Below, one piece after another: positions 1-64,000 of a stretch of 64,000 bases of DNA (within the stretch, counting starts at the first letter, position 1; each line of letters begins with the position of its first letter). The notes beneath the pieces are model-generated. The model saw only the letters and a list, made by a program, of their open reading frames with translations, had not been told where the DNA came from and searched no databases. Source of the DNA: a virus. Both the position numbers and the translations under genes were made by a program. The stretch lies in IMG/VR virus record IMGVR_UViG_3300049927_000072, positions 1 through 64,000 of that record; one strand, 5' to 3'.

Positions 1-113
1 ATGGTGCAAGCGAAAATCAAAATGATAATGATGCAGATTTGCAGCCCTGTCAGGTCGTCCAGCGGCTCGTCGTCATAGTCATTGTCGTTCGGCGGGATCG
101 GATAGCTCGGCAT
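1..113 (-). CDS. Partial gene, small acidic membrane protein
   Basis: The frame opens with ATG at 113 and runs off the window edge, giving 37 visible residues. The visible part is MPSYPIPP, then an acidic stretch (NDNDYDDEPLDD), then a hydrophobic run (ICIIIILIFAC) that looks like a membrane segment. A run of seven G residues ends six bases before the ATG, which matches the G-rich ribosome-binding sites used elsewhere here. An overlapping 33-codon frame at 79-180 competes but lacks this site. Function unknown. Confidence 0.5.
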   Translation of the reverse strand, partial: MPSYPIPPNDNDYDDEPLDDLTGLQICIIIILIFACT

Positions 114-176
114 TGATTGCCCCCCCAGTGTGCCGAGAATGATCGAGCACCACATGAATGTAAAACAGGATCGGGT

Positions 177-353
177 TCATTCGGGGGGTTCCTTTTTCTT
201 GTTGATCTCGTAGTGATAGACGTGCCGGTATGGCGGGTGGCCGTTCCAGCCGTCGTTGATTTCCGTGATGATCGCGGCGTCGGCACCATCGATCCGTAGC
301 TGTGCATTCGGATTGAGCGTGAGCAGCGTGTCTATCAGGTCACCGACTGTCAT
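177..353 (-). CDS. Small hypothetical protein (58 aa)
   Basis: The ATG is at 353 and the TGA ends at 177. The protein begins MTVGDLIDTLLTLNPNAQL and ends in the charged tail EINKKKEPPE. The start of this protein, a 'dLi..L..lnPda.v' pattern, resembles small phage proteins of unknown role. It lies downstream of the helicase on the same strand and is probably the distal part of the same operon. Confidence 0.6.
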   Translation of the reverse strand: MTVGDLIDTLLTLNPNAQLRIDGADAAIITEINDGWNGHPPYRHVYHYEINKKKEPPE

Positions 354-389
354 TATAAAGTACCCCCGGTTTCGATAAGGTATGTCTTA

Positions 390-1835
390 TCACAAGTTTG
401 TCTGCAACAGGACATCTCGCAGGCCAGTGCCGCTCACAACATCGGCGAGCAACAACTTACCCTCGACGATATCCCAGTTGCGATCATCGACTGTTCCGTA
501 CGTGCGCAACCGAATGATAGATACCGGCTTTCCACCTTTCATTGTCGCACGCTCTTCGGCCTGCGCGATTGTCTTCGCGTCCGGTGTGCTAGAAAAAAAC
601 AGCACCGCATCAGCTGCGGAAAAGTCTCGGCCCTCGCCGCCTGCCCCCGGCTGGCCGAGCAGCACGGTATATTTCAGATCATTTTGGAACGAGAGCCTGA
701 TGTCTTCACGATCTTCCGTGGGGACGCCCCCATGGTATTCGTGAAACCGATAGCCAGCCTCCTTGAGCTTGATCGCGCATCGCCGGATGTCTTCGCGAAA
801 ACGGCACCATATGATTGTCTTGCCCGGCAGCGTCCCATCCACTTGCTCGACCATCGCATCATAGATCGGCGCATCGGGATCAATGGTGACGATGCCTTCG
901 GGCGACATTACATAGCCGTTGAGAATTTGTTGCAGCTTCTGCACCCGCGGCCCTCCGTCGGGTGCGCTCACGCGAGCGTCGCCGATCTCGACCAAGTGGC
1001 GCGCGACCATCTCAAGATACGCACGACGTTGTATCTCCGACATAACGACCGGACGATCAATGCGGAGTAGCTCCGGCATGTCCTCGACATCGGAGCGCAG
1101 CACCACGGAAGAAAATCTCGCCATCTTGGCGCGAAGCTCTTCCATGTTCCGATAGCCCTTGAGCTTCGGCCGCTGTTTCCAATGACCCGGTTTTTTCTCA
1201 AAAATCCATTCGGCGAAATAATTGACGAACGGTGTATACTTTTCGAAGCCGAGCGCCATCGGCTGCAAGATTTCATAGATCGAAAACGCCCGCAGCGGCG
1301 AATTGAGAATGGCTGTGCCTGTCTCGACCGTCCGATACGTTGCATGCTTCGCTAGTCCGCGCGCGAGCCGTGTGCGTTTTGCGCCGGGGCGTCCGAAGTG
1401 ATGCGCCTCCGAGACGACAAGGTGAAACATGCGAAACGTGGCTTCCATAAATTCACGGATCGCGGCCTGACAATCCGGCACGATCAGTGCTTCCATATTC
1501 ACCGCGAACCATTTGGTGCCGCCCGGCGTGTCGATAAACTTGCGCCACGCTGCCTTAACTTCCCAGTCGTTACGGTTCGGCGTACTCCACGCGAATGTCA
1601 GATGCGGACCGGTCTCTTCTGACGCCCATTTTGGGATTTCATTTTTCGTCCAATTGATATGCACGCCGTTCGGCGCAATGATAAGCGCGCCGCCGACACG
1701 ATTGTGTTTTCGGTGGTAGCACGTCTTGTCAATCACGGCCTTGGATTTGCCAGTCCGCATAGACCATAGAAGCGCGCGCGCCTTCTTATCGCGCCCAATT
1801 TGAAATTCGTGCGCTTGGTGCCGCCAGTTAGGCAT
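390..1835 (-). CDS. SNF2/DEAD-like phage helicase (SF2)
   Basis: 481 aa. The ATG at 1835 (MPNWRHQAHEF) was chosen because it overlaps the stop of the upstream gene by 8 bases; upstream in-frame codons are low quality. Helicase motifs are readable: Walker A MRTGKS at about 26-31, a motif II written SEAH (about 142-145) instead of DEAH, motif III TGTAILNS, and a C-terminal motif VI region QAEERATMKGGKPV. This fits SF2 helicases of the phage replication module that also encodes Pol A, DUF2815 and DUF2800 proteins. It probably unwinds or remodels DNA during phage replication or recombination. The Ser in motif II replaces the usual metal-coordinating Asp. Confidence 0.85.
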   Translation of the reverse strand: MPNWRHQAHEFQIGRDKKARALLWSMRTGKSKAVIDKTCYHRKHNRVGGALIIAPNGVHINWTKNEIPKWASEETGPHLTFAWSTPNRNDWEVKAAWRKFIDTPGGTKWFAVNMEALIVPDCQAAIREFMEATFRMFHLVVSEAHHFGRPGAKRTRLARGLAKHATYRTVETGTAILNSPLRAFSIYEILQPMALGFEKYTPFVNYFAEWIFEKKPGHWKQRPKLKGYRNMEELRAKMARFSSVVLRSDVEDMPELLRIDRPVVMSEIQRRAYLEMVARHLVEIGDARVSAPDGGPRVQKLQQILNGYVMSPEGIVTIDPDAPIYDAMVEQVDGTLPGKTIIWCRFREDIRRCAIKLKEAGYRFHEYHGGVPTEDREDIRLSFQNDLKYTVLLGQPGAGGEGRDFSAADAVLFFSSTPDAKTIAQAEERATMKGGKPVSIIRLRTYGTVDDRNWDIVEGKLLLADVVSGTGLRDVLLQTNL

Positions 1836-2070
1836 TGGGCTTCGTCGTCGGGACGCGATCAGCCTTCGGGAGCAGCGCGCACTCCGGGCAGTATTGCTCC
1901 CAGTCATATCCGACAGGCTTCTGCGCAATCCAGCCGATGTCTTTCAATTCGTGAAAGCACTTGACGAATTCATCAATCGGTGAACCTTCATCGCCGTAAA
2001 ATTTATATTCTACGTGACAATGATCGCATGAGATCACCAACGTGTTGCTGTCAATTCTCTCGTGCGCCAT
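1828..2070 (-). CDS. Zinc-finger-like small protein (80 aa)
   Basis: The ATG at 2070 (MAHERIDSNTL) follows GGGGGCAGAAG, a good G-rich ribosome-binding site. Two Cys pairs, CDHC near the N-terminus and CPEC near the C-terminus, could bind zinc. The gene overlaps the helicase start by 8 bases and the HD-protein stop by 20, so it is part of the early operon. Function unknown; a DNA or protein-binding role is only a guess. Confidence 0.75.
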   Translation of the reverse strand: MAHERIDSNTLVISCDHCHVEYKFYGDEGSPIDEFVKCFHELKDIGWIAQKPVGYDWEQYCPECALLPKADRVPTTKPNA

Positions 2071-2965
2071 CTTCTGCCCCCTGTAGTGTGAATGTGCCGT
2101 GCACCCATTTCCAAGCCGGACGTGGAAACGTCCCGGCCTCTTTATCGCGCACGAGCATTCCTTCGTCCGTGCGCAATTTGACCTTGCCGACGCCACCGAG
2201 AAAATCGACCTCGATCAAATCATGGCCGCCGATGTCGCTGTATCCGTGAAAGTTGATCTTGTGCTTGATGCCCCATGTCTCGCGCAGATACCGGTACTCG
2301 CCGAACGCCTGCACAGAGTACGCCGCATAGCGCGTCAAGAACTGTTTCTCGGTATGCTCCGGCGTCCACGGGGTGATGATGATGTCGAGCGGGTTTTCAC
2401 TGTCGCGACCCCAGTCGTTGCCGCTGTCGGACATGAGTTGCGCGCGCTCGTCGGCGATGATGCGGCTATCAAGCTCGTCCTGAAAGGCCGGGATTGGCAG
2501 ATGCGACACGCCATACCACTCCCGCACGCAGTCATTGATCCGATGATCCCACGTGCGAAACTCTGGCATGTATTGTTTGACCGGCCGCGGCATATCCACG
2601 AGGTACGCTTCCGGGGCATCGTGCATCAAAATCTGCAAGCACTCGATTGGAGATTTCTTCAGCACCTGTTCAGCGTAGCTCGCGAGCAGGCACGAGTGCT
2701 GACCGACCGAGTAATGAAACTTGGTGTGGCCCGAGTAACGGCATTGCATGCTCAGCGCGTGCGCGATGTCGATCACTGAGATTGCGCTGGCTTCCGGAAA
2801 CAACGGGCGAAATTGCCGCCCAGTGTAGGTCTCGATAAACAGCGCTGCCTTATAGGCCGTGTCAGTCGGCAACGGTGGCGGCTGCACTGTTGGCAGCATG
2901 AGACCGCCGCCGGAGCGGATGTCGGCCTTTTCTTCTTCAATGTCCCGTCCCCCGATTTCGGTCAC
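2051..2965 (-). CDS. HD-domain phosphohydrolase (YfbR-like)
   Basis: 304 aa from a GTG start that overlaps the upstream stop as GTGA. The conserved core reads IETYTGRQFRPL, then DIAHALS..CR..GH, YSVGQH and HDAPEAYL. These are the metal-binding His, His-Asp and distal Asp of the HD family. Similar phage proteins are related to 5'-deoxynucleotidases and (p)ppGpp-hydrolase-like HD enzymes, suggesting nucleotide-pool control during replication. The C-terminal 80 residues look like a separate unknown region. It sits between polymerase and helicase in the replication operon. The substrate is not determined by sequence. Confidence 0.8.
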   Translation of the reverse strand: MTEIGGRDIEEEKADIRSGGGLMLPTVQPPPLPTDTAYKAALFIETYTGRQFRPLFPEASAISVIDIAHALSMQCRYSGHTKFHYSVGQHSCLLASYAEQVLKKSPIECLQILMHDAPEAYLVDMPRPVKQYMPEFRTWDHRINDCVREWYGVSHLPIPAFQDELDSRIIADERAQLMSDSGNDWGRDSENPLDIIITPWTPEHTEKQFLTRYAAYSVQAFGEYRYLRETWGIKHKINFHGYSDIGGHDLIEVDFLGGVGKVKLRTDEGMLVRDKEAGTFPRPAWKWVHGTFTLQGAEDGAREN

Positions 2966-3228
2966 TCTGCAATCCCCTCTATGATGTCGAACTTGCGCAA
3001 GATGTCATGTGCAAACTCGTACGCCTCGTCCGAACGCAGGATAGTCCACGCGAGAACTTCCCCAGTGTCTTTACTAAAGTACACGAGCCGCACTTGCTTC
3101 GCCTCAACGTGCTCGTCGATGCGACAGACATTGGATAGATAGGCCGTATCGTTGATCCGAACCGCATTTATTTTCTCAAGCGCGGTCCTATCCAACCTTC
3201 GGCCGTGATCGGCATCCCCGGTGCCCAT
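2962..3228 (-). CDS. Small hypothetical protein (up to 88 aa)
   Basis: The ORF starts with ATG at 3228, inside the 3' end of the polymerase gene. A TTG at 3195 is an alternative start with less overlap. The body (INDTAYLSNVCRIDEHVEAK...FAHDILRKFDIIEG) is well folded in character, with no known motif. It couples to the HD gene by a GTGA overlap. Start uncertain, function unknown. Confidence 0.6.
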   Translation of the reverse strand: MGTGDADHGRRLDRTALEKINAVRINDTAYLSNVCRIDEHVEAKQVRLVYFSKDTGEVLAWTILRSDEAYEFAHDILRKFDIIEGIAE

Positions 3229-5465
3229 TTTGGTACCTCGCTCATTATGTTTTCAAACTCTTTGAGTGTGGCTGTGCCGATAGGAGCTTCGGCGATAACT
3301 TCGTCGTGGATCGAAAGCAAAAGATCGAACTCGTCCCGCTGGTCGACGCGGTACATCGCCTCTGCCAGTAAATCGCGCGATGATGCCTGATCGTAATTCT
3401 CTACGAGCGTTCCGCCGTGTGTGCCGCAGCGCTTCCACTTGCGCGTGAACGTATCGCGGCCCATGAACGAAAGATGCGGAGATAGGAACGTCTTGGGTGC
3501 CTCATTGAGCAAAGTTTTTTTCTGTTTACCGGCGAGCCGCTCGGCATGGTAGCGCGCCTTGCGCAACGGCACGCCCTGTCGCGACGGGAACATGACAACC
3601 GTCGGCTTACCGTTGGCGTTGAGCGCCTTGAAACGCCAGTTGACTTTAGTGTGCACTTCAGGATCAAGATACGCGAGCAAACGGCCGCTCGGCAGCCGAC
3701 AGTGCAGGAAGCGGCCCTCGACAAAGTAGGAGACCGCGCCCTGACCAAATTCATCACCGCCGCAGTAGTGCTCGCCGCCCTGCTCGACAGCGGCGATGGC
3801 TGTGTCATTGGTCGCCTTCCACAGCGCCGGAATTTCCGGGTACATTTCCTTGCGATAAATTTTCACAATCATTTGGCAGAACTCGTCTTCGAGCCAAATG
3901 CCCTCTTCAGCCCAGACGGTCGCCTGAAACTTCTCCCACCCCATCGCGTAGCCCAGACCAAGAATGGCTTTCTTACCGAGTTGGCGTTCGGTCGGATTAT
4001 CTTTTTTATTGAGGGGTCGTTTATAGATGGCCTCCGCCATCGTGATGTACGGATCGCCGCCGGTCTGAAATAGCGTGAGCAGTGGCGCGCAGCCGGAAAG
4101 CCACGCGAGCTTGCGCGCCTCGATTGCGTTGAAGTCCGCGGCGTACAATTCACAGCCCGGCGACGCGATCAGTGCACCGCGCGCCGCCTTCGAGAGATGC
4201 ACGAGCGGCTCGCCCCACATCATTGTGATAAACTCTCGGTCGAGCGCTAGAATATCATCCCACGCTTCGCCCATATCTTTTGAATGGCCGCGCACGAAGT
4301 TGTGTGGCTGCACGCCTTTGCCAGACCATCGGCCGGTACGGTCCGCGCCGTTGTAGAGCATGATGTCGTGCAGGCGACCATCGGGGCAGACTGAGTTGAG
4401 CATCGCGCGGAATTTTGCCGTCGATGATCGGTTGACTTCGAGACAGATTTCCATTGCGCGCTTTACTTCAACGCCGTTCGGCCCGATATCTTCCCATACT
4501 TTCTCACGTCCGGGGCGTGCGGCTTCCTTGGCCTCTTCGCCAGCTTTCGTTGGAACGCCGTACAGTGCCATCGACAGCGTGTTGGCTTGCATGTCAGGCA
4601 GACCGGTTATCTCGCCGCCGGAGATTGCTTGCAGTCTTCCGTTGATCCACTTGCGCAGAGGGATGCGCTGCGATCCTTTTTCGATGCCAGTGAACGAATG
4701 CAATTCTTTATTGAGCCGATCCGCCTCGACTTTAGCCATGTCGAGCGCAATCCTAGCTGCGTCGAGATCGAGAGTGATGCCCCGCTGGTTCATGCGGAAA
4801 TCCATCACCCAATATTCGCGCTCGCGCTCCGACATCTCCGGCAGCCATTCGGAATAGCTGCGCTCGGTGCGAACGTCCTGCCCGCAGTAGAGCCAATTTT
4901 TTCGATGCTCGGCTTCCTCTTCGCAGAACTCCATCACGGTCGTGATCGTGGTCGCATCCTTTTTCGTGAAGCCTAACGCGATCAATTCGGGGTCAACCAC
5001 GCGGATAGTGCGCCGACGCGGCTTGCTCAGCTTGGTGATAAGTCGGCGACCGTCAGTATCCTTGCGCTGATCCAGCCCGGCGGCTGCGGCGGCGTCGCCC
5101 AGTCTTCGCGGCATCGATACGCACGAGCCTTTTGCGGCGGAGCAATACAATTGCTCTAACTTGATCTCAACATCGAACTCTGGAAATTCTCGGCGTAGCG
5201 TTTCATTCCAAGTATAAAACTCGAAGCCCGCGTTGTGAGCTTCAATTGGCTCGCCGTCACGAATGCGCTCGATTAGTTCATCAGGCCGCGGAGATTTTTC
5301 GATCCAAGGGTGATCGCGGTGCCATAGCTCGACTTCTTCAATCGGGCGCTCACTAAAATTCCAGCACAGGCAAAGAGCTTGCGTAGCTCGATCCATCGCA
5401 TAGCGCATCGCGCCGACCTTTGTCAGATCAACGACGCCGCGCGTTTCAAAGTCGAGTGTGATCAC
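3168..5465 (-). CDS. DNA polymerase I-like (family A) polymerase
   Basis: 765 aa, GTG start overlapping the upstream stop as GTGA. The N-terminus begins MITLDFETRG, with the DFET exonuclease motif I at residues 5-8, so a 3'-5' proofreading domain is likely. Polymerase motif A is YAADFNAIEAR, motif B is RQLGKKAILGLGYAMG, and motif C is IHDEV near residue 723. All catalytic Asp and Lys positions appear intact. It is the replicative polymerase, probably working with the primase-helicase at 18391 and the DUF2815 protein. Its length agrees with other phage family-A polymerases lacking the 5'-nuclease domain. Confidence 0.95.
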   Translation of the reverse strand: MITLDFETRGVVDLTKVGAMRYAMDRATQALCLCWNFSERPIEEVELWHRDHPWIEKSPRPDELIERIRDGEPIEAHNAGFEFYTWNETLRREFPEFDVEIKLEQLYCSAAKGSCVSMPRRLGDAAAAAGLDQRKDTDGRRLITKLSKPRRRTIRVVDPELIALGFTKKDATTITTVMEFCEEEAEHRKNWLYCGQDVRTERSYSEWLPEMSEREREYWVMDFRMNQRGITLDLDAARIALDMAKVEADRLNKELHSFTGIEKGSQRIPLRKWINGRLQAISGGEITGLPDMQANTLSMALYGVPTKAGEEAKEAARPGREKVWEDIGPNGVEVKRAMEICLEVNRSSTAKFRAMLNSVCPDGRLHDIMLYNGADRTGRWSGKGVQPHNFVRGHSKDMGEAWDDILALDREFITMMWGEPLVHLSKAARGALIASPGCELYAADFNAIEARKLAWLSGCAPLLTLFQTGGDPYITMAEAIYKRPLNKKDNPTERQLGKKAILGLGYAMGWEKFQATVWAEEGIWLEDEFCQMIVKIYRKEMYPEIPALWKATNDTAIAAVEQGGEHYCGGDEFGQGAVSYFVEGRFLHCRLPSGRLLAYLDPEVHTKVNWRFKALNANGKPTVVMFPSRQGVPLRKARYHAERLAGKQKKTLLNEAPKTFLSPHLSFMGRDTFTRKWKRCGTHGGTLVENYDQASSRDLLAEAMYRVDQRDEFDLLLSIHDEVIAEAPIGTATLKEFENIMSEVPKWAPGMPITAEGWIGPRLRK

Positions 5466-5824
5466 AGCGAGAATGGCCCCCCATAAACGGGCGGCACTTT
5501 GTGGAAAACTTCCTGCGGAACGTGGCGCTTGAACTCTTCATACAAAGTTGGGTGCACGTACAGGCGATCTTTGGTGAAAAATGCGGTCGGCTTTTGCACA
5601 AACTCGCCGCCGTATCGCTTGCACAACTTCTTATGCATGCGCATAGACCGATGCTTCGAGAATGGGAACAGACGCTCTTTGGTTTTCTCAAGCGCGTGCG
5701 GCGTTAGTACGATATGACGGCCGAGCCCATACCCGGGGCTTGGTATCCCGTCCACCACCATCGCCCGCATAGCTTCGCGGATCGTCTCAACTGAGATTGT
5801 TTCAAGCGAGGTTGTTGACATCAC
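5462..5824 (-). CDS. Hypothetical protein upstream of polymerase
   Basis: 120 aa, MMSTTSLETISVETIREAMRA at the start. It is a basic protein (KTKERLFPFSKHRSMRMHKKLCKRYGG) with a segment repeatedly mentioning KDRLYVHPTLYEEF. It overlaps the polymerase start by four bases. I recognise no family. The basic character and position suggest a nucleic-acid-related role in replication. Confidence 0.7.
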   Translation of the reverse strand: MMSTTSLETISVETIREAMRAMVVDGIPSPGYGLGRHIVLTPHALEKTKERLFPFSKHRSMRMHKKLCKRYGGEFVQKPTAFFTKDRLYVHPTLYEEFKRHVPQEVFHKVPPVYGGPFSL

Positions 5825-6026
5825 CTACCACGCGCAGCGTTGGCTTGAGAAATTCAGCCAGAGCGTCGCGTGCTTCCTGTCGTGCGTCCGCGACCGCATC
5901 GAATGCGGCGACTGGCGGCGTTTTGAAATTCGGCGGATTGCTGTGGATCGAGACTGCAACCGCGACCGACATCGTCTCGAAGGCTTCGACCACACGCTCG
6001 ATTTTCGTGTTGACTACGGCGTTCAC
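5802..6026 (-). CDS. Small helical protein (74 aa)
   Basis: GTG start at 6026 (MNAVVNTKIERVVEAF), touching the stop codon of the upstream gene by one base and overlapping the next gene by 23 bases. Mostly Ala, Val and charged residues and probably helical. No recognisable domain. Confidence 0.55.
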   Translation of the reverse strand: MNAVVNTKIERVVEAFETMSVAVAVSIHSNPPNFKTPPVAAFDAVADARQEARDALAEFLKPTLRVVGDVNNLA

Positions 6027-6256
6027 TAGACCAAGTCCTCGTCACGCCCGGCCAGATACGATAAGCGTGCGCCGATCATCGCCAACTCTTGCCGATTGCA
6101 ATAGTGCTTGACTTTGAACGTGCCTTCGTCTTCGCGGTCGATACAGACCACGACTATAGCTGTCGGGTTCGGAACCATTTCGAGGCAGTCATCGAGAATA
6201 TGCTGCACGCTCGGTGCAGCGCCGGGAAATAGCACAACGTTTTTCTTGTCGGCCAT
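6026..6256 (-). CDS. Small hypothetical protein (76 aa)
   Basis: MADKKNVVLFPGAAPSVQHIL at the start, then a beta-rich segment (TAIVVVCIDREDEGTFKVKHY) ending GRDEDLV. It starts six bases after GAGGGGG, a typical ribosome-binding site for this genome. The short N-terminal 'VVLFPG' pattern occurs in many small alphaproteobacterial and phage proteins, but no function can be assigned. Confidence 0.7.
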   Translation of the reverse strand: MADKKNVVLFPGAAPSVQHILDDCLEMVPNPTAIVVVCIDREDEGTFKVKHYCNRQELAMIGARLSYLAGRDEDLV

Positions 6257-6350
6257 GATGGTCCCCCTCGAAAAGTACCCGGTGGCCTTTTACAGCCACC
6301 GGGTTGCCCCCAAGTCACTCGCCTCCCCAAAGGCGAGCGTCCCCCGTTTC

Positions 6351-7013
6351 TTAGCCGAGCGGATCAGCGTCGGCAGTCTCTTCAACTCCGAGATCATCGC
6401 CTGCGTCGAACTCTGCGGCATCGCCGCCGAAGTCATCTTCCGCAGTCGAGAAGCCGGAGAAGCTTTCACCGTCGGCGAGCTTTTGCAGATTGCCCAGTCC
6501 GATGCTGACACCTTTGCCAAACTTATTATCGAAGGCGTACGGCAGGACGGACGCGCGAGCGTAGCACCCTGCGTAGAAATCACCTTCGTTTTCGATTGTG
6601 ATCGGCTGGCCCTTGCCGTCCACGACATTCGGGCGGCGCTTGGTCGAGGCCATCACGAAGAATGCGATGCCCGGGCCGTAGCCGTCGATGTCTGGCTTGG
6701 TTTCGCCACGCCGATACCAGATTGTCTGGCCCTTCGGAGTGAGCACTGTAGGAAGTCCGCACACCTTGAACGACGGGTTTGCCTTGACCATATCGTTGAG
6801 TGATTTCTTGAACTTCTCAATGCAAACGTCGTCCAGACGCTTGCGGATCGCAGACCACTTTGCTTTTTCGTCATCCGAAAACCCGGATGGTTGGAAAAGT
6901 CCGGTCACCGAGTATCGGCCCGCACTGCCTTCGAATGAAGATTTTTCGAACACGCTCGGAAAGCTAACCCGAAACTTCGGCGTGAGTAGCGTAGCGCTTT
7001 TTCCTTCTGCCAT
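6351..7013 (-). CDS. DUF2815 ssDNA-binding-like protein
   Basis: 220 aa if started at the ATG at 7013 (MAEGKSATLLTPKFRVSFPSVF); the ATG two codons upstream sits almost on the GAGGGGG site, so 7013 is better spaced. The sequence matches the DUF2815 pattern: FRVSFPSVFEK, then YSVTGLF, GPGIAFFVMASTKRRP and a very acidic C-terminal tail (DDFGGDAAEFDAGDDLG). This family is thought to be OB-fold, single-strand-binding-like, and the acidic tail resembles those that recruit partners in SSB and T7 gp2.5. It lies in the replication operon. The ssDNA-binding role is inferred from family context. Confidence 0.85.
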   Translation of the reverse strand: MAEGKSATLLTPKFRVSFPSVFEKSSFEGSAGRYSVTGLFQPSGFSDDEKAKWSAIRKRLDDVCIEKFKKSLNDMVKANPSFKVCGLPTVLTPKGQTIWYRRGETKPDIDGYGPGIAFFVMASTKRRPNVVDGKGQPITIENEGDFYAGCYARASVLPYAFDNKFGKGVSIGLGNLQKLADGESFSGFSTAEDDFGGDAAEFDAGDDLGVEETADADPLG

Positions 7014-7062
7014 TGTCATCCCCCTCTATCTGTTTTGCAATATATCGACGTTGGCGCATTGT

Positions 7063-7091
7063 GCGTAGCAGCTATGTTTTCGGCTTGTCAA
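7063..7091 (-). promoter_or_regulatory. Possible internal promoter before DUF2815 gene
   Basis: On the minus strand a perfect TTGACA (7091-7086) is followed after 17 bases by CTACGC (7068-7063), a poor -10. It would transcribe the abundant ssDNA-binding-like gene starting at 7013. The -35 lies inside the end of the preceding gene. Weak evidence. Confidence 0.3.
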
Positions 7092-7251
7092 CTTTTTCGA
7101 CAGGAAAATTTTTTATCGGGACAGCTTGACTTGGATCGGCAGAGCCGCGCAGTCCGTTGCGCATCCACTCACGCAAGTTTGTCATATGCGCCGTGATTTG
7201 TTTGCGCCGCTCTTCGCAGTTATCGCAGTCCTTGAAAGGATTGAAGCTCAT
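7072..7251 (-). CDS. Small Cys-containing protein (59 aa)
   Basis: Starts at ATG 7251 (MSFNPFKDCDNCEERRKQ), overlapping the preceding stop as ATGA. The CDNC pair near the N-terminus followed by a helical segment looks like a half zinc-finger. Ends with a Lys-rich tail. Unknown function. Confidence 0.6.
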   Translation of the reverse strand: MSFNPFKDCDNCEERRKQITAHMTNLREWMRNGLRGSADPSQAVPIKNFPVEKVDKPKT

Positions 7252-7349
7252 TTGACTTCGAACGCTGCAAAGAATAGCAGCCATCCAATGATCCAGTGCT
7301 CGGTTTCGCACCACATATAAAACGCGGCAAGCAAGAGAAGCGGCTCCAT
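7248..7349 (-). CDS. 33-aa single-pass membrane protein
   Basis: MEPLLLLAAFYMW, then a second hydrophobic stretch IIGWLLFFAAFEVK. The start lies two bases after the stop of 7352-7957, and its stop overlaps the next start as ATGA. Tiny membrane proteins of this kind recur along this arm. Function unknown. Confidence 0.55.
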   Translation of the reverse strand: MEPLLLLAAFYMWCETEHWIIGWLLFFAAFEVK

Positions 7350-7351
7350 TA

Positions 7352-7957
7352 TCAACTCCCCATGGGTGGCAGTACGAAACAGAAAACGTTCATGATCGCC
7401 TGCTCGTAGGTGCTGAGAAAAAGCACGCCGTGTCCTGTCGGGTTGCCATCTTTCGGTGGATTGACGCGCTCTTTGGGCACTTCGACTTTCGTCCCGTTCG
7501 CGATATACGCGCGGATCGACCCATCGGGATAGGTGATCGCGGAACCATCGGTGATAACAGCCGTATAGCTTCCGTCCGGATGTTTCTCGTACAGGTCCGC
7601 CGCATAAGCATCTCCGTAGCCGCAGCAACTATTGTTTGTGCCCGGCACTTTTAGCGTTTCGAACCAGTGCGCCGTCGGATTGTTTGGGTCGAAGCCTTTC
7701 TCCGCCCGCGCGTAGCTCACGAGCAAAATCAAGGCGATCACAATGGCGGCCGAGAGGCCCATGCCCGCAAAGAACGCGCGCACGTATCGAACTTTAGCGT
7801 ATGGGCTCGTGGTGCGGTTAAGCCGGATGCGATCCATCATCGCCTCAAGCTCCGACTTCTCGCGCAATATGCGGCAGCCAGTGCCGCACCAATCGCACTT
7901 GCTATCGGCGCGGCCCTCCCATTCGTGATGGCACTTGAGACACTTCAAGATCGGCAC
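7352..7957 (-). CDS. Zinc-ribbon, membrane-anchored protein
   Basis: 201 aa, GTG start. N-terminal zinc ribbon with Cys pairs CLKC (residues 6-9) and CDWC (21-24), a transmembrane helix at about 63-83, then an extracytoplasmic domain beginning GFDPNNPTAHWFETLK with SCCGYGDAYA. The C-terminal domain resembles small exported proteins I associate with Bradyrhizobium-type bacteria and their phages, so it is a host clue. It may act at the cell envelope. Function unknown. Confidence 0.75.
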   Translation of the reverse strand: MPILKCLKCHHEWEGRADSKCDWCGTGCRILREKSELEAMMDRIRLNRTTSPYAKVRYVRAFFAGMGLSAAIVIALILLVSYARAEKGFDPNNPTAHWFETLKVPGTNNSCCGYGDAYAADLYEKHPDGSYTAVITDGSAITYPDGSIRAYIANGTKVEVPKERVNPPKDGNPTGHGVLFLSTYEQAIMNVFCFVLPPMGS

Positions 7958-8224
7958 TTAGGCCACCATCCCTAGGGCCGCCATGTACACTTCGAGGATG
8001 GCGTCTTGCTCGCGCCGCTCGTCAGTGTCGAGCTTGCGCAGTCGGATCAGCGTGCGCAGCGCTTTGATGTCAAGGCCGGTGCCCTTGGCTTCGGCGTAGA
8101 CATCGCGGATGTCGTCAGCCATTGCCCGCTTCTCTTCTTCGAGCCGCTCAATGCGCTCGATAAACGCCTTGATCGAACTCTTTGCGACCTGCATGCCGCT
8201 CTTGATCTCTTCAGCCTTCGCCAT
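7958..8224 (-). CDS. GapR-like nucleoid-associated protein (DUF2312)
   Basis: 88 aa from ATG 8224 ([11 protein letters not shown]), placed behind GAGGGGGAAGACC. A coiled-coil N-terminal half ([18 protein letters not shown]) leads into the hallmark segment [20 protein letters not shown], then IRLRKLD and a C-terminal EVYMAALGM. This is the full-length pattern of DUF2312/GapR, the alphaproteobacterial protein known from Caulobacter to bind AT-rich and overtwisted DNA ahead of replication forks. A phage copy could relieve topological stress or recruit host gyrase/topoisomerase to phage DNA. That role in infection is inference. Confidence 0.85.
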
Positions 8225-8480
8225 GGTCTTCCCCCTCTGTTGGTTCAACGTGTAATGCGACCGGCGGCTGCACGCCGCCGACCGTCAACAAAATTGTGCC
8301 GCCGTCTTGCAGCGCCTGTATCTCTTCGAGCGTCGGCTTCCATGTGCTGACAAATTCCTTACCGCGCACTGTATCTTCCACCCGCACCGACAGTGTGCGG
8401 ACCGGACCGCGCACGCTCTCGTCCCATTCTTTCGGCTTGCCGAACAGGTGCGTGGCGTTCTTTGTTGGGACCGGCATCAT
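8211..8480 (-). CDS. Conserved small phage protein (89 aa)
   Basis: Two adjacent ATGs (8480 and 8477); 8480 gives an ATGA overlap with the upstream gene. The protein contains [14 protein letters not shown], a V-R-x-E segment, then [17 protein letters not shown] and beta-rich [14 protein letters not shown]. This layout recurs in many Rhizobiales phage proteins of unknown role. It overlaps the GapR-like start by 14 bases. Confidence 0.7.
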
Positions 8481-8779
8481 ATCGGAATGCCGTTCTTGCG
8501 CTGCTCGACCATGAGCGCATTCTCGCGATTGACTGCGTACTCAACTGCGTCAGCGATGCGGATCATCTCTGGCGTCCCGTGCTTCAGATAGGCGACGCAC
8601 GCGCCCAAGATTATCCCCGGTGACATCGGATTTTCATGGATGATCTTCAGCAGCTTCGCGTGTTCGGCATTGAGATCATAAAAGACACCCGGCTTCAGGC
8701 CCTGAAGCTCGCGGCGCTCACGAGCATTCAACATTTGATCGATAAACTTTTGATTTTTATCGTTCGGAATTTCACTCAT
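8477..8779 (-). CDS. Hypothetical helical protein (100 aa)
   Basis: ATG at 8779 (MSEIPNDKNQKFIDQML) overlaps the DUF2800 stop by eight bases. The body is predicted helical and charged, with FYDLNAEHAKLLKIIHENP and a closing [10 protein letters not shown]. No known family. It sits between the DUF2800 nuclease and the unknown 89-aa protein, so a replication/recombination accessory role is possible. Confidence 0.65.
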   Translation of the reverse strand: MSEIPNDKNQKFIDQMLNARERRELQGLKPGVFYDLNAEHAKLLKIIHENPMSPGIILGACVAYLKHGTPEMIRIADAVEYAVNRENALMVEQRKNGIPI

Positions 8780-10094
8780 GTTCAATATCCTCACCCTCGA
8801 TTGGATCATCTGCAAAGTCGGCCCCCGCGATCAGCGCGAGATCGATGGCCGCACGAGGATCACTCTCGTCGGCGACGGTGATTTTGCCCGGCGGCGTGAT
8901 TGCAAGCTCGGAAACGAGAGCCTTGAGAAGTTTACGTGTTGCCTTGTCGCCGATCTTCTCGACCTTCGCTGGCGAGACAGGCTTCGGCTCAACCCACAGG
9001 AAGTCTTTGATCTTTTTGAATAGCGGCGATCCAAGCTCGCCAGCGACGCGGCGCTCAAGTTCAGTGCCGGTCACGCTCCACTTGCGTTTGGTTCGGCCTT
9101 CGACGAGCTTAAAGCCCGGCACGATCTTGCCCTCCATAAGCTGTGCCTGTACGTCGCGCTCGATCTCGCGCGCCCACTGGTCGATAAGCGGTATCCATCG
9201 CGCCTTGCGTGAAAGCTCGGCACGATATCCCTCCCCGTCGTCGGCGAGGTCACCGTCGGTCGGGATCAACAGCGGCCCGGGCGGCGGATCAATTCCAAAT
9301 TCGGCGAGTGTCTCGTCGTAGGCGACACGATCAAATTCTTTGCAGCGTGTCTTTGCAGGACACCACTTGCACCAATCCCCGACACGCAGCGGCGCATTCG
9401 GTTTACTCGTGGCGTCGGCCGCTTCCTTCATTTTAATTTCGAACAACTTCAACTCGTCGCACGTATATTTTTCCGAGCGAATGTAGCCATCCTCGTGCGG
9501 TGCGTTCGGCTGCACGATGGTGACTTCAACTTCCTCTGCGTCCGGATGCTCATGCAAAATGCCTACAGCATAGTTTTTCAGTTGCTCGTTGTCTTTTACT
9601 TCAACAACATTGTAGCCGTTCTTGTAGTCGAGCAGCTTCGCCAGCCCAAACGGCTCGACTAGCGTTTTATCCGCCGTGCCACCAAGCCGATCATCGAGCC
9701 ACGACATATTGATAAACCGCTCGTTGAACTCTTCGGGCTTGAACATTTCCTCTTTGGAGCGCTCGACTTCGTCGATAAACATCTGCACGCCTTCGACCAT
9801 CTTGCTGTCGACCGGAAAGGCGTGCCAGCCGGGCTGCAACTCCGTCGGGTTGAATGCATTGACCAGAATGGTTTCTTCAGTGCCCGGCTCGTGCACAATG
9901 GCAGTCCAGCCGTGATACTTGCGAGCATCGGTCTCGCCGTTGTTGCCCATGACCTCGATCACCTTGTGCGCGGCAGTGCCGAGCATCGCGGCCGAGTTTG
10001 TCGTAGAGCTTTCGTCGCCGATCAGTGCGACCGATCCCGCACAATTCATCCAACGATGCGCCGATGACGGTGAGAGTTTTGCGTGAAATGCCAT
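8772..10094 (-). CDS. DUF2800 Cas4/RecB-like PD-(D/E)XK nuclease
   Basis: 440 aa, MAFHAKLSPSSAHRWMNCAGS. Nuclease core: GTAD (D142), LDYKNG (D156 and K158) and QLKNYAVG (Q171, Y175), the Cas4/RecB pattern. A conserved Cys near the start (C18) plus CKWC...C (C242, C245, C251) would form an iron-sulfur cluster as in Cas4/AddB. DUF2800 proteins regularly accompany DUF2815, family-A polymerase and VirE/primase-helicase genes in phages. The likely role is end processing in phage recombination or replication. It is encoded mid-operon with a TAA-ATG junction to the upstream gene. Confidence 0.85.
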   Translation of the reverse strand: MAFHAKLSPSSAHRWMNCAGSVALIGDESSTTNSAAMLGTAAHKVIEVMGNNGETDARKYHGWTAIVHEPGTEETILVNAFNPTELQPGWHAFPVDSKMVEGVQMFIDEVERSKEEMFKPEEFNERFINMSWLDDRLGGTADKTLVEPFGLAKLLDYKNGYNVVEVKDNEQLKNYAVGILHEHPDAEEVEVTIVQPNAPHEDGYIRSEKYTCDELKLFEIKMKEAADATSKPNAPLRVGDWCKWCPAKTRCKEFDRVAYDETLAEFGIDPPPGPLLIPTDGDLADDGEGYRAELSRKARWIPLIDQWAREIERDVQAQLMEGKIVPGFKLVEGRTKRKWSVTGTELERRVAGELGSPLFKKIKDFLWVEPKPVSPAKVEKIGDKATRKLLKALVSELAITPPGKITVADESDPRAAIDLALIAGADFADDPIEGEDIEHE

Positions 10095-10346
10095 TTAGTC
10101 GCCTCGATCCAACACGGGATGCGGTTTCTTTTCGTAGAGGATGTCGATGTGATCCGGGAACGTCTCGATGTTGAGCACTTGGTCGGGCGCTGGCGGAGCG
10201 ATAGCGAGCCGTGTGCACTCGGTGCCAGAGGGATCGAGGATCACAGCTTCGGCCCCGCCGTTGTTCAGGCGGAACGTGACGCACGTAAAATCATTGTTGA
10301 GCGTTATCACGATGTGGTCGCGCGAGAGCGGGCGGACTGCGGTCAT
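10095..10346 (-). CDS. Small hypothetical protein (83 aa)
   Basis: MTAVRPLSRDHIVITLNND at the start, beta-rich body (FTCVTFRLNNGGAEAVIL) and C-terminal DILYEKKPHPVL. Its stop directly abuts the DUF2800 start, and its start overlaps the upstream gene as ATGA. No domain recognised. Confidence 0.65.
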   Translation of the reverse strand: MTAVRPLSRDHIVITLNNDFTCVTFRLNNGGAEAVILDPSGTECTRLAIAPPAPDQVLNIETFPDHIDILYEKKPHPVLDRGD

Positions 10347-10609
10347 TGCGCGGCCTCTTTGGTGAACATGATTTTGACAACGCCGTGCACGCGCTCAAGA
10401 ACGAATACGTGCTTATCGTAGTCGACCTTGAAACTGTTCGGATCGTCTGGATTTTCCAATACATTCCGATCCACGAAGCCCTCTTCTTCGTCGGCAGTCT
10501 GCACGTGCGTTTGCTCAACGCCGTCCACTGTCACAACACACCGATGACCCGCTATCTTTGCCAGCAATGGTAGATAGCCCGGATCATCTTCGAAAACTGA
10601 AATTCTCAT
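10343..10609 (-). CDS. Small acidic hypothetical protein (88 aa)
   Basis: ATG at 10609 (MRISVFEDDPGYLPLL) overlaps the upstream stop as ATGA, so the longer ORF start at 10633 is less likely. Acidic region QTADEEEGFVDRNVLENPDD followed by a beta-rich end. Unknown function. Confidence 0.65.
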   Translation of the reverse strand: MRISVFEDDPGYLPLLAKIAGHRCVVTVDGVEQTHVQTADEEEGFVDRNVLENPDDPNSFKVDYDKHVFVLERVHGVVKIMFTKEAAQ

Positions 10610-10917
10610 AGCGTGTCGTACTCCCCCGCCCATATTTCACTTACGCGACCGCCCGATCCAAGGCCGAAACGATCCGCGATTTCTTGAGTGCTCTCGATCC
10701 GGCTCGAATTATTGAGTGGCTTGATCCGGTCACGGATGGCCGCGGTCACGCGAATGCCGGGTTTGCGTGATGTCTCCGCGCTCGCGTGGAAATCTCGATG
10801 CGTGTAGGCATAAGCCTGACTGAGATATTGAAGCACCCCTTCAATATTATCCGCGAGAGCTTGCGTGCGTGCATGCTCTAAAGCTTTCCGTAATTTCTTC
10901 ACGTCCCCCGTCGCCAT
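10606..10917 (-). CDS. Probable helix-turn-helix protein (103 aa)
   Basis: MATGDVKKLRKALEHARTQAL at the start; a helical N-terminal half. The C-terminal 25 residues, TQEIADRFGLGSGGRVSEI followed by WAGEYDTL, read as a helix-turn-helix recognition unit (T-x-EIA-x-x-FG-x-x-GRVSEI). It could be a DNA-binding regulator of the early operon. Inference from motif only. Confidence 0.6.
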   Translation of the reverse strand: MATGDVKKLRKALEHARTQALADNIEGVLQYLSQAYAYTHRDFHASAETSRKPGIRVTAAIRDRIKPLNNSSRIESTQEIADRFGLGSGGRVSEIWAGEYDTL

Positions 10918-10919
10918 TA

Positions 10920-11318
10920 TTATAGTCCCCTCGTGGCTTGCTGTTGCTCCACCATTTTCTTGCGGAGCTTATAGATCAAATCTTTCTGCGCTTTCATTGC
11001 GGCATCGAATGCCGCGCCGAGTGCAGCGCCGGGCGTGTCGTGGTGATGCGTTGTGAGCGTGCGCCATTCGCCGCGCGGAGTGTGCGTGCCGAAGCCGCCG
11101 TGCTCGATCAATTGCTCAACACGAAACGTGTTGCACTTGTATTCGACGCGGGGTGCAAAACCAGCGGTATCGCAAATGTCGTCAGCTATACTCACGTCGC
11201 CAATTGCGTATAACCCGACGATGCGGATCACTCGCGTCGGCACCATATGCGCGATCACGCGCTCACGCGCGGATGCTTTATTGAGAAGCGCGACAAGCGC
11301 TGGCGCGGGCATGCTCAT
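10920..11318 (-). CDS. Hypothetical protein (132 aa)
   Basis: ATG at 11318 (MSMPAPALVALLNKAS) gives an ATGA overlap with the preceding gene; the ORF extends far upstream in a frame shared with other genes and is not used. Contains a beta-rich core (TRVIRIVGLYAIGDVSIADD) and a helical end with KAQKDLIYKLRKKMVEQQQ. No family recognised. Confidence 0.6.
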   Translation of the reverse strand: MSMPAPALVALLNKASARERVIAHMVPTRVIRIVGLYAIGDVSIADDICDTAGFAPRVEYKCNTFRVEQLIEHGGFGTHTPRGEWRTLTTHHHDTPGAALGAAFDAAMKAQKDLIYKLRKKMVEQQQATRGL

Positions 11319-11515
11319 ATCTCGACCTCGTCGCCGATGCGAATACGATCCAAATCCATGAGCACAATACGCCCGGACTTGACGACAACCGCTGCCTTGA
11401 CTTCGAGTGCCGCTTGCACAGAGCCGACGCGCGCGCCACCGACGTTGACAAGTTGAAGCAAGTCGCCCGCATGCATCACGTCGCTGTCTCCGTCGAGGTA
11501 GTGGATCAGAGCCAT
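11315..11515 (-). CDS. Small beta-rich protein (66 aa)
   Basis: ATG at 11515 (MALIHYLDGDSDVMHAGD). The sequence alternates Val, Gly and charged residues (VGGARVGSVQAALEVKAAVV), suggesting a small beta-barrel. Coupled to both neighbours by overlaps. Function unknown. Confidence 0.6.
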   Translation of the reverse strand: MALIHYLDGDSDVMHAGDLLQLVNVGGARVGSVQAALEVKAAVVVKSGRIVLMDLDRIRIGDEVEI

Positions 11516-11673
11516 GTCGACACCACAAGGCCAGCGCCGAACGCGGCAAGTGTGACCCACGCAAGCACGTACGCCGAATGCCGCATCTTCGGCAACGTTG
11601 CCATGTAACCGACTATGAGCACATGCAGGCTAAAGAGGATCAGGATGGCCCAGACCGCGAGATTGTGGATCAT
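11506..11673 (-). CDS. 55-aa two-pass membrane protein
   Basis: MIHNLAVWAILILFSLHVLIVG is a first membrane segment and SAYVLAWVTLAAFGAGLVVS a second. The start overlaps the stop of the next membrane protein as ATGA. Tandem small membrane genes here could modify the host membrane or act as holin-like proteins, but nothing proves this. Confidence 0.6.
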   Translation of the reverse strand: MIHNLAVWAILILFSLHVLIVGYMATLPKMRHSAYVLAWVTLAAFGAGLVVSTWL

Positions 11674-11951
11674 GATTTGACCCCGAAGATTTTCGCAAAA
11701 TAAGAATGCGCGTTCGCCCCACTCCACGTGCCTACGAACGCGCCAGCTGCGGCAGGGATAAGCAGTGAGTGGTCCCCGACGTAACTGATCGTGACGAAAC
11801 CTGAGACGGTTATCATGATGGCGGCCCACAGGCCGGACTTGACCGGCGTGTGCTTTTGCAGCGACTTGGTGTAGCCGACCCAAATGATGTCGAGCACGAC
11901 AAGCCCGACGAACACGGCGATCCATGATGTGAGATGAAAATTATTTAGCAT
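11670..11951 (-). CDS. Small membrane protein (93 aa)
   Basis: MLNNFHLTSWIAVFVGLVVLDIIWVGYTKSL, a central hydrophobic segment and a third ending AGAFVGTWSGANAHSYFAKIF. Three hydrophobic helices are likely. The pattern resembles small phage inner-membrane proteins of unknown role. Its start overlaps the upstream secreted gene by 11 bases. Confidence 0.65.
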   Translation of the reverse strand: MLNNFHLTSWIAVFVGLVVLDIIWVGYTKSLQKHTPVKSGLWAAIMITVSGFVTISYVGDHSLLIPAAAGAFVGTWSGANAHSYFAKIFGVKS

Positions 11952-12156
11952 CGCGGATCGCCTTTGCTACCGCCGCGGGGTCTTCTTGCACGAGATACAT
12001 CCCCCCGGACGTGCGTATCTGCGTGGCGTTCGGCTGCTTCGAATTATATGACAGTGACACGTCGGCGACTTGCGATGGCGCGATGTAGACCGGCCTGCCC
12101 GCCATGTCGGTGAACTGCAACAGCGCGATGAAGAGGAACGGCAGAAATTTTTTCAT
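11941..12156 (-). CDS. Exported small protein, FlbD-like fold possible
   Basis: 71 aa. MKKFLPFLFIALLQFTDMAG is a signal-peptide-like start. The remainder (PVYIAPSQVADVSLSY...TQIRTSGGMYLVQEDPAAVAKAI) resembles short proteins of FlbD/phage type that alternate a binding strand with 'G.yyvVxE...V...I'. Overlaps its upstream neighbour as ATGA. Function unknown. Confidence 0.6.
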   Translation of the reverse strand: MKKFLPFLFIALLQFTDMAGRPVYIAPSQVADVSLSYNSKQPNATQIRTSGGMYLVQEDPAAVAKAIRDAK

Positions 12157-12398
12157 GTGAGCGCCACCATTAGTGCATCAAAGTCGGACCACTCTAATGG
12201 GGCGTAAAAGTAGATAACCGAGCCACACGAAACCACTCTGCGTTTTGTGTAGTGGTGGCGCGTGTGCGTTTCGCTCACCTTGTCAACCAGACCGGAGTAG
12301 ACGCTCACCGTGCCGTTATACTTGACAGGGAATGCGTCGCTGCCGCAGTCCGTCATCCCGATCCCGTGGCAAGGGCCGCCAATGCAGCGGATTGTCAT
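12153..12398 (-). CDS. Small hypothetical protein (81 aa)
   Basis: MTIRCIGGPCHGIGMTDCGSD at the start with three early Cys residues, then a Tyr-rich segment YFYAPLEWSDFDALMVAL. The 'CxGGPxHG' opening is a pattern of small phage and actinobacterial proteins of unknown role. Coupled by ATGA to the metallopeptidase gene. Confidence 0.65.
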   Translation of the reverse strand: MTIRCIGGPCHGIGMTDCGSDAFPVKYNGTVSVYSGLVDKVSETHTRHHYTKRRVVSCGSVIYFYAPLEWSDFDALMVALT

Positions 12399-12808
12399 GG
12401 CGTCACCAAAAGGTTTGTCAGCTTCGGCCGCCGCGTGCGGATGTAAGCTCCAATCAATAAGAAGGCGAACATCTGAACAGTGTAAGCCTTGAATTCGGCG
12501 GACGGGTCGCGCTCACCCATCGACACGCACAGAAGATCGAACACGTGCGTAGCCTCGTGCACGAGCAATGCGAATATGGCGAGCGGCGAACTTTTGAGAT
12601 CGTCCGCCCCAATAAACACGAGCGCGAGCTTTTCGTCATCGCCGCGAGCTAATTCCATCGTGGTGCCGTCCGTCTTCGGGTACGGCGGTGGATTTTGTAT
12701 GCCAAGCTTTTTAACCGCGCGCTTGTACGCGCGTTCGTTGGGGCAAAACCCATAGGTGAACGGAAAGCAACCGCCGTGATTGTTGAGCCAGACCACTTTG
12801 TCGGTCAT
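12395..12808 (-). CDS. HExxH zinc metallopeptidase-like protein
   Basis: 137 aa from ATG 12808 (MTDKVVWLNNHGG), overlapping the HslV-like stop as ATGA. It contains LLVHEATHVFD, a zinc-binding HExxH (H84, E85, H88), followed by SAEFKAYTVQ with E105, the likely third ligand. A C-terminal hydrophobic segment FAFLLIGAYI may contact membrane. The HEaTH...E..AY..Q pattern recurs in phage proteins of unknown substrate. Being co-translated with an Ntn hydrolase suggests the two act together on proteins; that is inference. Confidence 0.75.
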   Translation of the reverse strand: MTDKVVWLNNHGGCFPFTYGFCPNERAYKRAVKKLGIQNPPPYPKTDGTTMELARGDDEKLALVFIGADDLKSSPLAIFALLVHEATHVFDLLCVSMGERDPSAEFKAYTVQMFAFLLIGAYIRTRRPKLTNLLVTP

Positions 12809-13308
12809 CGCTTCGCCTTCCTCTGTTTTGGAGGGTACCGAAGCGCGACGGCGTGGATTGGCGCGCGGCAGTGAATATCCCAGTCGCAAACAATTCGGGC
12901 GGCCTCATAGGCTGTCTTGCCCGCTGCCATCGCGCCTATAGCGATCTCTGCGCCTGTCCCGACCGCAGCAAATCCGCGATTGAAAACACATACGCCAATC
13001 TCCGCGTCTTTCTTATCCGGGGTATCGGACGTGGCGACCGTGAAAATGTGGCCGTTCGGCAGCACGAGCAAGCCGGTCCAGTCGAGCCGCAACTCTTGCA
13101 GCTTCGAACGCAACGGCAAATCTTTCTCGTGCTTTACGTTCTCTAGCAACAATTCCACGTCGCGGCTGTCGCCTTCGCCAGCGCCGCCGAGCAACGCGCC
13201 CGACTTGAGACGCCGGATTTTCGTCAGAGAGATTTCCTGCAACCCTTCCGACGTGGCCCAACAACTGTCGCAGGCCATGATGCCGTGTCGGTACGTGATA
13301 ACCGTCAT
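12805..13308 (-). CDS. HslV/proteasome-like Ntn hydrolase
   Basis: 167 aa. After Met removal the protein begins with Thr (TVITYRHGIMACDS), the position of the catalytic N-terminal Thr of HslV and proteasome beta subunits. A conserved Asp at 14, TKIRRL with Lys30 (the Lys33 equivalent), an AGEGD glycine turn, and AVGTGAEIAIGAMAAGKTAYEAARIV (here split: AVGTGAEIAIGAM and GKTAYEAARIV) follow the HslV order. Length equals HslV (about 175). No HslU-type ATPase is seen in this window. It may assemble a ring and degrade or process phage or host proteins. Fold and active site are well supported; activity is not shown. Confidence 0.8.
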   Translation of the reverse strand: MTVITYRHGIMACDSCWATSEGLQEISLTKIRRLKSGALLGGAGEGDSRDVELLLENVKHEKDLPLRSKLQELRLDWTGLLVLPNGHIFTVATSDTPDKKDAEIGVCVFNRGFAAVGTGAEIAIGAMAAGKTAYEAARIVCDWDIHCRAPIHAVALRYPPKQRKAKR

Positions 13309-13326
13309 CCCCCGTCCCCTGTCACT

Positions 13327-13503
13327 TTACCAATTTGGATAGAAGCCGCCACTCCACAAAACAAACTGCACGGCGATCAGGGCGGCAAGGTTGATCAAAT
13401 GACTGCGCAGCGTGCTTGCGTAAACCGCGCCGTTCATCTGCCATAGCTCATAGAACACGCCGAGAGCGAAGACCGCGAGTATCGTGTATTGCTGCCAGTG
13501 CAT
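13327..13503 (-). CDS. 58-aa two-pass membrane protein
   Basis: MHWQQYTILAVFALGVFYELW is a first hydrophobic segment and HLINLAALIAVQFVLWSGGFY a second. The start is adjacent to the stop of the next gene (TGATG). Unknown; one of several tiny membrane genes in this operon. Confidence 0.6.
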   Translation of the reverse strand: MHWQQYTILAVFALGVFYELWQMNGAVYASTLRSHLINLAALIAVQFVLWSGGFYPNW

Positions 13504-13697
13504 CACGTTGCCTTCGGAAGCGCGCGGATGTTTTCGAGCACCCCTTGCAGAAATCCGAGCACGAAGCTTTGGGAAGGCCCGTCACTGTCGCCGTTCTCAT
13601 TGACAAGAAACACGGTGCGCTCAACAACGGCAGGAAGGTGCATGCCTGCCGCGTACGCATCCTGACCTTCCCGGAATAGTGGTCCGTCGATTACCAT
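13503..13697 (-). CDS. Small hypothetical protein (64 aa)
   Basis: MVIDGPLFREGQDAYAAGMHL, then a central VFLVNENGDSDGPSQSFVLGF. The combination of 'FREGQDAYAAG' with a C-terminal 'DG....F..GF' resembles small phage proteins with a 'G..AY..G' repeat found near HNH or ribosome-modulation-like proteins. Function not assigned. Confidence 0.6.
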   Translation of the reverse strand: MVIDGPLFREGQDAYAAGMHLPAVVERTVFLVNENGDSDGPSQSFVLGFLQGVLENIRALPKAT

Positions 13698-14044
13698 TAT
13701 ACTGGTCCTGTCGGTTGACCGAAACCGTGGATTTCTAGCGTGTCATTCGTCGGCATGATCTCGCGGCGCGGCGCGCCGTGAATTTCCATCGCGGCGACCG
13801 CGAGCGCACCAACCTTGCGTACACTTTCGAGTGTCCGCGCATCGCACGCTGGCGACCGATCGGTCGAGCTAGTGAGGATCGCGCGATCAAGATACACTTT
13901 CATGTAGAGCAGGTACGCAGCAAGCTCGTGCTCTGCATTCGTATCTCCGGGATTTGTTCCGCCAGCGCTCTCGCGCAATGCGTCCTGATAGTTTCGCTCG
14001 CTACTCAATGCGGCGAATACTTCCTCACGTGTTGCTTTCGGCAT
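13697..14044 (-). CDS. Conserved helical phage protein (115 aa)
   Basis: ATG at 14044 (MPKATREEVFAALSSERNYQDAL). The pattern 'R..vf..L..ER.YQ', then EHELAAYLLYMKVYLDRA and 'R KV..LaVaAMe.hGaP.R' recurs in phages as an unknown conserved protein near HIRAN or DNA-metabolism genes. Helical throughout. It overlaps the HIRAN gene by 20 bases. Confidence 0.7.
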   Translation of the reverse strand: MPKATREEVFAALSSERNYQDALRESAGGTNPGDTNAEHELAAYLLYMKVYLDRAILTSSTDRSPACDARTLESVRKVGALAVAAMEIHGAPRREIMPTNDTLEIHGFGQPTGPV

Positions 14045-14342
14045 TTGCTGTCTCCCATGTTCGCCAGTCGAGGCGCACAACGCCCCATGCTTGACCATGT
14101 TTCATAACTTTGATTTCGGTGCCTGCATCCATGAGCGGCGCAAGCTCTGCGGCGAGACCGCGCGGCACGTGGCCGATGATGCGGTTGCCCCAGTTAATTG
14201 CGATGGCGTTCTTGTCGTATTTGTTCTCCGGCTGGCGTCGCAGGATCAGCGGACTACCGTTACGCAGTCTGCCGATCAGATTGCCAGCGCCCGGGTAAAA
14301 GGTGCTGCCAACAATGCTTGCGATGCGCAGATGTTCAGCCAT
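14025..14342 (-). CDS. HIRAN-domain protein
   Basis: 105 aa. VGSTFYPGAGNL, RRQPENKYDKNAIAI and GHVPRGLAAELAPLMDAG match the HIRAN domain consensus in order (the domain that binds single-stranded DNA ends in HLTF/Rad5). The domain makes up almost the whole protein. It probably recognises unusual DNA structures at replication forks or ends. Stop and start overlaps tie it to genes on both sides. Confidence 0.85.
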   Translation of the reverse strand: MAEHLRIASIVGSTFYPGAGNLIGRLRNGSPLILRRQPENKYDKNAIAINWGNRIIGHVPRGLAAELAPLMDAGTEIKVMKHGQAWGVVRLDWRTWETANAESNT

Positions 14343-14544
14343 TTGGAGGGCTCTGCTCGACCACTGGCTTCTTGGTCGGCCATGTTTCGGTGATGAACAG
14401 CGCCGAGCTTGTGGTGATCCACAAAGTGATCTCGCTGCCCGGGAAAAGAACTCCCTCTGGGCCGCCGCTCGAAAGGCAGGTGCCGCGATAATTCACATCG
14501 CCGTTGCTGTCTGCCTCGTTTCGAATGGTGATTTTCGTTGTCAT
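14335..14544 (-). CDS. Small hypothetical protein (69 aa)
   Basis: ATG at 14544 (MTTKITIRNEADSNGDVNYRG), with AAGGGA about 12 bases upstream; a GTG three codons earlier is possible. Beta-rich short protein with FPGSEITLWITTSSAL, resembling small phage proteins with 'G.v.l.pGe...yv' ends. Function unknown. Confidence 0.6.
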   Translation of the reverse strand: MTTKITIRNEADSNGDVNYRGTCLSSGGPEGVLFPGSEITLWITTSSALFITETWPTKKPVVEQSPPNG

Positions 14545-14577
14545 ATCAGGCACATCCCTTTTCTATCTGTAGTGCCC

Positions 14578-14617
14578 GACCGTGCGCGGCAGGCCGGGTG
14601 GAGTGCCGCGCACGGTC
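14578..14617. other. Perfect 14-bp inverted repeat (hairpin)
   Basis: GACCGTGCGCGGCA (14578-14591) is followed by a 12-base loop and its exact complement TGCCGCGCACGGTC (14604-14617). A second small hairpin (GGCGG/CCGCC, 14627-14641) follows. It lies in the gap between the 14544 and 14763 genes. It could be a terminator, an operator or an RNA fold; no U-run was seen on the minus strand after it. Confidence 0.55.
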
Positions 14618-14762
14618 AAGCTATCAGGCGGGGAGACCGCCAGATAAATTTAGAGGCGCGCTGTGCGTAACGTCGAGATCGTACTGTCGCCGAAGCAACA
14701 AATATCGCGACCGCCTCTAACTCAGTGTGATGAAAAACCCCCCGAAGGACTTTTCCCCGTAA

Positions 14763-15233
14763 TTAGGCCGTCGGATCGAACTCTTCCGCCGGGACCGCTT
14801 CATTTTCAGTTTGACCGCCGACGCCCGCGAGCGCTGTGTTGCACGCTTCGGCAACCTTGTCATAGTCGGCTGGCTTGACCTGAGAGATTTGCTGCACGCT
14901 GGCCTCTTCTTCGAGGATCGCAGACGCTTCCTGCTTTCCGAGCGCATCATTGGTAGCAACCGCACGAATTAGATTTCGCACTTGTTCGTAGCTGTACTTG
15001 CCGACCTTTGCCGGTGGCGGCGCGGCTGGCTTCGCAACCGTTGGCTTGGCAGCCGTGGGTCTCGCGGCCGAAGTGGCCGCAGGCTTCGTCGTCGCTGGCT
15101 TGGTAGTTTGTGCCGTGCTCGCGGCAGTGGCGACAGTCTTCGCAGCACCCGCGACGGCAGCTTTCGCTACGCCGTGTACCGCGGCAATCCCGTGCGCCGC
15201 TGCAATAAGAACTTCTGCTAACTTGTCAGACAT
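14763..15233 (-). CDS. Ala/Lys/Pro-rich histone-like protein
   Basis: 156 aa. The start MSDKLAEVLIAAAHGIAAVHG is preceded by a GGGGGG ribosome-binding site. A low-complexity middle (repeated TTKPAATSAARP / TAAKPTVAKPA blocks) leads to a helical C-terminal domain (KYSYEQVRNLIRAVATNDALGKQEASA...). The basic linker and helical tail recall bacterial H1-like proteins, but the C-terminal domain is unfamiliar. It may bind DNA or other replication proteins. A possible promoter (15249-15277) lies directly upstream. Confidence 0.65.
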   Translation of the reverse strand: MSDKLAEVLIAAAHGIAAVHGVAKAAVAGAAKTVATAASTAQTTKPATTKPAATSAARPTAAKPTVAKPAAPPPAKVGKYSYEQVRNLIRAVATNDALGKQEASAILEEEASVQQISQVKPADYDKVAEACNTALAGVGGQTENEAVPAEEFDPTA

Positions 15234-15248
15234 TACGTCCCCCCGTTT

Positions 15249-15277
15249 GGTATTCAGTCAGTGATTGGTGGTAGCAA
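15249..15277 (-). promoter_or_regulatory. Candidate promoter, TTGCTA-N17-AATACC
   Basis: On the minus strand TTGCTA (15277-15272) is separated by 17 bases from AATACC (15254-15249), upstream of the gene starting at 15233. The TTGCTA -35 form also appears at 18333 and 40199. Confidence 0.35.
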
Positions 15278-15315
15278 AACTAAATTCGTTTCGTCAAGCA
15301 TCCTCGAAATATTTT

Positions 15316-15645
15316 TTATCTTTGTTCGGTACAATTTCGGCAGACCGTGGCGAACCAAGGAGAGCACGGATAGCTCACGTCCCTATGACAGAATATACAC
15401 CGCGTCAGTTTTAATTCGGGCGTCGGCCCTTTGAAGCGCAGCGGTGTATCATACAGCGTGCAAAAGTTGCTGCCCAGTGAACCGGGATGCTCCACAACGC
15501 CCTCTTGTCGCATATCCAGTTTCAGGTGCTCGAATGCGCGGCACGCTGTTGCGTGATCCCGAAATGTGATCTCGACGCTGAGGCCCTCCGCCGGGATGTT
15601 GCGTTCGGCGAGCCAGTACCGCAACGCGTACATCATGTCTTTCAT
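15316..15645 (-). CDS. Zinc-finger-ended protein (109 aa)
   Basis: MKDMMYALRYWLAERNIPAEG at the start; possible later starts exist at the MM pair. The middle has FRDHATACRAFEHLKLDM. The C-terminus has RCIFCHRDVSYPCSPWF with a further CRNC, so two Cys pairs plus extra Cys could bind zinc. Operon member by overlap with the upstream gene. Unknown. Confidence 0.6.
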   Translation of the reverse strand: MKDMMYALRYWLAERNIPAEGLSVEITFRDHATACRAFEHLKLDMRQEGVVEHPGSLGSNFCTLYDTPLRFKGPTPELKLTRCIFCHRDVSYPCSPWFATVCRNCTEQR

Positions 15646-15983
15646 GATCTCTGCCTCTTTCGAAGCGCGCGCCGTCGCGTCTTGAGGCCCTTCTGAAATC
15701 GTATCACACGATCTTCGAGGTTATTCAGAATTTCGCGTGCTTCAAATCGAAATGCGAACTGCCGCTCCGGCCCGTTATTGTGGAAAGCTAAGTTCGCCTT
15801 TGCGACATAGTCATCTCGCCATGTTCTATGGCCCTGCGTACCGCTATAATGCAGTCGAGCCTCTCTGAAATTTTCCCACCAGCGGCAGCCTGCGCAGACG
15901 TGCAAAAGTTTTCCGGCTTTGCTCAATGTCGCGACGTAGCGATAGCCGCGCAAGTTACTGCGGATTTGAAGTTTGTATGTCAT
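15642..15983 (-). CDS. Basic hypothetical protein (113 aa)
   Basis: ATG at 15983 (MTYKLQIRSNLRGYRYVATL) overlaps the upstream stop as ATGA. Contains HVCAGCRWWENFREARLHYSG, a Cys pair in a phage-typical motif, and a very basic C-terminus (KTRRRALRKRQRS). Likely nucleic-acid binding; not verified. Confidence 0.6.
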   Translation of the reverse strand: MTYKLQIRSNLRGYRYVATLSKAGKLLHVCAGCRWWENFREARLHYSGTQGHRTWRDDYVAKANLAFHNNGPERQFAFRFEAREILNNLEDRVIRFQKGLKTRRRALRKRQRS

Positions 15984-16162
15984 TTTATCAACGCCGCCGA
16001 TAGCAGCGCGCTCGCAAGAACAAACTGCCCGACCAGAAGATCGACAATCACCCAAAGAGGCACCGCCTCATGAATTGTGGGTGTCGCGGTCCACAGCAAA
16101 ACCACAAGGGCGACCGCCATCACAATGCCATGCGCCAAGATATTTCGCCTGCGATTTGTCAT
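15980..16162 (-). CDS. 60-aa two-pass membrane protein
   Basis: MTNRRRNILAHGIVMAVALVVLLW with a positive start and hydrophobic run, then PLWVIVDLLVGQFVLASALLSAALI. Two membrane segments are likely. An upstream in-frame TTG is possible. Coupled by ATGA overlaps on both sides. Confidence 0.6.
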   Translation of the reverse strand: MTNRRRNILAHGIVMAVALVVLLWTATPTIHEAVPLWVIVDLLVGQFVLASALLSAALIK

Positions 16163-16368
16163 CGGCAAAACATCGCTTGCATCAGTATCCCAACTAAGAA
16201 TGCCGCATAAGAAAATGCGAACACAACTGGGATTAAACTAGCATAGCGCGACGGCACCCAGAGCCAAGGCCAAAACGATAACAGCGTCTCAATGCTGCCG
16301 TAGCGGTGCGCTAACCAATCCTGATAGCGACTTGAGCTTGGGTCTCTTTCGCCGTCGCGTAAGATCAT
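16159..16368 (-). CDS. Small membrane protein (69 aa)
   Basis: ATG at 16368 (MILRDGERDPSSSRYQDW) overlaps the upstream stop as ATGA. C-terminal hydrophobic stretches FWPWLWVPSRYASL and IPVVFAFSYAAFLVGILMQ suggest one or two membrane helices. Unknown. Confidence 0.6.
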   Translation of the reverse strand: MILRDGERDPSSSRYQDWLAHRYGSIETLLSFWPWLWVPSRYASLIPVVFAFSYAAFLVGILMQAMFCR

Positions 16369-16760
16369 ATGCCCTCTCCATCGGTCTTCCATCGCGGCTC
16401 GCCGTGCTTCAGGTAGTTGTCAATCGCGCGGGCGGCCTGCTTTGGCGTGACCTTATTATAGTTCATAATGTTGTCAGGATAGAAGAGCAAATGTGCATGC
16501 TCGAAAAAACTCGGGCGCAGAGTTTGCTTTAGTCGCCCTTCGACCCACCCGCCGATGCAACACACCGCGCCGCAACCGTCACGTGAGGCCCAGTAGCCCA
16601 TATTGAAATAGCGCGTAAAAGACAGTCGCGTCTTTATCCTGAGACCTCTTGTCCAGCCCTGAAAAGACGGGGTGTGCTTGATTGTGCCGCGGCGAAGATT
16701 GTCGCGCAGCCATCGGAGCGCGTTAATTTCTTTTTTGGTCAGTTTGAATGGCGTGCTCAT
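16365..16760 (-). CDS. Hypothetical Cys-motif protein (131 aa)
   Basis: ATG at 16760 (MSTPFKLTKKEINALRWLRDNL). Contains RLSFTRYFNMGYWASRD followed by CGAVCCIGGW, a pattern similar to small phage proteins with 'FnM..W....CGT..CIaGwa'. Helical ends. A possible nucleic-acid or enzyme role is unknown. Confidence 0.6.
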   Translation of the reverse strand: MSTPFKLTKKEINALRWLRDNLRRGTIKHTPSFQGWTRGLRIKTRLSFTRYFNMGYWASRDGCGAVCCIGGWVEGRLKQTLRPSFFEHAHLLFYPDNIMNYNKVTPKQAARAIDNYLKHGEPRWKTDGEGI

Positions 16761-16765
16761 GTCGT

Positions 16766-16933
16766 CTACCTTTTGCTTGCCGCCCAAAATATCGCGCCGA
16801 GACAAGCCAACATAGTCAACGGCACGAGCCCGGGGAAATGGATTATTGGCATTTCAGGTTGCACGACCAGAAACGCGGTCGACAGCGCCACGAGCGCCAC
16901 GAGCCCGCAGACGATAATCACAATCCTGTTCAT
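16766..16933 (-). CDS. 55-aa two-pass membrane protein
   Basis: MNRIVIIVCGLVALVALSTAFL and PLTMLACLGAIFWAAS are the two hydrophobic segments. The ATG at 16933 overlaps the stop of the upstream gene as ATGA. Confidence 0.55.
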   Translation of the reverse strand: MNRIVIIVCGLVALVALSTAFLVVQPEMPIIHFPGLVPLTMLACLGAIFWAASKR

Positions 16934-17142
16934 CGACCTTGCTCCGCTTCTGCACCATCGGCGAGCGCAACTATCCGCGCAGCTTCCTGAAGATTAAAGG
17001 CACGCGCGCGGCATGTCAGGGCGTCTTCGCGCGCTTTCGCACACAGCAGTGCGTGTTCGTCGGCTTTCTGGTCATGACACTGGGCTTGGAACAATTGAAG
17101 CTCGCGCACGAGCCAAAGCGTTTCACGAATACGAGTGCTCAT
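16930..17142 (-). CDS. Helical protein (70 aa)
   Basis: MSTRIRETLWLVRELQLFQAQC, entirely helical and charged with four Cys. Linked to neighbours by ATGA overlaps at both ends. Unknown function. Confidence 0.6.
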   Translation of the reverse strand: MSTRIRETLWLVRELQLFQAQCHDQKADEHALLCAKAREDALTCRARAFNLQEAARIVALADGAEAEQGR

Positions 17143-17393
17143 GATGGCTGCGCCTTTATGAGATCGTCCAACATTTTCATGCGGATGCGCGTGAGAACTA
17201 TTTGTCGAAACTTTTTTGCCGTGAGGACTTTACCATTGTACTCAATCTCGTCGCCCAAGAACGTCGGCGGCTTGGTACCGCGCGTCAAGATGCGGCTGCA
17301 CGCAATCTGATCGGAAATTTGGTCGAACGTCATGATCGTTGCGAAGTCGCGCATGGGTGAACGTAGCCCCTCGTGACGCCGCGGCTTTCTCAT
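17139..17393 (-). CDS. Small basic hypothetical protein (84 aa)
   Basis: ATG at 17393 (MRKPRRHEGLRSPMRDFATI) overlaps the upstream stop as ATGA. Rich in Arg and Lys with PPTFLGDEIEYNGKVLTAKKF in the middle. Unknown; may contact nucleic acid. Confidence 0.6.
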   Translation of the reverse strand: MRKPRRHEGLRSPMRDFATIMTFDQISDQIACSRILTRGTKPPTFLGDEIEYNGKVLTAKKFRQIVLTRIRMKMLDDLIKAQPS

Positions 17394-17755
17394 AACCCTA
17401 GCCGCTTTGCAACATCGCGCGCACAAATATAATCGTAAAGCGCCGCGCATTTGCTCTTGCCGTGTTTCTTTTCGAACTCAGTGAGGGCGAGCCGACCGCG
17501 AATGCGCTCCATCTGGCTTTGTGAGCACGCTTGCGCCGACAATTTATCAAACTCGGTGTACTCGTGCCACTTGAATGGCAGAAGTTTTGCACTGAGTACG
17601 AGCAGCGGTCCGGCATGTTTGATGCCAGTTAGGTTATCCACCATCTCGCGACGAATGCCGGTGACCTGCGTCATTGCGAACGAGCCGCGAGGTTTAGCCT
17701 TTACCCGGGTACGCTTTATAACGTTCTTTGTCGATCTCGGATGTCGGTGTGTCAT
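17390..17755 (-). CDS. Basic hypothetical protein (121 aa)
   Basis: MTHRHPRSTKNVIKRTRVKAK at the start, strongly basic. Contains helical HEYTEFDKLSAQACSQSQMERI. The ATG at 17755 overlaps the upstream stop as ATGA. Unknown. Confidence 0.6.
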   Translation of the reverse strand: MTHRHPRSTKNVIKRTRVKAKPRGSFAMTQVTGIRREMVDNLTGIKHAGPLLVLSAKLLPFKWHEYTEFDKLSAQACSQSQMERIRGRLALTEFEKKHGKSKCAALYDYICARDVAKRLGL

Positions 17756-18291
17756 CCGAACGCCCCAAAGGCGGCAGAAAAAGGTGGCGCGGGAAAACTA
17801 CCACTCCCTGAGCCTGCGGAGCTAGTGCCGCCACCGTTGTCAGGTGACGGCGGAGGGCTTCCATGTCCGCCGCCAGAATGGTGTGAGCTTCCTCCGTGCT
17901 TATGATTGTCAGGCTTGCTCCGGTGTAATGCTCCTGATTTCTTGTGAGTTTTTTTATGCAGTAGCGCTGCAAACTTCTTCGGTACCGGAAGCGGCGCAAC
18001 CGCCGGATCAGATTTTGGAGCATCGTCGGTCACCTGTGAACAGTTTGCGCCCGCACGCATCGCATCATAGCGGCCGGGTGTGTCGCAGCGACTTTCATCG
18101 TCGTCTGCAATTTTCGTTTCGATTTGTTTGATTGCTGGCAAGACACCGTGACTGATTTCGTACCGCACGCTCGGGAGCGGGTTCGGTGTTGCGACATGTT
18201 TGTTCTGCGGCATGCTGTATAAGACAGCGATGACGAGCACGGCCCAACAGGCGAACAAGAAAGTGAGAGACTTCCAGTTGTGTGTCTGCAT
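17752..18291 (-). CDS. Membrane-anchored His/Ser/Gly-rich protein
   Basis: 179 aa from ATG 18291 (MQTHNWKSLTFLFACW). One transmembrane segment at about 8-25, an extracytoplasmic region with two Cys (ESRCDTPG, ANCSQVTD), then a Lys/His-rich and Ser/Gly/Pro-rich tail (HKKTHKKSG, HHSGGGHGSPPPS). First gene of the left operon, next to the divergent promoter region. The His-rich tail might bind metal or DNA. Unknown. Confidence 0.6.
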   Translation of the reverse strand: MQTHNWKSLTFLFACWAVLVIAVLYSMPQNKHVATPNPLPSVRYEISHGVLPAIKQIETKIADDDESRCDTPGRYDAMRAGANCSQVTDDAPKSDPAVAPLPVPKKFAALLHKKTHKKSGALHRSKPDNHKHGGSSHHSGGGHGSPPPSPDNGGGTSSAGSGSGSFPAPPFSAAFGAFG

Positions 18292-18300
18292 GAGGACAGG

Positions 18301-18329
18301 GTCTACGGAAAAGTCGGCAGCACTGTCAA
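18301..18329 (-). promoter_or_regulatory. Candidate early leftward promoter
   Basis: Minus-strand TTGACA (18329-18324) is 17 bases from GTAGAC (18306-18301). The ATG at 18291 is close, so the mRNA would have almost no leader. It would drive the whole left operon. Confidence 0.4.
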
Positions 18330-18332
18330 GTC

Positions 18333-18361
18333 TTGCTAAAAAAAAATTCTTCGCGTACAGG
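18333..18361 (+). promoter_or_regulatory. Candidate rightward promoter before primase
   Basis: TTGCTA (18333-18338) is followed by 17 bases and TACAGG (18356-18361), upstream of the primase ribosome-binding site GGGGGG at 18381. The two promoters are divergent and about ten bases apart. Confidence 0.35.
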
Positions 18362-18390
18362 TGCATTTCGATTTCAGTCCGGGGGGACAC

Positions 18391-20631
18391 ATGACATCAC
18401 TCGATATCGCGCTCGACTTTCTCGATCTCAATCCCGACTGCTACATATTCCCTATCAAGGCCAAAAAGAAAACGCCACCGCTGATCAAGGATAACCTTAA
18501 CGCGGCGAGCAACGATACCGATCAAATCAAAGTCTGGTCCGCCAAGTGGCCCAATTGCTCATGGGGCCTCGCGCTCAAAAAGTCTAAGCGCCTCGTCGTC
18601 GACATTGACCGCAGGCCCGGCAACGTCGGGCAAGATACCTACAATATGCACGATCTTGAGTACGGCTGGCCTGAAACGATGCGCGTCAAGACGCCATCGG
18701 GCGGTTACCATCTGCATTACGCTGGCGAGCACGTGTTCGCGCTCGGCAAGGACGGCTTCGGTCTCGACATCGATAGTCCGAACTATGTTTTGCTGCCCGG
18801 CTGCGAATTGGAAGACGGCACCAAATACGAAGAGGAAGGCGCAATGCAAGTTGTGCCTGCGCCACAGTGGTTTTATGACTTATTGGGCGCGCCGCGCGAG
18901 CGCGACGCAAACGAAACCGCGCTCGCCGTTGTCGATCTCGATCAAGCACACAACGTCGAATGGGCTATCCACTATCTCAAGAACGACGCGCCGCCCGCGA
19001 TTGAAGGTCAAGGCGGCGAGAGCACAACGCTCAAAGTCGCAATGACGCTACGTGACCACGGGATCAGCGAAGAGCGTGCGCTCGAATTGATGTCGGACCA
19101 TTACAATATTCTCGGCATCTGCGATCCGCTTTGGGATATTGACGGCGATCACGGTCTGGCGAAGAAAGTCGCGAACGCTTATGCGTATGCCAATTTGAAA
19201 GCGCCGGGCGCATCGACCGCCGAAGCCGATTTTGCTGACAGCCCGTACATTGGCACGCTGCCGGAATTGAAGCCCGCAGTTGCTGAAGTCATCGCCGACG
19301 ACAAGAAAGCGCGCGACAAGGTCAAAGGCCGCAAGCCTGAAAAGCGCTACACCCCTGCGATGCTCGCCGACGAGTGGGTCTACATCGCACAGCAAGAACA
19401 ATTCGTGCGCAGGAAAGACAGTTTCACGCTGTCTACCAAGGCTTTTAACGCGCGTTACGCTTACACGACGAAGCAAGGGCCGATCAGCACCAAATTGCTC
19501 AAGAGCAATGCCAATTCGATCCGCAAATTCGACAGCTATTGCTACGAGCCGGGTTCGGGCGAGCTTGAATGCGCCAGCTACAACTTGTATCGGCCGGGGG
19601 CTATCGTGCCGACCGCGGGCGATACATCGACTTGGAACGAGCATCTAGCGTTCCTGTTCCCGGACGAAGCTGATCGGGCGCATGTGCTCAATTGGCTTGC
19701 GTGGGTCTACCAAAACCCGGGCAAGAAACCCAAGCACATGCTGATTATACAGGGCGAACAGCAAGGAACCGGGAAAAGCTTTATCGGCGACGTGTTCGGC
19801 GCGATCCTCGGCCACCACAACGTCACGCAATTGCGCGACGAGATCACGAAAAGCTCGTTCAACGGATGGGCCAAGCACACCAAGCTGATCGTGATCGAGG
19901 AAGTGCGTCAGGCAGGCCGCAATGACGTTGCCAGAGCCCTGCACGACATGATCACGCAGGAATGGATCACGATCAATGAAAAGAACGTGCCGCACTTCCG
20001 GATGCGCGATTATATCGCGTGGCTTGGCTTCACAAACCGCGACGACGCGATGTCGATGGATGACAGCGACCGTCGCTACCTCGTAGTCCGGACGCCAGCC
20101 GAGCGCAAGGACACAGGGTACTACGTCGATCTCTACGCGACGCTCGAAGACAAAGCCGCGCTGGCCGCTATCGCCGCGCAACTCGGGTCGCGCGATCTCG
20201 GGGCCTATAATGGTCAAGCGCGAGCGCCCCTCACTAATGCCAAGCAGGACATGATCGAGGCCGGGCATGGTGATCTTGAGACGTGGTTCAAGGACAATCT
20301 CGGTGTGCCGCCGCTGTCATGGAAACTAGTCACCGTCGGCGACGTGATAGCAAATTTGCCGACCTATGTCACGCGCGGCAACGGCGGCATCCGGCTGCAA
20401 AAGCGGATCATGGAATGCCTCAAAAGGTTCGCCAAGGGTCAGACATGGCCAGATCAATGTCGACTTTCGAATGGAGAAAAGGTGCGTTTATGGGCACTTA
20501 GCGGATCGTTTTCCATCCTAAATAACGTCGATCCGCGCGAGCGGGCGAAGGTGTACGAAGCGCAACGCGACCGCTCGAAAGCGCAGGAAGTCACTGCGGC
20601 CGTTGACGATTTCGGCAACGAAGCCGAGTAG
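18391..20631 (+). CDS. Primase-polymerase/SF3-like helicase
   Basis: 746 aa from ATG 18391, directly behind GGGGGGACAC. N-terminal bifunctional primase/polymerase signs are LVVDIDRR (D71 and D73) and GGYHLHY (about 104-110). The C-terminal half has an ATPase fold: GEQQGTGKS Walker A (about 454-462) and LIVIEEVRQ Walker B (about 499), as in VirE/DUF5906 primase-helicases. It is the only plus-strand gene of the replication module and lies next to the repeat-rich non-coding region. It probably opens the origin, primes and unwinds DNA for the family-A polymerase. Confidence 0.9.
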   Translation: MTSLDIALDFLDLNPDCYIFPIKAKKKTPPLIKDNLNAASNDTDQIKVWSAKWPNCSWGLALKKSKRLVVDIDRRPGNVGQDTYNMHDLEYGWPETMRVKTPSGGYHLHYAGEHVFALGKDGFGLDIDSPNYVLLPGCELEDGTKYEEEGAMQVVPAPQWFYDLLGAPRERDANETALAVVDLDQAHNVEWAIHYLKNDAPPAIEGQGGESTTLKVAMTLRDHGISEERALELMSDHYNILGICDPLWDIDGDHGLAKKVANAYAYANLKAPGASTAEADFADSPYIGTLPELKPAVAEVIADDKKARDKVKGRKPEKRYTPAMLADEWVYIAQQEQFVRRKDSFTLSTKAFNARYAYTTKQGPISTKLLKSNANSIRKFDSYCYEPGSGELECASYNLYRPGAIVPTAGDTSTWNEHLAFLFPDEADRAHVLNWLAWVYQNPGKKPKHMLIIQGEQQGTGKSFIGDVFGAILGHHNVTQLRDEITKSSFNGWAKHTKLIVIEEVRQAGRNDVARALHDMITQEWITINEKNVPHFRMRDYIAWLGFTNRDDAMSMDDSDRRYLVVRTPAERKDTGYYVDLYATLEDKAALAAIAAQLGSRDLGAYNGQARAPLTNAKQDMIEAGHGDLETWFKDNLGVPPLSWKLVTVGDVIANLPTYVTRGNGGIRLQKRIMECLKRFAKGQTWPDQCRLSNGEKVRLWALSGSFSILNNVDPRERAKVYEAQRDRSKAQEVTAAVDDFGNEAE

Positions 20632-20645
20632 GCGGGGCGCAGGCT

Positions 20646-20813
20646 TGCCTCAGTCTGCCTCGGTCCTGCCTCAGATGTAGTGAGGCACATATCATCCTAC
20701 TCTCACAGTCACTTTAGTGCCCTTGCCTCAGTGCCTCAGTATTATTTAACTCTTTAAGAGAGAAAGATAGTATTAGCAATGTCCGACGTACTGAGGCACG
20801 AGGCAGTGAGGCA
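20646..20813. repeat. TGAGGCA/TGCCTCA iteron cluster
   Basis: The heptamer TGAGGCA occurs on both strands. TGCCTCAG lies at 20646, 20667, 20724 and 20732 and TGCCTCGG at 20656. The inverse form lies at 20681, 20791, 20799 (CGAGGCA) and 20806. The two halves flank an AT-rich stretch (20740-20785), like an iteron-bounded unwinding element. Confidence 0.7.
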
Positions 20814-20814
20814 G

Positions 20815-20879
20815 ACGCGCCCCTGTAAGTGATGGTCGGGCTACCGCCTTGAAAATGCGGTCTTTTGGGCGCGTTTTTT
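20815..20879 (+). terminator. Nested stem-loop with U-run
   Basis: ACGCGCCC (20815-20822) pairs with GGGCGCGT (20867-20874) followed by six T. An inner hairpin ACCGC/GCGGT lies at 20843-20861. It follows the primase gene and may be its terminator or a small structured RNA. Confidence 0.55.
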
Positions 20880-20911
20880 AATTTTCGCTTTGCAAAATAC
20901 GCGCACGTACC

Positions 20912-21086
20912 AAGGGTTTCTTGCATTCGAACGCGAGAAGTGCCTGTGCCGCAGCGACTTTCTTCATTGCACCAAAAGTGCCCATTTTATAAGGGTTTCT
21001 TGCTGTTGCAGCGCAACTAATCGCACTGCCGCAGTGCTTTTCGAGCATATACAAGAAGTCCCTGTGCCGCAAGGGCTTTCTGCATT
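20912..21086. repeat. Imperfect direct repeats (AAGGGTTTCTTGC family)
   Basis: AAGGGTTTCTTGC occurs at 20912-20924 and 20991-21003 and a variant at 21071. GAAGTGCCTGTGCCGCA (20937) and GAAGTCCCTGTGCCGCA (21055) differ by one base. Together they form units of about 80-120 bases with partly inverted relatives. Confidence 0.6.
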
Positions 21087-21130
21087 AAGCACTGCTAAGT
21101 GACGCCTAGAACCGCAGCCACTTCTGCATG

Positions 21131-21494
21131 GTTAATATCGAGTGATCTCAATGGCTTAGATGGTTAACGTTCCGACCGCATCATGGTAAATAATTAACGT
21201 TAACGCATTGATACTGCTGCATTAACCATGTTCATTAACCCTAACGCGGCCGAGTAGGTGCTGTTAACGTTAATTCGTAGGGTTAATGCCTACTACCAAT
21301 AGTGTGTTGACAGATGTCCACACTACTAACTGTGGTAGATGCGTGCATTAACATTAATTAGTAGGGTTAACGTATCAAGTTCCACACCAGTTGTTAACCA
21401 TGTTCCTTAACTATCTCCATTCATCATGTGCATTAACGTTAACTATTAAGCATGCCGCTCGAAGGTTGGTGCCCCGGCGTTAACCTTAACGGCC
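21131..21494. repeat. GTTAAC/TTAACGTTAA palindrome cluster
   Basis: The perfect palindrome TTAACGTTAA lies at 21194, 21264 and 21433, with TTAACATTAA at 21348. In all, over fifteen TTAAC/GTTAA sites occur in about 360 bases. Longer duplicated words are TTAACCATGTTC[AC]TTAAC (two copies) and GTAGGGTTAA (two copies). Confidence 0.7.
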
Positions 21495-21745
21495 GGTCAC
21501 GAGCTATGGGGTAGGGTTCCAATTCGGAATGATTTGCAAAAACGTGGTGTGTGCTTCTGTGCTCACTCTCTCCCAATTTTTCACCTTAAAATCGAAAAAA
21601 TAAAAAAGACGTTGACAAATAAAGTTCGCTGTCCGTTCCGCCTGCCGGGCCCCTGCCTGTTAACTCGAAATTCACCAAGTTCCGTGATCCAGCTTGCAAC
21701 CTTCCCGGCCGCGTGTAGTTTGGCATCATGAACGGGAGACAACCG

Positions 21746-21925
21746 ATGCCGACGCACTACGTGCAGGCAGACTATGAGCGGCGCGAGTATTACGTGATCG
21801 AGCACGCCACCGGTCGGCGCGTGGCGATCTATCGCTACGGAGTGCCAACCATAAGTTCGCGCCCCTCTGCGCAGGCGAGTGCGAACGCGCACTGCAATAC
21901 TTTGAACCGTGGGCGCACGTCATGA
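21746..21925 (+). CDS. Small hypothetical protein, possible frameshift
   Basis: 59 aa from ATG 21746 behind GGGAGA (ATG at 21728 is an alternative). RREYYVIEHATGRRVAIYR looks like a folded small phage protein, but the tail (SSRPSAQASANAHC) looks unlike coding sequence. Another frame of the same DNA, starting near 21838, reads on as LCAGECERALQYFEPWAHVM and joins the frame of 21922. A frameshift, natural or in the sequence, is possible. First gene of the rightward accessory cluster. Confidence 0.5.
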   Translation: MPTHYVQADYERREYYVIEHATGRRVAIYRYGVPTISSRPSAQASANAHCNTLNRGRTS

Positions 21926-22185
21926 GCTTTCACCTTGAGCGCTTCGAGGAATTTGCAGCTGGCGACGTGATCCGCGTCCTGCCAGAAGTGGATACCGCGT
22001 TCGGCGACGCTATCATCCTTGGTTTCAATACCAATGGCGACGCCAAGCTCTCGCGGCCTTACGGCTACGCACATAATGTCGGCACGACTGCGCCCGTGTC
22101 ATTGCTTGGCAGTGAGATTTATTCGCTGCCGCTGCGAACGATCCGGGTCTTGCAGCGTGTCGAGAGCGGCGGGAGGCGCGCGTGA
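21922..22185 (+). CDS. Small hypothetical protein (87 aa)
   Basis: MSFHLERFEEFAAGDVIRVLP at the start, beta-rich with ends PLRTIRVLQRVESGGRRA. Possibly an SH3-like fold. Overlaps its neighbours. No family assigned. Confidence 0.65.
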   Translation: MSFHLERFEEFAAGDVIRVLPEVDTAFGDAIILGFNTNGDAKLSRPYGYAHNVGTTAPVSLLGSEIYSLPLRTIRVLQRVESGGRRA

Positions 22186-22403
22186 GTAACCCGGCATTCC
22201 AGAAACGTCATTACGAAAAAATCGCTGAGGCAATTCAAGAGGCGCGCGGCGACGCTTGCATCCACACCGCGCAGCATCCCGAAGCGATCAACGTTGTCGT
22301 CAATGAACTGGCCGACGCCTTCGCTCGCGATAATGGACAATTCCAGCGGGGCAGGTTCATCGCGGCTTGCGAATGCGGCGCGAACGTGAGAGCGCGGTCA
22401 TGA
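22182..22403 (+). CDS. Small conserved phage protein (73 aa)
   Basis: GTG start overlapping the previous stop. Begins MSNPAFQKRHYEKIAEAIQEA and has DNGQFQRGRFIAACECGANVR, a pattern (rHY..iA..i....a..dN..Fqr.rF...c) of widespread small phage proteins of unknown role. Confidence 0.7.
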   Translation: MSNPAFQKRHYEKIAEAIQEARGDACIHTAQHPEAINVVVNELADAFARDNGQFQRGRFIAACECGANVRARS

Positions 22404-22702
22404 CTGATCTAAGAAACATGACGCCCGAAGAAATTGCACGTCGGCGCGCGAGCGCTTACGAAGGTCGCGCCGAAGTCGGGCGCTTCGCACGAGCCCCGGG
22501 CTTCTACTCGCCGACCGTCATGGCCGAAAACATTCCGGATTGGTGGCCGACGTTCTACTATCGGCGGCGGCACATCAAGATGGCGGGGACCGAGAGCAAG
22601 CACCCGGTGCGAACACCGGACCGCCTCGTCTTTCTCGAAGTGCTCGCCCTTTGGAGCAAGTCGGCTCCCGACGATTGGCAGTATTGGGAATGCGGACCAT
22701 GA
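22400..22702 (+). CDS. Hypothetical protein (100 aa)
   Basis: ATG 22400 (MTDLRNMTPEEIARRRASAY) overlaps the previous stop as ATGA. Middle region with WWPTFYYRRRHIK and a WQYWEC end. Aromatic-rich, soluble, unknown. Confidence 0.6.
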   Translation: MTDLRNMTPEEIARRRASAYEGRAEVGRFARAPGFYSPTVMAENIPDWWPTFYYRRRHIKMAGTESKHPVRTPDRLVFLEVLALWSKSAPDDWQYWECGP

Positions 22703-22842
22703 GCAAAATGTATCGCAAGAACCCGCTGCCGGGCCACGCTTACCACACGAAGACGGATGACGAGCTTCGCACGCTCATGTTGGCAGACGACTACGAAGCG
22801 CTCGTGATCCTGCACTGGCACATCGCGCCGCCGGGAGATTGA
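22699..22842 (+). CDS. 47-aa small protein
   Basis: MSKMYRKNPLPGHAYHTKTDDE, ending HWHIAPPGD. ATGA overlap with the preceding gene, tight clustering. Unknown. Confidence 0.5.
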   Translation: MSKMYRKNPLPGHAYHTKTDDELRTLMLADDYEALVILHWHIAPPGD

Positions 22843-22845
22843 ACC

Positions 22846-22998
22846 ATGAGCGAACGGCTGACACGTTTTTATGTCATGTGCCCGAAGTGCGCCAAGACGA
22901 GTGAGATCGTGTGCACGACGGCGCAACCGCCTGCGGTCAACTGCGGCGACTGCCTTGTGCAGATGAAAGTCATGGGCTCGAAGGCGTTCCGCGAATGA
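22846..22998 (+). CDS. 50-aa zinc-ribbon protein
   Basis: MSERLTRFYVMCPKCAKTSEI with CPKC and later CGDC, a four-Cys zinc ribbon. ATG at 22846; its stop overlaps the next start (ATGA). Unknown partner. Confidence 0.6.
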   Translation: MSERLTRFYVMCPKCAKTSEIVCTTAQPPAVNCGDCLVQMKVMGSKAFRE

Positions 22999-23258
22999 TT
23001 GTCTATCGTGTCTCAGTACGCGCGGCGACGTTGCATGCTCTCACGTGGGAGCAAGAGAACCCGCAAGCGACAGCGCGGCAGAAGCTTGCGGAATTTAATT
23101 CGTACGCCGCGATAGAGCGCGAGCAATTCGAGGCGATGCTCAGCGCGGGCTTCGAGCCAAAAGATTTTCCGACGCGATTGAGCGCGACGGTTTATGCAAA
23201 TACGATTGCGCTCGCGTGCGGCTTTCAGCCGGACGTGACTGAAGTGAGCGCACTATGA
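22995..23258 (+). CDS. Hypothetical protein (87 aa)
   Basis: MIVYRVSVRAATLHALTWEQENPQ, then a helical half with AAIEREQFEAMLSAGF. ATGA-coupled to the zinc-ribbon gene. Unknown. Confidence 0.6.
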   Translation: MIVYRVSVRAATLHALTWEQENPQATARQKLAEFNSYAAIEREQFEAMLSAGFEPKDFPTRLSATVYANTIALACGFQPDVTEVSAL

Positions 23259-23307
23259 GTGCCGTGCTCGTGACAATACGTCCCCCGTTTGACACGAGCA
23301 TGACCGG

Positions 23308-23341
23308 ACGGGCGGGGAGTTGCAACTTCCCGTCCGTCTTT
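23308..23341 (+). terminator. Strong intrinsic-type hairpin
   Basis: An almost continuous 13-15 bp stem at 23308-23337 with a central TGCA loop, followed by CTTT. The arms begin ACGGGCGGGG and end CCCGTCCGT, with two G-U pairs. It separates the first small-gene cluster from 23366. Confidence 0.65.
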
Positions 23342-23365
23342 AATTCGGGGACATAGGAGCGCTTT

Positions 23366-23824
23366 ATGGGCACGCGATCTCTGACAATCATTATGCACAA
23401 TAATGACGAGCTTTGCCGCATCTACCGGCAGAATGACGGATACCCATCCGGCCATGGGTACGAACTCGCCGAACTTTGCGACCGATTGATTGTCAACGGC
23501 TATAGCGGCTCAATGACGAGTGCCGCAGGCAAGAGCTATCCGCGTGAGCAGCAAGCCAACGGCATGGGTTGTCTCGCCGCATCCGTCATTGCCGGACTGA
23601 AGGATGGCATCGGCGGCACCTATATCGAAAGGACCGGCGGCGAGATCAATGATTGGTGCGAGTACATCTACATCGTGCGCGGGAAAGAGGGCGACATCCC
23701 GACTATCGAGTGCACGACGCAGACCGGCCCGTGGCCGTTCAACGCCCAAGAGATCAGCAAGCACATTTTCACACTGCCCGCCGATCAGGTAGTCGAGTAC
23801 GTCAAAAAAATCGGAGCTTTGTGA
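23366..23824 (+). CDS. Conserved phage protein (152 aa), MGTRSLT family
   Basis: MGTRSLTIIMHNNDELCRIYRQ and NDGYPSGHGYELAEL are signatures of a phage and bacterial family ('MGTRSLt.v.dd..e...mYRQfDGYPsGHG.eLa'). Ribosome-binding site TAGGAG. C-terminal ITKHIF-like region ends with VVEYVKKIGAL. Function is not established, though it is frequent in accessory regions. Confidence 0.8.
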   Translation: MGTRSLTIIMHNNDELCRIYRQNDGYPSGHGYELAELCDRLIVNGYSGSMTSAAGKSYPREQQANGMGCLAASVIAGLKDGIGGTYIERTGGEINDWCEYIYIVRGKEGDIPTIECTTQTGPWPFNAQEISKHIFTLPADQVVEYVKKIGAL

Positions 23825-23995
23825 ATGATAGCTCCCCGGTGGATGACAATTCCACGATGGAAAGAATATCTCAAGCTGCTCACACTTAACGTGGCGATTG
23901 GTGTGGCGGCTGTCATTGTTGCCCCATGGGTCGGGGTGTTGATAAACCGATACTGGGAATGGGTGTACTGGCTATTTGACCGGGGGCACGTATGA
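23825..23995 (+). CDS. 56-aa single-pass membrane protein
   Basis: MIAPRWMTIPRWKEYLKLLTLNV, then a hydrophobic AIGVAAVIVAPWVGVLI, ending in aromatic WEWVYWLFDRGHV. The ATG follows the stop codon immediately. Unknown. Confidence 0.6.
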   Translation: MIAPRWMTIPRWKEYLKLLTLNVAIGVAAVIVAPWVGVLINRYWEWVYWLFDRGHV

Positions 23996-24141
23996 CGCTG
24001 TACGACTACGTGAGATACCACATCGAGCGCCAGTACCGGCCGCGGTCGAATATTAAGCAAGCAAATGATGATCGCATAAACGAGATGTCCGATGTCAAAC
24101 TATTACAATGGATCAGCGATTATCTGGATCGGAGCGAGTAA
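23992..24141 (+). CDS. 49-aa basic/amphipathic small protein
   Basis: MTLYDYVRYHIERQYRPRSNI, ATGA overlap with the preceding gene. Helical. Unknown. Confidence 0.5.
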   Translation: MTLYDYVRYHIERQYRPRSNIKQANDDRINEMSDVKLLQWISDYLDRSE

Positions 24142-24142
24142 C

Positions 24143-24376
24143 ATGCTGACGCACGAAGCGGCCATCATACACCTGACAAAGCTTCGCAACATCTCCGCCG
24201 AAGCGGCGAAGGCTGCGCAGCGGCATAACAGGCGGCGACGATTTACTCAACGTCGTGAGGCGATGGCCGTCGTGAGTTACTTGCGCGATGTCGAAGCTCT
24301 TGACTTCGCGATTGCGGAGTTGACCGATTGGTGGCTGACGGCGGACCCGGAGGCAAGAAAGGCTGCGAGGAAATAA
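24143..24376 (+). CDS. Small hypothetical protein (77 aa)
   Basis: MLTHEAAIIHLTKLRNISAEAAK, helical with RRRRFTQRREAM basic patch. One base after the previous TAA. Unknown. Confidence 0.55.
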   Translation: MLTHEAAIIHLTKLRNISAEAAKAAQRHNRRRRFTQRREAMAVVSYLRDVEALDFAIAELTDWWLTADPEARKAARK

Positions 24377-24585
24377 TGGCGACAACTTACACACTGAACG
24401 AGGCCGTCGGCCGCGCCATCGAGCGCGCTCGACAGGATGTCGACAGCTACTGCGTATTTCGCAATCGCGAGAGAGATTGCATCGTACGCCATGCTTGGGC
24501 TACTCCGCCGCGCGGTGATTTCGAACGCGTCTGCACCGCGTCATGCAGCGACACGACTAGCACGGTCGTAGTGAGGTTTTCGTGA
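24376..24585 (+). CDS. Small hypothetical protein (69 aa)
   Basis: MATTYTLNEAVGRAIERARQDVDS, with several Cys (RDCIVRH, RVCTASCSD). TAATG junction with the previous gene. Unknown. Confidence 0.55.
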   Translation: MATTYTLNEAVGRAIERARQDVDSYCVFRNRERDCIVRHAWATPPRGDFERVCTASCSDTTSTVVVRFS

Positions 24586-24806
24586 ACAGTAGCCCGGCCC
24601 GATATCAGTTCAAAGCAGTCAAGGCGTCGCCGCACGGTGGTCAAGAGGCGTTCTACGCTCAGGTGCGGCGCAATGACTGGGCCGACGGCTACTGGCTCAC
24701 GATTGCCAACCGCTTCGGAAATAAAATCTCATACATGACGCGCGAGTACGCTATCGCCGCCGCGGAATATTGGGCCGTGCAGCATGGGATGAATGTCAAT
24801 GAATAG
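24582..24806 (+). CDS. Small hypothetical protein (74 aa)
   Basis: GTG start overlapping the previous stop. MNSSPARYQFKAVKAS and DWADGYWLTIANRF recall small phage proteins with a basic N-terminus. Unknown. Confidence 0.55.
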   Translation: MNSSPARYQFKAVKASPHGGQEAFYAQVRRNDWADGYWLTIANRFGNKISYMTREYAIAAAEYWAVQHGMNVNE

Positions 24807-25026
24807 GCGCGCCTTCCTGCTCGGATCGGCCGCGGTGCTTACCGCCGCGGCAATCCCTGCGGCGATCCCTGCAAGCAATCTCGGCATCCTTGGTGGCGAG
24901 GCCCTCAGCATCGCTGTGGATTTGTCCGGGCCGGTTTGGTATGCGAAGAATGGCGGCCCGTGGATGCTTCTCGAAGAAGTGGTCCCTACAGGAAAAAGGT
25001 ATTTCGAAGGGAAGGTAACCCAATGA
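24793..25026 (+). CDS. Tat-signal exported small protein (77 aa)
   Basis: MSMNRRAFLLGSAAVLTAAAIPAA is a twin-arginine signal (N-R-R-A-F-L-L with a hydrophobic stretch and Ala-rich cleavage region). A second ATG at 24799 is possible. The mature part (VDLSGPVWYAKNGGPWMLL) is short. A phage gene with a Tat signal implies a folded or envelope-located product. Confidence 0.7.
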   Translation: MSMNRRAFLLGSAAVLTAAAIPAAIPASNLGILGGEALSIAVDLSGPVWYAKNGGPWMLLEEVVPTGKRYFEGKVTQ

Positions 25027-25247
25027 GCAGCCTGTACATCATCATCCGACAAGCGCCGATGTCATGCGACAACGGCGAAGACTGGCCTGCAATGTTCGCG
25101 GTATGGGAACGGCCGCACAATGGTCGCGGCGGGGTCAAGGTCAGTCAACACGCAACCGAAGACGCAGCGCTCGAAGCGAAGGCGCGGTACGAGATCGGCG
25201 ACATGCGGCAACACCGCAATGGTCAGAAGGTCGGCATAGCTAAATGA
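25023..25247 (+). CDS. Small hypothetical protein (74 aa)
   Basis: MSSLYIIIRQAPMSCDNGEDWPAMF, ATGA overlap. Ends basic. Contains an 'AVWERP' strand. Unknown. Confidence 0.6.
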   Translation: MSSLYIIIRQAPMSCDNGEDWPAMFAVWERPHNGRGGVKVSQHATEDAALEAKARYEIGDMRQHRNGQKVGIAK

Positions 25248-25420
25248 CAAACGCGCTCAAGTCGAAAGACGACGTGTTTATCGGCTTGTCTCTGTACGAA
25301 CGTCTCTATCTCGTGAGCGTGCTCGGCTCATGGAAAAAGAACTTCTCGCCGCACGGCGCGCAATGGGAAGCCGAGATGTGCGATGCGCTGATTGCGAAGT
25401 TCACGCCCACAGGGAAATAA
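25244..25420 (+). CDS. 58-aa small protein
   Basis: MTNALKSKDDVFIGLSLYERLYL, helical, ending KFTPTGK. ATGA-type coupling to the previous gene. Unknown. Confidence 0.5.
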   Translation: MTNALKSKDDVFIGLSLYERLYLVSVLGSWKKNFSPHGAQWEAEMCDALIAKFTPTGK

Positions 25421-25425
25421 GTCCT

Positions 25426-25509
25426 ATGCTGAAAATTTTAATCGCGCTTCGCGCAGCTATTAACGATGTATCCCCAGATGCCTTGACAGACCGCGGACAG
25501 GCAAGTTAG
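25426..25509 (+). CDS. Possible 27-aa peptide gene
   Basis: MLKILIALRAAINDVSPDAL, with AGGGAA nearby upstream. Too short to be certain; could be by chance. Confidence 0.3.
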   Translation: MLKILIALRAAINDVSPDALTDRGQAS

Positions 25510-25519
25510 ACGAGCAAGC

Positions 25520-25786
25520 ATGAAAAACCGGGGGGCAGAACGCTACGACGATTACGGGCACCCGCGCCCTATTGATCCGGTCCGGCTCCGCCGTCCGCTC
25601 GGAAAATTTCTTCGCATCCTCACGCTATGCGCCGCCCTTGCCTTCGTGCTCGCTGTTCTCGTCCGCTGCGAGACGGTCGAATGCAATAAGCGCACGCAGT
25701 GGTGTCCGGCTGATCCGCGCGCCGAAGTGCCAGCGCCTGACAAGTTTTTTGTCGGGCCATCATCAACCCCAAAGAGGTTCAAATGA
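25520..25786 (+). CDS. Membrane-anchored small protein (88 aa)
   Basis: MKNRGAERYDDYGHPRPIDP, then a transmembrane segment ILTLCAALAFVLAVLVRCETV and a short Cys-containing external tail (CNKRTQWCPADPR). Unknown. Confidence 0.6.
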   Translation: MKNRGAERYDDYGHPRPIDPVRLRRPLGKFLRILTLCAALAFVLAVLVRCETVECNKRTQWCPADPRAEVPAPDKFFVGPSSTPKRFK

Positions 25787-26112
25787 AACGACGCGGCCGG
25801 AAAAAGCGCCACTACAAGACGCGCACCAAGCTTGAAAAACCTTTCTGCGTAATTGCGGCAACCTCGGTCAACCGCTCGTGGTTCGAAACTGAAGCGGAAG
25901 CTATCGAGCACGCAAGCACGCTTCATAAAGGAAGCGCGAAATTGGAATGGTTGACCCGCCACTACGGCGGCAAAGAGAACATTCCCCCGTGGACAATGGA
26001 TAAACTAAAACGGGATGCAGACGGGCCGCAGCCGACTTTTGCAGTCGTGCGCGTTACGGCAAAGGTTGGGTCGCCACCTGCGCCGCCGCGCTTGGTCACG
26101 TTATATAAATGA
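25783..26112 (+). CDS. Basic hypothetical protein (109 aa)
   Basis: MKRRGRKKRHYKTRTKLEKPF start is very basic, then WFETEAEAIEHASTLHKGS. ATGA overlap upstream. Possible nucleic-acid binding. Confidence 0.6.
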   Translation: MKRRGRKKRHYKTRTKLEKPFCVIAATSVNRSWFETEAEAIEHASTLHKGSAKLEWLTRHYGGKENIPPWTMDKLKRDADGPQPTFAVVRVTAKVGSPPAPPRLVTLYK

Positions 26113-26273
26113 GCACGGGTCTCCCATACGTCGTGGTCTGGACCGAGATCGGTGACGACTGCACTCACGTGCGGCACATCAAAGTCTCGACCGAAAAGGC
26201 AGCGAAGAGGATCGCGAAACTATTGCTCGCCAAGGACCACGAAGGCTTTGTGGAGGTTGTCAGTGACAACTAG
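26109..26273 (+). CDS. 54-aa small protein
   Basis: MSTGLPYVVVWTEIGDDCTHVR, helical basic middle (KAAKRIAKLLLAKDHEGF). Overlaps neighbours. Unknown. Confidence 0.5.
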   Translation: MSTGLPYVVVWTEIGDDCTHVRHIKVSTEKAAKRIAKLLLAKDHEGFVEVVSDN

Positions 26274-26523
26274 ACGGAAGATCAGCACATCACCTGCACT
26301 GGGCGCGCCGTACTGCGGTATGCGAATGCACGTGAGTGACGAAGAGCGCGCGGTCTACATGGAGAAAAACGGCTGGCCGTGTTCAAGCCGCGGTAACCTA
26401 AAAACAATTCCCGACTTGAGTATTCCTGAGTTGCGCGCTATTGCTGGCCTGTACGCAAAAGTTCTCGCAGACGAAGCGCAGAATATTTATCAACTCGAAA
26501 GGGCAGTCCGTGAGCGCGTCTAG
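26263..26523 (+). CDS. Hypothetical protein (86 aa)
   Basis: GTG start at 26263; MTTRRKISTSPALGAPYCGMR. Contains HVSDEERAVYMEKNGWP, then IPDLSIPELRAIAGLYAKVLADEAQN, a helical tail. Unknown. Confidence 0.55.
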   Translation: MTTRRKISTSPALGAPYCGMRMHVSDEERAVYMEKNGWPCSSRGNLKTIPDLSIPELRAIAGLYAKVLADEAQNIYQLERAVRERV

Positions 26524-26710
26524 GCCAACAAAGCAGGAAAGCATTCATCCGCGCGCGTACCGCGGCGACGGTGTCAAGAAAAACACGTGCGCCTCGAAAA
26601 ATAAAGGCGTGACCGCTCGGAAAATTGCTGCGCTCGAAAAGCACCTTGAAGTTCACCCGACGGACAGGCATTCGCAATCGCATGTTCAGGCGCTGAGGGG
26701 CGCGTTGTAA
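26510..26710 (+). CDS. Small basic protein (66 aa)
   Basis: GTG start at 26510 (VSASRPTKQESIHPRAY). HPTDRHSQSHVQALRG at the C-terminus is a motif of short phage proteins with unknown role. Strongly basic and probably DNA-binding. Confidence 0.6.
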   Translation: MSASRPTKQESIHPRAYRGDGVKKNTCASKNKGVTARKIAALEKHLEVHPTDRHSQSHVQALRGAL

Positions 26711-26802
26711 TGGGTGCGCTATGGTGGTTCGAAACTATTTTGATATTCGCGCTGTTCGCATCGTACCTGACTAGCCTCGCTCTGCAACTCGGCTGGATAT
26801 GA
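26710..26802 (+). CDS. 30-aa membrane peptide
   Basis: MGALWWFETILIFALFASYLT, a single hydrophobic helix. TAATG with the previous stop. Unknown. Confidence 0.45.
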   Translation: MGALWWFETILIFALFASYLTSLALQLGWI

Positions 26803-26900
26803 AACGCTCGGCGATCAAAAAAGATTTGAGGTCACCGAAGTACCGGCAGCGCGTCGTGCGAAATAAGAAACGGTACACGAGGAAGGGAAAGCAAAGATGA
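26799..26900 (+). CDS. 33-aa basic peptide
   Basis: MKRSAIKKDLRSPKYRQRVV, nearly half Lys and Arg. ATGA overlaps at both ends. The C-terminus resembles small phage peptides with 'SPKYRqRVVkdKkrY..K'. Confidence 0.5.
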   Translation: MKRSAIKKDLRSPKYRQRVVRNKKRYTRKGKQR

Positions 26901-27052
26901 CGTACTCTGCACGCGATAATCAGGTTTTCGCTCTCGATGAATTGTTCTTGACAGTGCACGAGACCGAACCAAATCGCATGGGCCTCATAACCGTCCGCGA
27001 GCAGGCTGCGCTCGTCGCAGATGTCTTGAACGGCACACCGCATGCCGAATAG
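26897..27052 (+). CDS. 51-aa small protein
   Basis: MTYSARDNQVFALDELFLTVH, ATGA overlap. Unknown. Confidence 0.5.
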   Translation: MTYSARDNQVFALDELFLTVHETEPNRMGLITVREQAALVADVLNGTPHAE

Positions 27053-27224
27053 AGGCAATCACGTTCCGCGCGAAAGCAAGAGCAAATGCGTGCGCAACCT
27101 GACCACGGGCGACGTTCGGCGCGTCACGAACGCAGAGGCTGATCAGCTAACTCAAGACGGTTGGAATTTCGTGCCCAAGAGCGCGTGGCGCGCCGATATT
27201 CGCAAACCAGTTGTAGAGGCTTAA
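27042..27224 (+). CDS. Small basic protein (60 aa)
   Basis: MPNRGNHVPRESKSKCVRNLTTGDVRR (partial), containing VTNAEADQLTQDGWNFVPKSAWR, similar to small phage proteins with 'l.tGev.rv...eA..lv..G'. Unknown. Confidence 0.6.
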   Translation: MPNRGNHVPRESKSKCVRNLTTGDVRRVTNAEADQLTQDGWNFVPKSAWRADIRKPVVEA

Positions 27225-27226
27225 AA

Positions 27227-27439
27227 ATGGCGCAAAATAAAATTCCTACGAGCGCAGTGAGCATGTCGTGCGAGAAACTTCTCGCCTGTGCCAAAGCCGC
27301 AAAAGCTGCTTTGATCGATGAAATCAACGCTGGCAATCGAGACTGGGCAAAGCTGCAAATGCTGCTAGACGCTTATTCAGACTATCAGACCGGGGCCGAT
27401 GCGCTCGGTTACGGCGGATCAATCGAAAACCACGCTTAA
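27227..27439 (+). CDS. Small helical protein (70 aa)
   Basis: MAQNKIPTSAVSMSCEKLLAC then helical LQMLLDAYSDYQTGADAL. Start two bases after the previous TAA. Unknown. Confidence 0.55.
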   Translation: MAQNKIPTSAVSMSCEKLLACAKAAKAALIDEINAGNRDWAKLQMLLDAYSDYQTGADALGYGGSIENHA

Positions 27440-27469
27440 ACTCTTACCAAAATTTGAACCGGGGGGTTC

Positions 27470-27910
27470 ATGGACAATAATATTCTCGGGCCCGGCGATT
27501 GCGATTTTTCGCGCGTGCTGGCGACGGTCTACGGCCGCTCAATCTATCTAGGCGAGCACAACGGCATCGCGATATTCACACGCGTGAGCGTAGAGGATTA
27601 CGAGTGGGCCTGTCAGTGGCGCTGGCGGTTCACGATGGATAAGCGCAAAAAGAAATACTACGCGACACGTAACACCCGCATCCGTTCCGAACACCGGCAA
27701 GTCACGCTCTTCCTGCACAAAGAAATTCTGATAGATCGTATGCACGCTGGACAGCCTTCCTACGAGCATCACATCGGGGATCACGGCGACGGCGACAGTC
27801 TCAACAATGTCCGGACAAATCTGTCATGGGCAACCGCGTCCGACAATTGCAAATCGGCCAAGAGCCGCGCCGCGCAATGCCCGGTGACGAAGAGGTTCAT
27901 CGCAGCATGA
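27470..27910 (+). CDS. HNH endonuclease
   Basis: 146 aa behind GGGGGGTTC. C-terminal HNH core HHIGDHGDGDSLNNVRTNL followed by WATASDN, with the preceding basic region KKKYYATRNTRIRS and a short helix. The pattern is of free-standing HNH nucleases of the AP2/homing kind (I-HmuI-like; NVR-x-NL). It could be a selfish homing gene; no interrupted gene next to it was seen. Confidence 0.85.
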   Translation: MDNNILGPGDCDFSRVLATVYGRSIYLGEHNGIAIFTRVSVEDYEWACQWRWRFTMDKRKKKYYATRNTRIRSEHRQVTLFLHKEILIDRMHAGQPSYEHHIGDHGDGDSLNNVRTNLSWATASDNCKSAKSRAAQCPVTKRFIAA

Positions 27911-28326
27911 CGCACCCCAGTTTTATCCGAGTGCTCGCCCGCGCCGACGCTGCTATGGAAGCGCGCGTCCAAACGCCAGAGTGTCAAATCGTTCCCCCGC
28001 TGCGTGAGATCGTGCATGCCGCGCAACTTGCGGTGATCGGCTCCGGCGATACGTCGCAGGCTCTGATCGACGAGAGCGAAAAGCTCGGATGGTGGATGTC
28101 AGCTGCGCTTGATGATAAAAATGTCTGCGCCGAAATGAAATCCAACATCAACGCATGGTTTGTCGCGCTCGAAAATTTTAACAACGTGAGGCGCATTGCA
28201 GCCGCGCTGCCGAAAGCATACGCGCAGGTCTATGCGGAGATGCCGTTCGAAGTGAAACCGACTACCAAACGCAACAGCAAACGGGGGGTACCCAATGCTA
28301 AACGTAGGAAGAAGCGGAAAGCGTAA
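27907..28326 (+). CDS. Helical hypothetical protein (139 aa)
   Basis: ATG 27907 overlaps the HNH stop as ATGA. MTHPSFIRVLARADAAM, helical body, strongly basic C-terminus (TTKRNSKRG...AKRRKKRKA). Could bind nucleic acid. Unknown. Confidence 0.55.
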   Translation: MTHPSFIRVLARADAAMEARVQTPECQIVPPLREIVHAAQLAVIGSGDTSQALIDESEKLGWWMSAALDDKNVCAEMKSNINAWFVALENFNNVRRIAAALPKAYAQVYAEMPFEVKPTTKRNSKRGVPNAKRRKKRKA

Positions 28327-28807
28327 GCCTACCTCGCTCTCGCGAGCGGTTTTCTATCTCGTCGTTCTTGCGATCCTGATAATCTTCGCTCAAATATTCG
28401 GCTCTAAGGCGCACGCCAGCCCGCGCTCGATGCAAGGCGTCGCCAATGTGGGGACGATTGCGCACCCGGCCGGGTGCCCGCGTAGCCTTTTCTGTGCGTG
28501 CGGTCTCGCGCAATACTGGGGCATCTGGCGTGCCGAATTGAACAAGGTGAGCAACTGGCCACACGAGTTCAGTCGCGCTAGTGGCCCGGGCGTCGGCGTC
28601 GCGGCCGTACGCATAGGTGGCGGCCATCATGATCACGTCATCGGTATCGTTGGCGGCTCGCCCGGCGCTTGGGAAGTCGTTGACTTCAACTCAGGCAAGG
28701 GACAGTCTCACCACTACACCGCCGCAGGCTTTCCCGGATATATTTTCCTCAACGTCAAAGGGCAGGGGTTCGCATCAAATGACAATTCACGCGCAAACAA
28801 TTATTGA
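28295..28807 (+). CDS. Bradyrhizobium-type exported Cys-rich protein
   Basis: 170 aa behind GGGGGGTACCC. A membrane-anchor or signal segment (AVFYLVVLAILIIFAQIF), then GCPRSLFCACGLAQYWG, APGVGVAAVRI-like 'GPGVGVAAVRIGGGHHDHVIGI', and VVDFNSGKG. This matches a secreted family I know from Bradyrhizobium and relatives ('GCPR.aFCgCGa...G', '.PGmvAVR..HV'). It is probably a papain-/CHAP-related fold with possible Cys-His activity, but activity is not known. It supports a Bradyrhizobiaceae-like host. Confidence 0.75.
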   Translation: MLNVGRSGKRKPTSLSRAVFYLVVLAILIIFAQIFGSKAHASPRSMQGVANVGTIAHPAGCPRSLFCACGLAQYWGIWRAELNKVSNWPHEFSRASGPGVGVAAVRIGGGHHDHVIGIVGGSPGAWEVVDFNSGKGQSHHYTAAGFPGYIFLNVKGQGFASNDNSRANNY

Positions 28808-29444
28808 TCGACAAGAAAGTCTCAAGCGTGAACTACTCGATGCGCCGCAATGCAGCTGGTCTGAAGCGGTCTTAAAAAACTACCGCTTCTACTTCACAGG
28901 CGTGCCGTGCGTACGCGGGCACATCTCGAAACGCAGCACATCGGACAAGGTGTGCGTGGAATGCAAACGAACTCGCAAGAACTACTACCAGCCTAAAAAG
29001 AAGACAGACCTGCCAGCCGCGATCCTGTGCGGCGTCGAAGTGCGGATCGGCGAGCTTCGCGAATACGCCCGGAGCGGCAGATTGCCGTTCCAAGTTTTAG
29101 AGAAATCCGGTCTATTGTCGCCGGGCCTCGATAGCGAGATCGCCGGATATTACATTCGGGAAGGGATGGATCATAAGACCGGGCGCGTCTCGTGGGGCAT
29201 ATTCCAGCGCAACTGCGGCACGCGCATTGCATCATTCCTGCCGGGCTTCCCGCGTGTGGTATCAAACGTGAAAGACCTATACGATGTCGCCTGCGAAAAC
29301 CGAAGAGAGAACATCGCCGGACGAGTTGAGAAATTATCTGCGCGACAATTACGGGACATGCTTGAGAGGCACGGCATGCACGTGTGCTCGACTAGGGTGG
29401 CTCGGGACGGCGTGCCCTCACTGGCAGCCACTGGAAGTTTCTAA
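28779..29444 (+). CDS. Hypothetical protein with Cys-His zinc motif
   Basis: 221 aa from ATG 28779 (MTIHAQTIIDRQESLKREL). PCVRGHISKRSTSDKVCVECKR (C..GH...C..C) is a zinc motif frequent in phage and HNH-linked proteins, followed by FQVLEKSGLLSPGLDSE. Overlaps the secreted gene's end by 29 bases. The last 50 residues overlap a second open frame. Function unknown. Confidence 0.6.
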   Translation: MTIHAQTIIDRQESLKRELLDAPQCSWSEAVLKNYRFYFTGVPCVRGHISKRSTSDKVCVECKRTRKNYYQPKKKTDLPAAILCGVEVRIGELREYARSGRLPFQVLEKSGLLSPGLDSEIAGYYIREGMDHKTGRVSWGIFQRNCGTRIASFLPGFPRVVSNVKDLYDVACENRRENIAGRVEKLSARQLRDMLERHGMHVCSTRVARDGVPSLAATGSF

Positions 29445-29472
29445 CTACGCAACTCAGAAAGGAAATGCAAAA

Positions 29473-29667
29473 ATGTTCGACACACCCCTCAAAGTGATGC
29501 TCTGGATTACGGTCGCGATACTTGCCCTCGCTTTCTTTTTCGGGCACGCCTCGGCACAGGTGATCGGGATCACTGATGCGAATGGCGGCACGACAATTGT
29601 AGTACCGCTCGGTTCGGCCGCGCCGCACATTATCGACGTGGAAGCGAAGCGCAAAGGGTGCGAGTAA
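29473..29667 (+). CDS. Exported small protein (64 aa)
   Basis: ATG 29473 behind AGAAAGGAAA. MFDTPLKVMLWITVAILALAF plus FFGHASAQ is a signal peptide. The mature part (VIGITDANGGTTIVVPLGS) is short. The frame is open upstream to 29284 without a stop, so a longer protein is possible. TAATG junction with rtcB. Confidence 0.6.
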   Translation: MFDTPLKVMLWITVAILALAFFFGHASAQVIGITDANGGTTIVVPLGSAAPHIIDVEAKRKGCE

Positions 29668-31031
29668 TGTCAGAGACCATGACCCGCCGCCCTGATCTGT
29701 ACCAAGTTCGCGCGCGTGAGATCGCGATAGAGAAAGGTCTCGACCCCGATGCGCGCGTCGGTGACGGGCGCGGCGCTCCGCAGTGGTGCTCATTCCGGCA
29801 AGCCGCTCGCGACGAGCACAGCGCACGCGAAGCGAAAGCAGCATCCGGGCAAATCGCAGCGATGCCCGCGTATCAAGCGCCTGAATACACGAACGCACCG
29901 TTGGCGATCTTCGGTGAGGACCACGACGAGAACACGATCCTGCAAATGAAGAATTGCATGTCAGTCGGCAATGTGGTCGGCGGGGTGATTTGCGCCGACG
30001 GTCATCTTGGCTACGCGCAGCCGGTCGGCGGAGTGATCGCCTATGATAAGCAAATCAGCATCTCAGGCGTCGGCTTCGATATCGGCTGCGGTAACATGGC
30101 CGTGAGGCTTGCCAGAAATTTCTTCGATATATCCAACGATGAAATTGGGATGTTTGCGCGCGATATCGCCAGCGAGATTTCGTTCGGTGTCGGCCGCATC
30201 AACGAAACGAAAGTTGAGCATGAATTGTTCGACGATGTTGAGGCGTGGCGCGCGAGTGGCATGGAAGACTACAAACCGAAAGCACGGGCGCAACTCGGCA
30301 CGGTTGGTTCAGGCAATCACTACGTGGACTTGATGCGCGACGAGCTAGGCTTTGTCTGGATCGGCGTGCACTTCGGATCACGCGGTCTCGGCCACACGAG
30401 TGCAACAAAATATCTCAAAGCGGCTGGCGGCAAAGATGGGATGCACGTGCCGCCCGCCGTGGTCGACGAGAGCAGTGAGATCGGCGTGCGGTACCTTGCG
30501 GCGATGGAACTTGCCGGGCGCTACGCTTATGCCGGGCGCGAGTGGGTCGTAGAACACGTGCGACAGATTGTCGGCGGCGAAGTTCTCGACAGCGTGCACA
30601 ATCATCACAACTACGCGTGGAGGGAATTGCACAACGGGCGCGAGCTTTGGGTCGTACGCAAAGGCGCAACGCCAGCATTTCCGGGACAGCGAGGATTTGT
30701 CGGTGGCAGCATGGGCGACGATGCTGTGATTATTGAAGGCGTCGAAAGCGATTGGTCACGTCGTGCGCTTTTCTCGACAGTGCACGGTGCGGGCCGTTTG
30801 TTCGGCCGCAAGGAAGCCAAGCGACGTTTCACTAAAGATGAAATGGATGGATGGCTACAGCGGCGCGGCGTGACGTTGGTTGGTGCTGATCTCGATGAAA
30901 GCCCGATGGCATATCGCCGCCTACCAGAAGTGCTCGCCGAACATTTAGATACGATCATCGTACGTCATGTGCTGCGGCCGTTCGCGGTCGTCATGGCGGG
31001 GGAAGGCGAGTTCGATCCATTTAAGGATTGA
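29667..31031 (+). CDS. rtcB: RtcB RNA ligase
   Basis: 454 aa. Canonical RtcB motifs in order: ADGHLGYAQPVGG (D111, H113), GFDIGCGN (Cys131), GTVGSGNHYVD (about 201), GVHFGSRG, HNHHNYAW (about 291-298), RKGATPAFPGQRGFVGGSMG and VHGAGR with the His353 to which GMP is attached. Conserved metal-binding Asp, Cys and His all appear intact. RtcB joins 2',3'-cyclic phosphate (or 3'-P) to 5'-OH RNA ends and repairs cut tRNAs. In a phage it could undo anticodon-nuclease defence; that is inference. No Archease partner seen. Confidence 0.95.
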   Translation: MSETMTRRPDLYQVRAREIAIEKGLDPDARVGDGRGAPQWCSFRQAARDEHSAREAKAASGQIAAMPAYQAPEYTNAPLAIFGEDHDENTILQMKNCMSVGNVVGGVICADGHLGYAQPVGGVIAYDKQISISGVGFDIGCGNMAVRLARNFFDISNDEIGMFARDIASEISFGVGRINETKVEHELFDDVEAWRASGMEDYKPKARAQLGTVGSGNHYVDLMRDELGFVWIGVHFGSRGLGHTSATKYLKAAGGKDGMHVPPAVVDESSEIGVRYLAAMELAGRYAYAGREWVVEHVRQIVGGEVLDSVHNHHNYAWRELHNGRELWVVRKGATPAFPGQRGFVGGSMGDDAVIIEGVESDWSRRALFSTVHGAGRLFGRKEAKRRFTKDEMDGWLQRRGVTLVGADLDESPMAYRRLPEVLAEHLDTIIVRHVLRPFAVVMAGEGEFDPFKD

Positions 31032-31054
31032 TTAACTCTGGCCGCAAGTTTGGC

Positions 31055-31082
31055 TTGATCGAACCTGCGGCTTTGCTATGGT
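31055..31082 (+). promoter_or_regulatory. Candidate promoter TTGATC-N16-TATGGT
   Basis: TTGATC (31055-31060), a 16-base spacer and TATGGT (31077-31082), 30 bases before the ATG at 31113. A weak inverted repeat GCCGCA/TGCGGC (31041-31071) overlaps it. Confidence 0.45.
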
Positions 31083-31112
31083 CACGGTGCAAATAAAAAC
31101 GGGAGACACAGA

Positions 31113-31295
31113 ATGCAGATTGATAACGCACGACAGGATCGAGCGGCGGAAGCTCAGACCGCTGCCCGCTCACAAGCCTACCGTAACGCCTTCGAATGGA
31201 AAAAGCGCGCGATCCGTGCGCAGCGCGAAGGTGACCTCGAATTGGGTGCACGGCTCAATGCACAGGTCAAACTTGAGATCGGCAAGTATCAATAA
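31113..31295 (+). CDS. Small charged helical protein (60 aa)
   Basis: MQIDNARQDRAAEAQTAARS, Ala/Arg-rich helix, with AGGGAGA-like site (GGGAGA). Has its own promoter-like and terminator sequences, so it may be a single-gene unit. Unknown. Confidence 0.6.
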   Translation: MQIDNARQDRAAEAQTAARSQAYRNAFEWKKRAIRAQREGDLELGARLNAQVKLEIGKYQ

Positions 31296-31303
31296 CAGGG
31301 AAA

Positions 31304-31333
31304 CCGCCCGGGGCAACCCGGGCGGCTTTGTTT
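31304..31333 (+). terminator. Intrinsic terminator
   Basis: CCGCCCGGG-GCAA-CCCGGGCGG, a 9-bp perfect GC stem with a GCAA loop, then CTTTGTTT. Confidence 0.8.
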
Positions 31334-31666
31334 ATGACGAAACCGAAGAAACCCCCAATGTGCAAGATAAATCATTCAGACCCGGATAGCATTCCTGCGT
31401 TCCTTTGCTTGGCGTGCAATCCGCGCGAGCCTGACAGGAAATTTATTGCCGAAGCGACCGAGCGCGTCGAAAGCGATGCACGACTTCAGCTAGACACAGC
31501 GCGGCGCAGGGTGCACAAACTGCGCTCGCAAGTAGGAAGCCTTGAGCGGCATATAAAAGGCGCGAGCGATCCGAAGAGCCGCGCCATCTCTGACAATGCA
31601 ATCGATGGAAAGAGAAAGCGACTTGCAGAAGCCGAAGCGGCGCTCGCGGAGCTTGAGGCAACATGA
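31334..31666 (+). CDS. Coiled-coil protein (110 aa)
   Basis: MTKPKKPPMCKINHSDPDSI and CLACNPREPDRKF with Cys, then a long helix/coiled coil (RLQLDTARRRVHKLRSQVGSLERH). ATG 31334. Ends ALAELEAT. Unknown. Confidence 0.6.
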   Translation: MTKPKKPPMCKINHSDPDSIPAFLCLACNPREPDRKFIAEATERVESDARLQLDTARRRVHKLRSQVGSLERHIKGASDPKSRAISDNAIDGKRKRLAEAEAALAELEAT

Positions 31667-32022
31667 GCAGGAAACAATACAGCGAGCGCGACGCGGCATG
31701 GGGTCAATACGCCGCGGGCGACGAGGGCAAGAACGCACGGGACGCGTTCAATGCCGGATGGCGTGCGCGCAAGCAAGTTGATTATAGGCAGTTCGCAGTA
31801 GGGCCGCGGCATCTGTCGCCAATCGAGAAGATCGCAGCCGAGATTGCAATCGCGGTGCCTGAGAAGCGCGGCATGTGGTCCGCATCGGCGCGCGTGCACT
31901 GGGTTTTTATCGAGGCGCTGCGCGAGAAGTTTTCGAAGCTCGGCTACGACTGGCGCGAAGGGCGGCGCGAATACCTCAGATTGAAAGCAGACAGCAACGC
32001 GCCAGTATGGGGCAACAAATGA
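31663..32022 (+). CDS. Hypothetical protein (119 aa)
   Basis: MSRKQYSERDAAWGQYAAGDEG with RDAFNAGWRAR, then helical region and basic end (REGRREYLRLKADS). ATGA overlap upstream. Unknown. Confidence 0.6.
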   Translation: MSRKQYSERDAAWGQYAAGDEGKNARDAFNAGWRARKQVDYRQFAVGPRHLSPIEKIAAEIAIAVPEKRGMWSASARVHWVFIEALREKFSKLGYDWREGRREYLRLKADSNAPVWGNK

Positions 32023-32276
32023 CAAAATTTGTAGATTTTGTTTTCGAGAGCAATGAGCATAATTCGGAGCTTACTTTTATCGAAGTTGAAAACGATGCAG
32101 GTAAAAGTATCGCTCTCGGAGAATGGGTACAGCGGCCCGATGGCTACGTGGTGTTGCGCGTCCCGCTTCCGATAGAGATCGCAAGCCCGCTCCCGGCGCT
32201 GATCTATAAAGGATCGGCCGCGCCAAAACTTCTTCCCGAGCAATTCAAGGAAGACGATCCGAAATGGACGATCTAA
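32019..32276 (+). CDS. Hypothetical protein (85 aa)
   Basis: MTKFVDFVFESNEHNSELTF, beta-rich. ATGA coupling to the previous gene. Unknown. Confidence 0.55.
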   Translation: MTKFVDFVFESNEHNSELTFIEVENDAGKSIALGEWVQRPDGYVVLRVPLPIEIASPLPALIYKGSAAPKLLPEQFKEDDPKWTI

Positions 32277-32449
32277 AACGGATAAAGTTGCTTTCTTTTA
32301 GCTTGCACCGCTGGTACCGCAGTGAGCTACGGTTGAACCGCGCTATCCAACTGCGTGACCGTGAGCTAGATCGTGTTCGGCTTGAGCGTCACACGTGCCG
32401 ATGGGTTGACAGGGTCACAGCTTTAACCGTACCGGCAAAATCGGCTTGA
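32264..32449 (+). CDS. Small basic helical protein (61 aa)
   Basis: MDDLKRIKLLSFSLHRWYRS, very basic, overlapping the previous end. Unknown. Confidence 0.5.
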   Translation: MDDLKRIKLLSFSLHRWYRSELRLNRAIQLRDRELDRVRLERHTCRWVDRVTALTVPAKSA

Positions 32450-32515
32450 ATTAAATTTCTGAAGCTGCCAAATGTCTCGTGTAACTTCATCATTGTAAAA
32501 AGGATACACTCGGAC

Positions 32516-33283
32516 ATGATTAAACTAGCGAAGCTCGCGACGGTGTCGGCTCTGGCGATCAGTCTCGCCTTGCCAGCATACGCCGCGCCCCCGTCGGGTA
32601 GTAACGCCGGGGGAAACTCCGGCAGTAACTCAAATGCCGGTGGATCGAACGCTGGCGGCAATTCTGGTAGCAACGGCACGCCTCCCGGGCAGGGCGGCGG
32701 ATCACCGAGCAACTCCGGCAGCAACATCGGCAACGTCGGAAATACAGGCAACGGAAATTCCGGCAACGGAATTGGAAACACCGGCCCGGGCAATCCCGGC
32801 CAAGGGAGCGGCGGCACGCAAGGCAACGCTGGCGGCAGTCCCGGCGGTGGCGGTGGCGGTGGCGGTGGCGGTGGGGGTGGCGGTGGCGGCGGTGGTGGCG
32901 GTCACGGACATGGCCATCACCCGCACGGCAAGCCAGCGGCGACCAATCATTCATCCGGTGGCCGTAGCGGCGGACACGGCTCAGCGGCGGCGGCCTACGT
33001 CGGCGCGGCAGTCGGGTGTTCGGCTGTATTTCTGATCGCGGGCGGGGCCGTCAAGGCCGCGCGCGAGAATAAAGAGCTTTCATTCGAGGAAGCCTATTCT
33101 ATCGTCGGAAATTGCTTTCTGCCATTCTTAGGCGGGATGGCAATGGCAAAGCTCGGCCGCGATACCGACAAAGCGGTCTGCAAAAACCCTCACATGCTCG
33201 ACAGCTATTTCCCTGAAACGGCTGGCGAGGTTCGGGCGCGTTTCGTCCGGCAGCATTGCAAGGGAACGCAACTAGCTCAGTAA
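32516..33283 (+). CDS. Secreted Gly/Asn/Ser-rich protein
   Basis: 255 aa. Signal peptide MIKLAKLATVSALAISLALPAYA; a long low-complexity region rich in Gly, Asn and Ser with a 15+ Gly run; His-rich GHGHGHHPHG; one hydrophobic helix (AAVGCSAVFLIAGGAVKAA); and a globular end with paired Cys (NCFLPFLGG, VCKNPH). It resembles alphaproteobacterial secreted glycine-rich proteins. A terminator follows. Role unknown. Confidence 0.65.
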   Translation: MIKLAKLATVSALAISLALPAYAAPPSGSNAGGNSGSNSNAGGSNAGGNSGSNGTPPGQGGGSPSNSGSNIGNVGNTGNGNSGNGIGNTGPGNPGQGSGGTQGNAGGSPGGGGGGGGGGGGGGGGGGGGHGHGHHPHGKPAATNHSSGGRSGGHGSAAAAYVGAAVGCSAVFLIAGGAVKAARENKELSFEEAYSIVGNCFLPFLGGMAMAKLGRDTDKAVCKNPHMLDSYFPETAGEVRARFVRQHCKGTQLAQ

Positions 33284-33300
33284 ACCAGCGGGGCGTGACG

Positions 33301-33340
33301 AAGCCCGGGGCATGAGCGTGCCCCGGGCTTTTGCTTTGTT
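33301..33340 (+). terminator. Intrinsic terminator
   Basis: AAGCCCGGGGCA-TGAGCG-TGCCCCGGGCTT, 12-bp perfect stem, then TTGCTTTGTT. Confidence 0.8.
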
Positions 33341-33373
33341 AACTCGGCATTAACCGCGCGGCCAGTTTGGGCT

Positions 33374-33401
33374 TTGCGGCCCGGCTGGCCGGGGGTAGTA
33401 T
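33374..33401 (+). promoter_or_regulatory. Candidate promoter TTGCGG-N16-TAGTAT
   Basis: TTGCGG (33374-33379), 16 bases, TAGTAT (33396-33401), just before the ATG at 33409. Confidence 0.5.
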
Positions 33402-33408
33402 CTCCGTC

Positions 33409-33513
33409 ATGAACATTCTCAAGGTTTTCGCAGCCCTCTACGTGATCCAAGCCGCGACAGGCTTCGCGGTCGGCTTCACTATCCCGTGGCTGCACTTTTT
33501 CGGAGTGCTGTGA
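33409..33513 (+). CDS. 34-aa membrane peptide
   Basis: MNILKVFAALYVIQAATGFAV, single hydrophobic helix. First in a run of tiny membrane genes. Unknown. Confidence 0.5.
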   Translation: MNILKVFAALYVIQAATGFAVGFTIPWLHFFGVL

Positions 33514-33514
33514 C

Positions 33515-33592
33515 ATGACGTGCCTCATAGTGCTCGCAGGTCTCATAATCGCGACGGCGCTCGTGCCATCTCTGCAACAGAAAGTGCTCTAA
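33515..33592 (+). CDS. 25-aa membrane peptide
   Basis: MTCLIVLAGLIIATALVPSL, hydrophobic. The stop and next ATG share bases (TAATG). Could be chance, but phase fits the cluster. Confidence 0.4.
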   Translation: MTCLIVLAGLIIATALVPSLQQKVL

Positions 33593-33720
33593 TGCGCGTC
33601 GTTTTATGTGCAGCCTTGCTACTTGTTTTCGAGGCTGCTAGTGCTGGCATCGTCGCCGACTTTGTCGGCCATCACATCACGCTCCCGCCGCTCGAAAAAG
33701 TCTTGAGGGCATTGCAATGA
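33592..33720 (+). CDS. 42-aa exported peptide
   Basis: MRVVLCAALLLVFEAASA is a signal peptide; the rest GIVADFVGHHITLPPLE is short. Next gene overlaps as ATGA. Confidence 0.5.
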   Translation: MRVVLCAALLLVFEAASAGIVADFVGHHITLPPLEKVLRALQ

Positions 33721-33914
33721 AATACCGAGTAGTTTACGGCGAGACGATGCCAAGTTGGGAGCGGACATTTCCGACAATGCGCGAAGCCACGGCGTTCGCC
33801 AAAAAGCACCGGAACTTCGGTGACCGGATTTTCAGCATCGCAAAAGTGGTCCCCGGCGAACCGCCAAGGTCGATAACGGCGGCATTGGAATTGGACAGGC
33901 TCGACCAAACATGA
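33717..33914 (+). CDS. Small hypothetical protein (65 aa)
   Basis: MKYRVVYGETMPSWERTFPTM, then EATAFAKKHRNFGDRIFSIAK. The 'EA..fA..hr.~gd.ifsI.kv' pattern is seen in small phage proteins with a ferredoxin-like fold. Unknown. Confidence 0.6.
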   Translation: MKYRVVYGETMPSWERTFPTMREATAFAKKHRNFGDRIFSIAKVVPGEPPRSITAALELDRLDQT

Positions 33915-34072
33915 ACACGTTTGATAATAATCCAGAAGAGCAGCGGCGTCGAAATATGGTACTCGCCTCGCAGCGCAGGCTCCCACGTGTGCGCGAGCGT
34001 GCGTATGCAGAGGCGCTGTTCTACATTGCTGCGCCGCTTATTGTGCTCGCCATCTGCGCGTGGTTCCTGTGA
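33911..34072 (+). CDS. 53-aa membrane protein
   Basis: MNTFDNNPEEQRRRNMVLAS, basic, then a C-terminal hydrophobic segment AALFYIAAPLIVLAICAW. ATGA coupling. Unknown. Confidence 0.55.
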   Translation: MNTFDNNPEEQRRRNMVLASQRRLPRVRERAYAEALFYIAAPLIVLAICAWFL

Positions 34073-34461
34073 ACCAAAATACAGGTTGGCCGACTTTCGA
34101 TGACCTCTTGAGGGACATCCGTCTCCGGCGGATAATTCTGGCACAAGAACGACAAAGTCGGGGGCGTGCCGTGAAACATTTTCAATTCCAAATAGCGTCA
34201 GAGATCGCAAGCACGAAAGTGCCGGGCGGTTGGACGAAAGCCGATCTCGCGCAGGTCGTGCTTGTGCACATGCGTGCGTTCTCACCAGAGCAAACCGAGC
34301 GCTCGCTGCGCAAGCACGCGGGTTGGCGCACGGTCGCAAATATAAAGCCAGAGCAATACGGCACATGCATTGCGCATCTTTGCTACGAGATGACGCGACG
34401 CCCGCATCTCATGACGCAACCCCTCTTACCGAAAAAAGGAACCGATGACAATCTCACATAA
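34069..34461 (+). CDS. Hypothetical protein (130 aa)
   Basis: GTG start overlapping the previous stop. VNQNTGWPTFDDLLRDIRL, basic middle, and a helical end with AGWRTVANIKPEQYGTCIAHL. Unknown. Confidence 0.55.
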   Translation: MNQNTGWPTFDDLLRDIRLRRIILAQERQSRGRAVKHFQFQIASEIASTKVPGGWTKADLAQVVLVHMRAFSPEQTERSLRKHAGWRTVANIKPEQYGTCIAHLCYEMTRRPHLMTQPLLPKKGTDDNLT

Positions 34462-34894
34462 CGATATGCTGCTCGCGCTCGCGGGCGAGCCGAAAGCAGA
34501 GGAAGCGATTTTCTGGTTTGCGTTCGCATGGCACAGCGGAAAAGGCTCCGACCTCTATCGCATCTTATGTGAAAGTCCGTACGTGGCTACACTTGACCGC
34601 AAGTGGCACGAAGACCCGGACATCGTGCGAATGTTCGAAGTGCTTGAGAAACATTTCAAGCCAGCAATTGAGGCGGCGTATCGACCAGTTCAATTGCACG
34701 AAGTTGAGGACGGCGATATTCTAATCGCTGGCACTAGCTTCCTGTGCATCCCGAACCGATGGCCGTGCCGCGTGTTCAAAAATGAGGGTGAACTTGTCGT
34801 CATGTGCCGCGGCAAACATGAGGATGAAAAGTGGGCGGGCGTCCACACGCTGCGCGCCGACGGCGATGGCAACGTAATTGGCTTTCGACGCTAA
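34445..34894 (+). CDS. Hypothetical protein (149 aa)
   Basis: MTISHNDMLLALAGEPKAEEA. Middle acidic, then a beta-rich C-terminal with EDGDILIAGTSFLCIPNRWPC, like small phage proteins with 'G.iL.agt~f~C'. Overlaps the previous stop by 17 bases. Unknown. Confidence 0.6.
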   Translation: MTISHNDMLLALAGEPKAEEAIFWFAFAWHSGKGSDLYRILCESPYVATLDRKWHEDPDIVRMFEVLEKHFKPAIEAAYRPVQLHEVEDGDILIAGTSFLCIPNRWPCRVFKNEGELVVMCRGKHEDEKWAGVHTLRADGDGNVIGFRR

Positions 34895-34904
34895 AGGGCC
34901 GCAC

Positions 34905-35078
34905 ATGGGCTACGTTTTGATAACACGCAATCCATCGAATAAAAAGCTTGTCGCTATTGTCGATAATGACGGCGACGCTATTGCCGAGTTCAGTACCGAA
35001 GATGCCGCCACTGAAGCCGCGCACAACACCACACTTTGCAAGGCGTGGGGTTATGAGATAATTCACGTCGACGCTTGA
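34905..35078 (+). CDS. 57-aa small protein
   Basis: MGYVLITRNPSNKKLVAIVD, then EFSTEDAATEAAHNT, a short alternating strand/helix protein. Unknown. Confidence 0.55.
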   Translation: MGYVLITRNPSNKKLVAIVDNDGDAIAEFSTEDAATEAAHNTTLCKAWGYEIIHVDA

Positions 35079-35105
35079 TGCGCCAACAACGGCAGGGAGA
35101 TTGAT

Positions 35106-35261
35106 ATGGAAACAGCTGTGACACCAGCCGAGGCATTGAGGCTGCTTTTAGATCATGTCGATTACACGAAAGATGCGTGTAGTCTTACGGAAAAGGTCGG
35201 CGCTGTTTTGCCGCCAGAGGTTATAAAAATCTGTCACGAAGCATTGTCCGCCGCACTGTGA
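35106..35261 (+). CDS. 51-aa small protein
   Basis: METAVTPAEALRLLLDHVDYTK, helical with an acidic start. Unknown. Confidence 0.5.
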   Translation: METAVTPAEALRLLLDHVDYTKDACSLTEKVGAVLPPEVIKICHEALSAAL

Positions 35262-35268
35262 GGAACAG

Positions 35269-35418
35269 ATGGAAAATTGTGGTCCGCTAACTTGGTGTCT
35301 TCTTTGGCAACTTATTGTGGGGTTTTTATTCTGGCCGACTGTGTTCGCGATAATGGCCGGGATAGCGCGGCTCTTTTACGGTAAATGGCCGGTTGCGAGT
35401 TTTCTGAAACGGCGATAA
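35269..35418 (+). CDS. 49-aa membrane peptide
   Basis: MENCGPLTWCLLWQLIVGFLFW and following hydrophobic residues. GAGGAA site precedes. Its last codons (KWPVASFLKRR) are read through the candidate late promoter A. Confidence 0.5.
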   Translation: MENCGPLTWCLLWQLIVGFLFWPTVFAIMAGIARLFYGKWPVASFLKRR

Positions 35419-35419
35419 A
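35389..35419 (+). promoter_or_regulatory. Late promoter-like element A
   Basis: CCGGTTGCGA (35389-35398) with TTGCGA, a 15-base spacer and GATAAA (35414-35419), then a G-rich leader before ATG 35453. Sites A and B are nearly identical from the -10 region through 20 downstream bases. Confidence 0.6.
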
Positions 35420-35452
35420 CACGGCGGCTCAATTCGGGGGGGGGAGACCGCC

Positions 35453-35689
35453 ATGGGTGTATTAAAAGCCAAGTCGCGCAACGCGCTGCCGTCGAAAGAT
35501 TTCGGCCTGCCGGATACGCGCCAGTATCCAATTGAGAATAAGGCTCACGCGCGCGATGCACTGGCCCGGGACAGTGAAGAGCTTGCCAAGGGCAAATTGA
35601 CCCCGGCACAGGCGGCTCAAATCAGGCACCGGGCCGACGTAGTGCTCGGCGAGACTGACAGCAACTACCACAATCACAGCAAGAAATAA
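35453..35689 (+). CDS. DUF6582-type small phage protein (78 aa)
   Basis: MGVLKAKSRNALPSKDFGLP, then 'RQYPIENKAHARDALARDSEE'. This layout (K.RN.LP...FalP..R.YPi.n.aHARnAL.R) is a known small family found beside phage morphogenesis genes; its role is not known. GGGGGGGGGAG precedes the ATG. First gene of the right-arm cluster. Confidence 0.75.
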   Translation: MGVLKAKSRNALPSKDFGLPDTRQYPIENKAHARDALARDSEELAKGKLTPAQAAQIRHRADVVLGETDSNYHNHSKK

Positions 35690-35717
35690 TTAACTTTTAC
35701 TGTGGTAGGTTCAGGCC

Positions 35718-35942
35718 ATGAAAGATGCACAGGGACACGGCAGCGATAGCACTGGCAACCTCGCCCAGACAGGGCGCGGCCCGGCGGCTCATTCGTCGTT
35801 TCTGATCCAGAAATTAAACCCGGCGCTCGTGGGCAACCCGTGGCAGACGGTCGCGCGCATGAAAAACCAAGCGACGGCCGAGCGTGTCGCGCAGCACATG
35901 CGAACCGATGACCGCAGTATAACGAATAGGGTGAGACGATGA
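35718..35942 (+). CDS. MKD-GHGSD leader protein 1 (74 aa)
   Basis: Starts MKDAQGHGSDSTGNLAQTG, followed by an unrelated basic region (MKNQATAERVAQHMR). One of five genes with the same N-terminal word. Its stop overlaps the next gene's ATG as ATGA. The leader DNA is highly similar in all copies, so tandem duplication is likely. Role unknown. Confidence 0.75.
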   Translation: MKDAQGHGSDSTGNLAQTGRGPAAHSSFLIQKLNPALVGNPWQTVARMKNQATAERVAQHMRTDDRSITNRVRR

Positions 35943-36181
35943 AAGACGCACAGGGACACGGCAGCGAAGGCTCCGGCGCTGCGCATCAACGCGGCGTCGA
36001 GAAAGCATCGGCCACGATGACGCGCCAGCATTTCGAGATGATCGCGAGTACGCTCGCGAGCAGTGGAGCGAGTGCGGAGATTGTTAAAAATTTCGCTGAC
36101 AAACTCGCGGCGACAAATCCGCGATTTGATGCGGCTAGGTTCACCGCTGCGGCATCGAAAAGCTCCGGAGCAAAGAAATGA
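35939..36181 (+). CDS. MKD-GHGSD leader protein 2 (80 aa)
   Basis: MKDAQGHGSEGSGAAHQRGV then a helical, basic body (EMIASTLASSGASAEIVKNFAD). Shares leader with neighbours but not the body. ATGA overlap on both sides. Role unknown. Confidence 0.75.
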   Translation: MKDAQGHGSEGSGAAHQRGVEKASATMTRQHFEMIASTLASSGASAEIVKNFADKLAATNPRFDAARFTAAASKSSGAKK

Positions 36182-36429
36182 AAGACGCACAAGGACACGG
36201 CAGCGACGGCAGCGGTAGCTTTATGCCGAAGTCTATCAGCGATGCTCGCGCGGCAGCGGCGCTCGCGCAAAATCATCCGAAGTCCGACACTAGCCCCGTC
36301 ACCGGACGACTTCCGGGTTCCGGAATTGGCATGAGCGCGAATGCGAGCTTCTCGGCTCCGGCGCGTGGTATGAGTTTCTCCGGCAACACCGCAGCGATGC
36401 TCATGCGTCAGAAGATGACAGGGCGATGA
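36178..36429 (+). CDS. MKD-GHGSD leader protein 3 (83 aa)
   Basis: MKDAQGHGSDGSGSFMPKSI, then a Gly/Ser/Ala-rich low-complexity tail. ATGA overlap on both sides. Role unknown. Confidence 0.75.
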   Translation: MKDAQGHGSDGSGSFMPKSISDARAAAALAQNHPKSDTSPVTGRLPGSGIGMSANASFSAPARGMSFSGNTAAMLMRQKMTGR

Positions 36430-36779
36430 AAGACGAACGCGGGCACGGTAGCGATGCGCGCGGGGATATGGCTCGTCAAAATCCGACAGTCGTTTCTATT
36501 TCTGCCATACGCCCGTCTCAAGAAAATCTAGCTTGGATTGCAAAAGGATTAGCCGCCGCCGTTGAGGGTGCTAAGGCTGCACAGGCTGCGTACGGTGGAA
36601 AACTTGTTCCGATAGAAACAGGCGTGGATATGTACCGTCAACAAATTCGGTCTGGCGCGTATATTGCCCCGCTCAGCGTTGACACGAAAATGAACTTGAT
36701 CGACGGGCATACTCGGCTATTAGCCTACAAGGCCGAAGGAATTGCAAAAGTGCCGGTACAAGTCGTTCGAGGGAAATAG
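36426..36779 (+). CDS. MKD-leader protein with ParB/Srx-like domain
   Basis: 117 aa. MKDERGHGSDARGDMARQ leader, then a helical segment and DGHTRLLAYKAEGIAKVPVQVV, the ParB/sulfiredoxin-like 'DGH.R..A....G...vPv.vv' signature that binds nucleotides or DNA. The shared leader places it in the family of five; the domain suggests a DNA- or nucleotide-related role in head assembly or ejection. Function not shown. Confidence 0.75.
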   Translation: MKDERGHGSDARGDMARQNPTVVSISAIRPSQENLAWIAKGLAAAVEGAKAAQAAYGGKLVPIETGVDMYRQQIRSGAYIAPLSVDTKMNLIDGHTRLLAYKAEGIAKVPVQVVRGK

Positions 36780-36782
36780 GTC

Positions 36783-36986
36783 ATGGCAAAAAGCAAAGGC
36801 GGGGCAAACGCAAAGTTTGGTCTCAAGAGCGGCAAAGGTGCACCGAGTTCAACCGTGCAAGTGAAGCCGACATATCAGCACGATGTAGTCGAGTGGCTGA
36901 AGCAGGAAGCGGATCGCAACGCGCTCGCGGTCAAACTCGGTCGCACAAAGACGAAAAGCAAATTCGCTCCGAAGTCTTCCCTATAA
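36783..36986 (+). CDS. Small basic protein (67 aa)
   Basis: MAKSKGGANAKFGLKSGKGA, ends RTKTKSKFAPKSSL. Strongly basic. Could be an internal DNA-binding virion protein. Does not carry the MKD leader. Confidence 0.6.
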   Translation: MAKSKGGANAKFGLKSGKGAPSSTVQVKPTYQHDVVEWLKQEADRNALAVKLGRTKTKSKFAPKSSL

Positions 36987-36993
36987 TAAATTG

Positions 36994-37024
36994 CCGGTTG
37001 CGGCAATATTGAAACGGCGATAAA
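36994..37024 (+). promoter_or_regulatory. Late promoter-like element B
   Basis: CCGGTTGCGG (36994-37003), 15-base spacer, GATAAA (37019-37024). Downstream bases match element A closely. Confidence 0.6.
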
Positions 37025-37052
37025 CACGGCGGCTTAAATCGGGGGACCGCTC

Positions 37053-37340
37053 ATGAATATCGCACGTTCCGGCGCGCCCAAAGCGCCGCAGACCGAATTT
37101 GCTCCGCGCGACACCATGAAAGACATGACCGAGTATTCGGCCGGTCCGGCGACGCCCGGCTCTGGCCCGGATGCGTCGGCCGCAAATCCGCTTGAGAGTG
37201 AACCTCGCGGGAAGCTTCTGACCAAACAGCCCGGCGCTGTTGGCGCTGCATGGGATATGACGGACGGAGACGGCGACGGCGTCGATCCGACTATTGGTGG
37301 TGACGTGCTCAAGGAAGGCAAGCTGACAGGACGGCCATAA
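37053..37340 (+). CDS. Small hypothetical protein (95 aa)
   Basis: MNIARSGAPKAPQTEFAPRDT, disordered and acidic (TDGDGDGVDPTIGG). Behind GGGGGACCGCTC. Not related by leader. Unknown. Confidence 0.65.
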   Translation: MNIARSGAPKAPQTEFAPRDTMKDMTEYSAGPATPGSGPDASAANPLESEPRGKLLTKQPGAVGAAWDMTDGDGDGVDPTIGGDVLKEGKLTGRP

Positions 37341-37341
37341 G

Positions 37342-37587
37342 ATGAAAGACGAGCGGGGCCACGGGTCAGACAGTCAAGGGGGCGCGGGCATATCGCATCA
37401 AAGCGCAGTGCAGCGGATCGGTGCAACACTCGGAGCGTTCGCAAAAGATGAAAGCGGTTCCGGCAAAACAGTCGGAGAAGCAGCCTTCGAGAAAATGCAC
37501 GACCCGGCGATGATCGCTAACTTAGTCGCCGAACTTGGGTCGCCAGAATTGGCGACCGTTGCGCATCTCGCGCACCTTTTGATTTAA
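37342..37587 (+). CDS. MKD-GHGSD leader protein 5 (81 aa)
   Basis: MKDERGHGSDSQGGAGISHQ, then a helical C-terminal half (MIANLVAELGSPELATVAHLAH). Same leader as 35718-36779 but separated by two unrelated genes. Role unknown. Confidence 0.75.
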   Translation: MKDERGHGSDSQGGAGISHQSAVQRIGATLGAFAKDESGSGKTVGEAAFEKMHDPAMIANLVAELGSPELATVAHLAHLLI

Positions 37588-37600
37588 CGGGGAGATGAAC

Positions 37601-37825
37601 ATGGCGACGAACGTTTACGGATCAGACATGCCAGCCGACAATTGCTACGGCGAGAATGGCTACACCGGCCAGTCGAGCGTAGTGCCCGGCCAGCCCGCGG
37701 TTAGCTGCGATCTCGAAGCGAGCAAAGGGCTCGGCTCCGTTCCCGCCATCTCGCAGACCCGCCAAGTAAGCGCAAAGCCGCTCGCGACCCGCGTTGGACG
37801 CGGCGCGTCGGCTCAGTGGAAATAA
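37601..37825 (+). CDS. Small hypothetical protein (74 aa)
   Basis: ATG 37601 six bases behind GGGGAG. MATNVYGSDMPADNCYGENG, Ser/Ala-rich end (ATRVGRGASAQWK). Followed by hairpins. Unknown. Confidence 0.55.
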   Translation: MATNVYGSDMPADNCYGENGYTGQSSVVPGQPAVSCDLEASKGLGSVPAISQTRQVSAKPLATRVGRGASAQWK

Positions 37826-37853
37826 TCAGCCTGTAGGTTGATTTCGAAAATGC

Positions 37854-37877
37854 AAAATCAGCCCGCAGGCTGATTTT
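37854..37877 (+). terminator. Intrinsic-type hairpin
   Basis: AAAATCAGCC-CGCA-GGCTGATTTT, a perfect 10-bp stem ending in T's. A diverged second copy of the same hairpin lies just upstream (37824-37843, with G-U pairs). Confidence 0.7.
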
Positions 37878-37887
37878 GTCCGTCACC

Positions 37888-37920
37888 GAGCGCATGGGCG
37901 CTCACACTCGGCATGGGCCG
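37888..37920 (+). other. Two hairpins with ATGG loops
   Basis: GAGCGC-ATGG-GCGCTC (37888-37903) and CGGC-ATGG-GCCG (37909-37920), before the small terminase. Similar hairpins precede scaffold and capsid genes. Confidence 0.55.
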
Positions 37921-37943
37921 GTGCGACAAAAAGGAATACCGGC

Positions 37944-38633
37944 ATGAGCCGCTCAAGCGATTTGGCGAAAGCGCCCGTGAGCTTGCGAACGCGCGAGCCG
38001 GGCAGACGATATAATCCCAAAACATTGCGGAATGTGGTCAAATGGGCGCGAGAGATGCCCGTCATTCGCGTGATATGCGAGCGCGCTCGGGTCACCCGTG
38101 CTGGTCTAGCCTACTGGATCAAGAAGAGCGCCGCGGGTGAGATTGGGTGTGGTGATGGTTTCGACGTGACTATCAATGGCGAGACGCGCCGTTTTCACGA
38201 TTGGTATTACGATGCGTTCAGCGACGGTGTTGATCGCGTCGAAGAAGCCGCATTCAAACTCGCGAACGGCACGCACATGGAAGCGCTCTCTTACCGGGGC
38301 CGCGTGAATTATCAGGAAGACCCGGACTTGCTCGCGCTCGGCTTCGAAGGGCCGGAAGCGTGGAAGCGAGACAAGAACAATCGTCCAATACCAGAGGCAA
38401 TAGCAAAACTCGACCCGGATATGACGCGCTTCATTCTAAAAGCGCATCGGCCGGAACGGTACATCAATACGCAGAAAATAGATGTAACGCACAAGGGCGG
38501 CGTGCTTGTGGTCGGAACGCAAATGAAGCGCGAAGATTTCGAGAAAAAGTTTGTCGGCAAGTCCGGCACCGCAGACGTATTGGATGTTGAGTTCGAAGTT
38601 GTACCCACTGACGCCCCAGACCCGACGGCCTGA
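37944..38633 (+). CDS. Terminase small subunit-like protein
   Basis: 229 aa, MSRSSDLAKAPVSLRTREPG. Contains NPKTLRNVVKWAREMPV and CERARVTRAGLAYWIKK, a helix-turn-helix DNA-binding region. The C-terminal half ends beta-rich (GGVLVVGTQMKREDFEKKF). Position immediately before the large subunit. It would recognise phage DNA for packaging. Confidence 0.75.
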   Translation: MSRSSDLAKAPVSLRTREPGRRYNPKTLRNVVKWAREMPVIRVICERARVTRAGLAYWIKKSAAGEIGCGDGFDVTINGETRRFHDWYYDAFSDGVDRVEEAAFKLANGTHMEALSYRGRVNYQEDPDLLALGFEGPEAWKRDKNNRPIPEAIAKLDPDMTRFILKAHRPERYINTQKIDVTHKGGVLVVGTQMKREDFEKKFVGKSGTADVLDVEFEVVPTDAPDPTA

Positions 38634-38634
38634 C

Positions 38635-40191
38635 ATGGGTGTGACCGTAGAAAAATGGCGGCTGAAGGATGGTGTGTGGCGGCCGTGGGTCCGCAACAAC
38701 GAAGGCGAATTGATTGAAGCCATCTGGGCCGCGCAAGCTGGATCGCAAGACGCATTTCTCTCGTGCCCTACATTCGAAACTCTCTACTCCGGAACACGTG
38801 GACCGGGAAAAACTGACGCGCTCTTGATGGACTTCGCGCAGGATGTCGGCAAAGGCTTCGGCTCTAACTGGGTTGGCATTCTCTTCCGGCAGTCGCATCC
38901 GGCGCTGCGAGACGTGATCGAGAAGAGCAAGCGCTGGTATAAGCAAATCTGGGGCGATGCTGCGTTCTACAATGAGATCAAATTTTTCTGGGAATGGGAT
39001 ACCGGCGAGCGGTTGTACTTCTCGCACTTTGCGACCATCTCGGACTACGACAAGTACCACGGCCACGCGTACCCGTGGATCGGTTGGGAAGAATTGACCT
39101 CATGGGCCATGCCGGATTGCTATAAGTCTGCATTCTCACTTTGTCGCTCGCCTGTGCCGGGCATCCCGAAGAGGATACGCGCGACGACCAACCCGCACGG
39201 TGTCGGCCACAACTGGGTCAAGGGTCGTTTCCGGATCATTACAGTATCGCCGGATAAAATCGCAGACCCTGTGATAACGGATGCGAAAGACGAACAAGGT
39301 CGGCCCGAGCCACCGCGTCAAGTAATCTTCGGCTTCCTTGAAGAAAATAAAATCCTGCTACGCGAAGACCCGGAGTATGTCACCAACCTGCGAACAGCGG
39401 CGCGAAGTGAAGCGCAACTGCAAGCGTGGCTTTACGGTTCATGGGACATCGTCGCCGGTGGCATGTTCGACGACATCTGGCACGGCTACAAGACGGACAT
39501 CATCGTTGAGAATTTCCAAATACCGCCAGAGTGGCCAATCTATCGCGCGTACGATCACGGAAGCTCGAAGCCGTTTAGCGTCGGCTGGTATACGGTGAGT
39601 GATGGCTCCGATGTCATTGTCAACGGCAAGGTTCGGGCAACTGTGCCGGGCGATCTATTCCGGATCGCCGAATGGTACGGCTGGCGCGGTGTAGAAAACG
39701 AAGGCACGCGCATGCTCGTCGCAGATATCGCGCGCGGAATTATCCAGCGGGAGATCGATTGGGGATGGCGCTCACGCGACGGCAAGCACGTGCGAGTGAA
39801 ACGCGGACCGGCGGACACGTCCATATTTGACGAAAACAATGGCGTATGTGTCGCGGATGATTTCGAAAAGCCTGTGTTTATCAACGGCATCAAACATCGC
39901 GGCGTCGTATGGGAGCGCGCCGATAAAGGCCCCGGCTCACGCGTGCAAGGTTGGGAGCAAGTCCGGCGACGCTTGAAAGCAACGAAACGGCCGGACGGCG
40001 GCATCCGGGAAGTGCCGAGCCTGTTTATCGATGCCAAATGCAAACAATGGCTGCGCACTGTGCCAAATCTGCCGCGAGACGAAGATAAGATCGATGATGT
40101 GAACACAGAGGCAGAGGATCACGTCGGGGACGAGACACGCTACATGCTGCGCTTCGAGCCAAGAACAATGAAATCGGGGCGCACAATCTAA
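38635..40191 (+). CDS. terL: Terminase large subunit
   Basis: 518 aa from ATG 38635. Walker A GTRGPGKT (residues 53-60), Walker B region WIGWEEL (about 148-154), then nuclease domain with YRAYDHGSSKPFSVGWY (Asp) and LFIDAKCKQW/NTEAEDHVGDETRY. Typical order for the motor ATPase and RNase H-like nuclease of tailed phages. Start chosen because it is one base after the small-subunit stop. Confidence 0.95.
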   Translation: MGVTVEKWRLKDGVWRPWVRNNEGELIEAIWAAQAGSQDAFLSCPTFETLYSGTRGPGKTDALLMDFAQDVGKGFGSNWVGILFRQSHPALRDVIEKSKRWYKQIWGDAAFYNEIKFFWEWDTGERLYFSHFATISDYDKYHGHAYPWIGWEELTSWAMPDCYKSAFSLCRSPVPGIPKRIRATTNPHGVGHNWVKGRFRIITVSPDKIADPVITDAKDEQGRPEPPRQVIFGFLEENKILLREDPEYVTNLRTAARSEAQLQAWLYGSWDIVAGGMFDDIWHGYKTDIIVENFQIPPEWPIYRAYDHGSSKPFSVGWYTVSDGSDVIVNGKVRATVPGDLFRIAEWYGWRGVENEGTRMLVADIARGIIQREIDWGWRSRDGKHVRVKRGPADTSIFDENNGVCVADDFEKPVFINGIKHRGVVWERADKGPGSRVQGWEQVRRRLKATKRPDGGIREVPSLFIDAKCKQWLRTVPNLPRDEDKIDDVNTEAEDHVGDETRYMLRFEPRTMKSGRTI

Positions 40192-40194
40192 AGG

Positions 40195-40225
40195 CCGGTT
40201 GCTAATAAAACTGGAACGTGATTTA
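40195..40225 (+). promoter_or_regulatory. Late promoter-like element C
   Basis: CCGGTTGCTA (40195-40204), 15-base spacer, GATTTA (40220-40225). Followed by GGGGGACACC and ATG 40248. Confidence 0.6.
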
Positions 40226-40247
40226 TCGCAAATTCGCGGGGGACACC

Positions 40248-41900
40248 ATGAGCCTTGAAGACAAACATCCGGAATATATCAATCGCCTAGGTGAATGGAT
40301 ACAAATGGGCGACACCTACGCGGGTGAGCGCGAAATAAAGCGCAAGCGCGTAGACTACCTGCCCCCATGCGAAGGAATGATTGCGGACGGCATGTCCAAT
40401 CCGCAGTCTCCCGGCTGGAAAGACTACGAAGCGTATTTGATGCGGGCCGTGTATCCTGACGTGGTCAAGGATGCGGTTAAGGCGATGGTCGGCATTATGC
40501 ACATGCGACCCGCTACGATCACGCTCCCGAAAAAACTGCAAGGCATGTTCACCAAAGCCACCGCTCAGGGCGAGGGCTTGCAAATGCTTTTGCGTCGGAT
40601 CAATGAGGCGCAACTCAAAAACGGTCGCTGCGGATTGCTGGTCGAAGTGCCGACAGGCAAGGACGCGGCGAGTGCGCTCCCGTATATCGCGTTCTACGAT
40701 GCCGAACGCATCACGAATTGGGACGCTGGCCGATATGAAGAGGGCCAGAACGATTTGGAAATGGTTGTGCTCGACGAGAGCGGACCATCGCGCAAAGGTT
40801 TCACATGGCAGACGGAGCGTAAATTTCGCGTCCTTACGCGCGGGGCTTTGAGCGCTATAAATGCCGACGGAGAATGGCGACCCACCGATACCGACGAATA
40901 CGTGGTCGCAGTGAAAATCAATGAAGTCAACACTCCGACCGCGGGCGATTTTATCACACCACAAATCGCTGGCCGCACACTGAAAAAAATTCCGTTTGTG
41001 TTTATCGGCGCAAACGATCTCGTACCAGAGCCGGAAGTCCCCCCACTAATTGGTCTCAGCAATCTAGCTCTCGCGATCTATCGTGGCGAGGCTGACTATC
41101 GTCAGACCCTGTATTATCAGGGCCAGCAAACGCTCGTTATCATCGGCGGCAACGCTGGTGACACTGACGAGCAAATTCGCACCGGCAATAAGGGCGTGAT
41201 CGACCTCAAGCTTGGCGGCGATGCAAAATTCATTGGCGTTTCCGCGACTGGCCTTGGCGAGATGCGTCAAGCGGTCGAGAATGACAAGGCCAAAGCCGAC
41301 AGTATGGGCGTCGCATTCATGGATGTCGGCAATGCGCGCGGCGAGAGTGGCGAAGCTCTCCGTATTCGAGTGGCCGCACGCACCACGACAATATCATCGA
41401 CCAACCAAGCTGCGGGCGCTGGCCTCGAAGCTGCGTTGAAATTCTGCGCGGAGTGGGTCGGAGAAAATCCGGACGAAGTGAAAGTCGAAGTGCAAACCGA
41501 CTTCGCGGATCAGAGTGTCGCGGGTGCTGCATTGCTTGCGTTCATGCAGGCGAAGCAACTTGGCTTGCCGCTGTCTCTCAAGTCGTTACATCGCACTATG
41601 AAGGCGAACGACTTGACCGACATGACCTTCGAAGAAGAGAGCGACCAAATCAAGGAAGAAGCCGTGACCGCGGTCGAGGATATGGCCGATCTCACGCAAG
41701 TGGCGAGCGACAATAACTTCCTTGACGAGCCAGCCGACACGACAGATGCGACGGCAGGGAATGTGAAAACCACTCCGCCCATCGCTCCCGCCGGGCTTAT
41801 CAAGCCCGGCCAGAGCGTCCCGGTAACCCCGCACGCGCGCGGAACGCCAGTCCCCATGAAAGGCAAAGTCGGCAAAAAAGGTGCGTCGGCTGGAAAGTAA
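40248..41900 (+). CDS. Portal protein (DUF4055 type)
   Basis: 550 aa, MSLEDKHPEYINRLGEWIQM. The run DYLPPCEGMIADGM, EAYLMRAVYPDVVKDAVKAM and RPATITLP then LLRRINEAQLKNGRCGLLVEVP is characteristic of DUF4055 portal-like proteins. C-terminal third is acidic and Thr/Pro-rich. Forms the DNA entry dodecamer. Position between terminase and head morphogenesis genes agrees. Confidence 0.9.
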   Translation: MSLEDKHPEYINRLGEWIQMGDTYAGEREIKRKRVDYLPPCEGMIADGMSNPQSPGWKDYEAYLMRAVYPDVVKDAVKAMVGIMHMRPATITLPKKLQGMFTKATAQGEGLQMLLRRINEAQLKNGRCGLLVEVPTGKDAASALPYIAFYDAERITNWDAGRYEEGQNDLEMVVLDESGPSRKGFTWQTERKFRVLTRGALSAINADGEWRPTDTDEYVVAVKINEVNTPTAGDFITPQIAGRTLKKIPFVFIGANDLVPEPEVPPLIGLSNLALAIYRGEADYRQTLYYQGQQTLVIIGGNAGDTDEQIRTGNKGVIDLKLGGDAKFIGVSATGLGEMRQAVENDKAKADSMGVAFMDVGNARGESGEALRIRVAARTTTISSTNQAAGAGLEAALKFCAEWVGENPDEVKVEVQTDFADQSVAGAALLAFMQAKQLGLPLSLKSLHRTMKANDLTDMTFEEESDQIKEEAVTAVEDMADLTQVASDNNFLDEPADTTDATAGNVKTTPPIAPAGLIKPGQSVPVTPHARGTPVPMKGKVGKKGASAGK

Positions 41901-41906
41901 AACATC

Positions 41907-42779
41907 ATGGCCTTCGACCCGGATCAACTCCGAGACGAGCATGGCCAGTGGACGAGCGGGGGAGCTTCAACGCCTGAAAAGGCGCAAGAGCAAGCCAACC
42001 GCGTCGCCGCTGGCGCGAAGCCTATTGAGAGCCTCCCGCAAAAGCCAATCAACATAGGCGGCAAGTGGTACGTGCCGGGACCGATAGGTTCGCTGCGCGA
42101 CGCTGCATCCAAGTACATGGCTGAGAGCAAGCTCGACTACAGTCCGGTCACGAAATATGAAAAGCTCGACGAAGAGCGTGCAACCAATATCGCGCAAGCC
42201 TTTGAAGAGATGAAAAACGATCCGACCAATCCGGAAGTGAAAGCATCCTACGAAGCAATGGCGCACGAAGTCATGGGCCAATACCAAGCGCTCGTGGACA
42301 GTGGTGTGAAAGTCGAATGGATCAAGCCGGGCCAACCGGACCCATATGCAGCAACGCCGCGACTTGCTGCGGTGGATGTGAGCGAAAACAAGCATTGGTG
42401 GGGCTTTCCGACCGATCTCGGCTATGGCTCCGGCGATCATACGGACACAAAAGACAATCCGATGCTGCAAAAAGTCGGCATTAAAATTGACGGGCGCGAT
42501 GTCGTGCTTAACGACGTGTTTCGCGTCGTGCATGATATGTATGGTCATTTCAAAGAGGGCAACGGTTTTCGCGCCGCAGGCGAAGATAACGCTTGGCGAT
42601 CTCACGCCTCGATGTTTTCGGAGAAAGCTTTGCCAGCAATGACCGCGGAAACGCGCGGGCAAAATTCGTGGGTAAATTACGGGCCATACGGCTCATACAA
42701 TCGCACGGCGAGCGCGGGAGACACGCATTATGCTCCGCAGAAAATCGGCATCATGCCCAAGTGGACACAGGCGCGATGA
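41907..42779 (+). CDS. Head-associated protein with RDEHGQW leader
   Basis: 290 aa. MAFDPDQLRDEHGQWTSGG is a motif of phage head/portal-associated proteins and resembles the MKD leader (DE.GH/Q...). The C-terminal half has NDVFRVVHDMYGHFKEGNGF, AAGEDNAWRSHASM and AETRGQNSWVNYGP, a domain I have seen in phage proteins but cannot name reliably. HD..GH and R..E-type residues are candidate catalytic residues. Function uncertain. Confidence 0.6.
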   Translation: MAFDPDQLRDEHGQWTSGGASTPEKAQEQANRVAAGAKPIESLPQKPINIGGKWYVPGPIGSLRDAASKYMAESKLDYSPVTKYEKLDEERATNIAQAFEEMKNDPTNPEVKASYEAMAHEVMGQYQALVDSGVKVEWIKPGQPDPYAATPRLAAVDVSENKHWWGFPTDLGYGSGDHTDTKDNPMLQKVGIKIDGRDVVLNDVFRVVHDMYGHFKEGNGFRAAGEDNAWRSHASMFSEKALPAMTAETRGQNSWVNYGPYGSYNRTASAGDTHYAPQKIGIMPKWTQAR

Positions 42780-43126
42780 CCAACCTAGACAACTCCGCCG
42801 CGCGCCCGAGAAAGCAAGTTCCTGAAGAGGAAGCTTGGCGCAAACATCGAGCATTGCAGCAACTGCCGCGCACAACTTTCTCTATATCGCCGCGCGACAC
42901 ATCGACAGCGCGCGTCGGTCGGGCAGAAGCGTGGAAAGACGCGGTCAAGATCATTGACGCCACTGAGCCGGAAGTACGGGATATCATCGAGCGCGGTCTT
43001 GCATTTCGTGCGGCGACGTACGGTGAACGAATGTTACAAGTCATGTCCGTTGTGGATCAGGTCGCAACTGTGCGGATCAAGGCGTTCAAAAAAGCATTTC
43101 GTCTTGTGCGAACGCGTGGTGTGTGA
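42776..43126 (+). CDS. Hypothetical head protein (116 aa)
   Basis: MTNLDNSAARPRKQVPEEEAW at the start, C-terminal helices (VKIIDATEPEVRDII...). ATGA overlap with the previous gene. Might be part of a split head morphogenesis protein. Confidence 0.55.
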   Translation: MTNLDNSAARPRKQVPEEEAWRKHRALQQLPRTTFSISPRDTSTARVGRAEAWKDAVKIIDATEPEVRDIIERGLAFRAATYGERMLQVMSVVDQVATVRIKAFKKAFRLVRTRGV

Positions 43127-43392
43127 TGGATGACATGATGCAGATGCGTCCGAAACAAATTGCGCGACTGACAGTCGCGCAGTGGGCGAAATATTTTGCA
43201 GAAAAAGATCGCACTCTTATTGACAACGCCATACGAGGCGGTGTAATAGCCGGACTTGAGAGCACTGAGATCGCGCGCAAGGTGATCGGCAGTTTGCAAC
43301 TGAACGGTCTCGACGGCGCGACTGAAAACACCCGACAGCAAATTATGAAATTAGCGAGGGTCGCCGTAGCGCGGCGTAAAAAGCGCGAATAA
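43126..43392 (+). CDS. Helical protein, MuF-like? (88 aa)
   Basis: MDDMMQMRPKQIARLTVAQWA, then 'LIDNAIRGGVIAGLESTEIARKV', a pattern of MuF-type head morphogenesis proteins (I..aI..g...G.s..eIa..i). A GTG at 43123 is an alternative start. Basic C-terminus. Confidence 0.5.
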   Translation: MDDMMQMRPKQIARLTVAQWAKYFAEKDRTLIDNAIRGGVIAGLESTEIARKVIGSLQLNGLDGATENTRQQIMKLARVAVARRKKRE

Positions 43393-43398
43393 GTTTCC

Positions 43399-43412
43399 GA
43401 CGCATGGGCGTC
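43399..43412 (+). other. ATGG-loop hairpin
   Basis: GACGC-ATGG-GCGTC directly before the scaffold gene. Confidence 0.5.
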
Positions 43413-43455
43413 ACTCGGGGGCATGTGCATCCGGGACTGAGAGGGGGACTACACC

Positions 43456-44316
43456 ATGGCTAAGCTGAAAACCATCTATGAGACCGCAGAGGAAATTCCC
43501 GAAGGCTTCGCGGACTTGTTCACCGAGCGAAACGGGAAGTTCGAACTAACCGGCATCGAAAACGTCAAAACACAAGGTGACGTTGACCGAGTGGCCGAAG
43601 CTCTCCGTAAAGAAAAGGCCGATCACAAGGCCACCAAAGAGAGCCTTGTAAAATTTCACGGCATCGATCCTGAGACCGTCAATGCTCAACTCGAAGAGCT
43701 TGAGAGCACCAAGACCCAACTCGAAACCCTCACGAAAGGTGGCGCACTCGACGAGGCCAAGCTTGAGCCGATTATCGAGGCTCGCGTCAAGCGCGCTCTC
43801 GGCCCAGTCGAGCGCGAGAAAACTCAGTTGACGCGTGCGCTCGAAGTGTCGAAAAACGAAACCGTAGCTGCACGAACGGAAGTGGATAAGCTCTCTGGCG
43901 TGCTACAGTCTGGCACGATTGAGCGCGCGATCCGCGATGCAGCCATCGCCGCGAAGGTTATCAGCCCTGCCATTGAAGACGCTGTTATGCAGGGCCTTAG
44001 TGTCCTAACTGCCGCCGAAGACGGCGCGATTGTCACCAAGGACAACGTTGCGGGTGTGACCCCGGGCATCAGCGCTGCCGATTGGCTCAAGGACATGCAG
44101 GACAAGCGTCCGCATTGGTGGCCCGTCTCGCAAGGCGGCGGTTCACGCGGCGGCTCGGGCGGCGCGGTTAATCGCGCGGACAACCCGTGGACAAAGGAAG
44201 GCTGGAACATGACCAAGCAAGGTCAGACGGTGAAAACTCTCGGCGAGGCGAAAGCGAAAGCGATGGCTGAGAGCGTCGGCAGCTATATCGGCGCTACCAG
44301 CGCGGCGAAAGTCTGA
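43456..44316 (+). CDS. Capsid scaffold protein
   Basis: 286 aa behind GAGGGGGAC. N-terminus MAKLKTIYETAEEIPEGFADLFTE (partial), a long charged coiled coil (EALRKEKADHKATKESL, QLTRALEVSKNE), then a Gly-rich linker (GGGSRGGSGGAVNRAD) and NPWTKEGWNMTKQGQTVKTL at the C-terminus. Scaffold architecture of tailed phages: coiled coil plus a C-terminal capsid-binding motif. Directly upstream of head genes. Confidence 0.8.
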   Translation: MAKLKTIYETAEEIPEGFADLFTERNGKFELTGIENVKTQGDVDRVAEALRKEKADHKATKESLVKFHGIDPETVNAQLEELESTKTQLETLTKGGALDEAKLEPIIEARVKRALGPVEREKTQLTRALEVSKNETVAARTEVDKLSGVLQSGTIERAIRDAAIAAKVISPAIEDAVMQGLSVLTAAEDGAIVTKDNVAGVTPGISAADWLKDMQDKRPHWWPVSQGGGSRGGSGGAVNRADNPWTKEGWNMTKQGQTVKTLGEAKAKAMAESVGSYIGATSAAKV

Positions 44317-44342
44317 CCGAACTAACCGCTTGCAAAAACAAT

Positions 44343-44371
44343 AGGCCCCGGATAATACCGGGGCCTTCTTT
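44343..44371 (+). terminator. Intrinsic terminator
   Basis: AGGCCCCGG-ATAATA-CCGGGGCCT, 9-bp stem, then TCTTTTT. Confidence 0.75.
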
Positions 44372-44386
44372 TTACTGGGGGACGTA

Positions 44387-44983
44387 ATGGCCGACATCCT
44401 AAGCAACCCGTGGGCCGCAGACACGTGGCACCTAGGCCAGCAAGCACAGTATGAGCAGCGCTACGGCACTCCGGCGGCAGAGCGCATGGCGCGCATCGCC
44501 GGTACGAAAATCGGCGGACTGCCGAAAAAGCCTGCGGGACAGAACAAAATCTACATCATTCAAGGCAAGCGTGGACCGGCCGGGCGTGACGGTTCATCTG
44601 GCGCTGGCGCGGGCACGCACGAGTTTCTCGGCTTTTACGCCGCGGGCACATTCGGCGATGCGCAGGTATTCACGGCATCCGCAACACCGCGCGCGACTTC
44701 ATTTCCGACGATCAGCCCGCCAGATGAGAGCCGCGCAACGTGTCGCGTCGCACCGACAAGTGATGTGAGTTTTTATCTCGTCAGTGATGTTGCAGAATTT
44801 ATGGGCGACGGATCGACGCTAATTTGCACAATCACGTTCGCTGCCAACTCGCTCGCCGGATCGTTTGTCTACGGCTCGCCAATAAGCGTTCCTATCGATA
44901 CTGCACTTTTTATCGTGTGCCCACTCACTGCCGATCCCGCGATCACAGATGTGCAGATCGTGTTTTGTGGTGATCCGACGTGA
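44387..44983 (+). CDS. Collagen-like capsid-associated protein
   Basis: 198 aa. N-terminus MADILSNPWAADTWHLGQQAQ mimics the C-terminal motif of the scaffold. GKRGPAGRDGSSGAGAG is a short collagen-like GXX stretch, followed by a beta-rich globular domain. It probably decorates or binds the capsid. Follows a terminator and a G-rich ribosome-binding site. Confidence 0.65.
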   Translation: MADILSNPWAADTWHLGQQAQYEQRYGTPAAERMARIAGTKIGGLPKKPAGQNKIYIIQGKRGPAGRDGSSGAGAGTHEFLGFYAAGTFGDAQVFTASATPRATSFPTISPPDESRATCRVAPTSDVSFYLVSDVAEFMGDGSTLICTITFAANSLAGSFVYGSPISVPIDTALFIVCPLTADPAITDVQIVFCGDPT

Positions 44984-46392
44984 CAGCTTCATTCGTATCG
45001 GCCGGTGCTTTTACCAATTCCGCCGGAGCAACATCAAGCTCGCCTGCGCTGCCAGCCGGTTACACCGGGAGCGCGCTGCTTATTGCATATGTCGTCACTG
45101 CAAATGCGAAGACGATTGCTGTATCCGCCGGATGGACAAAAGGTCAAGCCGAGCCGTCCGGCGCAACTTTGCAAAAGTCATGTTGGGCGTGGCGCGTCGC
45201 CGACGGATCGGAAACGGCCTGCGTGTTCTCGTGGACGAGCAACACCGCGTGCGTATCCGGCTGTAATGCCTATACAGGCGCGCCCGCAACTTCGCCGATA
45301 GCAGGATCAGCGACCCCGGCTGACGGTACATCAAATCCGAACGTCGGTACTTATACGACAACTGTGGCAAACGCGCTGCTAGTAGAGATTGCACTTAGCC
45401 AAGCGGCGAACGTCACCATCACGGAAGCAAATACCGGCTGGTCAGCGGCAGACAGTTCTTTCAAAGCAGCATCGCGGCAATCGGTCTACACCTTCCACGA
45501 CATCGTTTCAACCTCTGGTACGGTTGTCAGTTTCGGCACAGGCGACGGGACAGGTTCGCAGAAAATCGATTTCGTTGTCGAACTGAAGGCCGACCTTGTT
45601 ACTGAGACTTCAACCATCGACATGACGTTCGCGGCTATGACGCAAGCGGCTACCGTGGCCGAAGCCGAACCATCGACAATCGGCATGACCCTTGCAAACA
45701 CTCTCTTGCAAGAGATCGACGCGTCGAATGATGGCCTTAATGTAACAATCGCCACGACGTTAGCGAATATCTCGCAAGAGATAGACGCGACTGAAGTCGT
45801 GACTGGCACAGTTGACCAAACTTTTCCGGTTATGCAAGAAGAGATCGATGTGGCCGACAGCCCCGATGCCAGCATTGGGATGACGCTCTCTGGCGCGCTG
45901 CAAGAACTGCTCATAACGACGGAGATCGTGATCGAGAGCATAGACCAGACGCTTCCGGGGGCGCTGCAAGAGTTACTAGCCGCGACGGAAGTTGAAATAA
46001 CGTCGGTAAATACAGTGCTTTTCTCGCTCTCGGATCAAGAGCTAGACGGGAGCGTCAGCGGCCCCGCTCGCATTACGCAGATACTGCCGGGCGTACTACA
46101 AGAGGTTTTCGCGGCTACCGAGATCGAGATCACGGCGTTGGATCAAGTGCTGCCGGGTTTGATTGTCCTCGACTTCGAGGCGGATCAATCGCCTCCGGTA
46201 GTTATAAGATCGAATATCCCGTTCGCCTTGTCGATGGATGTCGAAGCAATAATTGCTGACGACGCGCAGATCGACATGACCTTCGTGAGCATCTCTGCTC
46301 CGCCGGTGGGCATGCACGTTGACATGACGCTCGGCGGCTCGATCTCTTGCGCGAGCGGCGTGTCACGTTCCGGATGGTGGGCCGGAGAGTAA
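44980..46392 (+). CDS. Repeat-rich decoration/adhesin-like protein
   Basis: 470 aa from GTG overlapping the previous stop (GTGA). N-terminal 210 residues form a beta-rich, lectin-like domain. C-terminal half has about seven imperfect repeats of 25-30 residues (ATEIEITALDQVLPG-type, SIDQTLPGALQELLAATEVE). Contains the linker VTETSTIDMTFAAMTQA also found at 62130. Located between scaffold and capsid. Probably a virion surface fibre. Confidence 0.6.
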   Translation: MTASFVSAGAFTNSAGATSSSPALPAGYTGSALLIAYVVTANAKTIAVSAGWTKGQAEPSGATLQKSCWAWRVADGSETACVFSWTSNTACVSGCNAYTGAPATSPIAGSATPADGTSNPNVGTYTTTVANALLVEIALSQAANVTITEANTGWSAADSSFKAASRQSVYTFHDIVSTSGTVVSFGTGDGTGSQKIDFVVELKADLVTETSTIDMTFAAMTQAATVAEAEPSTIGMTLANTLLQEIDASNDGLNVTIATTLANISQEIDATEVVTGTVDQTFPVMQEEIDVADSPDASIGMTLSGALQELLITTEIVIESIDQTLPGALQELLAATEVEITSVNTVLFSLSDQELDGSVSGPARITQILPGVLQEVFAATEIEITALDQVLPGLIVLDFEADQSPPVVIRSNIPFALSMDVEAIIADDAQIDMTFVSISAPPVGMHVDMTLGGSISCASGVSRSGWWAGE

Positions 46393-46395
46393 ACA

Positions 46396-46426
46396 CCCGT
46401 TGCGAATTTCTGAAACCGACGATAAA
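46396..46426 (+). promoter_or_regulatory. Late promoter-like element D
   Basis: CCCGTTGCGA (46396-46405), 15-base spacer, GATAAA (46421-46426). Followed by AGGGGGAC before ATG 46453. Confidence 0.6.
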
Positions 46427-46452
46427 ACGCCAAGCTCAATTAGGGGGACATC

Positions 46453-46887
46453 ATGACAGCCGCACCACAATACAGCGAAGCCGCAGCACAGGCGGCCCTT
46501 GACGCACTTCTCGCCAAACTCAATGTCGGCGGTGCGGGCGTGATCAAAATTTTCGACGGCACCATCCCGGCCAACTGCGAAGCCGCAGATGCTGGTACCC
46601 GGCTCGCCACGTTGACGCTCAGTGCAACGGCATTCCCATCTTCAGCGACAAATGCCTCGCCGCGCGGTGCGAAAGCAACTGCAAGCGCAATTACGTCGGA
46701 TACCAACGCCGCAGCCACGGGCACCGCTCAGTATTTTCGGGCCTATGATCACACTGGCACCACGTGCGTCATTCAAGGCAATTGCGGCACTTCTAGCGCC
46801 GACATGATCCTGAATACCACATCCATCGCGTCCGGCTCGACCGTCTCGTGCTCGTCGTGGACGGTAACGCTCCCGGACGGCGGCTAA
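46453..46887 (+). CDS. Decoration-like protein 1 (144 aa)
   Basis: MTAAPQYSEAAAQAALDALLAKL, then NVGGAGVIKIFDGTIP, ATLTLSATAFPSS and SGTAQYFRAYDHTG-type pattern 'GTAQYFRAYDHTG', CVIQGNCGTSSADM, small Cys-bearing. Paralogous to 62650-63024 in layout (GGAG.iKI, la.ltLs, G.a....d..G, SGADI). Likely capsid decoration or minor structural protein. Confidence 0.6.
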   Translation: MTAAPQYSEAAAQAALDALLAKLNVGGAGVIKIFDGTIPANCEAADAGTRLATLTLSATAFPSSATNASPRGAKATASAITSDTNAAATGTAQYFRAYDHTGTTCVIQGNCGTSSADMILNTTSIASGSTVSCSSWTVTLPDGG

Positions 46888-46895
46888 TAAGAACA

Positions 46896-46905
46896 CCCGT
46901 TGCGA
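46896..46905 (+). promoter_or_regulatory. Partial late promoter element E
   Basis: ACCCGTTGCGA at 46895-46905 with no clear -10 at the usual spacing (GCACAA). It runs into the terminator at 46911. Confidence 0.3.
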
Positions 46906-46910
46906 GTTGC

Positions 46911-46941
46911 AAAGGCGCGGGCACAATGTCCGCGCCTTTTT
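46911..46941 (+). terminator. Intrinsic terminator
   Basis: AAAGGCGCGG (46911-46920), 9-base loop, CCGCGCCTTT (46930-46939), then TTG. Confidence 0.75.
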
Positions 46942-46959
46942 GTTAGGGGGTTGAGAAAA

Positions 46960-47247
46960 ATGTACAAAGTTATTTTGGTCCTCGTGCATATAACTCTTGG
47001 GCCTGCGACTGTCGGGTCTCCGTCCGATCAAACGTTTGCGACGAAAGCAGAATGTATCGCGGGCATCTCGGGCGAAGTCGAGCGCGCTCAGATAATAATC
47101 GACACCGATATGCGTTTGGAAAAAGAAACAATGAAAGTTGTAGGCGGCCGATGTTTTTCGCTCGACGAGATCAATCAAATGTCAGGCGGCAAGAGTGCTG
47201 AAAATTTTCTTTTCAAATTGCCGGTTGCTCAGAATAATTTCGCGTGA
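46960..47247 (+). CDS. Small exported-like protein (95 aa)
   Basis: ATG 46960 behind AGGGGGTTGAG. MYKVILVLVHITLGPATVGS looks like a weak signal sequence. Later QTFATKAECIAGI and GGRCFSLDEI, paired Cys. Located between decoration and capsid genes. Unknown. Confidence 0.55.
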   Translation: MYKVILVLVHITLGPATVGSPSDQTFATKAECIAGISGEVERAQIIIDTDMRLEKETMKVVGGRCFSLDEINQMSGGKSAENFLFKLPVAQNNFA

Positions 47248-47251
47248 TAAT
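47221..47251 (+). promoter_or_regulatory. Late promoter-like element F (capsid)
   Basis: CCGGTTGCTC (47221-47230), 15-base spacer, GATAAT (47246-47251). The best -10 of the set, upstream of the major capsid gene. Overlaps the end of the previous gene. Confidence 0.6.
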
Positions 47252-47331
47252 TCTGCGAACACAATGAGTGATCCCCGCACTTGAGAGAGCGATGACGCGA
47301 TCTCGTTCGGGCTTTCATCAACGCCAGTTCT

Positions 47332-47345
47332 CCGACATGGGTCGG
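47332..47345 (+). other. ATGG-loop hairpin
   Basis: CCGAC-ATGG-GTCGG, 45 bases before the capsid start. Confidence 0.5.
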
Positions 47346-47389
47346 CGACGGATCAATTTTTTCGTAGCCAAAACCCAAGGGGAACGCAC

Positions 47390-48487
47390 ATGACTACCGT
47401 CTCCACCACCATTTCTGACGTTATCGTCCCGTCAGTCTTTACGCCCTACACTCAGCAACTTACGATGGAAAAGACTGCTCTTATCCAGAGCGGCATCGCT
47501 TCGCGCGATGATTTCCTCGACAAGCTGCTCGCGGGCGGGGGCCTGACCTTCACCGTTCCGTCATGGCAGGACATCGGCGATCCCGCCGAAAACGTGTCCA
47601 GCGATGACCCGGACACTCTCTCTACCCCGAACAAGACGCAGGCTTCGGCCGAAGTCGCGGTGCGCCTCTCGCGTAACGCCTCTTGGAGCACGATGCGTCT
47701 CGCCACGGCCCTTGCCGGTGCCGACCCGATGCAGTCAATTGCATCGCGCGTCTCCGACTACTGGGTCCGTCGCCTTCAGCGCGCCTTCGTGGCGGTTGCT
47801 AACGGCGTGTTCGCGGACAACGCTCAAGCCGATCCGACCAATGGTCGCTCTGGCAACGTCGGCCTGACTGCCGCTTATGGCACGCAGAATGACTTGACGC
47901 ACTCGATCATCGGTGGCTCGTTCTCCGATGGCGTGACAAACTTCTCGGCTGCGGCGTTCATTGACACCGCAACCCTGCTCGGCGACGCGGCCGAAGACGT
48001 GACGGCAGTTGTAATGCACTCGGTTGTTTACAGCCGTGCGCAAAAGAACAACCTGATCGACTTCATCCCGGACAGCGAAGGGAAAATCAACATCCCGACG
48101 TTCCTTGGACGGCGCGTGATCGTTGACGACGGCATGCCTAACCCGGCTGGCGACAGCGGAAACGGTGCGCAGACTGCTTCGGGCATCTATCACACTTGGC
48201 TTGTTGGCCCGGGCGCGTTCCGCCTCGGCGTCGGCACCCCGGTTGTGCCTACCGAAGTGTTCCGCTACCCGGATCGCGGCAACGGCGCTGGATCGGACAT
48301 CCTCTATAACCGTGTCGAGTGGTCTATCCACCCGGTCGGCCACGCCTACATCGGAACGCCTTCAACCGAAGGTGGCCCGACGAACGCTTCGACGAGCAAC
48401 AACCTCGCCGCTGCGGCTTCGTGGGTCCGTGTGTTCCCCGAGCGCAAGCAAATCAAGCTTGCTCGGCTAATCACTCGCGAGAGCTAG
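47390..48487 (+). CDS. Major capsid protein
   Basis: 365 aa. MTTVSTTISDVIVPSVFTPY, then LTFTVPSWQDIGDPAENVSS, RLSRNASWSTMRLATALAGADPMQSIASRVSDYW-type text and VVMHSVVYSRAQKNNLIDFIPDSE (partial quotes). This is the HK97-like capsid family of the kind annotated 'phage coat protein' in many siphoviruses. Strong promoter and terminator around it support high, separate expression. No protease-cleaved N-terminal arm seen. Confidence 0.9.
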   Translation: MTTVSTTISDVIVPSVFTPYTQQLTMEKTALIQSGIASRDDFLDKLLAGGGLTFTVPSWQDIGDPAENVSSDDPDTLSTPNKTQASAEVAVRLSRNASWSTMRLATALAGADPMQSIASRVSDYWVRRLQRAFVAVANGVFADNAQADPTNGRSGNVGLTAAYGTQNDLTHSIIGGSFSDGVTNFSAAAFIDTATLLGDAAEDVTAVVMHSVVYSRAQKNNLIDFIPDSEGKINIPTFLGRRVIVDDGMPNPAGDSGNGAQTASGIYHTWLVGPGAFRLGVGTPVVPTEVFRYPDRGNGAGSDILYNRVEWSIHPVGHAYIGTPSTEGGPTNASTSNNLAAAASWVRVFPERKQIKLARLITRES

Positions 48488-48512
48488 ACCTCTCACGGCT
48501 GAAAACTGAAAC

Positions 48513-48546
48513 AGGGGCGCGAGGTATAAGCCTCGCGCCCCTCTTG
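48513..48546 (+). terminator. Intrinsic terminator after capsid gene
   Basis: AGGGGCGCGAGG-TATAAG-CCTCGCGCCCCT, 12-bp stem, then CTTGCT. Perfectly paired. Confidence 0.75.
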
Positions 48547-48563
48547 CTGAAAGGGATCGGAAC

Positions 48564-48797
48564 ATGGCTTATGTATTCAAAGGCGCGTCGCCTCAATCGC
48601 ACGCAAAGCACAAGCGGTATGCGCAAGCCTCGCGCCACCGTAACTCGCAGAACTTCAACGCCTTCCTTGGCGTGCAGGCCGCGCGCTTGAGCACCACGGC
48701 GGCGAATATTTTCGCTCTCTTTGCCGCGAAAAAGCGCATTGCAGAACAAATTCAAGTTGCGACCAGCTACTCCGCTTCGGACGTGCACGGCTTCTAA
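48564..48797 (+). CDS. Small basic protein (77 aa)
   Basis: MAYVFKGASPQSHAKHKRYAQ, basic, probable helical end. Between capsid and connector genes. Could be a minor head protein. Confidence 0.55.
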   Translation: MAYVFKGASPQSHAKHKRYAQASRHRNSQNFNAFLGVQAARLSTTAANIFALFAAKKRIAEQIQVATSYSASDVHGF

Positions 48798-48870
48798 TCG
48801 GAAGGATTGAAGCAAGGTGCGGCCCAGAGGGGGGACTTCCGGACGTACTAAGCTTTGATCTAACCGACCC

Positions 48871-48897
48871 GGCGGAGCGGTTGAAAGCCGCTCCGCC
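48871..48897 (+). other. 10-bp hairpin in gene gap
   Basis: GGCGGAGCGG-TTGAAAG-CCGCTCCGCC, perfect stem, but no U-run follows. Possible transcription attenuator. Confidence 0.5.
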
Positions 48898-48935
48898 ACC
48901 ATCTCTCGCCCCCTCTATGATGAAAGGAAAATACC

Positions 48936-49580
48936 ATGTCTAACCAGTACGCCGAAAAAATCACCGAAGCGCTCGCGAAACTTGACACCCAAAATCCAGA
49001 CCATTGGACAGACGACGGGCTTCCTGTAACCCGCGTTGTGCAGATGCTCGCGGGCGAGCCCGCGATCAAGCGTTCAGACTTGAACGAAGTCGCTCCGGGA
49101 TTTTCGCGCGATAGTGTAGACGGTGCGGGCCTCGGAGTTGATGGCGGCACCGTGCTCGAAGCAGCAACGCCTATCGAGCCGCTTGGCCCGTCGATTGATC
49201 CAGTGACCGGTCTGACGACCACTCTCGCCGTGAGCAATCCGTCTGACATGCCAGACGAGACCAAAGCTGAGTTTCAGGCAGCGTTCGAAGATGCCGATCA
49301 AGCGCTCGTCGATGCCCGGAAAGCGACCGTTGATGCGCGGACGGCAGAGCAAAAAGCGCAGAAGGCGCGAGATGCAGCCCTTATCAAGATGAACGCTGCT
49401 TTCCCGCCACTGACTGCGGCTGAGAATATCCAGCAATACCTCAAGCACGAAAACGAACAGCGGGCCAAGAAGTTTGGCGCGCTCGGGGTTTACGCGCAGA
49501 GCCAACTCGATCAGGTCATGGGTGCACGGCGCGGACGGCATAACACGCGCCCGCAACGTGGGCAGACTGTCGCAAGGTAA
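48936..49580 (+). CDS. Structural protein (214 aa)
   Basis: MSNQYAEKITEALAKLDTQNP with DHWTDDGLPVTRVVQMLAGE, a phage pattern (LDp.nddHWT.dGlPr...v..l.G). Middle Ala/Gly-rich, C-terminal coiled coil (DADQALVDARKATVDA...). Probably a minor head or completion protein. Confidence 0.65.
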   Translation: MSNQYAEKITEALAKLDTQNPDHWTDDGLPVTRVVQMLAGEPAIKRSDLNEVAPGFSRDSVDGAGLGVDGGTVLEAATPIEPLGPSIDPVTGLTTTLAVSNPSDMPDETKAEFQAAFEDADQALVDARKATVDARTAEQKAQKARDAALIKMNAAFPPLTAAENIQQYLKHENEQRAKKFGALGVYAQSQLDQVMGARRGRHNTRPQRGQTVAR

Positions 49581-49583
49581 AAT

Positions 49584-50027
49584 ATGGGCAACCCATTCGA
49601 GACATTTGCAAAAAGAACGGGGCCGCAAAACGCGGCCCTGTTTTACGCAAGCAAGCGCAACTACGCGGCGCGAGATGCCACGGCTGTGACCGACCCGACT
49701 TCGCTTGCGAGAGGCTCGATCTCGTTTTCCGGACAACCGGGCAATTCCGACACTGTCACGCTTGGCGGGACGGTTGTAACGTTTGGCTCGGGTCACAACG
49801 TTGCCATCGGCGCAACGCTTGCTGCAACGCTCGTGACGCTGGCTGCGTTTCTGAACGCGAGCGCCGACGTGAATATCTCGAAGTGCACATACACTGTAAC
49901 CGATGCAGCCCTGCAAATAGCCTATAAAACGCCGGGTGTTGCGACCTTCACATTGGCCGCGTCGGCCGCGACACGCTCGGCTGCGACGCTGGCTCTCGGC
50001 ACCATTCACGCGAGGGTGGCACTATGA
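49584..50027 (+). CDS. Hypothetical structural protein (147 aa)
   Basis: MGNPFETFAKRTGPQNAALFY, then a Thr/Val/Ala-rich beta region (SISFSGQPGNSDTVTLGGTV). Follows the previous gene closely. Probably a head/neck protein; family unknown. Confidence 0.55.
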   Translation: MGNPFETFAKRTGPQNAALFYASKRNYAARDATAVTDPTSLARGSISFSGQPGNSDTVTLGGTVVTFGSGHNVAIGATLAATLVTLAAFLNASADVNISKCTYTVTDAALQIAYKTPGVATFTLAASAATRSAATLALGTIHARVAL

Positions 50028-50875
50028 TTGACCCAGTTTTCAGCGTGCAGGACGCCACCGGCTCCGTACAGCAACTTGAAATTGCGGATCATCCGACGAC
50101 CGAGATCGCCGCGGGCGATACCGGTACGCTTGCAGATATCCTGTTTACGGTCACGGATGTCGTGAGCACTGTGCAGTTCAGCGTTTCGACGAATGGTGAA
50201 GATACTGACTTCCCGGCCACTGGTACGATCACGTGGCTAACCGGCGCGAACGCCACGACCACTTCAGACGTGATCGAGAAAGATGGCGCAAACGCCTACA
50301 TGACGGTGGCTCAGTTCAAGGCGTATCACGATGCGCGCGGAAATTCCTATGCGGGCAGCCCGGAAGAGGCCGTTCGGTTCGCCATTGTCAAGGCGACGGA
50401 CTATCTCGATCAAAAGTACCGCTATAAAGGGGTCAAGAAGGTCTCCGTAATTGCGAACCTCGTGGACCCGAACCTCGCGTTTATCGACCCTTTCCTGTCA
50501 CCATTCGGCGTTGGCACGATCCCGTTTCTGTCGTCGAGCACTTCTTCGCAGTCGACAGAGTGGCCGCGGCAAGGCGTGACAGACAATAACGGCAATTTGG
50601 TTGTCGGCATCCCGAAGCAAATCATATGGGCGTGCGCAGAACTAGCGAACCGCGTGCTCAATGATACCGATTTGCAGCCGGACTACGATGGCGATCTCAT
50701 AAATAACGGCGGCGTTGTGCAGGCGATCAGCGAAGAAGTCGGACCGATAAAAACGAGCAGAACATTTGACACTCGGCTCGGTCTCGGATTTTTTCCATCG
50801 TTCCCGCACATCGACAGGATGTTGGCGAAAGCCGGTATCTTGATGGCGGGCGGCGGACGAACTGTTCTCCGATAA
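50024..50875 (+). CDS. Head-tail connector protein
   Basis: 283 aa. N-terminal beta-rich domain, then the connector signature: AYMTVAQFKAYHDARG, STEWPRQGVTDNNGNLV, GIPKQIIWACAELANRVLND and FFPSFPHIDRMLAKAG. This resembles the head-tail adaptor families (gp6/DnaT-like). ATGA coupled to the previous gene. Attaches the tail to portal. Confidence 0.75.
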   Translation: MIDPVFSVQDATGSVQQLEIADHPTTEIAAGDTGTLADILFTVTDVVSTVQFSVSTNGEDTDFPATGTITWLTGANATTTSDVIEKDGANAYMTVAQFKAYHDARGNSYAGSPEEAVRFAIVKATDYLDQKYRYKGVKKVSVIANLVDPNLAFIDPFLSPFGVGTIPFLSSSTSSQSTEWPRQGVTDNNGNLVVGIPKQIIWACAELANRVLNDTDLQPDYDGDLINNGGVVQAISEEVGPIKTSRTFDTRLGLGFFPSFPHIDRMLAKAGILMAGGGRTVLR

Positions 50876-50878
50876 TTG

Positions 50879-50909
50879 CCGGTTGCCACGACGACGGGGA
50901 TTTGTAATA
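50879..50909 (+). promoter_or_regulatory. Late promoter-like element G
   Basis: CCGGTTGCCA (50879-50888), 15-base spacer, GTAATA (50904-50909), the A being the first base of the next gene's ATG. Weaker and possibly not a promoter. Confidence 0.4.
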
Positions 50910-51265
50910 TGGCCGCGAAATTCGACTACCTCGGTTCACGTGCAACCGCTGACAGGCTGATAAAGAAATTCGGCATGCGGGCGGTTTTGCGTCGAGGCAC
51001 AACGGATCGCGAATGCTTCGTCGTCATAGTTGACTACGAGCCAAGCGATAAGCAGGCGATGCTTGCGAACCCGACGGATCGGAAAGTTGTTATGTCCGCT
51101 GTCGGTCTCGAAAGTCAACCGCCTGATAATGAGCAGGATATGCTCGTGACCTTTGTGCAACCGGCCGGAGTAGTCGAGCACGAGTTGCTGCCTTTCACGT
51201 GTCCCGTGAAACCGACAGCGCCAGCGGGCGTCGTTGCAGTGTACGAATTTACGGTGCGCCGATGA
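50909..51265 (+). CDS. Head closure/neck protein (118 aa)
   Basis: MAAKFDYLGSRATADRLIKKFG, then a small beta-barrel with VEHELLPFTCPVKPTAPAGVVAVYEFTV. The size and position are those of head-closure proteins (stopper). Inferred from synteny. Confidence 0.6.
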   Translation: MAAKFDYLGSRATADRLIKKFGMRAVLRRGTTDRECFVVIVDYEPSDKQAMLANPTDRKVVMSAVGLESQPPDNEQDMLVTFVQPAGVVEHELLPFTCPVKPTAPAGVVAVYEFTVRR

Positions 51266-51771
51266 CTGCGAACAAAGATAGGCGACAAGAGATTTTGACG
51301 AGGCTCGATACGCTCCTAAGTGGGCTAACGATCACTCTGTCGACGGGAGCGATACCGGCGGGCAGCTTTGTCCACAACCGGAATGAACTCCCAAAAGATT
51401 TGGTACCGGGCATCATCTTGCTCGATGCTGACGAAGTGCAAGACCCCCGGGGCATCAGGCTTCCGGACGGTCGCCAGCTTCCGATGGGCATCCAGCTTAT
51501 GAAAATGACCCCGGAGATTTATGTGGTGCTCGACGTGCGCAAGCCGAAGAACATCGACGTAGGGGAAGACTTGAACACCGCGCGAGCCGCAATTCTCGCC
51601 GCAATATTTATCGATGCCGAACTACGCGCTATCTGTGGTTCGAACGGGGGGATTACTTACGACGGATGCGTGACAGACTTGGCGCGCAACCGAACGATGC
51701 AAGGCCAACTCGGATTGAGCATTTCTTTCACGTACATGCTCTCCCCGACGGAACTACAGACGAACGCGTGA
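51262..51771 (+). CDS. Tail terminator-like protein (169 aa)
   Basis: MTANKDRRQEILTRLDTLLSG, ATGA overlap. Contains KDLVPGIILLDADEVQDPRG and LNTARAAILAAIFIDAELRAI. Position and fold pattern agree with tail terminator proteins. Inferred from synteny and pattern. Confidence 0.65.
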   Translation: MTANKDRRQEILTRLDTLLSGLTITLSTGAIPAGSFVHNRNELPKDLVPGIILLDADEVQDPRGIRLPDGRQLPMGIQLMKMTPEIYVVLDVRKPKNIDVGEDLNTARAAILAAIFIDAELRAICGSNGGITYDGCVTDLARNRTMQGQLGLSISFTYMLSPTELQTNA

Positions 51772-51795
51772 TTTTAATTTCAGGGGGAGACACCA

Positions 51796-52356
51796 ATGCC
51801 CGGCCAATTCAACGTAGAGGGTTCGCTACTCAGCCCGAACATCGGCAACTATTACATCGGCAAAGGCTTGGTTTCTGTCAAGCTGCTCGGTGAGACCGAT
51901 TTTACCGAGTGCGGCAACTGCCCGACATTCGAGTTCATGGCGAAGGTGACACAACTCGATCACTTTTCCAGCATGACCGGCGTCAAGGTGAAAGATTTCA
52001 CCGCTGTGACGGAAATTTCTGGCACGCTGACGATGGTACTCGAAGAGTACACCGCGCGCAACGTCGGCTTCGCCCTACTTGGTATCCCGAGCGGCGGCCC
52101 ATCGCCAGCGTCAGATACCATTGACATTTTCTCCGATCCCGTAATTTACGGTGCGGTGAAATTCGTCGGCGCGAATGACATCGGCCCAGTGTGGACGGTT
52201 CAGTTCCCTCTCGTGAAACTTTCGCCGAACAAGGCGCTCAGCCTGATCGGTAACACGTGGGGCACCATCGATCTCGAAGGTGATGTGCTGTTCGACCAAG
52301 CTTCTGGCGGGTTCGGCACGGCTGTCGTGTCACTGCCGGAAAGCCCGACCAGCTAA
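51796..52356 (+). CDS. Major tail tube protein
   Basis: 186 aa behind AGGGGGAGAC. MPGQFNVEGSLLSPNIGNYYIGKGL, then TDFTECGNCPTFEFMAKVTQLDH and VTEISGTLTMVLEEY; beta-rich with a V/G core typical of tail tubes. Followed by a strong terminator, fitting high expression. Confidence 0.75.
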   Translation: MPGQFNVEGSLLSPNIGNYYIGKGLVSVKLLGETDFTECGNCPTFEFMAKVTQLDHFSSMTGVKVKDFTAVTEISGTLTMVLEEYTARNVGFALLGIPSGGPSPASDTIDIFSDPVIYGAVKFVGANDIGPVWTVQFPLVKLSPNKALSLIGNTWGTIDLEGDVLFDQASGGFGTAVVSLPESPTS

Positions 52357-52366
52357 TTGCTCTCAA

Positions 52367-52396
52367 GCGTCGGCGCGCAAGCGCCGACGCGCTCTT
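52367..52396 (+). terminator. Intrinsic terminator after tail tube gene
   Basis: GCGTCGGCGC-GCAA-GCGCCGACGC, perfect 10-bp stem, then GCTCTTTT. Confidence 0.8.
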
Positions 52397-52421
52397 TTCC
52401 CTGAAAAAGTGAGGCTGACCC

Positions 52422-52649
52422 ATGCGCGAGGAATTTCTCGTCGAGGAAAAGACCTCGTCCGGCGTTCACCCCTTTCCCGTGAGACGCCCGCGCGCAGCAC
52501 CAGTGGCCGTGCAAGTGCAACACCCTAGCAACCCAAATATCCTGCGCGGTATTCAGAGCGCGCCAGAAAATCATCCCGACACTCCGGCCGCGCACAAAGT
52601 TGCCGAGCCGGAACCATCACGAACGGGGCTAAAAGCAGATAGCCCATAA
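52422..52649 (+). CDS. Small Pro-rich protein (75 aa)
   Basis: MREEFLVEEKTSSGVHPFPVR, then a disordered Pro/Ala region. Between tail tube and chaperone genes. Unknown. Confidence 0.55.
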   Translation: MREEFLVEEKTSSGVHPFPVRRPRAAPVAVQVQHPSNPNILRGIQSAPENHPDTPAAHKVAEPEPSRTGLKADSP

Positions 52650-52665
52650 CACAGAGGAAGTCCCC

Positions 52666-53145
52666 ATGAGCCAAGGTTTAAGTCTACTCGACATCGCACC
52701 AGCGAGCGAGAACGTGCTGATAAGCACGGATACTTCGTTGGCAGTCTACGGAATTTCAGTGAGGGATATCATCGCGCTCCTTCAACGTTTTCCGGAAGCG
52801 CAACAGTGGATCAGCGGCGGCAAGTTGGATACGGCACACTTTATCCAGACAGCGCCGAACGCAATTGCGGCAGTGATCGCCGCCGGTTGTAAAAAGTTTG
52901 GAAACGAAGAAGCAGAGGCACGAGCGGCAGAACTCACTATCGAGACACAACTCGACATTCTCGAAGCGGTCAGTCGATTGACGTTTAGGAGTGGTTTCGG
53001 CCCTTTCGTGCAACGGATAACCGGGGCCGCAAATCTCGCGGCAGCGCTATCCGGAAACTCTGGAAAGGCCCCGGATACGAACTCGCCGCAAGTGTCGACG
53101 CCCTTGCCGCAGACTGGGGCGGACCCGGACAAGTCTGGGAACTGA
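52666..53145 (+). CDS. Tail assembly chaperone (G-like)
   Basis: 159 aa. MSQGLSLLDIAPASENVLISTD, then helical body (RFPEAQQWISGGKLD, EAVSRLTFRSGFGPFVQRI). Between tail tube and tape measure, where G/GT proteins lie. The final 30 residues are Ser/Pro-rich because the real protein fuses by -1 frameshift (see 52666-53294). Needed for tape-measure assembly. Confidence 0.75.
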   Translation: MSQGLSLLDIAPASENVLISTDTSLAVYGISVRDIIALLQRFPEAQQWISGGKLDTAHFIQTAPNAIAAVIAAGCKKFGNEEAEARAAELTIETQLDILEAVSRLTFRSGFGPFVQRITGAANLAAALSGNSGKAPDTNSPQVSTPLPQTGADPDKSGN

Positions 53146-53294
53146 CGCCAGCCCAGATTAACGCTTTTCTGTTTCTGGCCGAGCGTCGGCACGAGCGCGA
53201 ACTGCACGCCCAGTTGGCAACGCAATCTCTCGCAGCAAGTGGTGATGGGAAGCAGATACAAAAGCAGTTGGATAGTTGGGAGCGCGATCAGTGA
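52666..53294 (+). CDS. Frameshift product GT of tail chaperone
   Basis: A -1 frame beginning near 53061 stays open to TGA 53292-53294 and reads WKGPGYELAASVDALAADW, then WELTPAQINAFLFLAERRHE, a proper protein sequence. Slip candidates TGGAAAG (53061-53067) and CGGAAAC (53052-53058) precede. The next gene's GTG overlaps this stop as GTGA, which supports real translation. Likely shift at 53061-53067, like the GGGAAAG site of lambda. Confidence 0.7.
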
Positions 53295-53824
53295 TCCGTA
53301 TAGAAGTCAGGCGAGTAAGCGGCGACATCAAAAAGAATATGGCGTACGTGCGCGACCGTATGAACAAAGCCATCACGGCTTCTGCAAACATGCTCACGTC
53401 AATGATGCGCGATCAATTCAAGGCAAACATCGCTTCGTCCGATGGCAAACTTGGCACTTTGTCGGAAGGTCTGACCGTTGTCTGCACCACGAGTGACCTG
53501 CGCGCGACAATCGAAACGTTCCATGATCGCCCTTACGCTGGTATTTTCGAAGAGGGTGGCCAGATAACTGGCGACCTCTTGTGGGTGCCACTAAGCGGCA
53601 CCGATGCGGAAGGGGTGCAGCCGAAAGAATATCCGGGCGGTCTGTTCTCGATCAAGCGCGAGAGTAGCGGACGGCCGCTCTTATTCAGTATAGCAGATAA
53701 AAAGCCAAAATATTTCGGCATCGAGGCTGTGACCATTCCCCCCAAGTGGAATTTACGAGGCATCCAAGCGAGTGTTCTCGCGAACTATCGCGAGCTTTAT
53801 GATGCCGCATATAAGAGTGCATAA
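53291..53824 (+). CDS. Minor tail protein (177 aa)
   Basis: GTG 53291 (VIRIEVRRVSGDIKKNMAY). Contains YAGIFEEGGQITGDLLWVPL and RESSGRPLLFSIADKKPKYF, and ends YRELYDAAYKSA, like HK97 gp10-family tail-completion proteins. Between chaperone and tape measure. Family assignment tentative. Confidence 0.6.
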   Translation: MIRIEVRRVSGDIKKNMAYVRDRMNKAITASANMLTSMMRDQFKANIASSDGKLGTLSEGLTVVCTTSDLRATIETFHDRPYAGIFEEGGQITGDLLWVPLSGTDAEGVQPKEYPGGLFSIKRESSGRPLLFSIADKKPKYFGIEAVTIPPKWNLRGIQASVLANYRELYDAAYKSA

Positions 53825-53826
53825 CC

Positions 53827-55755
53827 ATGGCTGGCGCGTTAGATGACATTGTCCAAAAAGTAGTTATCGAAGGTACCGGCGAAGTCGGCGGCTTGCTCGG
53901 CGAGATGGCCGGTATTGCCGAAACGGCATTCGGCCGGATCAGTACCGCTGCGACTTTGCTCAACTCTGCCCTCTCTGGCCCTATCGGGATTATTCTGGCG
54001 GTTGTCGGCGCGGTCACCGCGCTCGCTGAAGCGACAACGAAATTCGCAGAGAGCCAAGCACGAGCGCAAGTTGCATTGAATGCAACAGCGAAAGTTTATG
54101 GCGCGACGCGCGACGAGATCGTCGGCTTGCGCGTGGCTCTTTCGCAATCCGGCCTGACGGGCGAAGAGATCAACCGCGGCTTGCAGCGTATGGCTCGCCA
54201 GATGGCGAACTCATGGAGCGAAGTCACGTCGGAAATCCGCAAAGGCCCGACCGCGATGGCGGAAGCGCGCAACGGTATCGAAAGCGCACAACTCGGCATC
54301 GCTACCGCGATGACGAATAATAAGTTTGCCGCGGCTGAATGGGCGAACAAATTAAAAGGTGACGCGCTTTCTGTTGCGGAAGCGTACAATAAAGTCAAAT
54401 TTGCCGCAGAGGACGCGGCCTCAACCTCAAACAATGATTTCCTGTCGGTACAGGGTGCGCAACTTGGTGCGAAAGAGGCCGAAATCAATTTCCGCAAGTC
54501 ACAAGGATACGGCGGCTACGAGCAAGACGAAGCTCAGCTAAAAGTCGATAAGGCTGCCAACGCATTTTATCAAGCGCAACAACGCGTGCAGGATGCGCAG
54601 ACGAAACAACTCAAGGATATGGCGAACGCTCCAATTGAGCGCCAACGCGCCGAGCTTGGCTTGTCGGAAGCGCAAAATAAACAAGCGAAAGATCAAGAGA
54701 GCGAAGGCCCGGCGATTGCAAAGGCGGCGGTTGATTTCCGCAGCGCAGTGAACGCATTCGAGCAAGCCGTCGAAAAGATGCACGACACCGAGCTAAAAGA
54801 TTTGCCGACTATCATAAACGCCATCAAGGATAAGAATGGCGATGCGCTGCGAGATATGAAGCCGACCGATATTGTTCATGCCATCGACGCCCAGACGCGG
54901 CAACAGGTGGAGCAACTCGGAAAGGTCGCTACGGATTTAGACCTTTTGAAAGGTCGCGGCGAGGCAGTTAAGAGCTTAGAGGGCACGATCAGCGAAGGTC
55001 AGATGCAAGGTGTGTTGCAAGCCGGTGGCCTGCCTGCGCGGGGCGGTCAAGCCGCACAGTGGGTGGACGCGATCAAGAACCTTGGCGAGCGGCTTCCGGA
55101 AGCGTTGAAGTTGTCACAGGGTGCGGGCGGCACAGACCAAAATCAGGCGAATGCAGAAAATACATTGAAGATGGTCGCAGCCACCGACGAAATGAAATCA
55201 ACGATGGCACGTCTGGCTGGAACTAGCGACATAGCGTCTGCCACTGCTCAAGCCACGCTCGAAGTGCAGCAAGGTATTTTGATTGGTGTCAGGGAAGCAC
55301 CCGCTAAGTTCGCAGAAGCATTGAAAGGTCTACAGACGCCCGTGCAAGGACTGTCGGACGCGGCGGCGGCCGGTGCAGGGCTTGCGGGCGGCGGTCAGAT
55401 TTTCGGCGCTGGCACTTCCACGAGCGACAGCATTCCCGCGCGCCTTTCGCACGGTGAATTTGTCGTCAAAGCAGCGGCGGTCAAGGCTTACGGCGCGGAC
55501 CTCTTTCACTCGCTCAACAGCATGGCGATCCGCGGCTTCGCGATGGGTGGCCTCGTGCCGGGGCCGGGCATGGCTCCGATCCGTTTCGCCGATGGCGGAG
55601 CGGTCAAAGCTCAGCATTCGGTCGTCAACCTCTCAATCGACGGCAACCGCTTCGAGGGTCTGAAGGCTCCGGCGGATGTCGCGCAGAAACTAACGTCCTA
55701 TGCGGTCAGTCGGCAAACTTCGCAGACCGGCCGTCGACCATCATGGGTGAGATAA
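53827..55755 (+). CDS. Tape measure protein
   Basis: 642 aa. MAGALDDIVQKVVIEGTGEV, then hydrophobic helical segments (SGPIGIILAVVGAVTALAEAT), long helical repeats (VDKAANAFYQAQQRVQDAQ), a Gly-rich stretch and the C-terminal motif DSIPARLSHGEFVVKAAAVK-like DSIPARLSHGEFVVK. Such ends are typical of siphovirus tape measure proteins. Length suggests a tail of roughly 100 nm; that figure is a rule of thumb. Confidence 0.9.
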   Translation: MAGALDDIVQKVVIEGTGEVGGLLGEMAGIAETAFGRISTAATLLNSALSGPIGIILAVVGAVTALAEATTKFAESQARAQVALNATAKVYGATRDEIVGLRVALSQSGLTGEEINRGLQRMARQMANSWSEVTSEIRKGPTAMAEARNGIESAQLGIATAMTNNKFAAAEWANKLKGDALSVAEAYNKVKFAAEDAASTSNNDFLSVQGAQLGAKEAEINFRKSQGYGGYEQDEAQLKVDKAANAFYQAQQRVQDAQTKQLKDMANAPIERQRAELGLSEAQNKQAKDQESEGPAIAKAAVDFRSAVNAFEQAVEKMHDTELKDLPTIINAIKDKNGDALRDMKPTDIVHAIDAQTRQQVEQLGKVATDLDLLKGRGEAVKSLEGTISEGQMQGVLQAGGLPARGGQAAQWVDAIKNLGERLPEALKLSQGAGGTDQNQANAENTLKMVAATDEMKSTMARLAGTSDIASATAQATLEVQQGILIGVREAPAKFAEALKGLQTPVQGLSDAAAAGAGLAGGGQIFGAGTSTSDSIPARLSHGEFVVKAAAVKAYGADLFHSLNSMAIRGFAMGGLVPGPGMAPIRFADGGAVKAQHSVVNLSIDGNRFEGLKAPADVAQKLTSYAVSRQTSQTGRRPSWVR

Positions 55756-55756
55756 C

Positions 55757-56209
55757 ATGCCATTCGAGAACTCACTTCCTTCGGGAGCAGACACGCTTCT
55801 TTCGATCTCCGGCCTCGGAGGTTTCCAATATCAGGCTCGCGGCCTGATCCAAACGCTGTCGCCGATCAAGCAATCATCGCAACTCGCACGCACAGTCAAT
55901 GCCTTGCTGATCGACATGAGTGCGCCGCAGTTTCAGAAATACTCGTCGAAGATTTCATGCACCGACGTGAATGCTCCGCCGCTCGATGGTGTGTGGCCGG
56001 GATTAGAAGTAACAGTGCATTGCGCAGCTTCGCTTTGCTATCCAATCGGAGGATCAGCCGGGCGCACCGAAGTGAGCGGATCAAGCTCTACCGAAGGTCA
56101 CATGACGTTCTATCGTCCGGTGCTCTTGATGCGCGTTGTGAACTTCGAGCAACACTTCGATGAGTGGAAGGCGGCGAATGGTTGGGATTTGGAATTAGAG
56201 GAAGTCTGA
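55757..56209 (+). CDS. Distal tail protein-like (150 aa)
   Basis: MPFENSLPSGADTLLSISGLG, beta-rich. Position after the tape measure agrees with Dit. Ends ANGWDLELEEV. Family not proved. Confidence 0.6.
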   Translation: MPFENSLPSGADTLLSISGLGGFQYQARGLIQTLSPIKQSSQLARTVNALLIDMSAPQFQKYSSKISCTDVNAPPLDGVWPGLEVTVHCAASLCYPIGGSAGRTEVSGSSSTEGHMTFYRPVLLMRVVNFEQHFDEWKAANGWDLELEEV

Positions 56210-56210
56210 C

Positions 56211-58829
56211 GTGGCAAGCCCGCAATTCCCATTTTATTTTGCGTGGGTCAACTCCACGGAAACAACGTTCGGTCCCGAACATGAGATCGTGGACGAGAAC
56301 GTGATTTCGTTTGACCTCAAGCACGACGAGGGACAGTACCCGACGTGTGAGATCACTGTCAAAAATCCGCGCGTCGGCTTACTCGCCCCCGGACGAAAAG
56401 TTTGGGCGTGGCTTTCATGGCAAGGGCCGTCAAGTGTCGTGCCGCTTTTCTTCGGCGTGCTTGTCGGCATTCCGCAGAACATTTTCGCCGAAAGCGTTAC
56501 TCTGAAATTTATCGCGCAACCGGAGAACTACATCGAGCAGCGGCAAGCAATCGCCGAGACGATGAAAGTTCGGCCGTTCTATGATCCGGTATTTACTGAC
56601 GAGCGGCATCGCGATGATCCGGACACAGTTCTCGAAGGCTGGTCATCGCTGTGGCATGTGGACCGCACGACACTCGTGACCACTGCGAGTGACATCCTTG
56701 TCGGCGAAGACGGCACAATCGATTTCCCGAGCGATATTGTCCTATACGACAGCTTGCAGATGCAACTCTCGCAACCGCCGCTCAGCATGGTCGAGGTCAA
56801 GGCCCGCGTGAATTGGACGCAGCGCCAGAGCGGCTACGTCGATATGGGTCAGTATAATTTTGTCTCCTACACTGGCGAGACGATCATGTCGGACTGGCCG
56901 AAGCCCGGCCACGGGCTTGGCAGCGGCTGGCGCGTTGAGAGTAGCTTCGTGGTGGATGTGTATGCGGTTGCGCAAACGCCGACAGCGCAGTCACACGGCG
57001 ACTGGCACAATAGCAGCGAGAACAAACTGCAATGCACTCCTGATAGTTCGAACTTCTCCGCCTCTTGGCCAGCGCTTCTATCTCCGAACAGCATTCAAGC
57101 GACGCTCACGAGCCAATGGCAGACCGGAATTTGCGATCCGTTCTCTGATCCGCAAACCAATCGGCCCGCGTCCGTCCACGACACGGGCGTTATCATTCCG
57201 CTGTGGTACATCTCGGCGAATATGTTGCTGCGCTACGATGCGAAGCGTCAGCGCACGGAAGAGCTTTATTTCGTCGTCACCACGGATCAGCAAGCGGTGT
57301 TGACATCTCCGACAATCGAGCAGCGCACGGAAGTGATCTCAATCCAAGGTGCGGATGTAGGTGAGCCGCTCTTCGACCCGCTCGCGTGGTCTGATTTCAC
57401 CGAAGAGGCTGTCGGCATCGGACAAGTTATTTTCCCGAACGATCCGACAACGGTCGGCGGTAAGAGTTATCAGATTTGCGTGGTTGCCGGAGTGGCTGGC
57501 TCAATCGAACCGGCATTTAGCGACATCGTCGGCGTTGTAACTATCGATGGCACTGTGCACTGGGCGAGCATGGGTGAAACACCACTCACGACGCAGCCCG
57601 ACTGGTCGCCCGCTTCACCCGTACCATTCGGCGAGGTTATCTGTTTCAAAGAAGTGGTGTTCAATCCGGCGACGGCAACGCTCGAAGATGTAGCAAATTC
57701 GACAAGTTATTATATCTGCACCGCGGCGGGCACGACGAACTCGACTTACACGACCATCAACTACGTGCCGCCGCCGTTCACGAGCAACGACGCTCCGCAG
57801 CCTGTGGCGCATTTCACCTATATCCCGCGTCCGGCATTTTCACCAAACGCGGGCACGCAGATTGTTGACGGCTCTGTCACGTGGACTGTGCTCGGTGCTG
57901 CCCCGGCGCTTCTTGGTATTCCAATCGGCGGCACGGCAGAGAATGTCCCGGCACGTGCATATTTCCCGACAGACCGCGGCCTGTGGAGCGTCGAACATCT
58001 TATTTGCAAAGCGCGGGCACTTCTGCGGCACCGCTCGCGCGCGGTTACGATCTCGTTCGAAGTACCATTCCCGGAAGCGATTGATCTCTCGTGTCGGCTT
58101 AGCGGAACCATCCATGATGACCGCCTGCCCGGTGGCGTCGCCACTGGCAAGATCATCGCCTACGATATGAAATGCAATGGTCAGACTGGCGAATACTGTG
58201 GACACATAACGATTGGTTGCGCGGTTGGCCGTGGCGGATCGGCCGCCGCGGTCGACGGTGCTGGCGTCTATGCTTCTCCGGGCTACACGCTGCCCGGCTA
58301 TCAAATCATGGAAGGCGAAATGCCGACGCTCGGTGACATCTCCTACTCGAAGCCGGTATTTGCGCCCGATGACGATGGCCTCTCGTTCCCGCTCACGAAA
58401 GGCCAGATCATAATTTCAGAGAACGTCAATGGCGACGCGAACAGCCAAGCTGAAGCGATCAATGCTGCGATCCCGGCCTCGCAAATGCTCGCGAGCGGCG
58501 CGAGCGATGATATGGGCTTTTCTCTCATACCTTCGGGTGGCACGGGCGGCAGTCGCAGCTTCGCAGGTGGCAGCGGCACGGCGGATTTCACCGGTTTAAC
58601 GACGCATGGCGGCATCGTCGGCGGCGGGCCGTCCGGCGCGTGGGCGCTTGAGCAGTCGCAACGATATTGGACGGCGTTCGCAATCCCTGCGGTCATGGAA
58701 GCGAATGCGGTGTGGTATGAACTCGTTCTCAAGCCGGTGCAGAACGGGCCGTTCTCTGCGGAGTATACGATCAACGTTTCCCCGCTCAGCATTCCGCAAG
58801 GGATTAACTTAGAGGCTCCGTCGCTATGA
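56211..58829 (+). CDS. Large tail tip/baseplate hub protein
   Basis: 872 aa, GTG start. VASPQFPFYFAWVNSTETTFG opening, then LKHDEGQYPTCEITVKNPRVGL, a beta-rich hub domain, repeated inserted beta domains (57400-57900), and a Ser/Gly-rich end. Fits a tail-tip hub (gp27-like/Tal) position. Probable receptor-proximal protein. Confidence 0.7.
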   Translation: MASPQFPFYFAWVNSTETTFGPEHEIVDENVISFDLKHDEGQYPTCEITVKNPRVGLLAPGRKVWAWLSWQGPSSVVPLFFGVLVGIPQNIFAESVTLKFIAQPENYIEQRQAIAETMKVRPFYDPVFTDERHRDDPDTVLEGWSSLWHVDRTTLVTTASDILVGEDGTIDFPSDIVLYDSLQMQLSQPPLSMVEVKARVNWTQRQSGYVDMGQYNFVSYTGETIMSDWPKPGHGLGSGWRVESSFVVDVYAVAQTPTAQSHGDWHNSSENKLQCTPDSSNFSASWPALLSPNSIQATLTSQWQTGICDPFSDPQTNRPASVHDTGVIIPLWYISANMLLRYDAKRQRTEELYFVVTTDQQAVLTSPTIEQRTEVISIQGADVGEPLFDPLAWSDFTEEAVGIGQVIFPNDPTTVGGKSYQICVVAGVAGSIEPAFSDIVGVVTIDGTVHWASMGETPLTTQPDWSPASPVPFGEVICFKEVVFNPATATLEDVANSTSYYICTAAGTTNSTYTTINYVPPPFTSNDAPQPVAHFTYIPRPAFSPNAGTQIVDGSVTWTVLGAAPALLGIPIGGTAENVPARAYFPTDRGLWSVEHLICKARALLRHRSRAVTISFEVPFPEAIDLSCRLSGTIHDDRLPGGVATGKIIAYDMKCNGQTGEYCGHITIGCAVGRGGSAAAVDGAGVYASPGYTLPGYQIMEGEMPTLGDISYSKPVFAPDDDGLSFPLTKGQIIISENVNGDANSQAEAINAAIPASQMLASGASDDMGFSLIPSGGTGGSRSFAGGSGTADFTGLTTHGGIVGGGPSGAWALEQSQRYWTAFAIPAVMEANAVWYELVLKPVQNGPFSAEYTINVSPLSIPQGINLEAPSL

Positions 58830-59050
58830 CAATCGAAACCATCGTACGGCCATTTATCGGCCAAGACACGACACCGGTTCGCACAGTAAGAGCCGGGCAA
58901 TCCTCAGTCGAGCCGGTGCTTGTAGTGGCGGGCCGCAAAGGCGGCGCGCGTACGTTCGCATGGTCCGGCTCAGCAAGCATGACTTCCTACCTCATTCGTA
59001 TTCACCGCGAACGCGGCAACGTCCGGTCTGCACTCAACGGCGGCGGCTAA
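58826..59050 (+). CDS. Small tail protein (74 aa)
   Basis: MTIETIVRPFIGQDTTPVRTV, ATGA overlap. Beta-rich, ending RSALNGGG. Probably a tail-tip accessory. Confidence 0.6.
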   Translation: MTIETIVRPFIGQDTTPVRTVRAGQSSVEPVLVVAGRKGGARTFAWSGSASMTSYLIRIHRERGNVRSALNGGG

Positions 59051-60651
59051 TGTCAACACGCATCGTGCATCATGTTCGGATCACAAATCCGAACGACAAA
59101 GATATGTGGGTGGAGGTAAAAGTTCACGACACGATTATGTACAAGGGGCCGAACGGGCAAGATATGGTGCTCGACTTTCGGCAACGGAACGTCGTCGCCG
59201 ACATAGATGACCGTTCGGGCGACGGCAATGGTGTGCAGAACTCGAATGCCACACGTCTCTCAACCATCTATCGTATGACAAATCCAGACGACGATACATA
59301 TTATCTTGACGTGGAAGTTCTCGACGGCATTCGCTTCAAAGGGCCGAACGGGAAAGACGGCGTGCTGCACATGCCAAGTTCGATCTCCGGCATCAATGTG
59401 GATGATACGGATGGTACGGGCGCGACAGGTAACGGCGGCACAACGCAATTTGCGCACACGTTGAAAGTGGTCGACCCGCTCAGCACGACTGCAAAAGAAG
59501 ACGAGAGCGACGAGTTTATTGGTGTCACTATTACGGATGCGATCCGTTTCAAAGGCACCAACGCGCAAGAGAGCGTTCTCTATTTCCCGAACGTTGACGA
59601 GGAAGACACGACGGCGTGGGAGACCGACGACGACGGCAATCAAAAAGCACCGGAGAATACGGACGCTAATAAATATGTGACGTTTGCCGACAGCACTACA
59701 GACAACCCGGACGGAGGCCCGGAGGGACCATGGCTTAAGAATGGCTCCCAAGGGTTCGGAATTTCGCAAGGCATTCTCTGGCACATCACCAAAGCATCCG
59801 GCGGACATACGAAACCGTGGTGGGTCTGGGTGCCGACGCAGCAACCGATGCAAATCTCTGGCTATCTCTTCGCGGATCGGTTGATCGTGGATGGCTCGTG
59901 GATCGGCTATACAAACTTCGACCTCCGGAAGCAGCGAAATAAGCAACTTTCGCATTTCGAGGACTATGCCGTGCCGGACCCGCCGCATTGGCCTAGCCTC
60001 GGCGACATTCCGCTGCAAGGTTTCGACAGCCTCGACATCAATGCGCGTCAGTTTGTGGCTGGCACCACAAAGGGCGTCGATAACCCGCCGATAAAGGTCA
60101 ACTTTCTTTTATATCCGGACGAGCCACATTTTATTCTGTTCGGCGGACAAAACTGCGGCGTGTATCAGCCTAACATATTCCAGATCGTCGGACGCGCGGA
60201 CGAGCAACCATTTAAGAAAAATCCAGACGGCAGCGACTTCATTGATCCTGACACTGGCAAGAAAGTGCCAAAGATGCCGTCGAAGAAACTTGCGAAAGAC
60301 ATAGTGCAGGACTTCGTGGATCAATGGACGGAAAGCTCTGACCTGTACAACGAAGATGCGAGCACGGTCGATACGCTGGAATTTCTCGGCAACCCGATCC
60401 AGTACATGCCGTATCCGACTTGGGCGTTCAAAGACCCGCTGCTCGTGACGGTGCCAAATCCGTCGTCAGTGGCGCAGCGCTTCTGGTTTATCGGCGGCAT
60501 CCCCGCAGGCTTCTGGTTTTTCAATGGCGAGTTTGACGCTGCATTCGATACGTTCTCCGCGTACGCATCCTACATTGGTGCTGATCAGCTTGACGAAAAA
60601 GTCTGGGATACAAGCGGCGATGAGCCAGTCCTGCGACCACCGCCTGCGTAA
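59050..60651 (+). CDS. Tail fibre protein with tandem repeats
   Basis: 533 aa from ATG 59050 (TAATG). Three tandem domains of about 65-70 residues share '.NP.D...w..VeV.D.I.fKGPNG.D.VL.fp': NPNDKDMWVEVKVHDTIMYKG, NPDDDTYYLDVEVLDGIRFKG and EDESDEFIGVTITDAIRFKG. C-terminal half is different (PHWPSLGDIPLQGFDSLDI). Likely receptor or surface binding. Confidence 0.65.
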   Translation: MSTRIVHHVRITNPNDKDMWVEVKVHDTIMYKGPNGQDMVLDFRQRNVVADIDDRSGDGNGVQNSNATRLSTIYRMTNPDDDTYYLDVEVLDGIRFKGPNGKDGVLHMPSSISGINVDDTDGTGATGNGGTTQFAHTLKVVDPLSTTAKEDESDEFIGVTITDAIRFKGTNAQESVLYFPNVDEEDTTAWETDDDGNQKAPENTDANKYVTFADSTTDNPDGGPEGPWLKNGSQGFGISQGILWHITKASGGHTKPWWVWVPTQQPMQISGYLFADRLIVDGSWIGYTNFDLRKQRNKQLSHFEDYAVPDPPHWPSLGDIPLQGFDSLDINARQFVAGTTKGVDNPPIKVNFLLYPDEPHFILFGGQNCGVYQPNIFQIVGRADEQPFKKNPDGSDFIDPDTGKKVPKMPSKKLAKDIVQDFVDQWTESSDLYNEDASTVDTLEFLGNPIQYMPYPTWAFKDPLLVTVPNPSSVAQRFWFIGGIPAGFWFFNGEFDAAFDTFSAYASYIGADQLDEKVWDTSGDEPVLRPPPA

Positions 60652-60658
60652 TAATTCA

Positions 60659-60689
60659 CCCGTTGCGACTTCAAACTCTCTGACGTAAG
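60659..60689 (+). promoter_or_regulatory. Late promoter-like element H
   Basis: CCCGTTGCGA (60659-60668), with CGTAAG at the usual spacing (60684-60689). The -35-like part is perfect, the -10 weak. Confidence 0.45.
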
Positions 60690-60700
60690 GATCACGCACC

Positions 60701-61540
60701 ATGACAATCACATATCGCACAAACGACAACACCCGGTGGGGCAGCGGTCAGGGCACTGACCTTTCTGCGGCTCAGGTCGACATCAATTTCTGGGAACTGT
60801 TTAGCGCGATCAGTGCGCTACAGGACCATTCGAACAATGGTGCGTTTATCGACTTCTTCGCCGTGAGCGGTAACAATCTTTTCGTGCACATGACCGATCA
60901 CTCGGTGCTCGGTCCCTACTCGCTTCCCGTTGCACAGTGGAATTTCCGGGGCCAATGGCAGCCGAGCACGGCTTACGCGATCATGGACACTTTCAATGGT
61001 CCGGATGGTGGTGTCTATCTTACTATTTTTGCACACACGAGCGACCTCACATTCTCCGCCGGAGCGAACGATGGCCTAGGGCACGACTTCTACGCCGCGC
61101 TGCTCAATCCGCCGATCAGTCTCATGCCCGCAGGCGGCACGATTGCGCAACGGCTCGCGAAGGTCGACAGCACGGATTACAACGCCGCGTGGGTCAACGA
61201 TCCTATAAAGATCGCGGTGTACGTCGAAGGACAGCCGACATCGGGCGAAAAGCTCATGGTGTACACGTCGGTCGATACTTTCATCCTGCCAGCGGGTCTG
61301 ACAACCTCGCGCGCGTCATGTCAGGCGTCCGGTGCAGGTGCGATCTCGTACAACCTCTTCAAGAATGGCTCTTCAATCGGTACCGTCAACTTCGCGGCTG
61401 CGGCCGTAGTGGCAACGTTCGCATTTTCGGCCGATGTGCAATTCGTGCCGGGTGATGTGCTCACGCTGACCGGCCCTGCTTCGCCAAGCGCGACGCAGAG
61501 CGGCATCGCGGTCACGATTGTCGGCCTAATCAACGGCTAA
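60701..61540 (+). CDS. Tail adhesin-like protein (279 aa)
   Basis: MTITYRTNDNTRWGSGQGTDLS, then a helical linker, QWQPSTAYAIMDTFNGPDGG and LTIFAHTSDLTFSAG, a carbohydrate-binding-like module pattern ('W.....Y...D.v...g.vY.......s'). C-terminal beta sandwich. Common in phage tail receptor proteins. Role inferred. Confidence 0.65.
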   Translation: MTITYRTNDNTRWGSGQGTDLSAAQVDINFWELFSAISALQDHSNNGAFIDFFAVSGNNLFVHMTDHSVLGPYSLPVAQWNFRGQWQPSTAYAIMDTFNGPDGGVYLTIFAHTSDLTFSAGANDGLGHDFYAALLNPPISLMPAGGTIAQRLAKVDSTDYNAAWVNDPIKIAVYVEGQPTSGEKLMVYTSVDTFILPAGLTTSRASCQASGAGAISYNLFKNGSSIGTVNFAAAAVVATFAFSADVQFVPGDVLTLTGPASPSATQSGIAVTIVGLING

Positions 61541-61547
61541 ATGAGCC

Positions 61548-62621
61548 ATGAGCAATACCACATTTAATCCGAGCGATAAAAGTGCCAACATCGTACTGAG
61601 TAACGGTAACCACACGTATACTCAGTCTTCGTCGGGCGAGCAGGGCGTCCGGACCGTGCTCGGCGTGAACACCGGCAAGTTTTACACCGAGACGAACTGG
61701 GATAATACGCCGTCGGGCACCGATACTGGCGCTGGATTTTGTACAGCGGGTGCGACCCTCACGAGCTTAGGGTCTACAGTTACCAATGCGTGCATCGCCT
61801 TTAAGAGCGGCTCGATATGGGTCAACGGGAGCAGCCCCGGCAACGTCGGCGGAGCTTTCGCAATCAATGATAAAATATGCTGCGCGATAGACCTAGTTAA
61901 CTCGAAAGTCTGGTTCAGAAAGAACGGTGGCAATTGGAATAACAGCGGCACCGCAGACCCGGCGACTAATACCGGCGGCTTCTCAATCTCTGGCTTCCAG
62001 ACGAACAATTCGACCGTGATGCACGGCTGTGGTTGCGTCAACGTAAGCGCCGACACGCTCACGTCAAACTTTGGTGACACGTCATTCTCATTCACAGTGC
62101 CGTCGGGCTTTCAACCGGGCCTGCCGGGCACAGTTACTGAGACCTCTACAATCGACATGATCTTCTCGACCATGGCGCAAGCGGTCACCGTCACCGTGCA
62201 CTTTGGTACGCTGGCTGTCACGGAAGGGACCGATACGTTCGCAGGAACCGGCGACGCATTCCCGGGCTTGGTCGCAGGCTTCGACGGCCTCGAAACGAGC
62301 GATATATTCGACGGCGCAGGCTATGCAGACATTGTCGGACCGATGGTCACGACAGAAGCGGGCGATGTCTTCCACGGAATTTTGGTATCTCCGAAGAATG
62401 TCACGTTCGCTATCACAGAAACGAAAGATATTTTTAGTGGAATTGGTTTTGTCGTCGGTATAAGTGGACTGTTCGCTACGACAGAACCTGTTGACAGAAT
62501 GACTGCGACAGGATTTATCAAGCCGAAAGGTCCGCTTGTGGCGACCGAATTGGCCGATAGGTTCTCGGCTCGTGCGCCGGGTGTGGTCACGATCATACGA
62601 CGCCTGATCTCAGTGAACTGA
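61548..62621 (+). CDS. SPRY-domain tail protein with repeats
   Basis: 357 aa. N-terminal SPRY/B30.2-like domain: KFYTETNWDN, GAGFCTAG, GSIWVNGSSPGNVGGAFAIND, VWFRKNGGNW and SNFGDTSFSFTVPSGFQPG. C-terminal repeats 'TE..D.F.G.G' (VTEGTDTFAGTGD, TTEAGDVFHG, ITETKDIFSGIG). The two are linked by VTETSTIDMIFSTMAQA. SPRY domains in phages mediate binding. Probably surface-exposed. Confidence 0.75.
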   Translation: MSNTTFNPSDKSANIVLSNGNHTYTQSSSGEQGVRTVLGVNTGKFYTETNWDNTPSGTDTGAGFCTAGATLTSLGSTVTNACIAFKSGSIWVNGSSPGNVGGAFAINDKICCAIDLVNSKVWFRKNGGNWNNSGTADPATNTGGFSISGFQTNNSTVMHGCGCVNVSADTLTSNFGDTSFSFTVPSGFQPGLPGTVTETSTIDMIFSTMAQAVTVTVHFGTLAVTEGTDTFAGTGDAFPGLVAGFDGLETSDIFDGAGYADIVGPMVTTEAGDVFHGILVSPKNVTFAITETKDIFSGIGFVVGISGLFATTEPVDRMTATGFIKPKGPLVATELADRFSARAPGVVTIIRRLISVN

Positions 62622-62649
62622 CGCAAGTTGAAACCGAAGGGGGACTACC

Positions 62650-63024
62650 ATGTCTATCGTATACAATACGACGTTGAAAAATACGCGCCTCACCGATGTG
62701 GTGACCGCGATTGATACTGGCGGCGCTGGTGCTCTTAAGATCGGCACGACTGCCATGGGCACCGTGCTATCGACCATCACGCTGGCAAACCCTGTCGGCT
62801 CTGTCTCCGGTGGCGTGCTCACATTCTCTGGCACTCCGTTGAGCGATAGCTCTGCGGCGAACTCCGGTACGGCGGCTGCGGCTGCCATTTACTCCGGCGG
62901 ATCGACACTGATTATCTCGTCGCTCACCGTGAACACAAGCGGCGCGGATATCAATCTGTCGTCCGTTGCTGTAGTCGCTGGCGAACCGGTCACGTTGACC
63001 TCTGCATCCATCACACACGGCTAG
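62650..63024 (+). CDS. Decoration-like protein 2 (124 aa)
   Basis: MSIVYNTTLKNTRLTDVVTAI, GGAGALKIGTTAMG, TITLANPVGSVSGG, SGTAAAAAIYSGG and NTSGADINLSS. Paralogue of the 46453-46887 protein. Behind GGGGGACTACC. Minor structural protein, function inferred. Confidence 0.6.
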   Translation: MSIVYNTTLKNTRLTDVVTAIDTGGAGALKIGTTAMGTVLSTITLANPVGSVSGGVLTFSGTPLSDSSAANSGTAAAAAIYSGGSTLIISSLTVNTSGADINLSSVAVVAGEPVTLTSASITHG

Positions 63025-63031
63025 TGCCGTG

Positions 63032-63895
63032 ATGTTGAAAGTCCCCGCCGTCACGCTCGTCATAGCCGAGACGCGAGCTTATGAGCTTGCCGCGCGCGCG
63101 ATCAACGATCTCGTGAGCCGCGTGCAATTCGGCGACATCCTGATTTATTCTGACGATTGCTGGCGCATCGACGTGCCGGGTGCACGTTACATTCATGTCA
63201 AGGATTGGGGTGACAAGATTGCTTCCGGCCGCTTTTACTATACTGAGGCGGCGACGAAGATCAAAACCTCACACGCGCTGCTCATGGAATGGGATGCTGG
63301 CCTCAACGATCCGAGCGCGTGGGATGACGAGTTTCTCAGCTATGATTGCGTCGGAGCACCGTGGCGCGGCGAACATCCAAATCTGACAGGCGGGCGCAAC
63401 GTTGGCAATGGCGGTTTCATGCTTCTGTCGAAACGCCTAATCGATTTCCTCTACCAAAAACGCGATAAATACCTGATCGCGACCGACGTGCATCTCTGTT
63501 GCGAGCATCGCCGCCAAATCGAGGCCGAAGGGGCCTTCCTATGGGCGAGAGCCGATGTTGCCGAGAGATTTTCTTATGAAGGCTGGCATTGGGTGGAGAA
63601 CAAAATCACGCTTAAAGAACGTCCGCGCAGTTTTGGCTTTCATGGTGTCTTTAACTGGCCTTACATGCTCTCAAGAGCAGAATTGCTCACGCGCCGTGAC
63701 ATGCTCGTTGCTAACGAGTTTACGCGGCGGACCAAGCTTGATTTGCTCTTGAAATACGCGCCGGAGCTTCGCGCCACTTTACCGGCGATGCAACGTCCAC
63801 TCAATCCAATTGACAAGGCGCGGCAAGCTCGTGCTCGCCAGCGCACGGATGCAATGCGCGTATACCGCGGCGGCAACAGAGGATTGAAAGCATGA
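63032..63895 (+). CDS. DUF5672 glycosyltransferase-like protein
   Basis: 287 aa from ATG 63032 (GTG at 63029 possible). MLKVPAVTLVIAETRAYELAAR, HALLMEWDAGLNDPSAWDDEFL, DCVGAPW, GNGGFMLLSKRLIDFL and RSFGFHGVFNWP match the DUF5672 pattern with DAG as the DXD-like motif. Such enzymes may glycosylate phage or host surfaces. Immediately before another, truncated gene. Confidence 0.75.
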   Translation: MLKVPAVTLVIAETRAYELAARAINDLVSRVQFGDILIYSDDCWRIDVPGARYIHVKDWGDKIASGRFYYTEAATKIKTSHALLMEWDAGLNDPSAWDDEFLSYDCVGAPWRGEHPNLTGGRNVGNGGFMLLSKRLIDFLYQKRDKYLIATDVHLCCEHRRQIEAEGAFLWARADVAERFSYEGWHWVENKITLKERPRSFGFHGVFNWPYMLSRAELLTRRDMLVANEFTRRTKLDLLLKYAPELRATLPAMQRPLNPIDKARQARARQRTDAMRVYRGGNRGLKA

Positions 63896-64000
63896 ACCCT
63901 GACACTCGCATATCTGTGCACTGCTACGAAGGCGACGCGCACCAAGTGGTATCGGCGCTCGGTCTCTACACGCATCATCAATGTCCAGTGACTGTGATTT
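63892..64000 (+). CDS. Partial gene, probably sugar-related
   Basis: ATG 63892 overlaps the previous stop as ATGA and runs off the window: MNPDTRISVHCYEGDAHQVV. 'HCYEGD' resembles starts of phage or methyltransferase/glycosyltransferase proteins. Too short to classify. Confidence 0.45.
   Translation, partial: MNPDTRISVHCYEGDAHQVVSALGLYTHHQCPVTVI

Follow-up and report, generated by a model that had tools for sequence, protein, structure and literature searches.

A ten-residue leader shared by small proteins encoded beside phage head genes is probably a cargo-loading tag, which by analogy with known packaged proteins would direct exchangeable, separately encoded effectors into the virion. Pattern scans of IMG/VR recovered ~200 distinct proteins with the same leader, with a maximum of 11 in one phage, and the leader is carried by a widespread soil phage family. 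We infer packaging, ejection, binding of the leader to an interior procapsid component and an effector function of the attached bodies. The window, by which we mean the whole stretch of 64,000 nucleotides that was analysed, sits in a virus record of 75,884 bases and contains five such proteins.

The sequence-only reading had described five genes with a common MKD[AE][QR]GHGS[DE] leader on unrelated bodies, four of them consecutive and one displaced by two genes. All five are open reading frames at those positions. The first four overlap by ATGA, and the fifth follows two other genes (36783-36986 and 37053-37340). The block and its borders consist of the following genes:

35453-35689, + strand: 78-aa conserved gene (phrog_16160, weakly DUF6582-like), upstream limit of the block
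35718-35942, + strand: leader protein 1, 74 aa, MKDAQGHGSD leader (35718-35747)
35939-36181, + strand: leader protein 2, 80 aa, MKDAQGHGSE leader, with a RxHFExIA...ATNPxFxxxxF mini-domain
36178-36429, + strand: leader protein 3, 83 aa, MKDAQGHGSD leader, with the recurrent AAALA..HPKS motif
36426-36779, + strand: leader protein 4, 117 aa, MKDERGHGSD leader, ParB/sulfiredoxin-like body (phrog_620, 4.1e-6)
36783-36986, + strand: 67-aa gene within the block, without a leader, homologous to a leader protein (L023 4666; phmmer E 1.4e-5)
37053-37340, + strand: 95-aa conserved acidic gene (pI 4.6), downstream end of the block and clade marker
37342-37587, + strand: leader protein 5, 81 aa, MKDERGHGSD leader
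37595-37825, + strand: 76-aa conserved gene between the block and the small terminase gene, present in 37 loci

In pairwise comparison the window leaders have 7-10 of 10 residues in common. Identity in the 60 nt that follow them is 23-35%, and no two of the five bodies match each other in BLASTP better than E 0.08. The pattern MKD..GHGS occurred 0 times in 60 shuffled windows, so the set is not due to chance. The body of leader protein 1 belongs to the IQKLNPALVGNPWQT..ATAERVAQHMRTD family; 31 loci have related proteins (phmmer with the whole protein as query), and leaderless paralogues lie upstream of the block in L015, L032 and L064. Sequence related to leader protein 2 is found in 39 loci, and the homologue of leader protein 5 at L122 4191 begins MRDAKGHGS. 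The ParB-like body noticed earlier in one of the proteins is borne out by the phrog_620 match of leader protein 4. The gene at 36783 is leaderless although its homologue L023 4666 has a leader, which is a point against the tag reading. The acidic gene at 37053 is present in 46 loci and lies upstream of the small terminase gene (TerS) in 35/35.

Two copies of a 59-bp direct repeat, 85% identical, occur at 35382-35440 and 36987-37045. Both contain the 36-bp core TGAAACGGCGATAAACACGGCGGCTNAANTCGGGGG, and they lie directly upstream of genes 35453 and 37053, flanking the first part of the block. It may represent a promoter that was duplicated or the edge of a cassette; in five other loci examined, no repeat of this type was reported. 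Comparison of the block with Rfam gave no match for a regulatory RNA or riboswitch, and that reading was rejected on this basis. Promoter and terminator scans of the block remained at chance level, and a DNA search of the block against named phages returned no match. Elsewhere in the window, a 457-aa ORF (29658-31031, + strand) appears by eye to resemble an RtcB-type RNA ligase (GVGFDIGCGN motif), and a 255-aa low-complexity ORF (32516-33283, + strand) has long runs of glycine, asparagine and serine.

The joining of one leader to unrelated bodies holds far beyond the window, as the ~200 IMG/VR proteins attest. An initial IUPAC scan for MKDxxGHGS with an AGY serine yielded 78 stretches, many with three to eight matches, and two further scans (TCN serine; MAKD or MPKD starts) yielded additional loci. 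The consensus is M(A)KDA[KL]GHGS[ND]x[RH]G. Positions left free by the search are also conserved: alanine at 4 in ~87%, lysine or leucine at 5, asparagine, aspartate or glutamate at 10, arginine or histidine at 12 and glycine at 13. In 19 whole phage records of up to 127 kb the pattern KD..GHG[ST] gave 113 matches (reversed control pattern, 0), confined in each record to a single strand and to one or two clusters. In the 43 blocks with at least three leader genes, these genes cover 76% of the block length and 141/208 junctions fall within 20 nt. In 257 Gb of bacterial genome sequence three stretches turned up, of which two are on MAG contigs of Hyphomicrobiales and the third is probably a chance match; viral contigs gave dozens, and a host-genome feature was rejected. 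No paper in the literature searched contains GHGSN together with 'phage', and no known name for the motif was found.

Selection acts on the leader peptide. Six leader positions, which are the residues fixed by the search pattern, are invariant in the collected proteins, with all or most synonymous codons in use; for the invariant glycine at position 6 the codons GGA, GGC, GGT and GGG occur 97, 58, 30 and 12 times. At five of the invariant positions, codon identity is 0.587 for leaders of one locus and 0.543 for leaders of different loci, where 0.475 is expected from body codon usage. Residues are thus kept while codons vary. The earlier proposal that the leader DNA is similar and was duplicated fits window leaders 1-3, which are identical at 27-28/30 nucleotides, but not leaders 4 and 5, which agree at 10/10 residues and at only 22/30 nucleotides. 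Recent DNA duplication as the sole cause of the set is therefore rejected, given the synonymous divergence of the leaders. The leader is a non-hydrophobic peptide, and AlphaFold2 models for the commonest body family (27 sequences) predict residues 1-20 to be disordered and the body to be folded with a pLDDT of about 92.

The leader proteins have a median length of 123 aa, with bodies mostly of 70-200 aa, and a median pI of 9.9. Searches with 77 body representatives gave matches to ART-PolyVal, rifampin-ADP-ribosyltransferase-like (Arr-ms), ParB_N, GNAT and HEIGH-peptidase domains. The ART-PolyVal matches comprise three members, the best at 1.4e-12, one of which passes the Pfam cut-off (39.2 bits vs 31.2). 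Each recognised leader protein has a single domain. The commonest body is homologous to part of the 'internal virion protein' of two T7-like cyanophages, SS120-1 (a segment of the 1807-aa chain) and S-CBP42, where it forms a domain. A fold search traced the same body to multidomain phage proteins of large size, including one that contains a Zeta toxin domain and another called XkdF; a fold search of the PDB gave no match. The gp111 protein of mycobacteriophage I3 joins this body to a domain with homology to the window protein at 41907. No domain can be recognised in many of the bodies, and certain bodies are very short or of low complexity; an effector role suits these poorly. The bodies are shuffled, and both their repertoire and the number of leader genes vary among phages. 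Further linear motifs that recur within the bodies, among them AAxAL.xGxKSxxxPxHxxM and AHxxG[VI]xx[VI]G, are likewise shuffled among otherwise unrelated leader proteins (e.g. L044 5253, L058 5931 and window 36178). A RiPP precursor was considered and rejected: the bodies are mostly of 70-200 aa and lie among head genes, one family is modelled as a folded domain, and no RiPP-type modification enzymes appeared in the searches run.

The GHGS leader is not the only one of its kind. In L147/L122 the same block and bodies occur, with four genes starting M(A)W[ST]DEARxA[AS]..AR (the W leader) and one starting MRDAKGHGS. The W leader is also scattered within GHGS blocks. Its presence on bodies that elsewhere have the GHGS leader indicates that the same bodies can take either leader. 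Starts similar to the W leader were seen in L207 and L211. Between portal and scaffold there is a third leader, RDxHGRW, which heads at least five large proteins that are unrelated to each other and include one with a weak likeness to ART. The sequence-only reading had remarked on the likeness of the window leaders to the RDEHGQW leader of the 41907 protein. This stands as a parallel case, RDxHGRW being itself a leader, but common ancestry of the two is not demonstrable because they have too few residues. The genes with these other leaders are:

L122 at 3141, 3491, 3781 and 4510, + strand: W-leader genes
L003 at 3830, L006 at 417, L026 at 3483 and L053 at 8157: W-leader genes elsewhere
Window at 41907, L006 at 11445, L022 at 6884, L046 at 8835 and L057 at 5130: RDxHGRW-leader proteins

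Within the clade the leader genes occur only in late gene regions, those for packaging and structure. They form a block just upstream of the terminase genes, with a few further copies among the tail genes, behind the tape-measure gene. In most of the clade the block is delimited by homologues of genes 35453 and 37053. Relative to the 35453 homologue (30 loci), 0 leaders are upstream and 169 downstream; where the small terminase gene is present, 187 leaders come before TerS and 1 after, the latter between portal and head protein. Leader genes directly follow the tape-measure gene in L010, L043, L052 and L069. In three of these (L010, L043 and L069) the gene is a homologue of the ParB-like leader protein 4 (E 1.4e-14) and keeps its leader, so the leader accompanies the protein irrespective of the site. 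The sequence-only reading had named homologues lacking the leader as evidence against it, and these were found; in two families (VEKHIAFHG and WYFIYDD), the leaderless copies lie upstream of the boundary gene, outside the block, and the copies inside the block bear the leader. Within the leader clade this distribution in two families supports a tag.

Single leader genes also occur next to different head modules in unrelated phages. In L101 and L109 it stands directly before the large terminase gene (TerL); L102 has it between the scaffold and a P22-like portal, and its neighbours in L074 are an endolysin and a MuF gene. The terminases of L036 and L038 are also of other kinds. Five further unrelated phages (L100, L104, L108, L110 and L116) encode a single MAKDKEGHGSE protein each. 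No head-gene context is recognisable in this group, which is a further point against the tag reading.

A second sample, for which loci were gathered by terminase homology and not by leader, shows how closely the block follows one lineage. Among loci with at least 4.5 kb upstream, leaders are present in 24/25 with terminase identity of at least 60% and in 6/21 below 60%. On the TerL tree one branch with support 100/100 holds 36 GHGS rows, the W-leader row L147 and the row L197, which is cut before the block. The leader block marks one terminase clade, and every assessable member has the leader or, once, the W leader. Sister phages on the tree, including Roseobacter phage RDJL3, have 0 real leaders; an apparent leader-bearing sister, L165, was rejected since its match lies outside any gene. 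PaMx25 was left out of the tree inference because of its extremely long branch. No cultured phage of the leader clade was found in the collections searched, and the leader is absent from the head-gene stretches examined in the cultured relatives RDJL3 and PaMx25.

The head module of the window follows the block:

37944-38633, + strand: terminase small subunit, assigned from its conservation and its position between the block and TerL, the same place as the annotated TerS of RDJL3
38551-40191, + strand: terminase large subunit (start approximate), marker for the clade tree
40218-41900, + strand: portal protein (DUF4055)
41907-42779, + strand: 290-aa protein with the RDEHGQW leader
43123-43392, + strand: MuF (head morphogenesis) stub (phrog_241, 3.6e-10)
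43456-44316, + strand: head scaffolding protein (phrog_206), candidate leader-binding partner
47390-48487, + strand: major head protein (phrog_247)

The portal is 48% identical to the 62-kDa structural protein of RDJL3 and 44% identical to Nipunavirus portals. The body of the 41907 protein is a domain of large proteins, namely I3 gp111, a 2803-aa Planktothrix phage protein and E3 gp205, which is annotated as 'structural protein'; its own structural model was too poor for use (mean pLDDT 59.7). Of phrog_241, the window MuF matches only positions 140-206 or so. All MuF proteins found in leader-clade loci are stubs, of 114-244 aa (none was found in L023, L046, L166 and L168). Over all the stubs compared the length is 89-244 aa, and they match only about positions 105-213 of the MuF profile, with short extra stretches in two loci. 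In contrast, the MuF proteins of leaderless sisters have 338-630 aa and cover most or all of the profile. Two loci grouped with the sisters in the MuF comparison, L129 and L134, have stubs too; neither has a place on the tree, and L134 shares its contig with the leader-bearing L060. The co-occurrence suggests that MuF stub and tag are linked, although, since the clade represents a single evolutionary event, the correlation shows no cause. No prohead protease was detected among the head and tail genes scanned.

The sequence-only reading knew of no described system of this kind, but the capsid-targeting sequence (CTS) of T4 and the targeting segment of P1 are analogues. The T4 internal proteins IPI-IPIII have a CTS of about ten residues on small, basic, unrelated bodies, are expressed late and have bodies that vary between related phages (PMC9026906). 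The likeness lies in a short N-terminal leader common to unrelated small basic bodies. The GHGS leader differs in sequence and host, and no prohead protease was found among the genes scanned. Its phages have many more cargo genes, in an operon-like block before the terminase genes, the bodies include enzyme domains, and a second exchangeable leader exists. No T4-like head gene was found, and the portal is closest to those of the siphophages RDJL3 and Nipunavirus; the phages being unrelated to T4-like ones, the leader is not a T4 CTS proper but most plausibly works like one. In P1, the N-terminal ~30 residues of DarB direct this anti-host protein into the head and suffice for a reporter (PMC9024508); there, ~30 residues stand on one 250-kDa protein, whereas the GHGS leader has ten residues and serves many small single-domain proteins. 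Polyvalent proteins are multidomain effector chains encoded near portal and terminase genes and thought to be packaged and injected (PMC5512222). The GHGS bodies share their domain types (ART-PolyVal, ParB-like, GNAT, peptidase) and their place beside portal and terminase genes. However, the proteins of Iyer et al. (2017) are multidomain, and here the domains are separate genes, each with a leader; as none of the recognised leader proteins has the two or more effector domains per chain that define polyvalent proteins proper, that assignment was rejected. In MuF-effector fusions, effector domains are tied to the head interior of portal/terminase phages (PMC5512222). The MuF of the leader clade is a stub without the C-terminal part, and the effectors would be supplied in trans; a MuF-effector fusion was rejected in the absence of a C-terminal effector on the clade's MuF.

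Other functions of the leader would account for part of these observations. It may target the virion while the bodies are structural or assembly factors (internal, neck or DNA-condensing proteins) and not injected effectors. That the leader proteins are small and basic (median pI 9.9), that many have no enzyme domains and that their genes are encoded amid head genes speaks for such a role. However, the recognisable bodies are effector-type enzymes, homologues of the bodies occur as domains in an internal virion protein and in a protein containing a Zeta toxin domain, and repertoire and gene number vary between phages, unlike structural parts; we regard this explanation as unlikely. A role within the infected cell in place of one in packaging also seems quite unlikely; there the leader might, for example, stabilise the protein or dock it onto an enzyme complex of host or phage. 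Two body families are leaderless where they are encoded outside the block, and in phages of several unrelated types the leaders adjoin genes for terminase, portal or scaffold, although a short disordered N-terminal motif is typical of docking peptides too and the isolated MAKDKEGHGSE proteins have a non-head context.

A role in the DNA or its expression, either as a translation-initiation segment or as a 5' recombination stretch for swapping bodies, would leave the peptide itself without a role. The near identity of window leaders 1-3 in DNA (27-28/30), the enrichment of AAA and GCA codons at the start, the clear shuffling of bodies and the 59-bp direct repeat flanking part of the window block all accord with it. 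Against this, the six invariant residues are written in variable codons, identical peptides differ at 8/30 nucleotides, an unrelated leader replaces the GHGS leader wholesale on the same bodies, and the leader is found in phages without the clade's terminase. This explanation is accordingly very improbable.

The sequence-only reading had suggested that the leader tags virion proteins for assembly, targeting or processing. Of these, targeting is the best supported, by position, bodies, exchange of leaders and fixation in a single clade; processing is less likely, since no prohead protease was found among the head genes scanned. Under the cargo-loading reading, an interior component of the procapsid (scaffold, portal or MuF stub) would bind the leader during head assembly, and the bound leader would draw the attached body into the head. 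The bodies would be effector domains of the 'polyvalent protein' kind that act early in infection, leaving the virion together with the DNA and entering bacteria. Packaging and ejection are supported indirectly by the homologues of the bodies in internal virion or structural proteins. The effectors would then form an array of separate genes with one tag, in place of a giant fusion protein or a MuF fusion. A more specific version, which we offer tentatively as it is on balance doubtful, is that the clade has exchanged the usual fused-effector design for a modular one, in which MuF has been cut down to a docking stub and single-domain effectors are recruited in trans by exchangeable N-terminal address peptides. 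With similar reserve, these peptides may comprise the GHGS type, the WSDEAR type and, for large proteins, the RDxHGRW type.

If the cargo-loading reading is correct, a ten-residue motif would flag probable injected proteins in uncultured soil phages, including many without any other recognisable feature, and would point at once to ~200 candidate effectors or counter-defence proteins. The leader would also give a new signal by which proteins of choice could be packaged into phage heads. The finding bears on the way in which the proteins inside the head are selected in phages that have neither a prohead protease nor giant ejection proteins, and the MuF stub of the leader clade makes a specific docking hypothesis testable.
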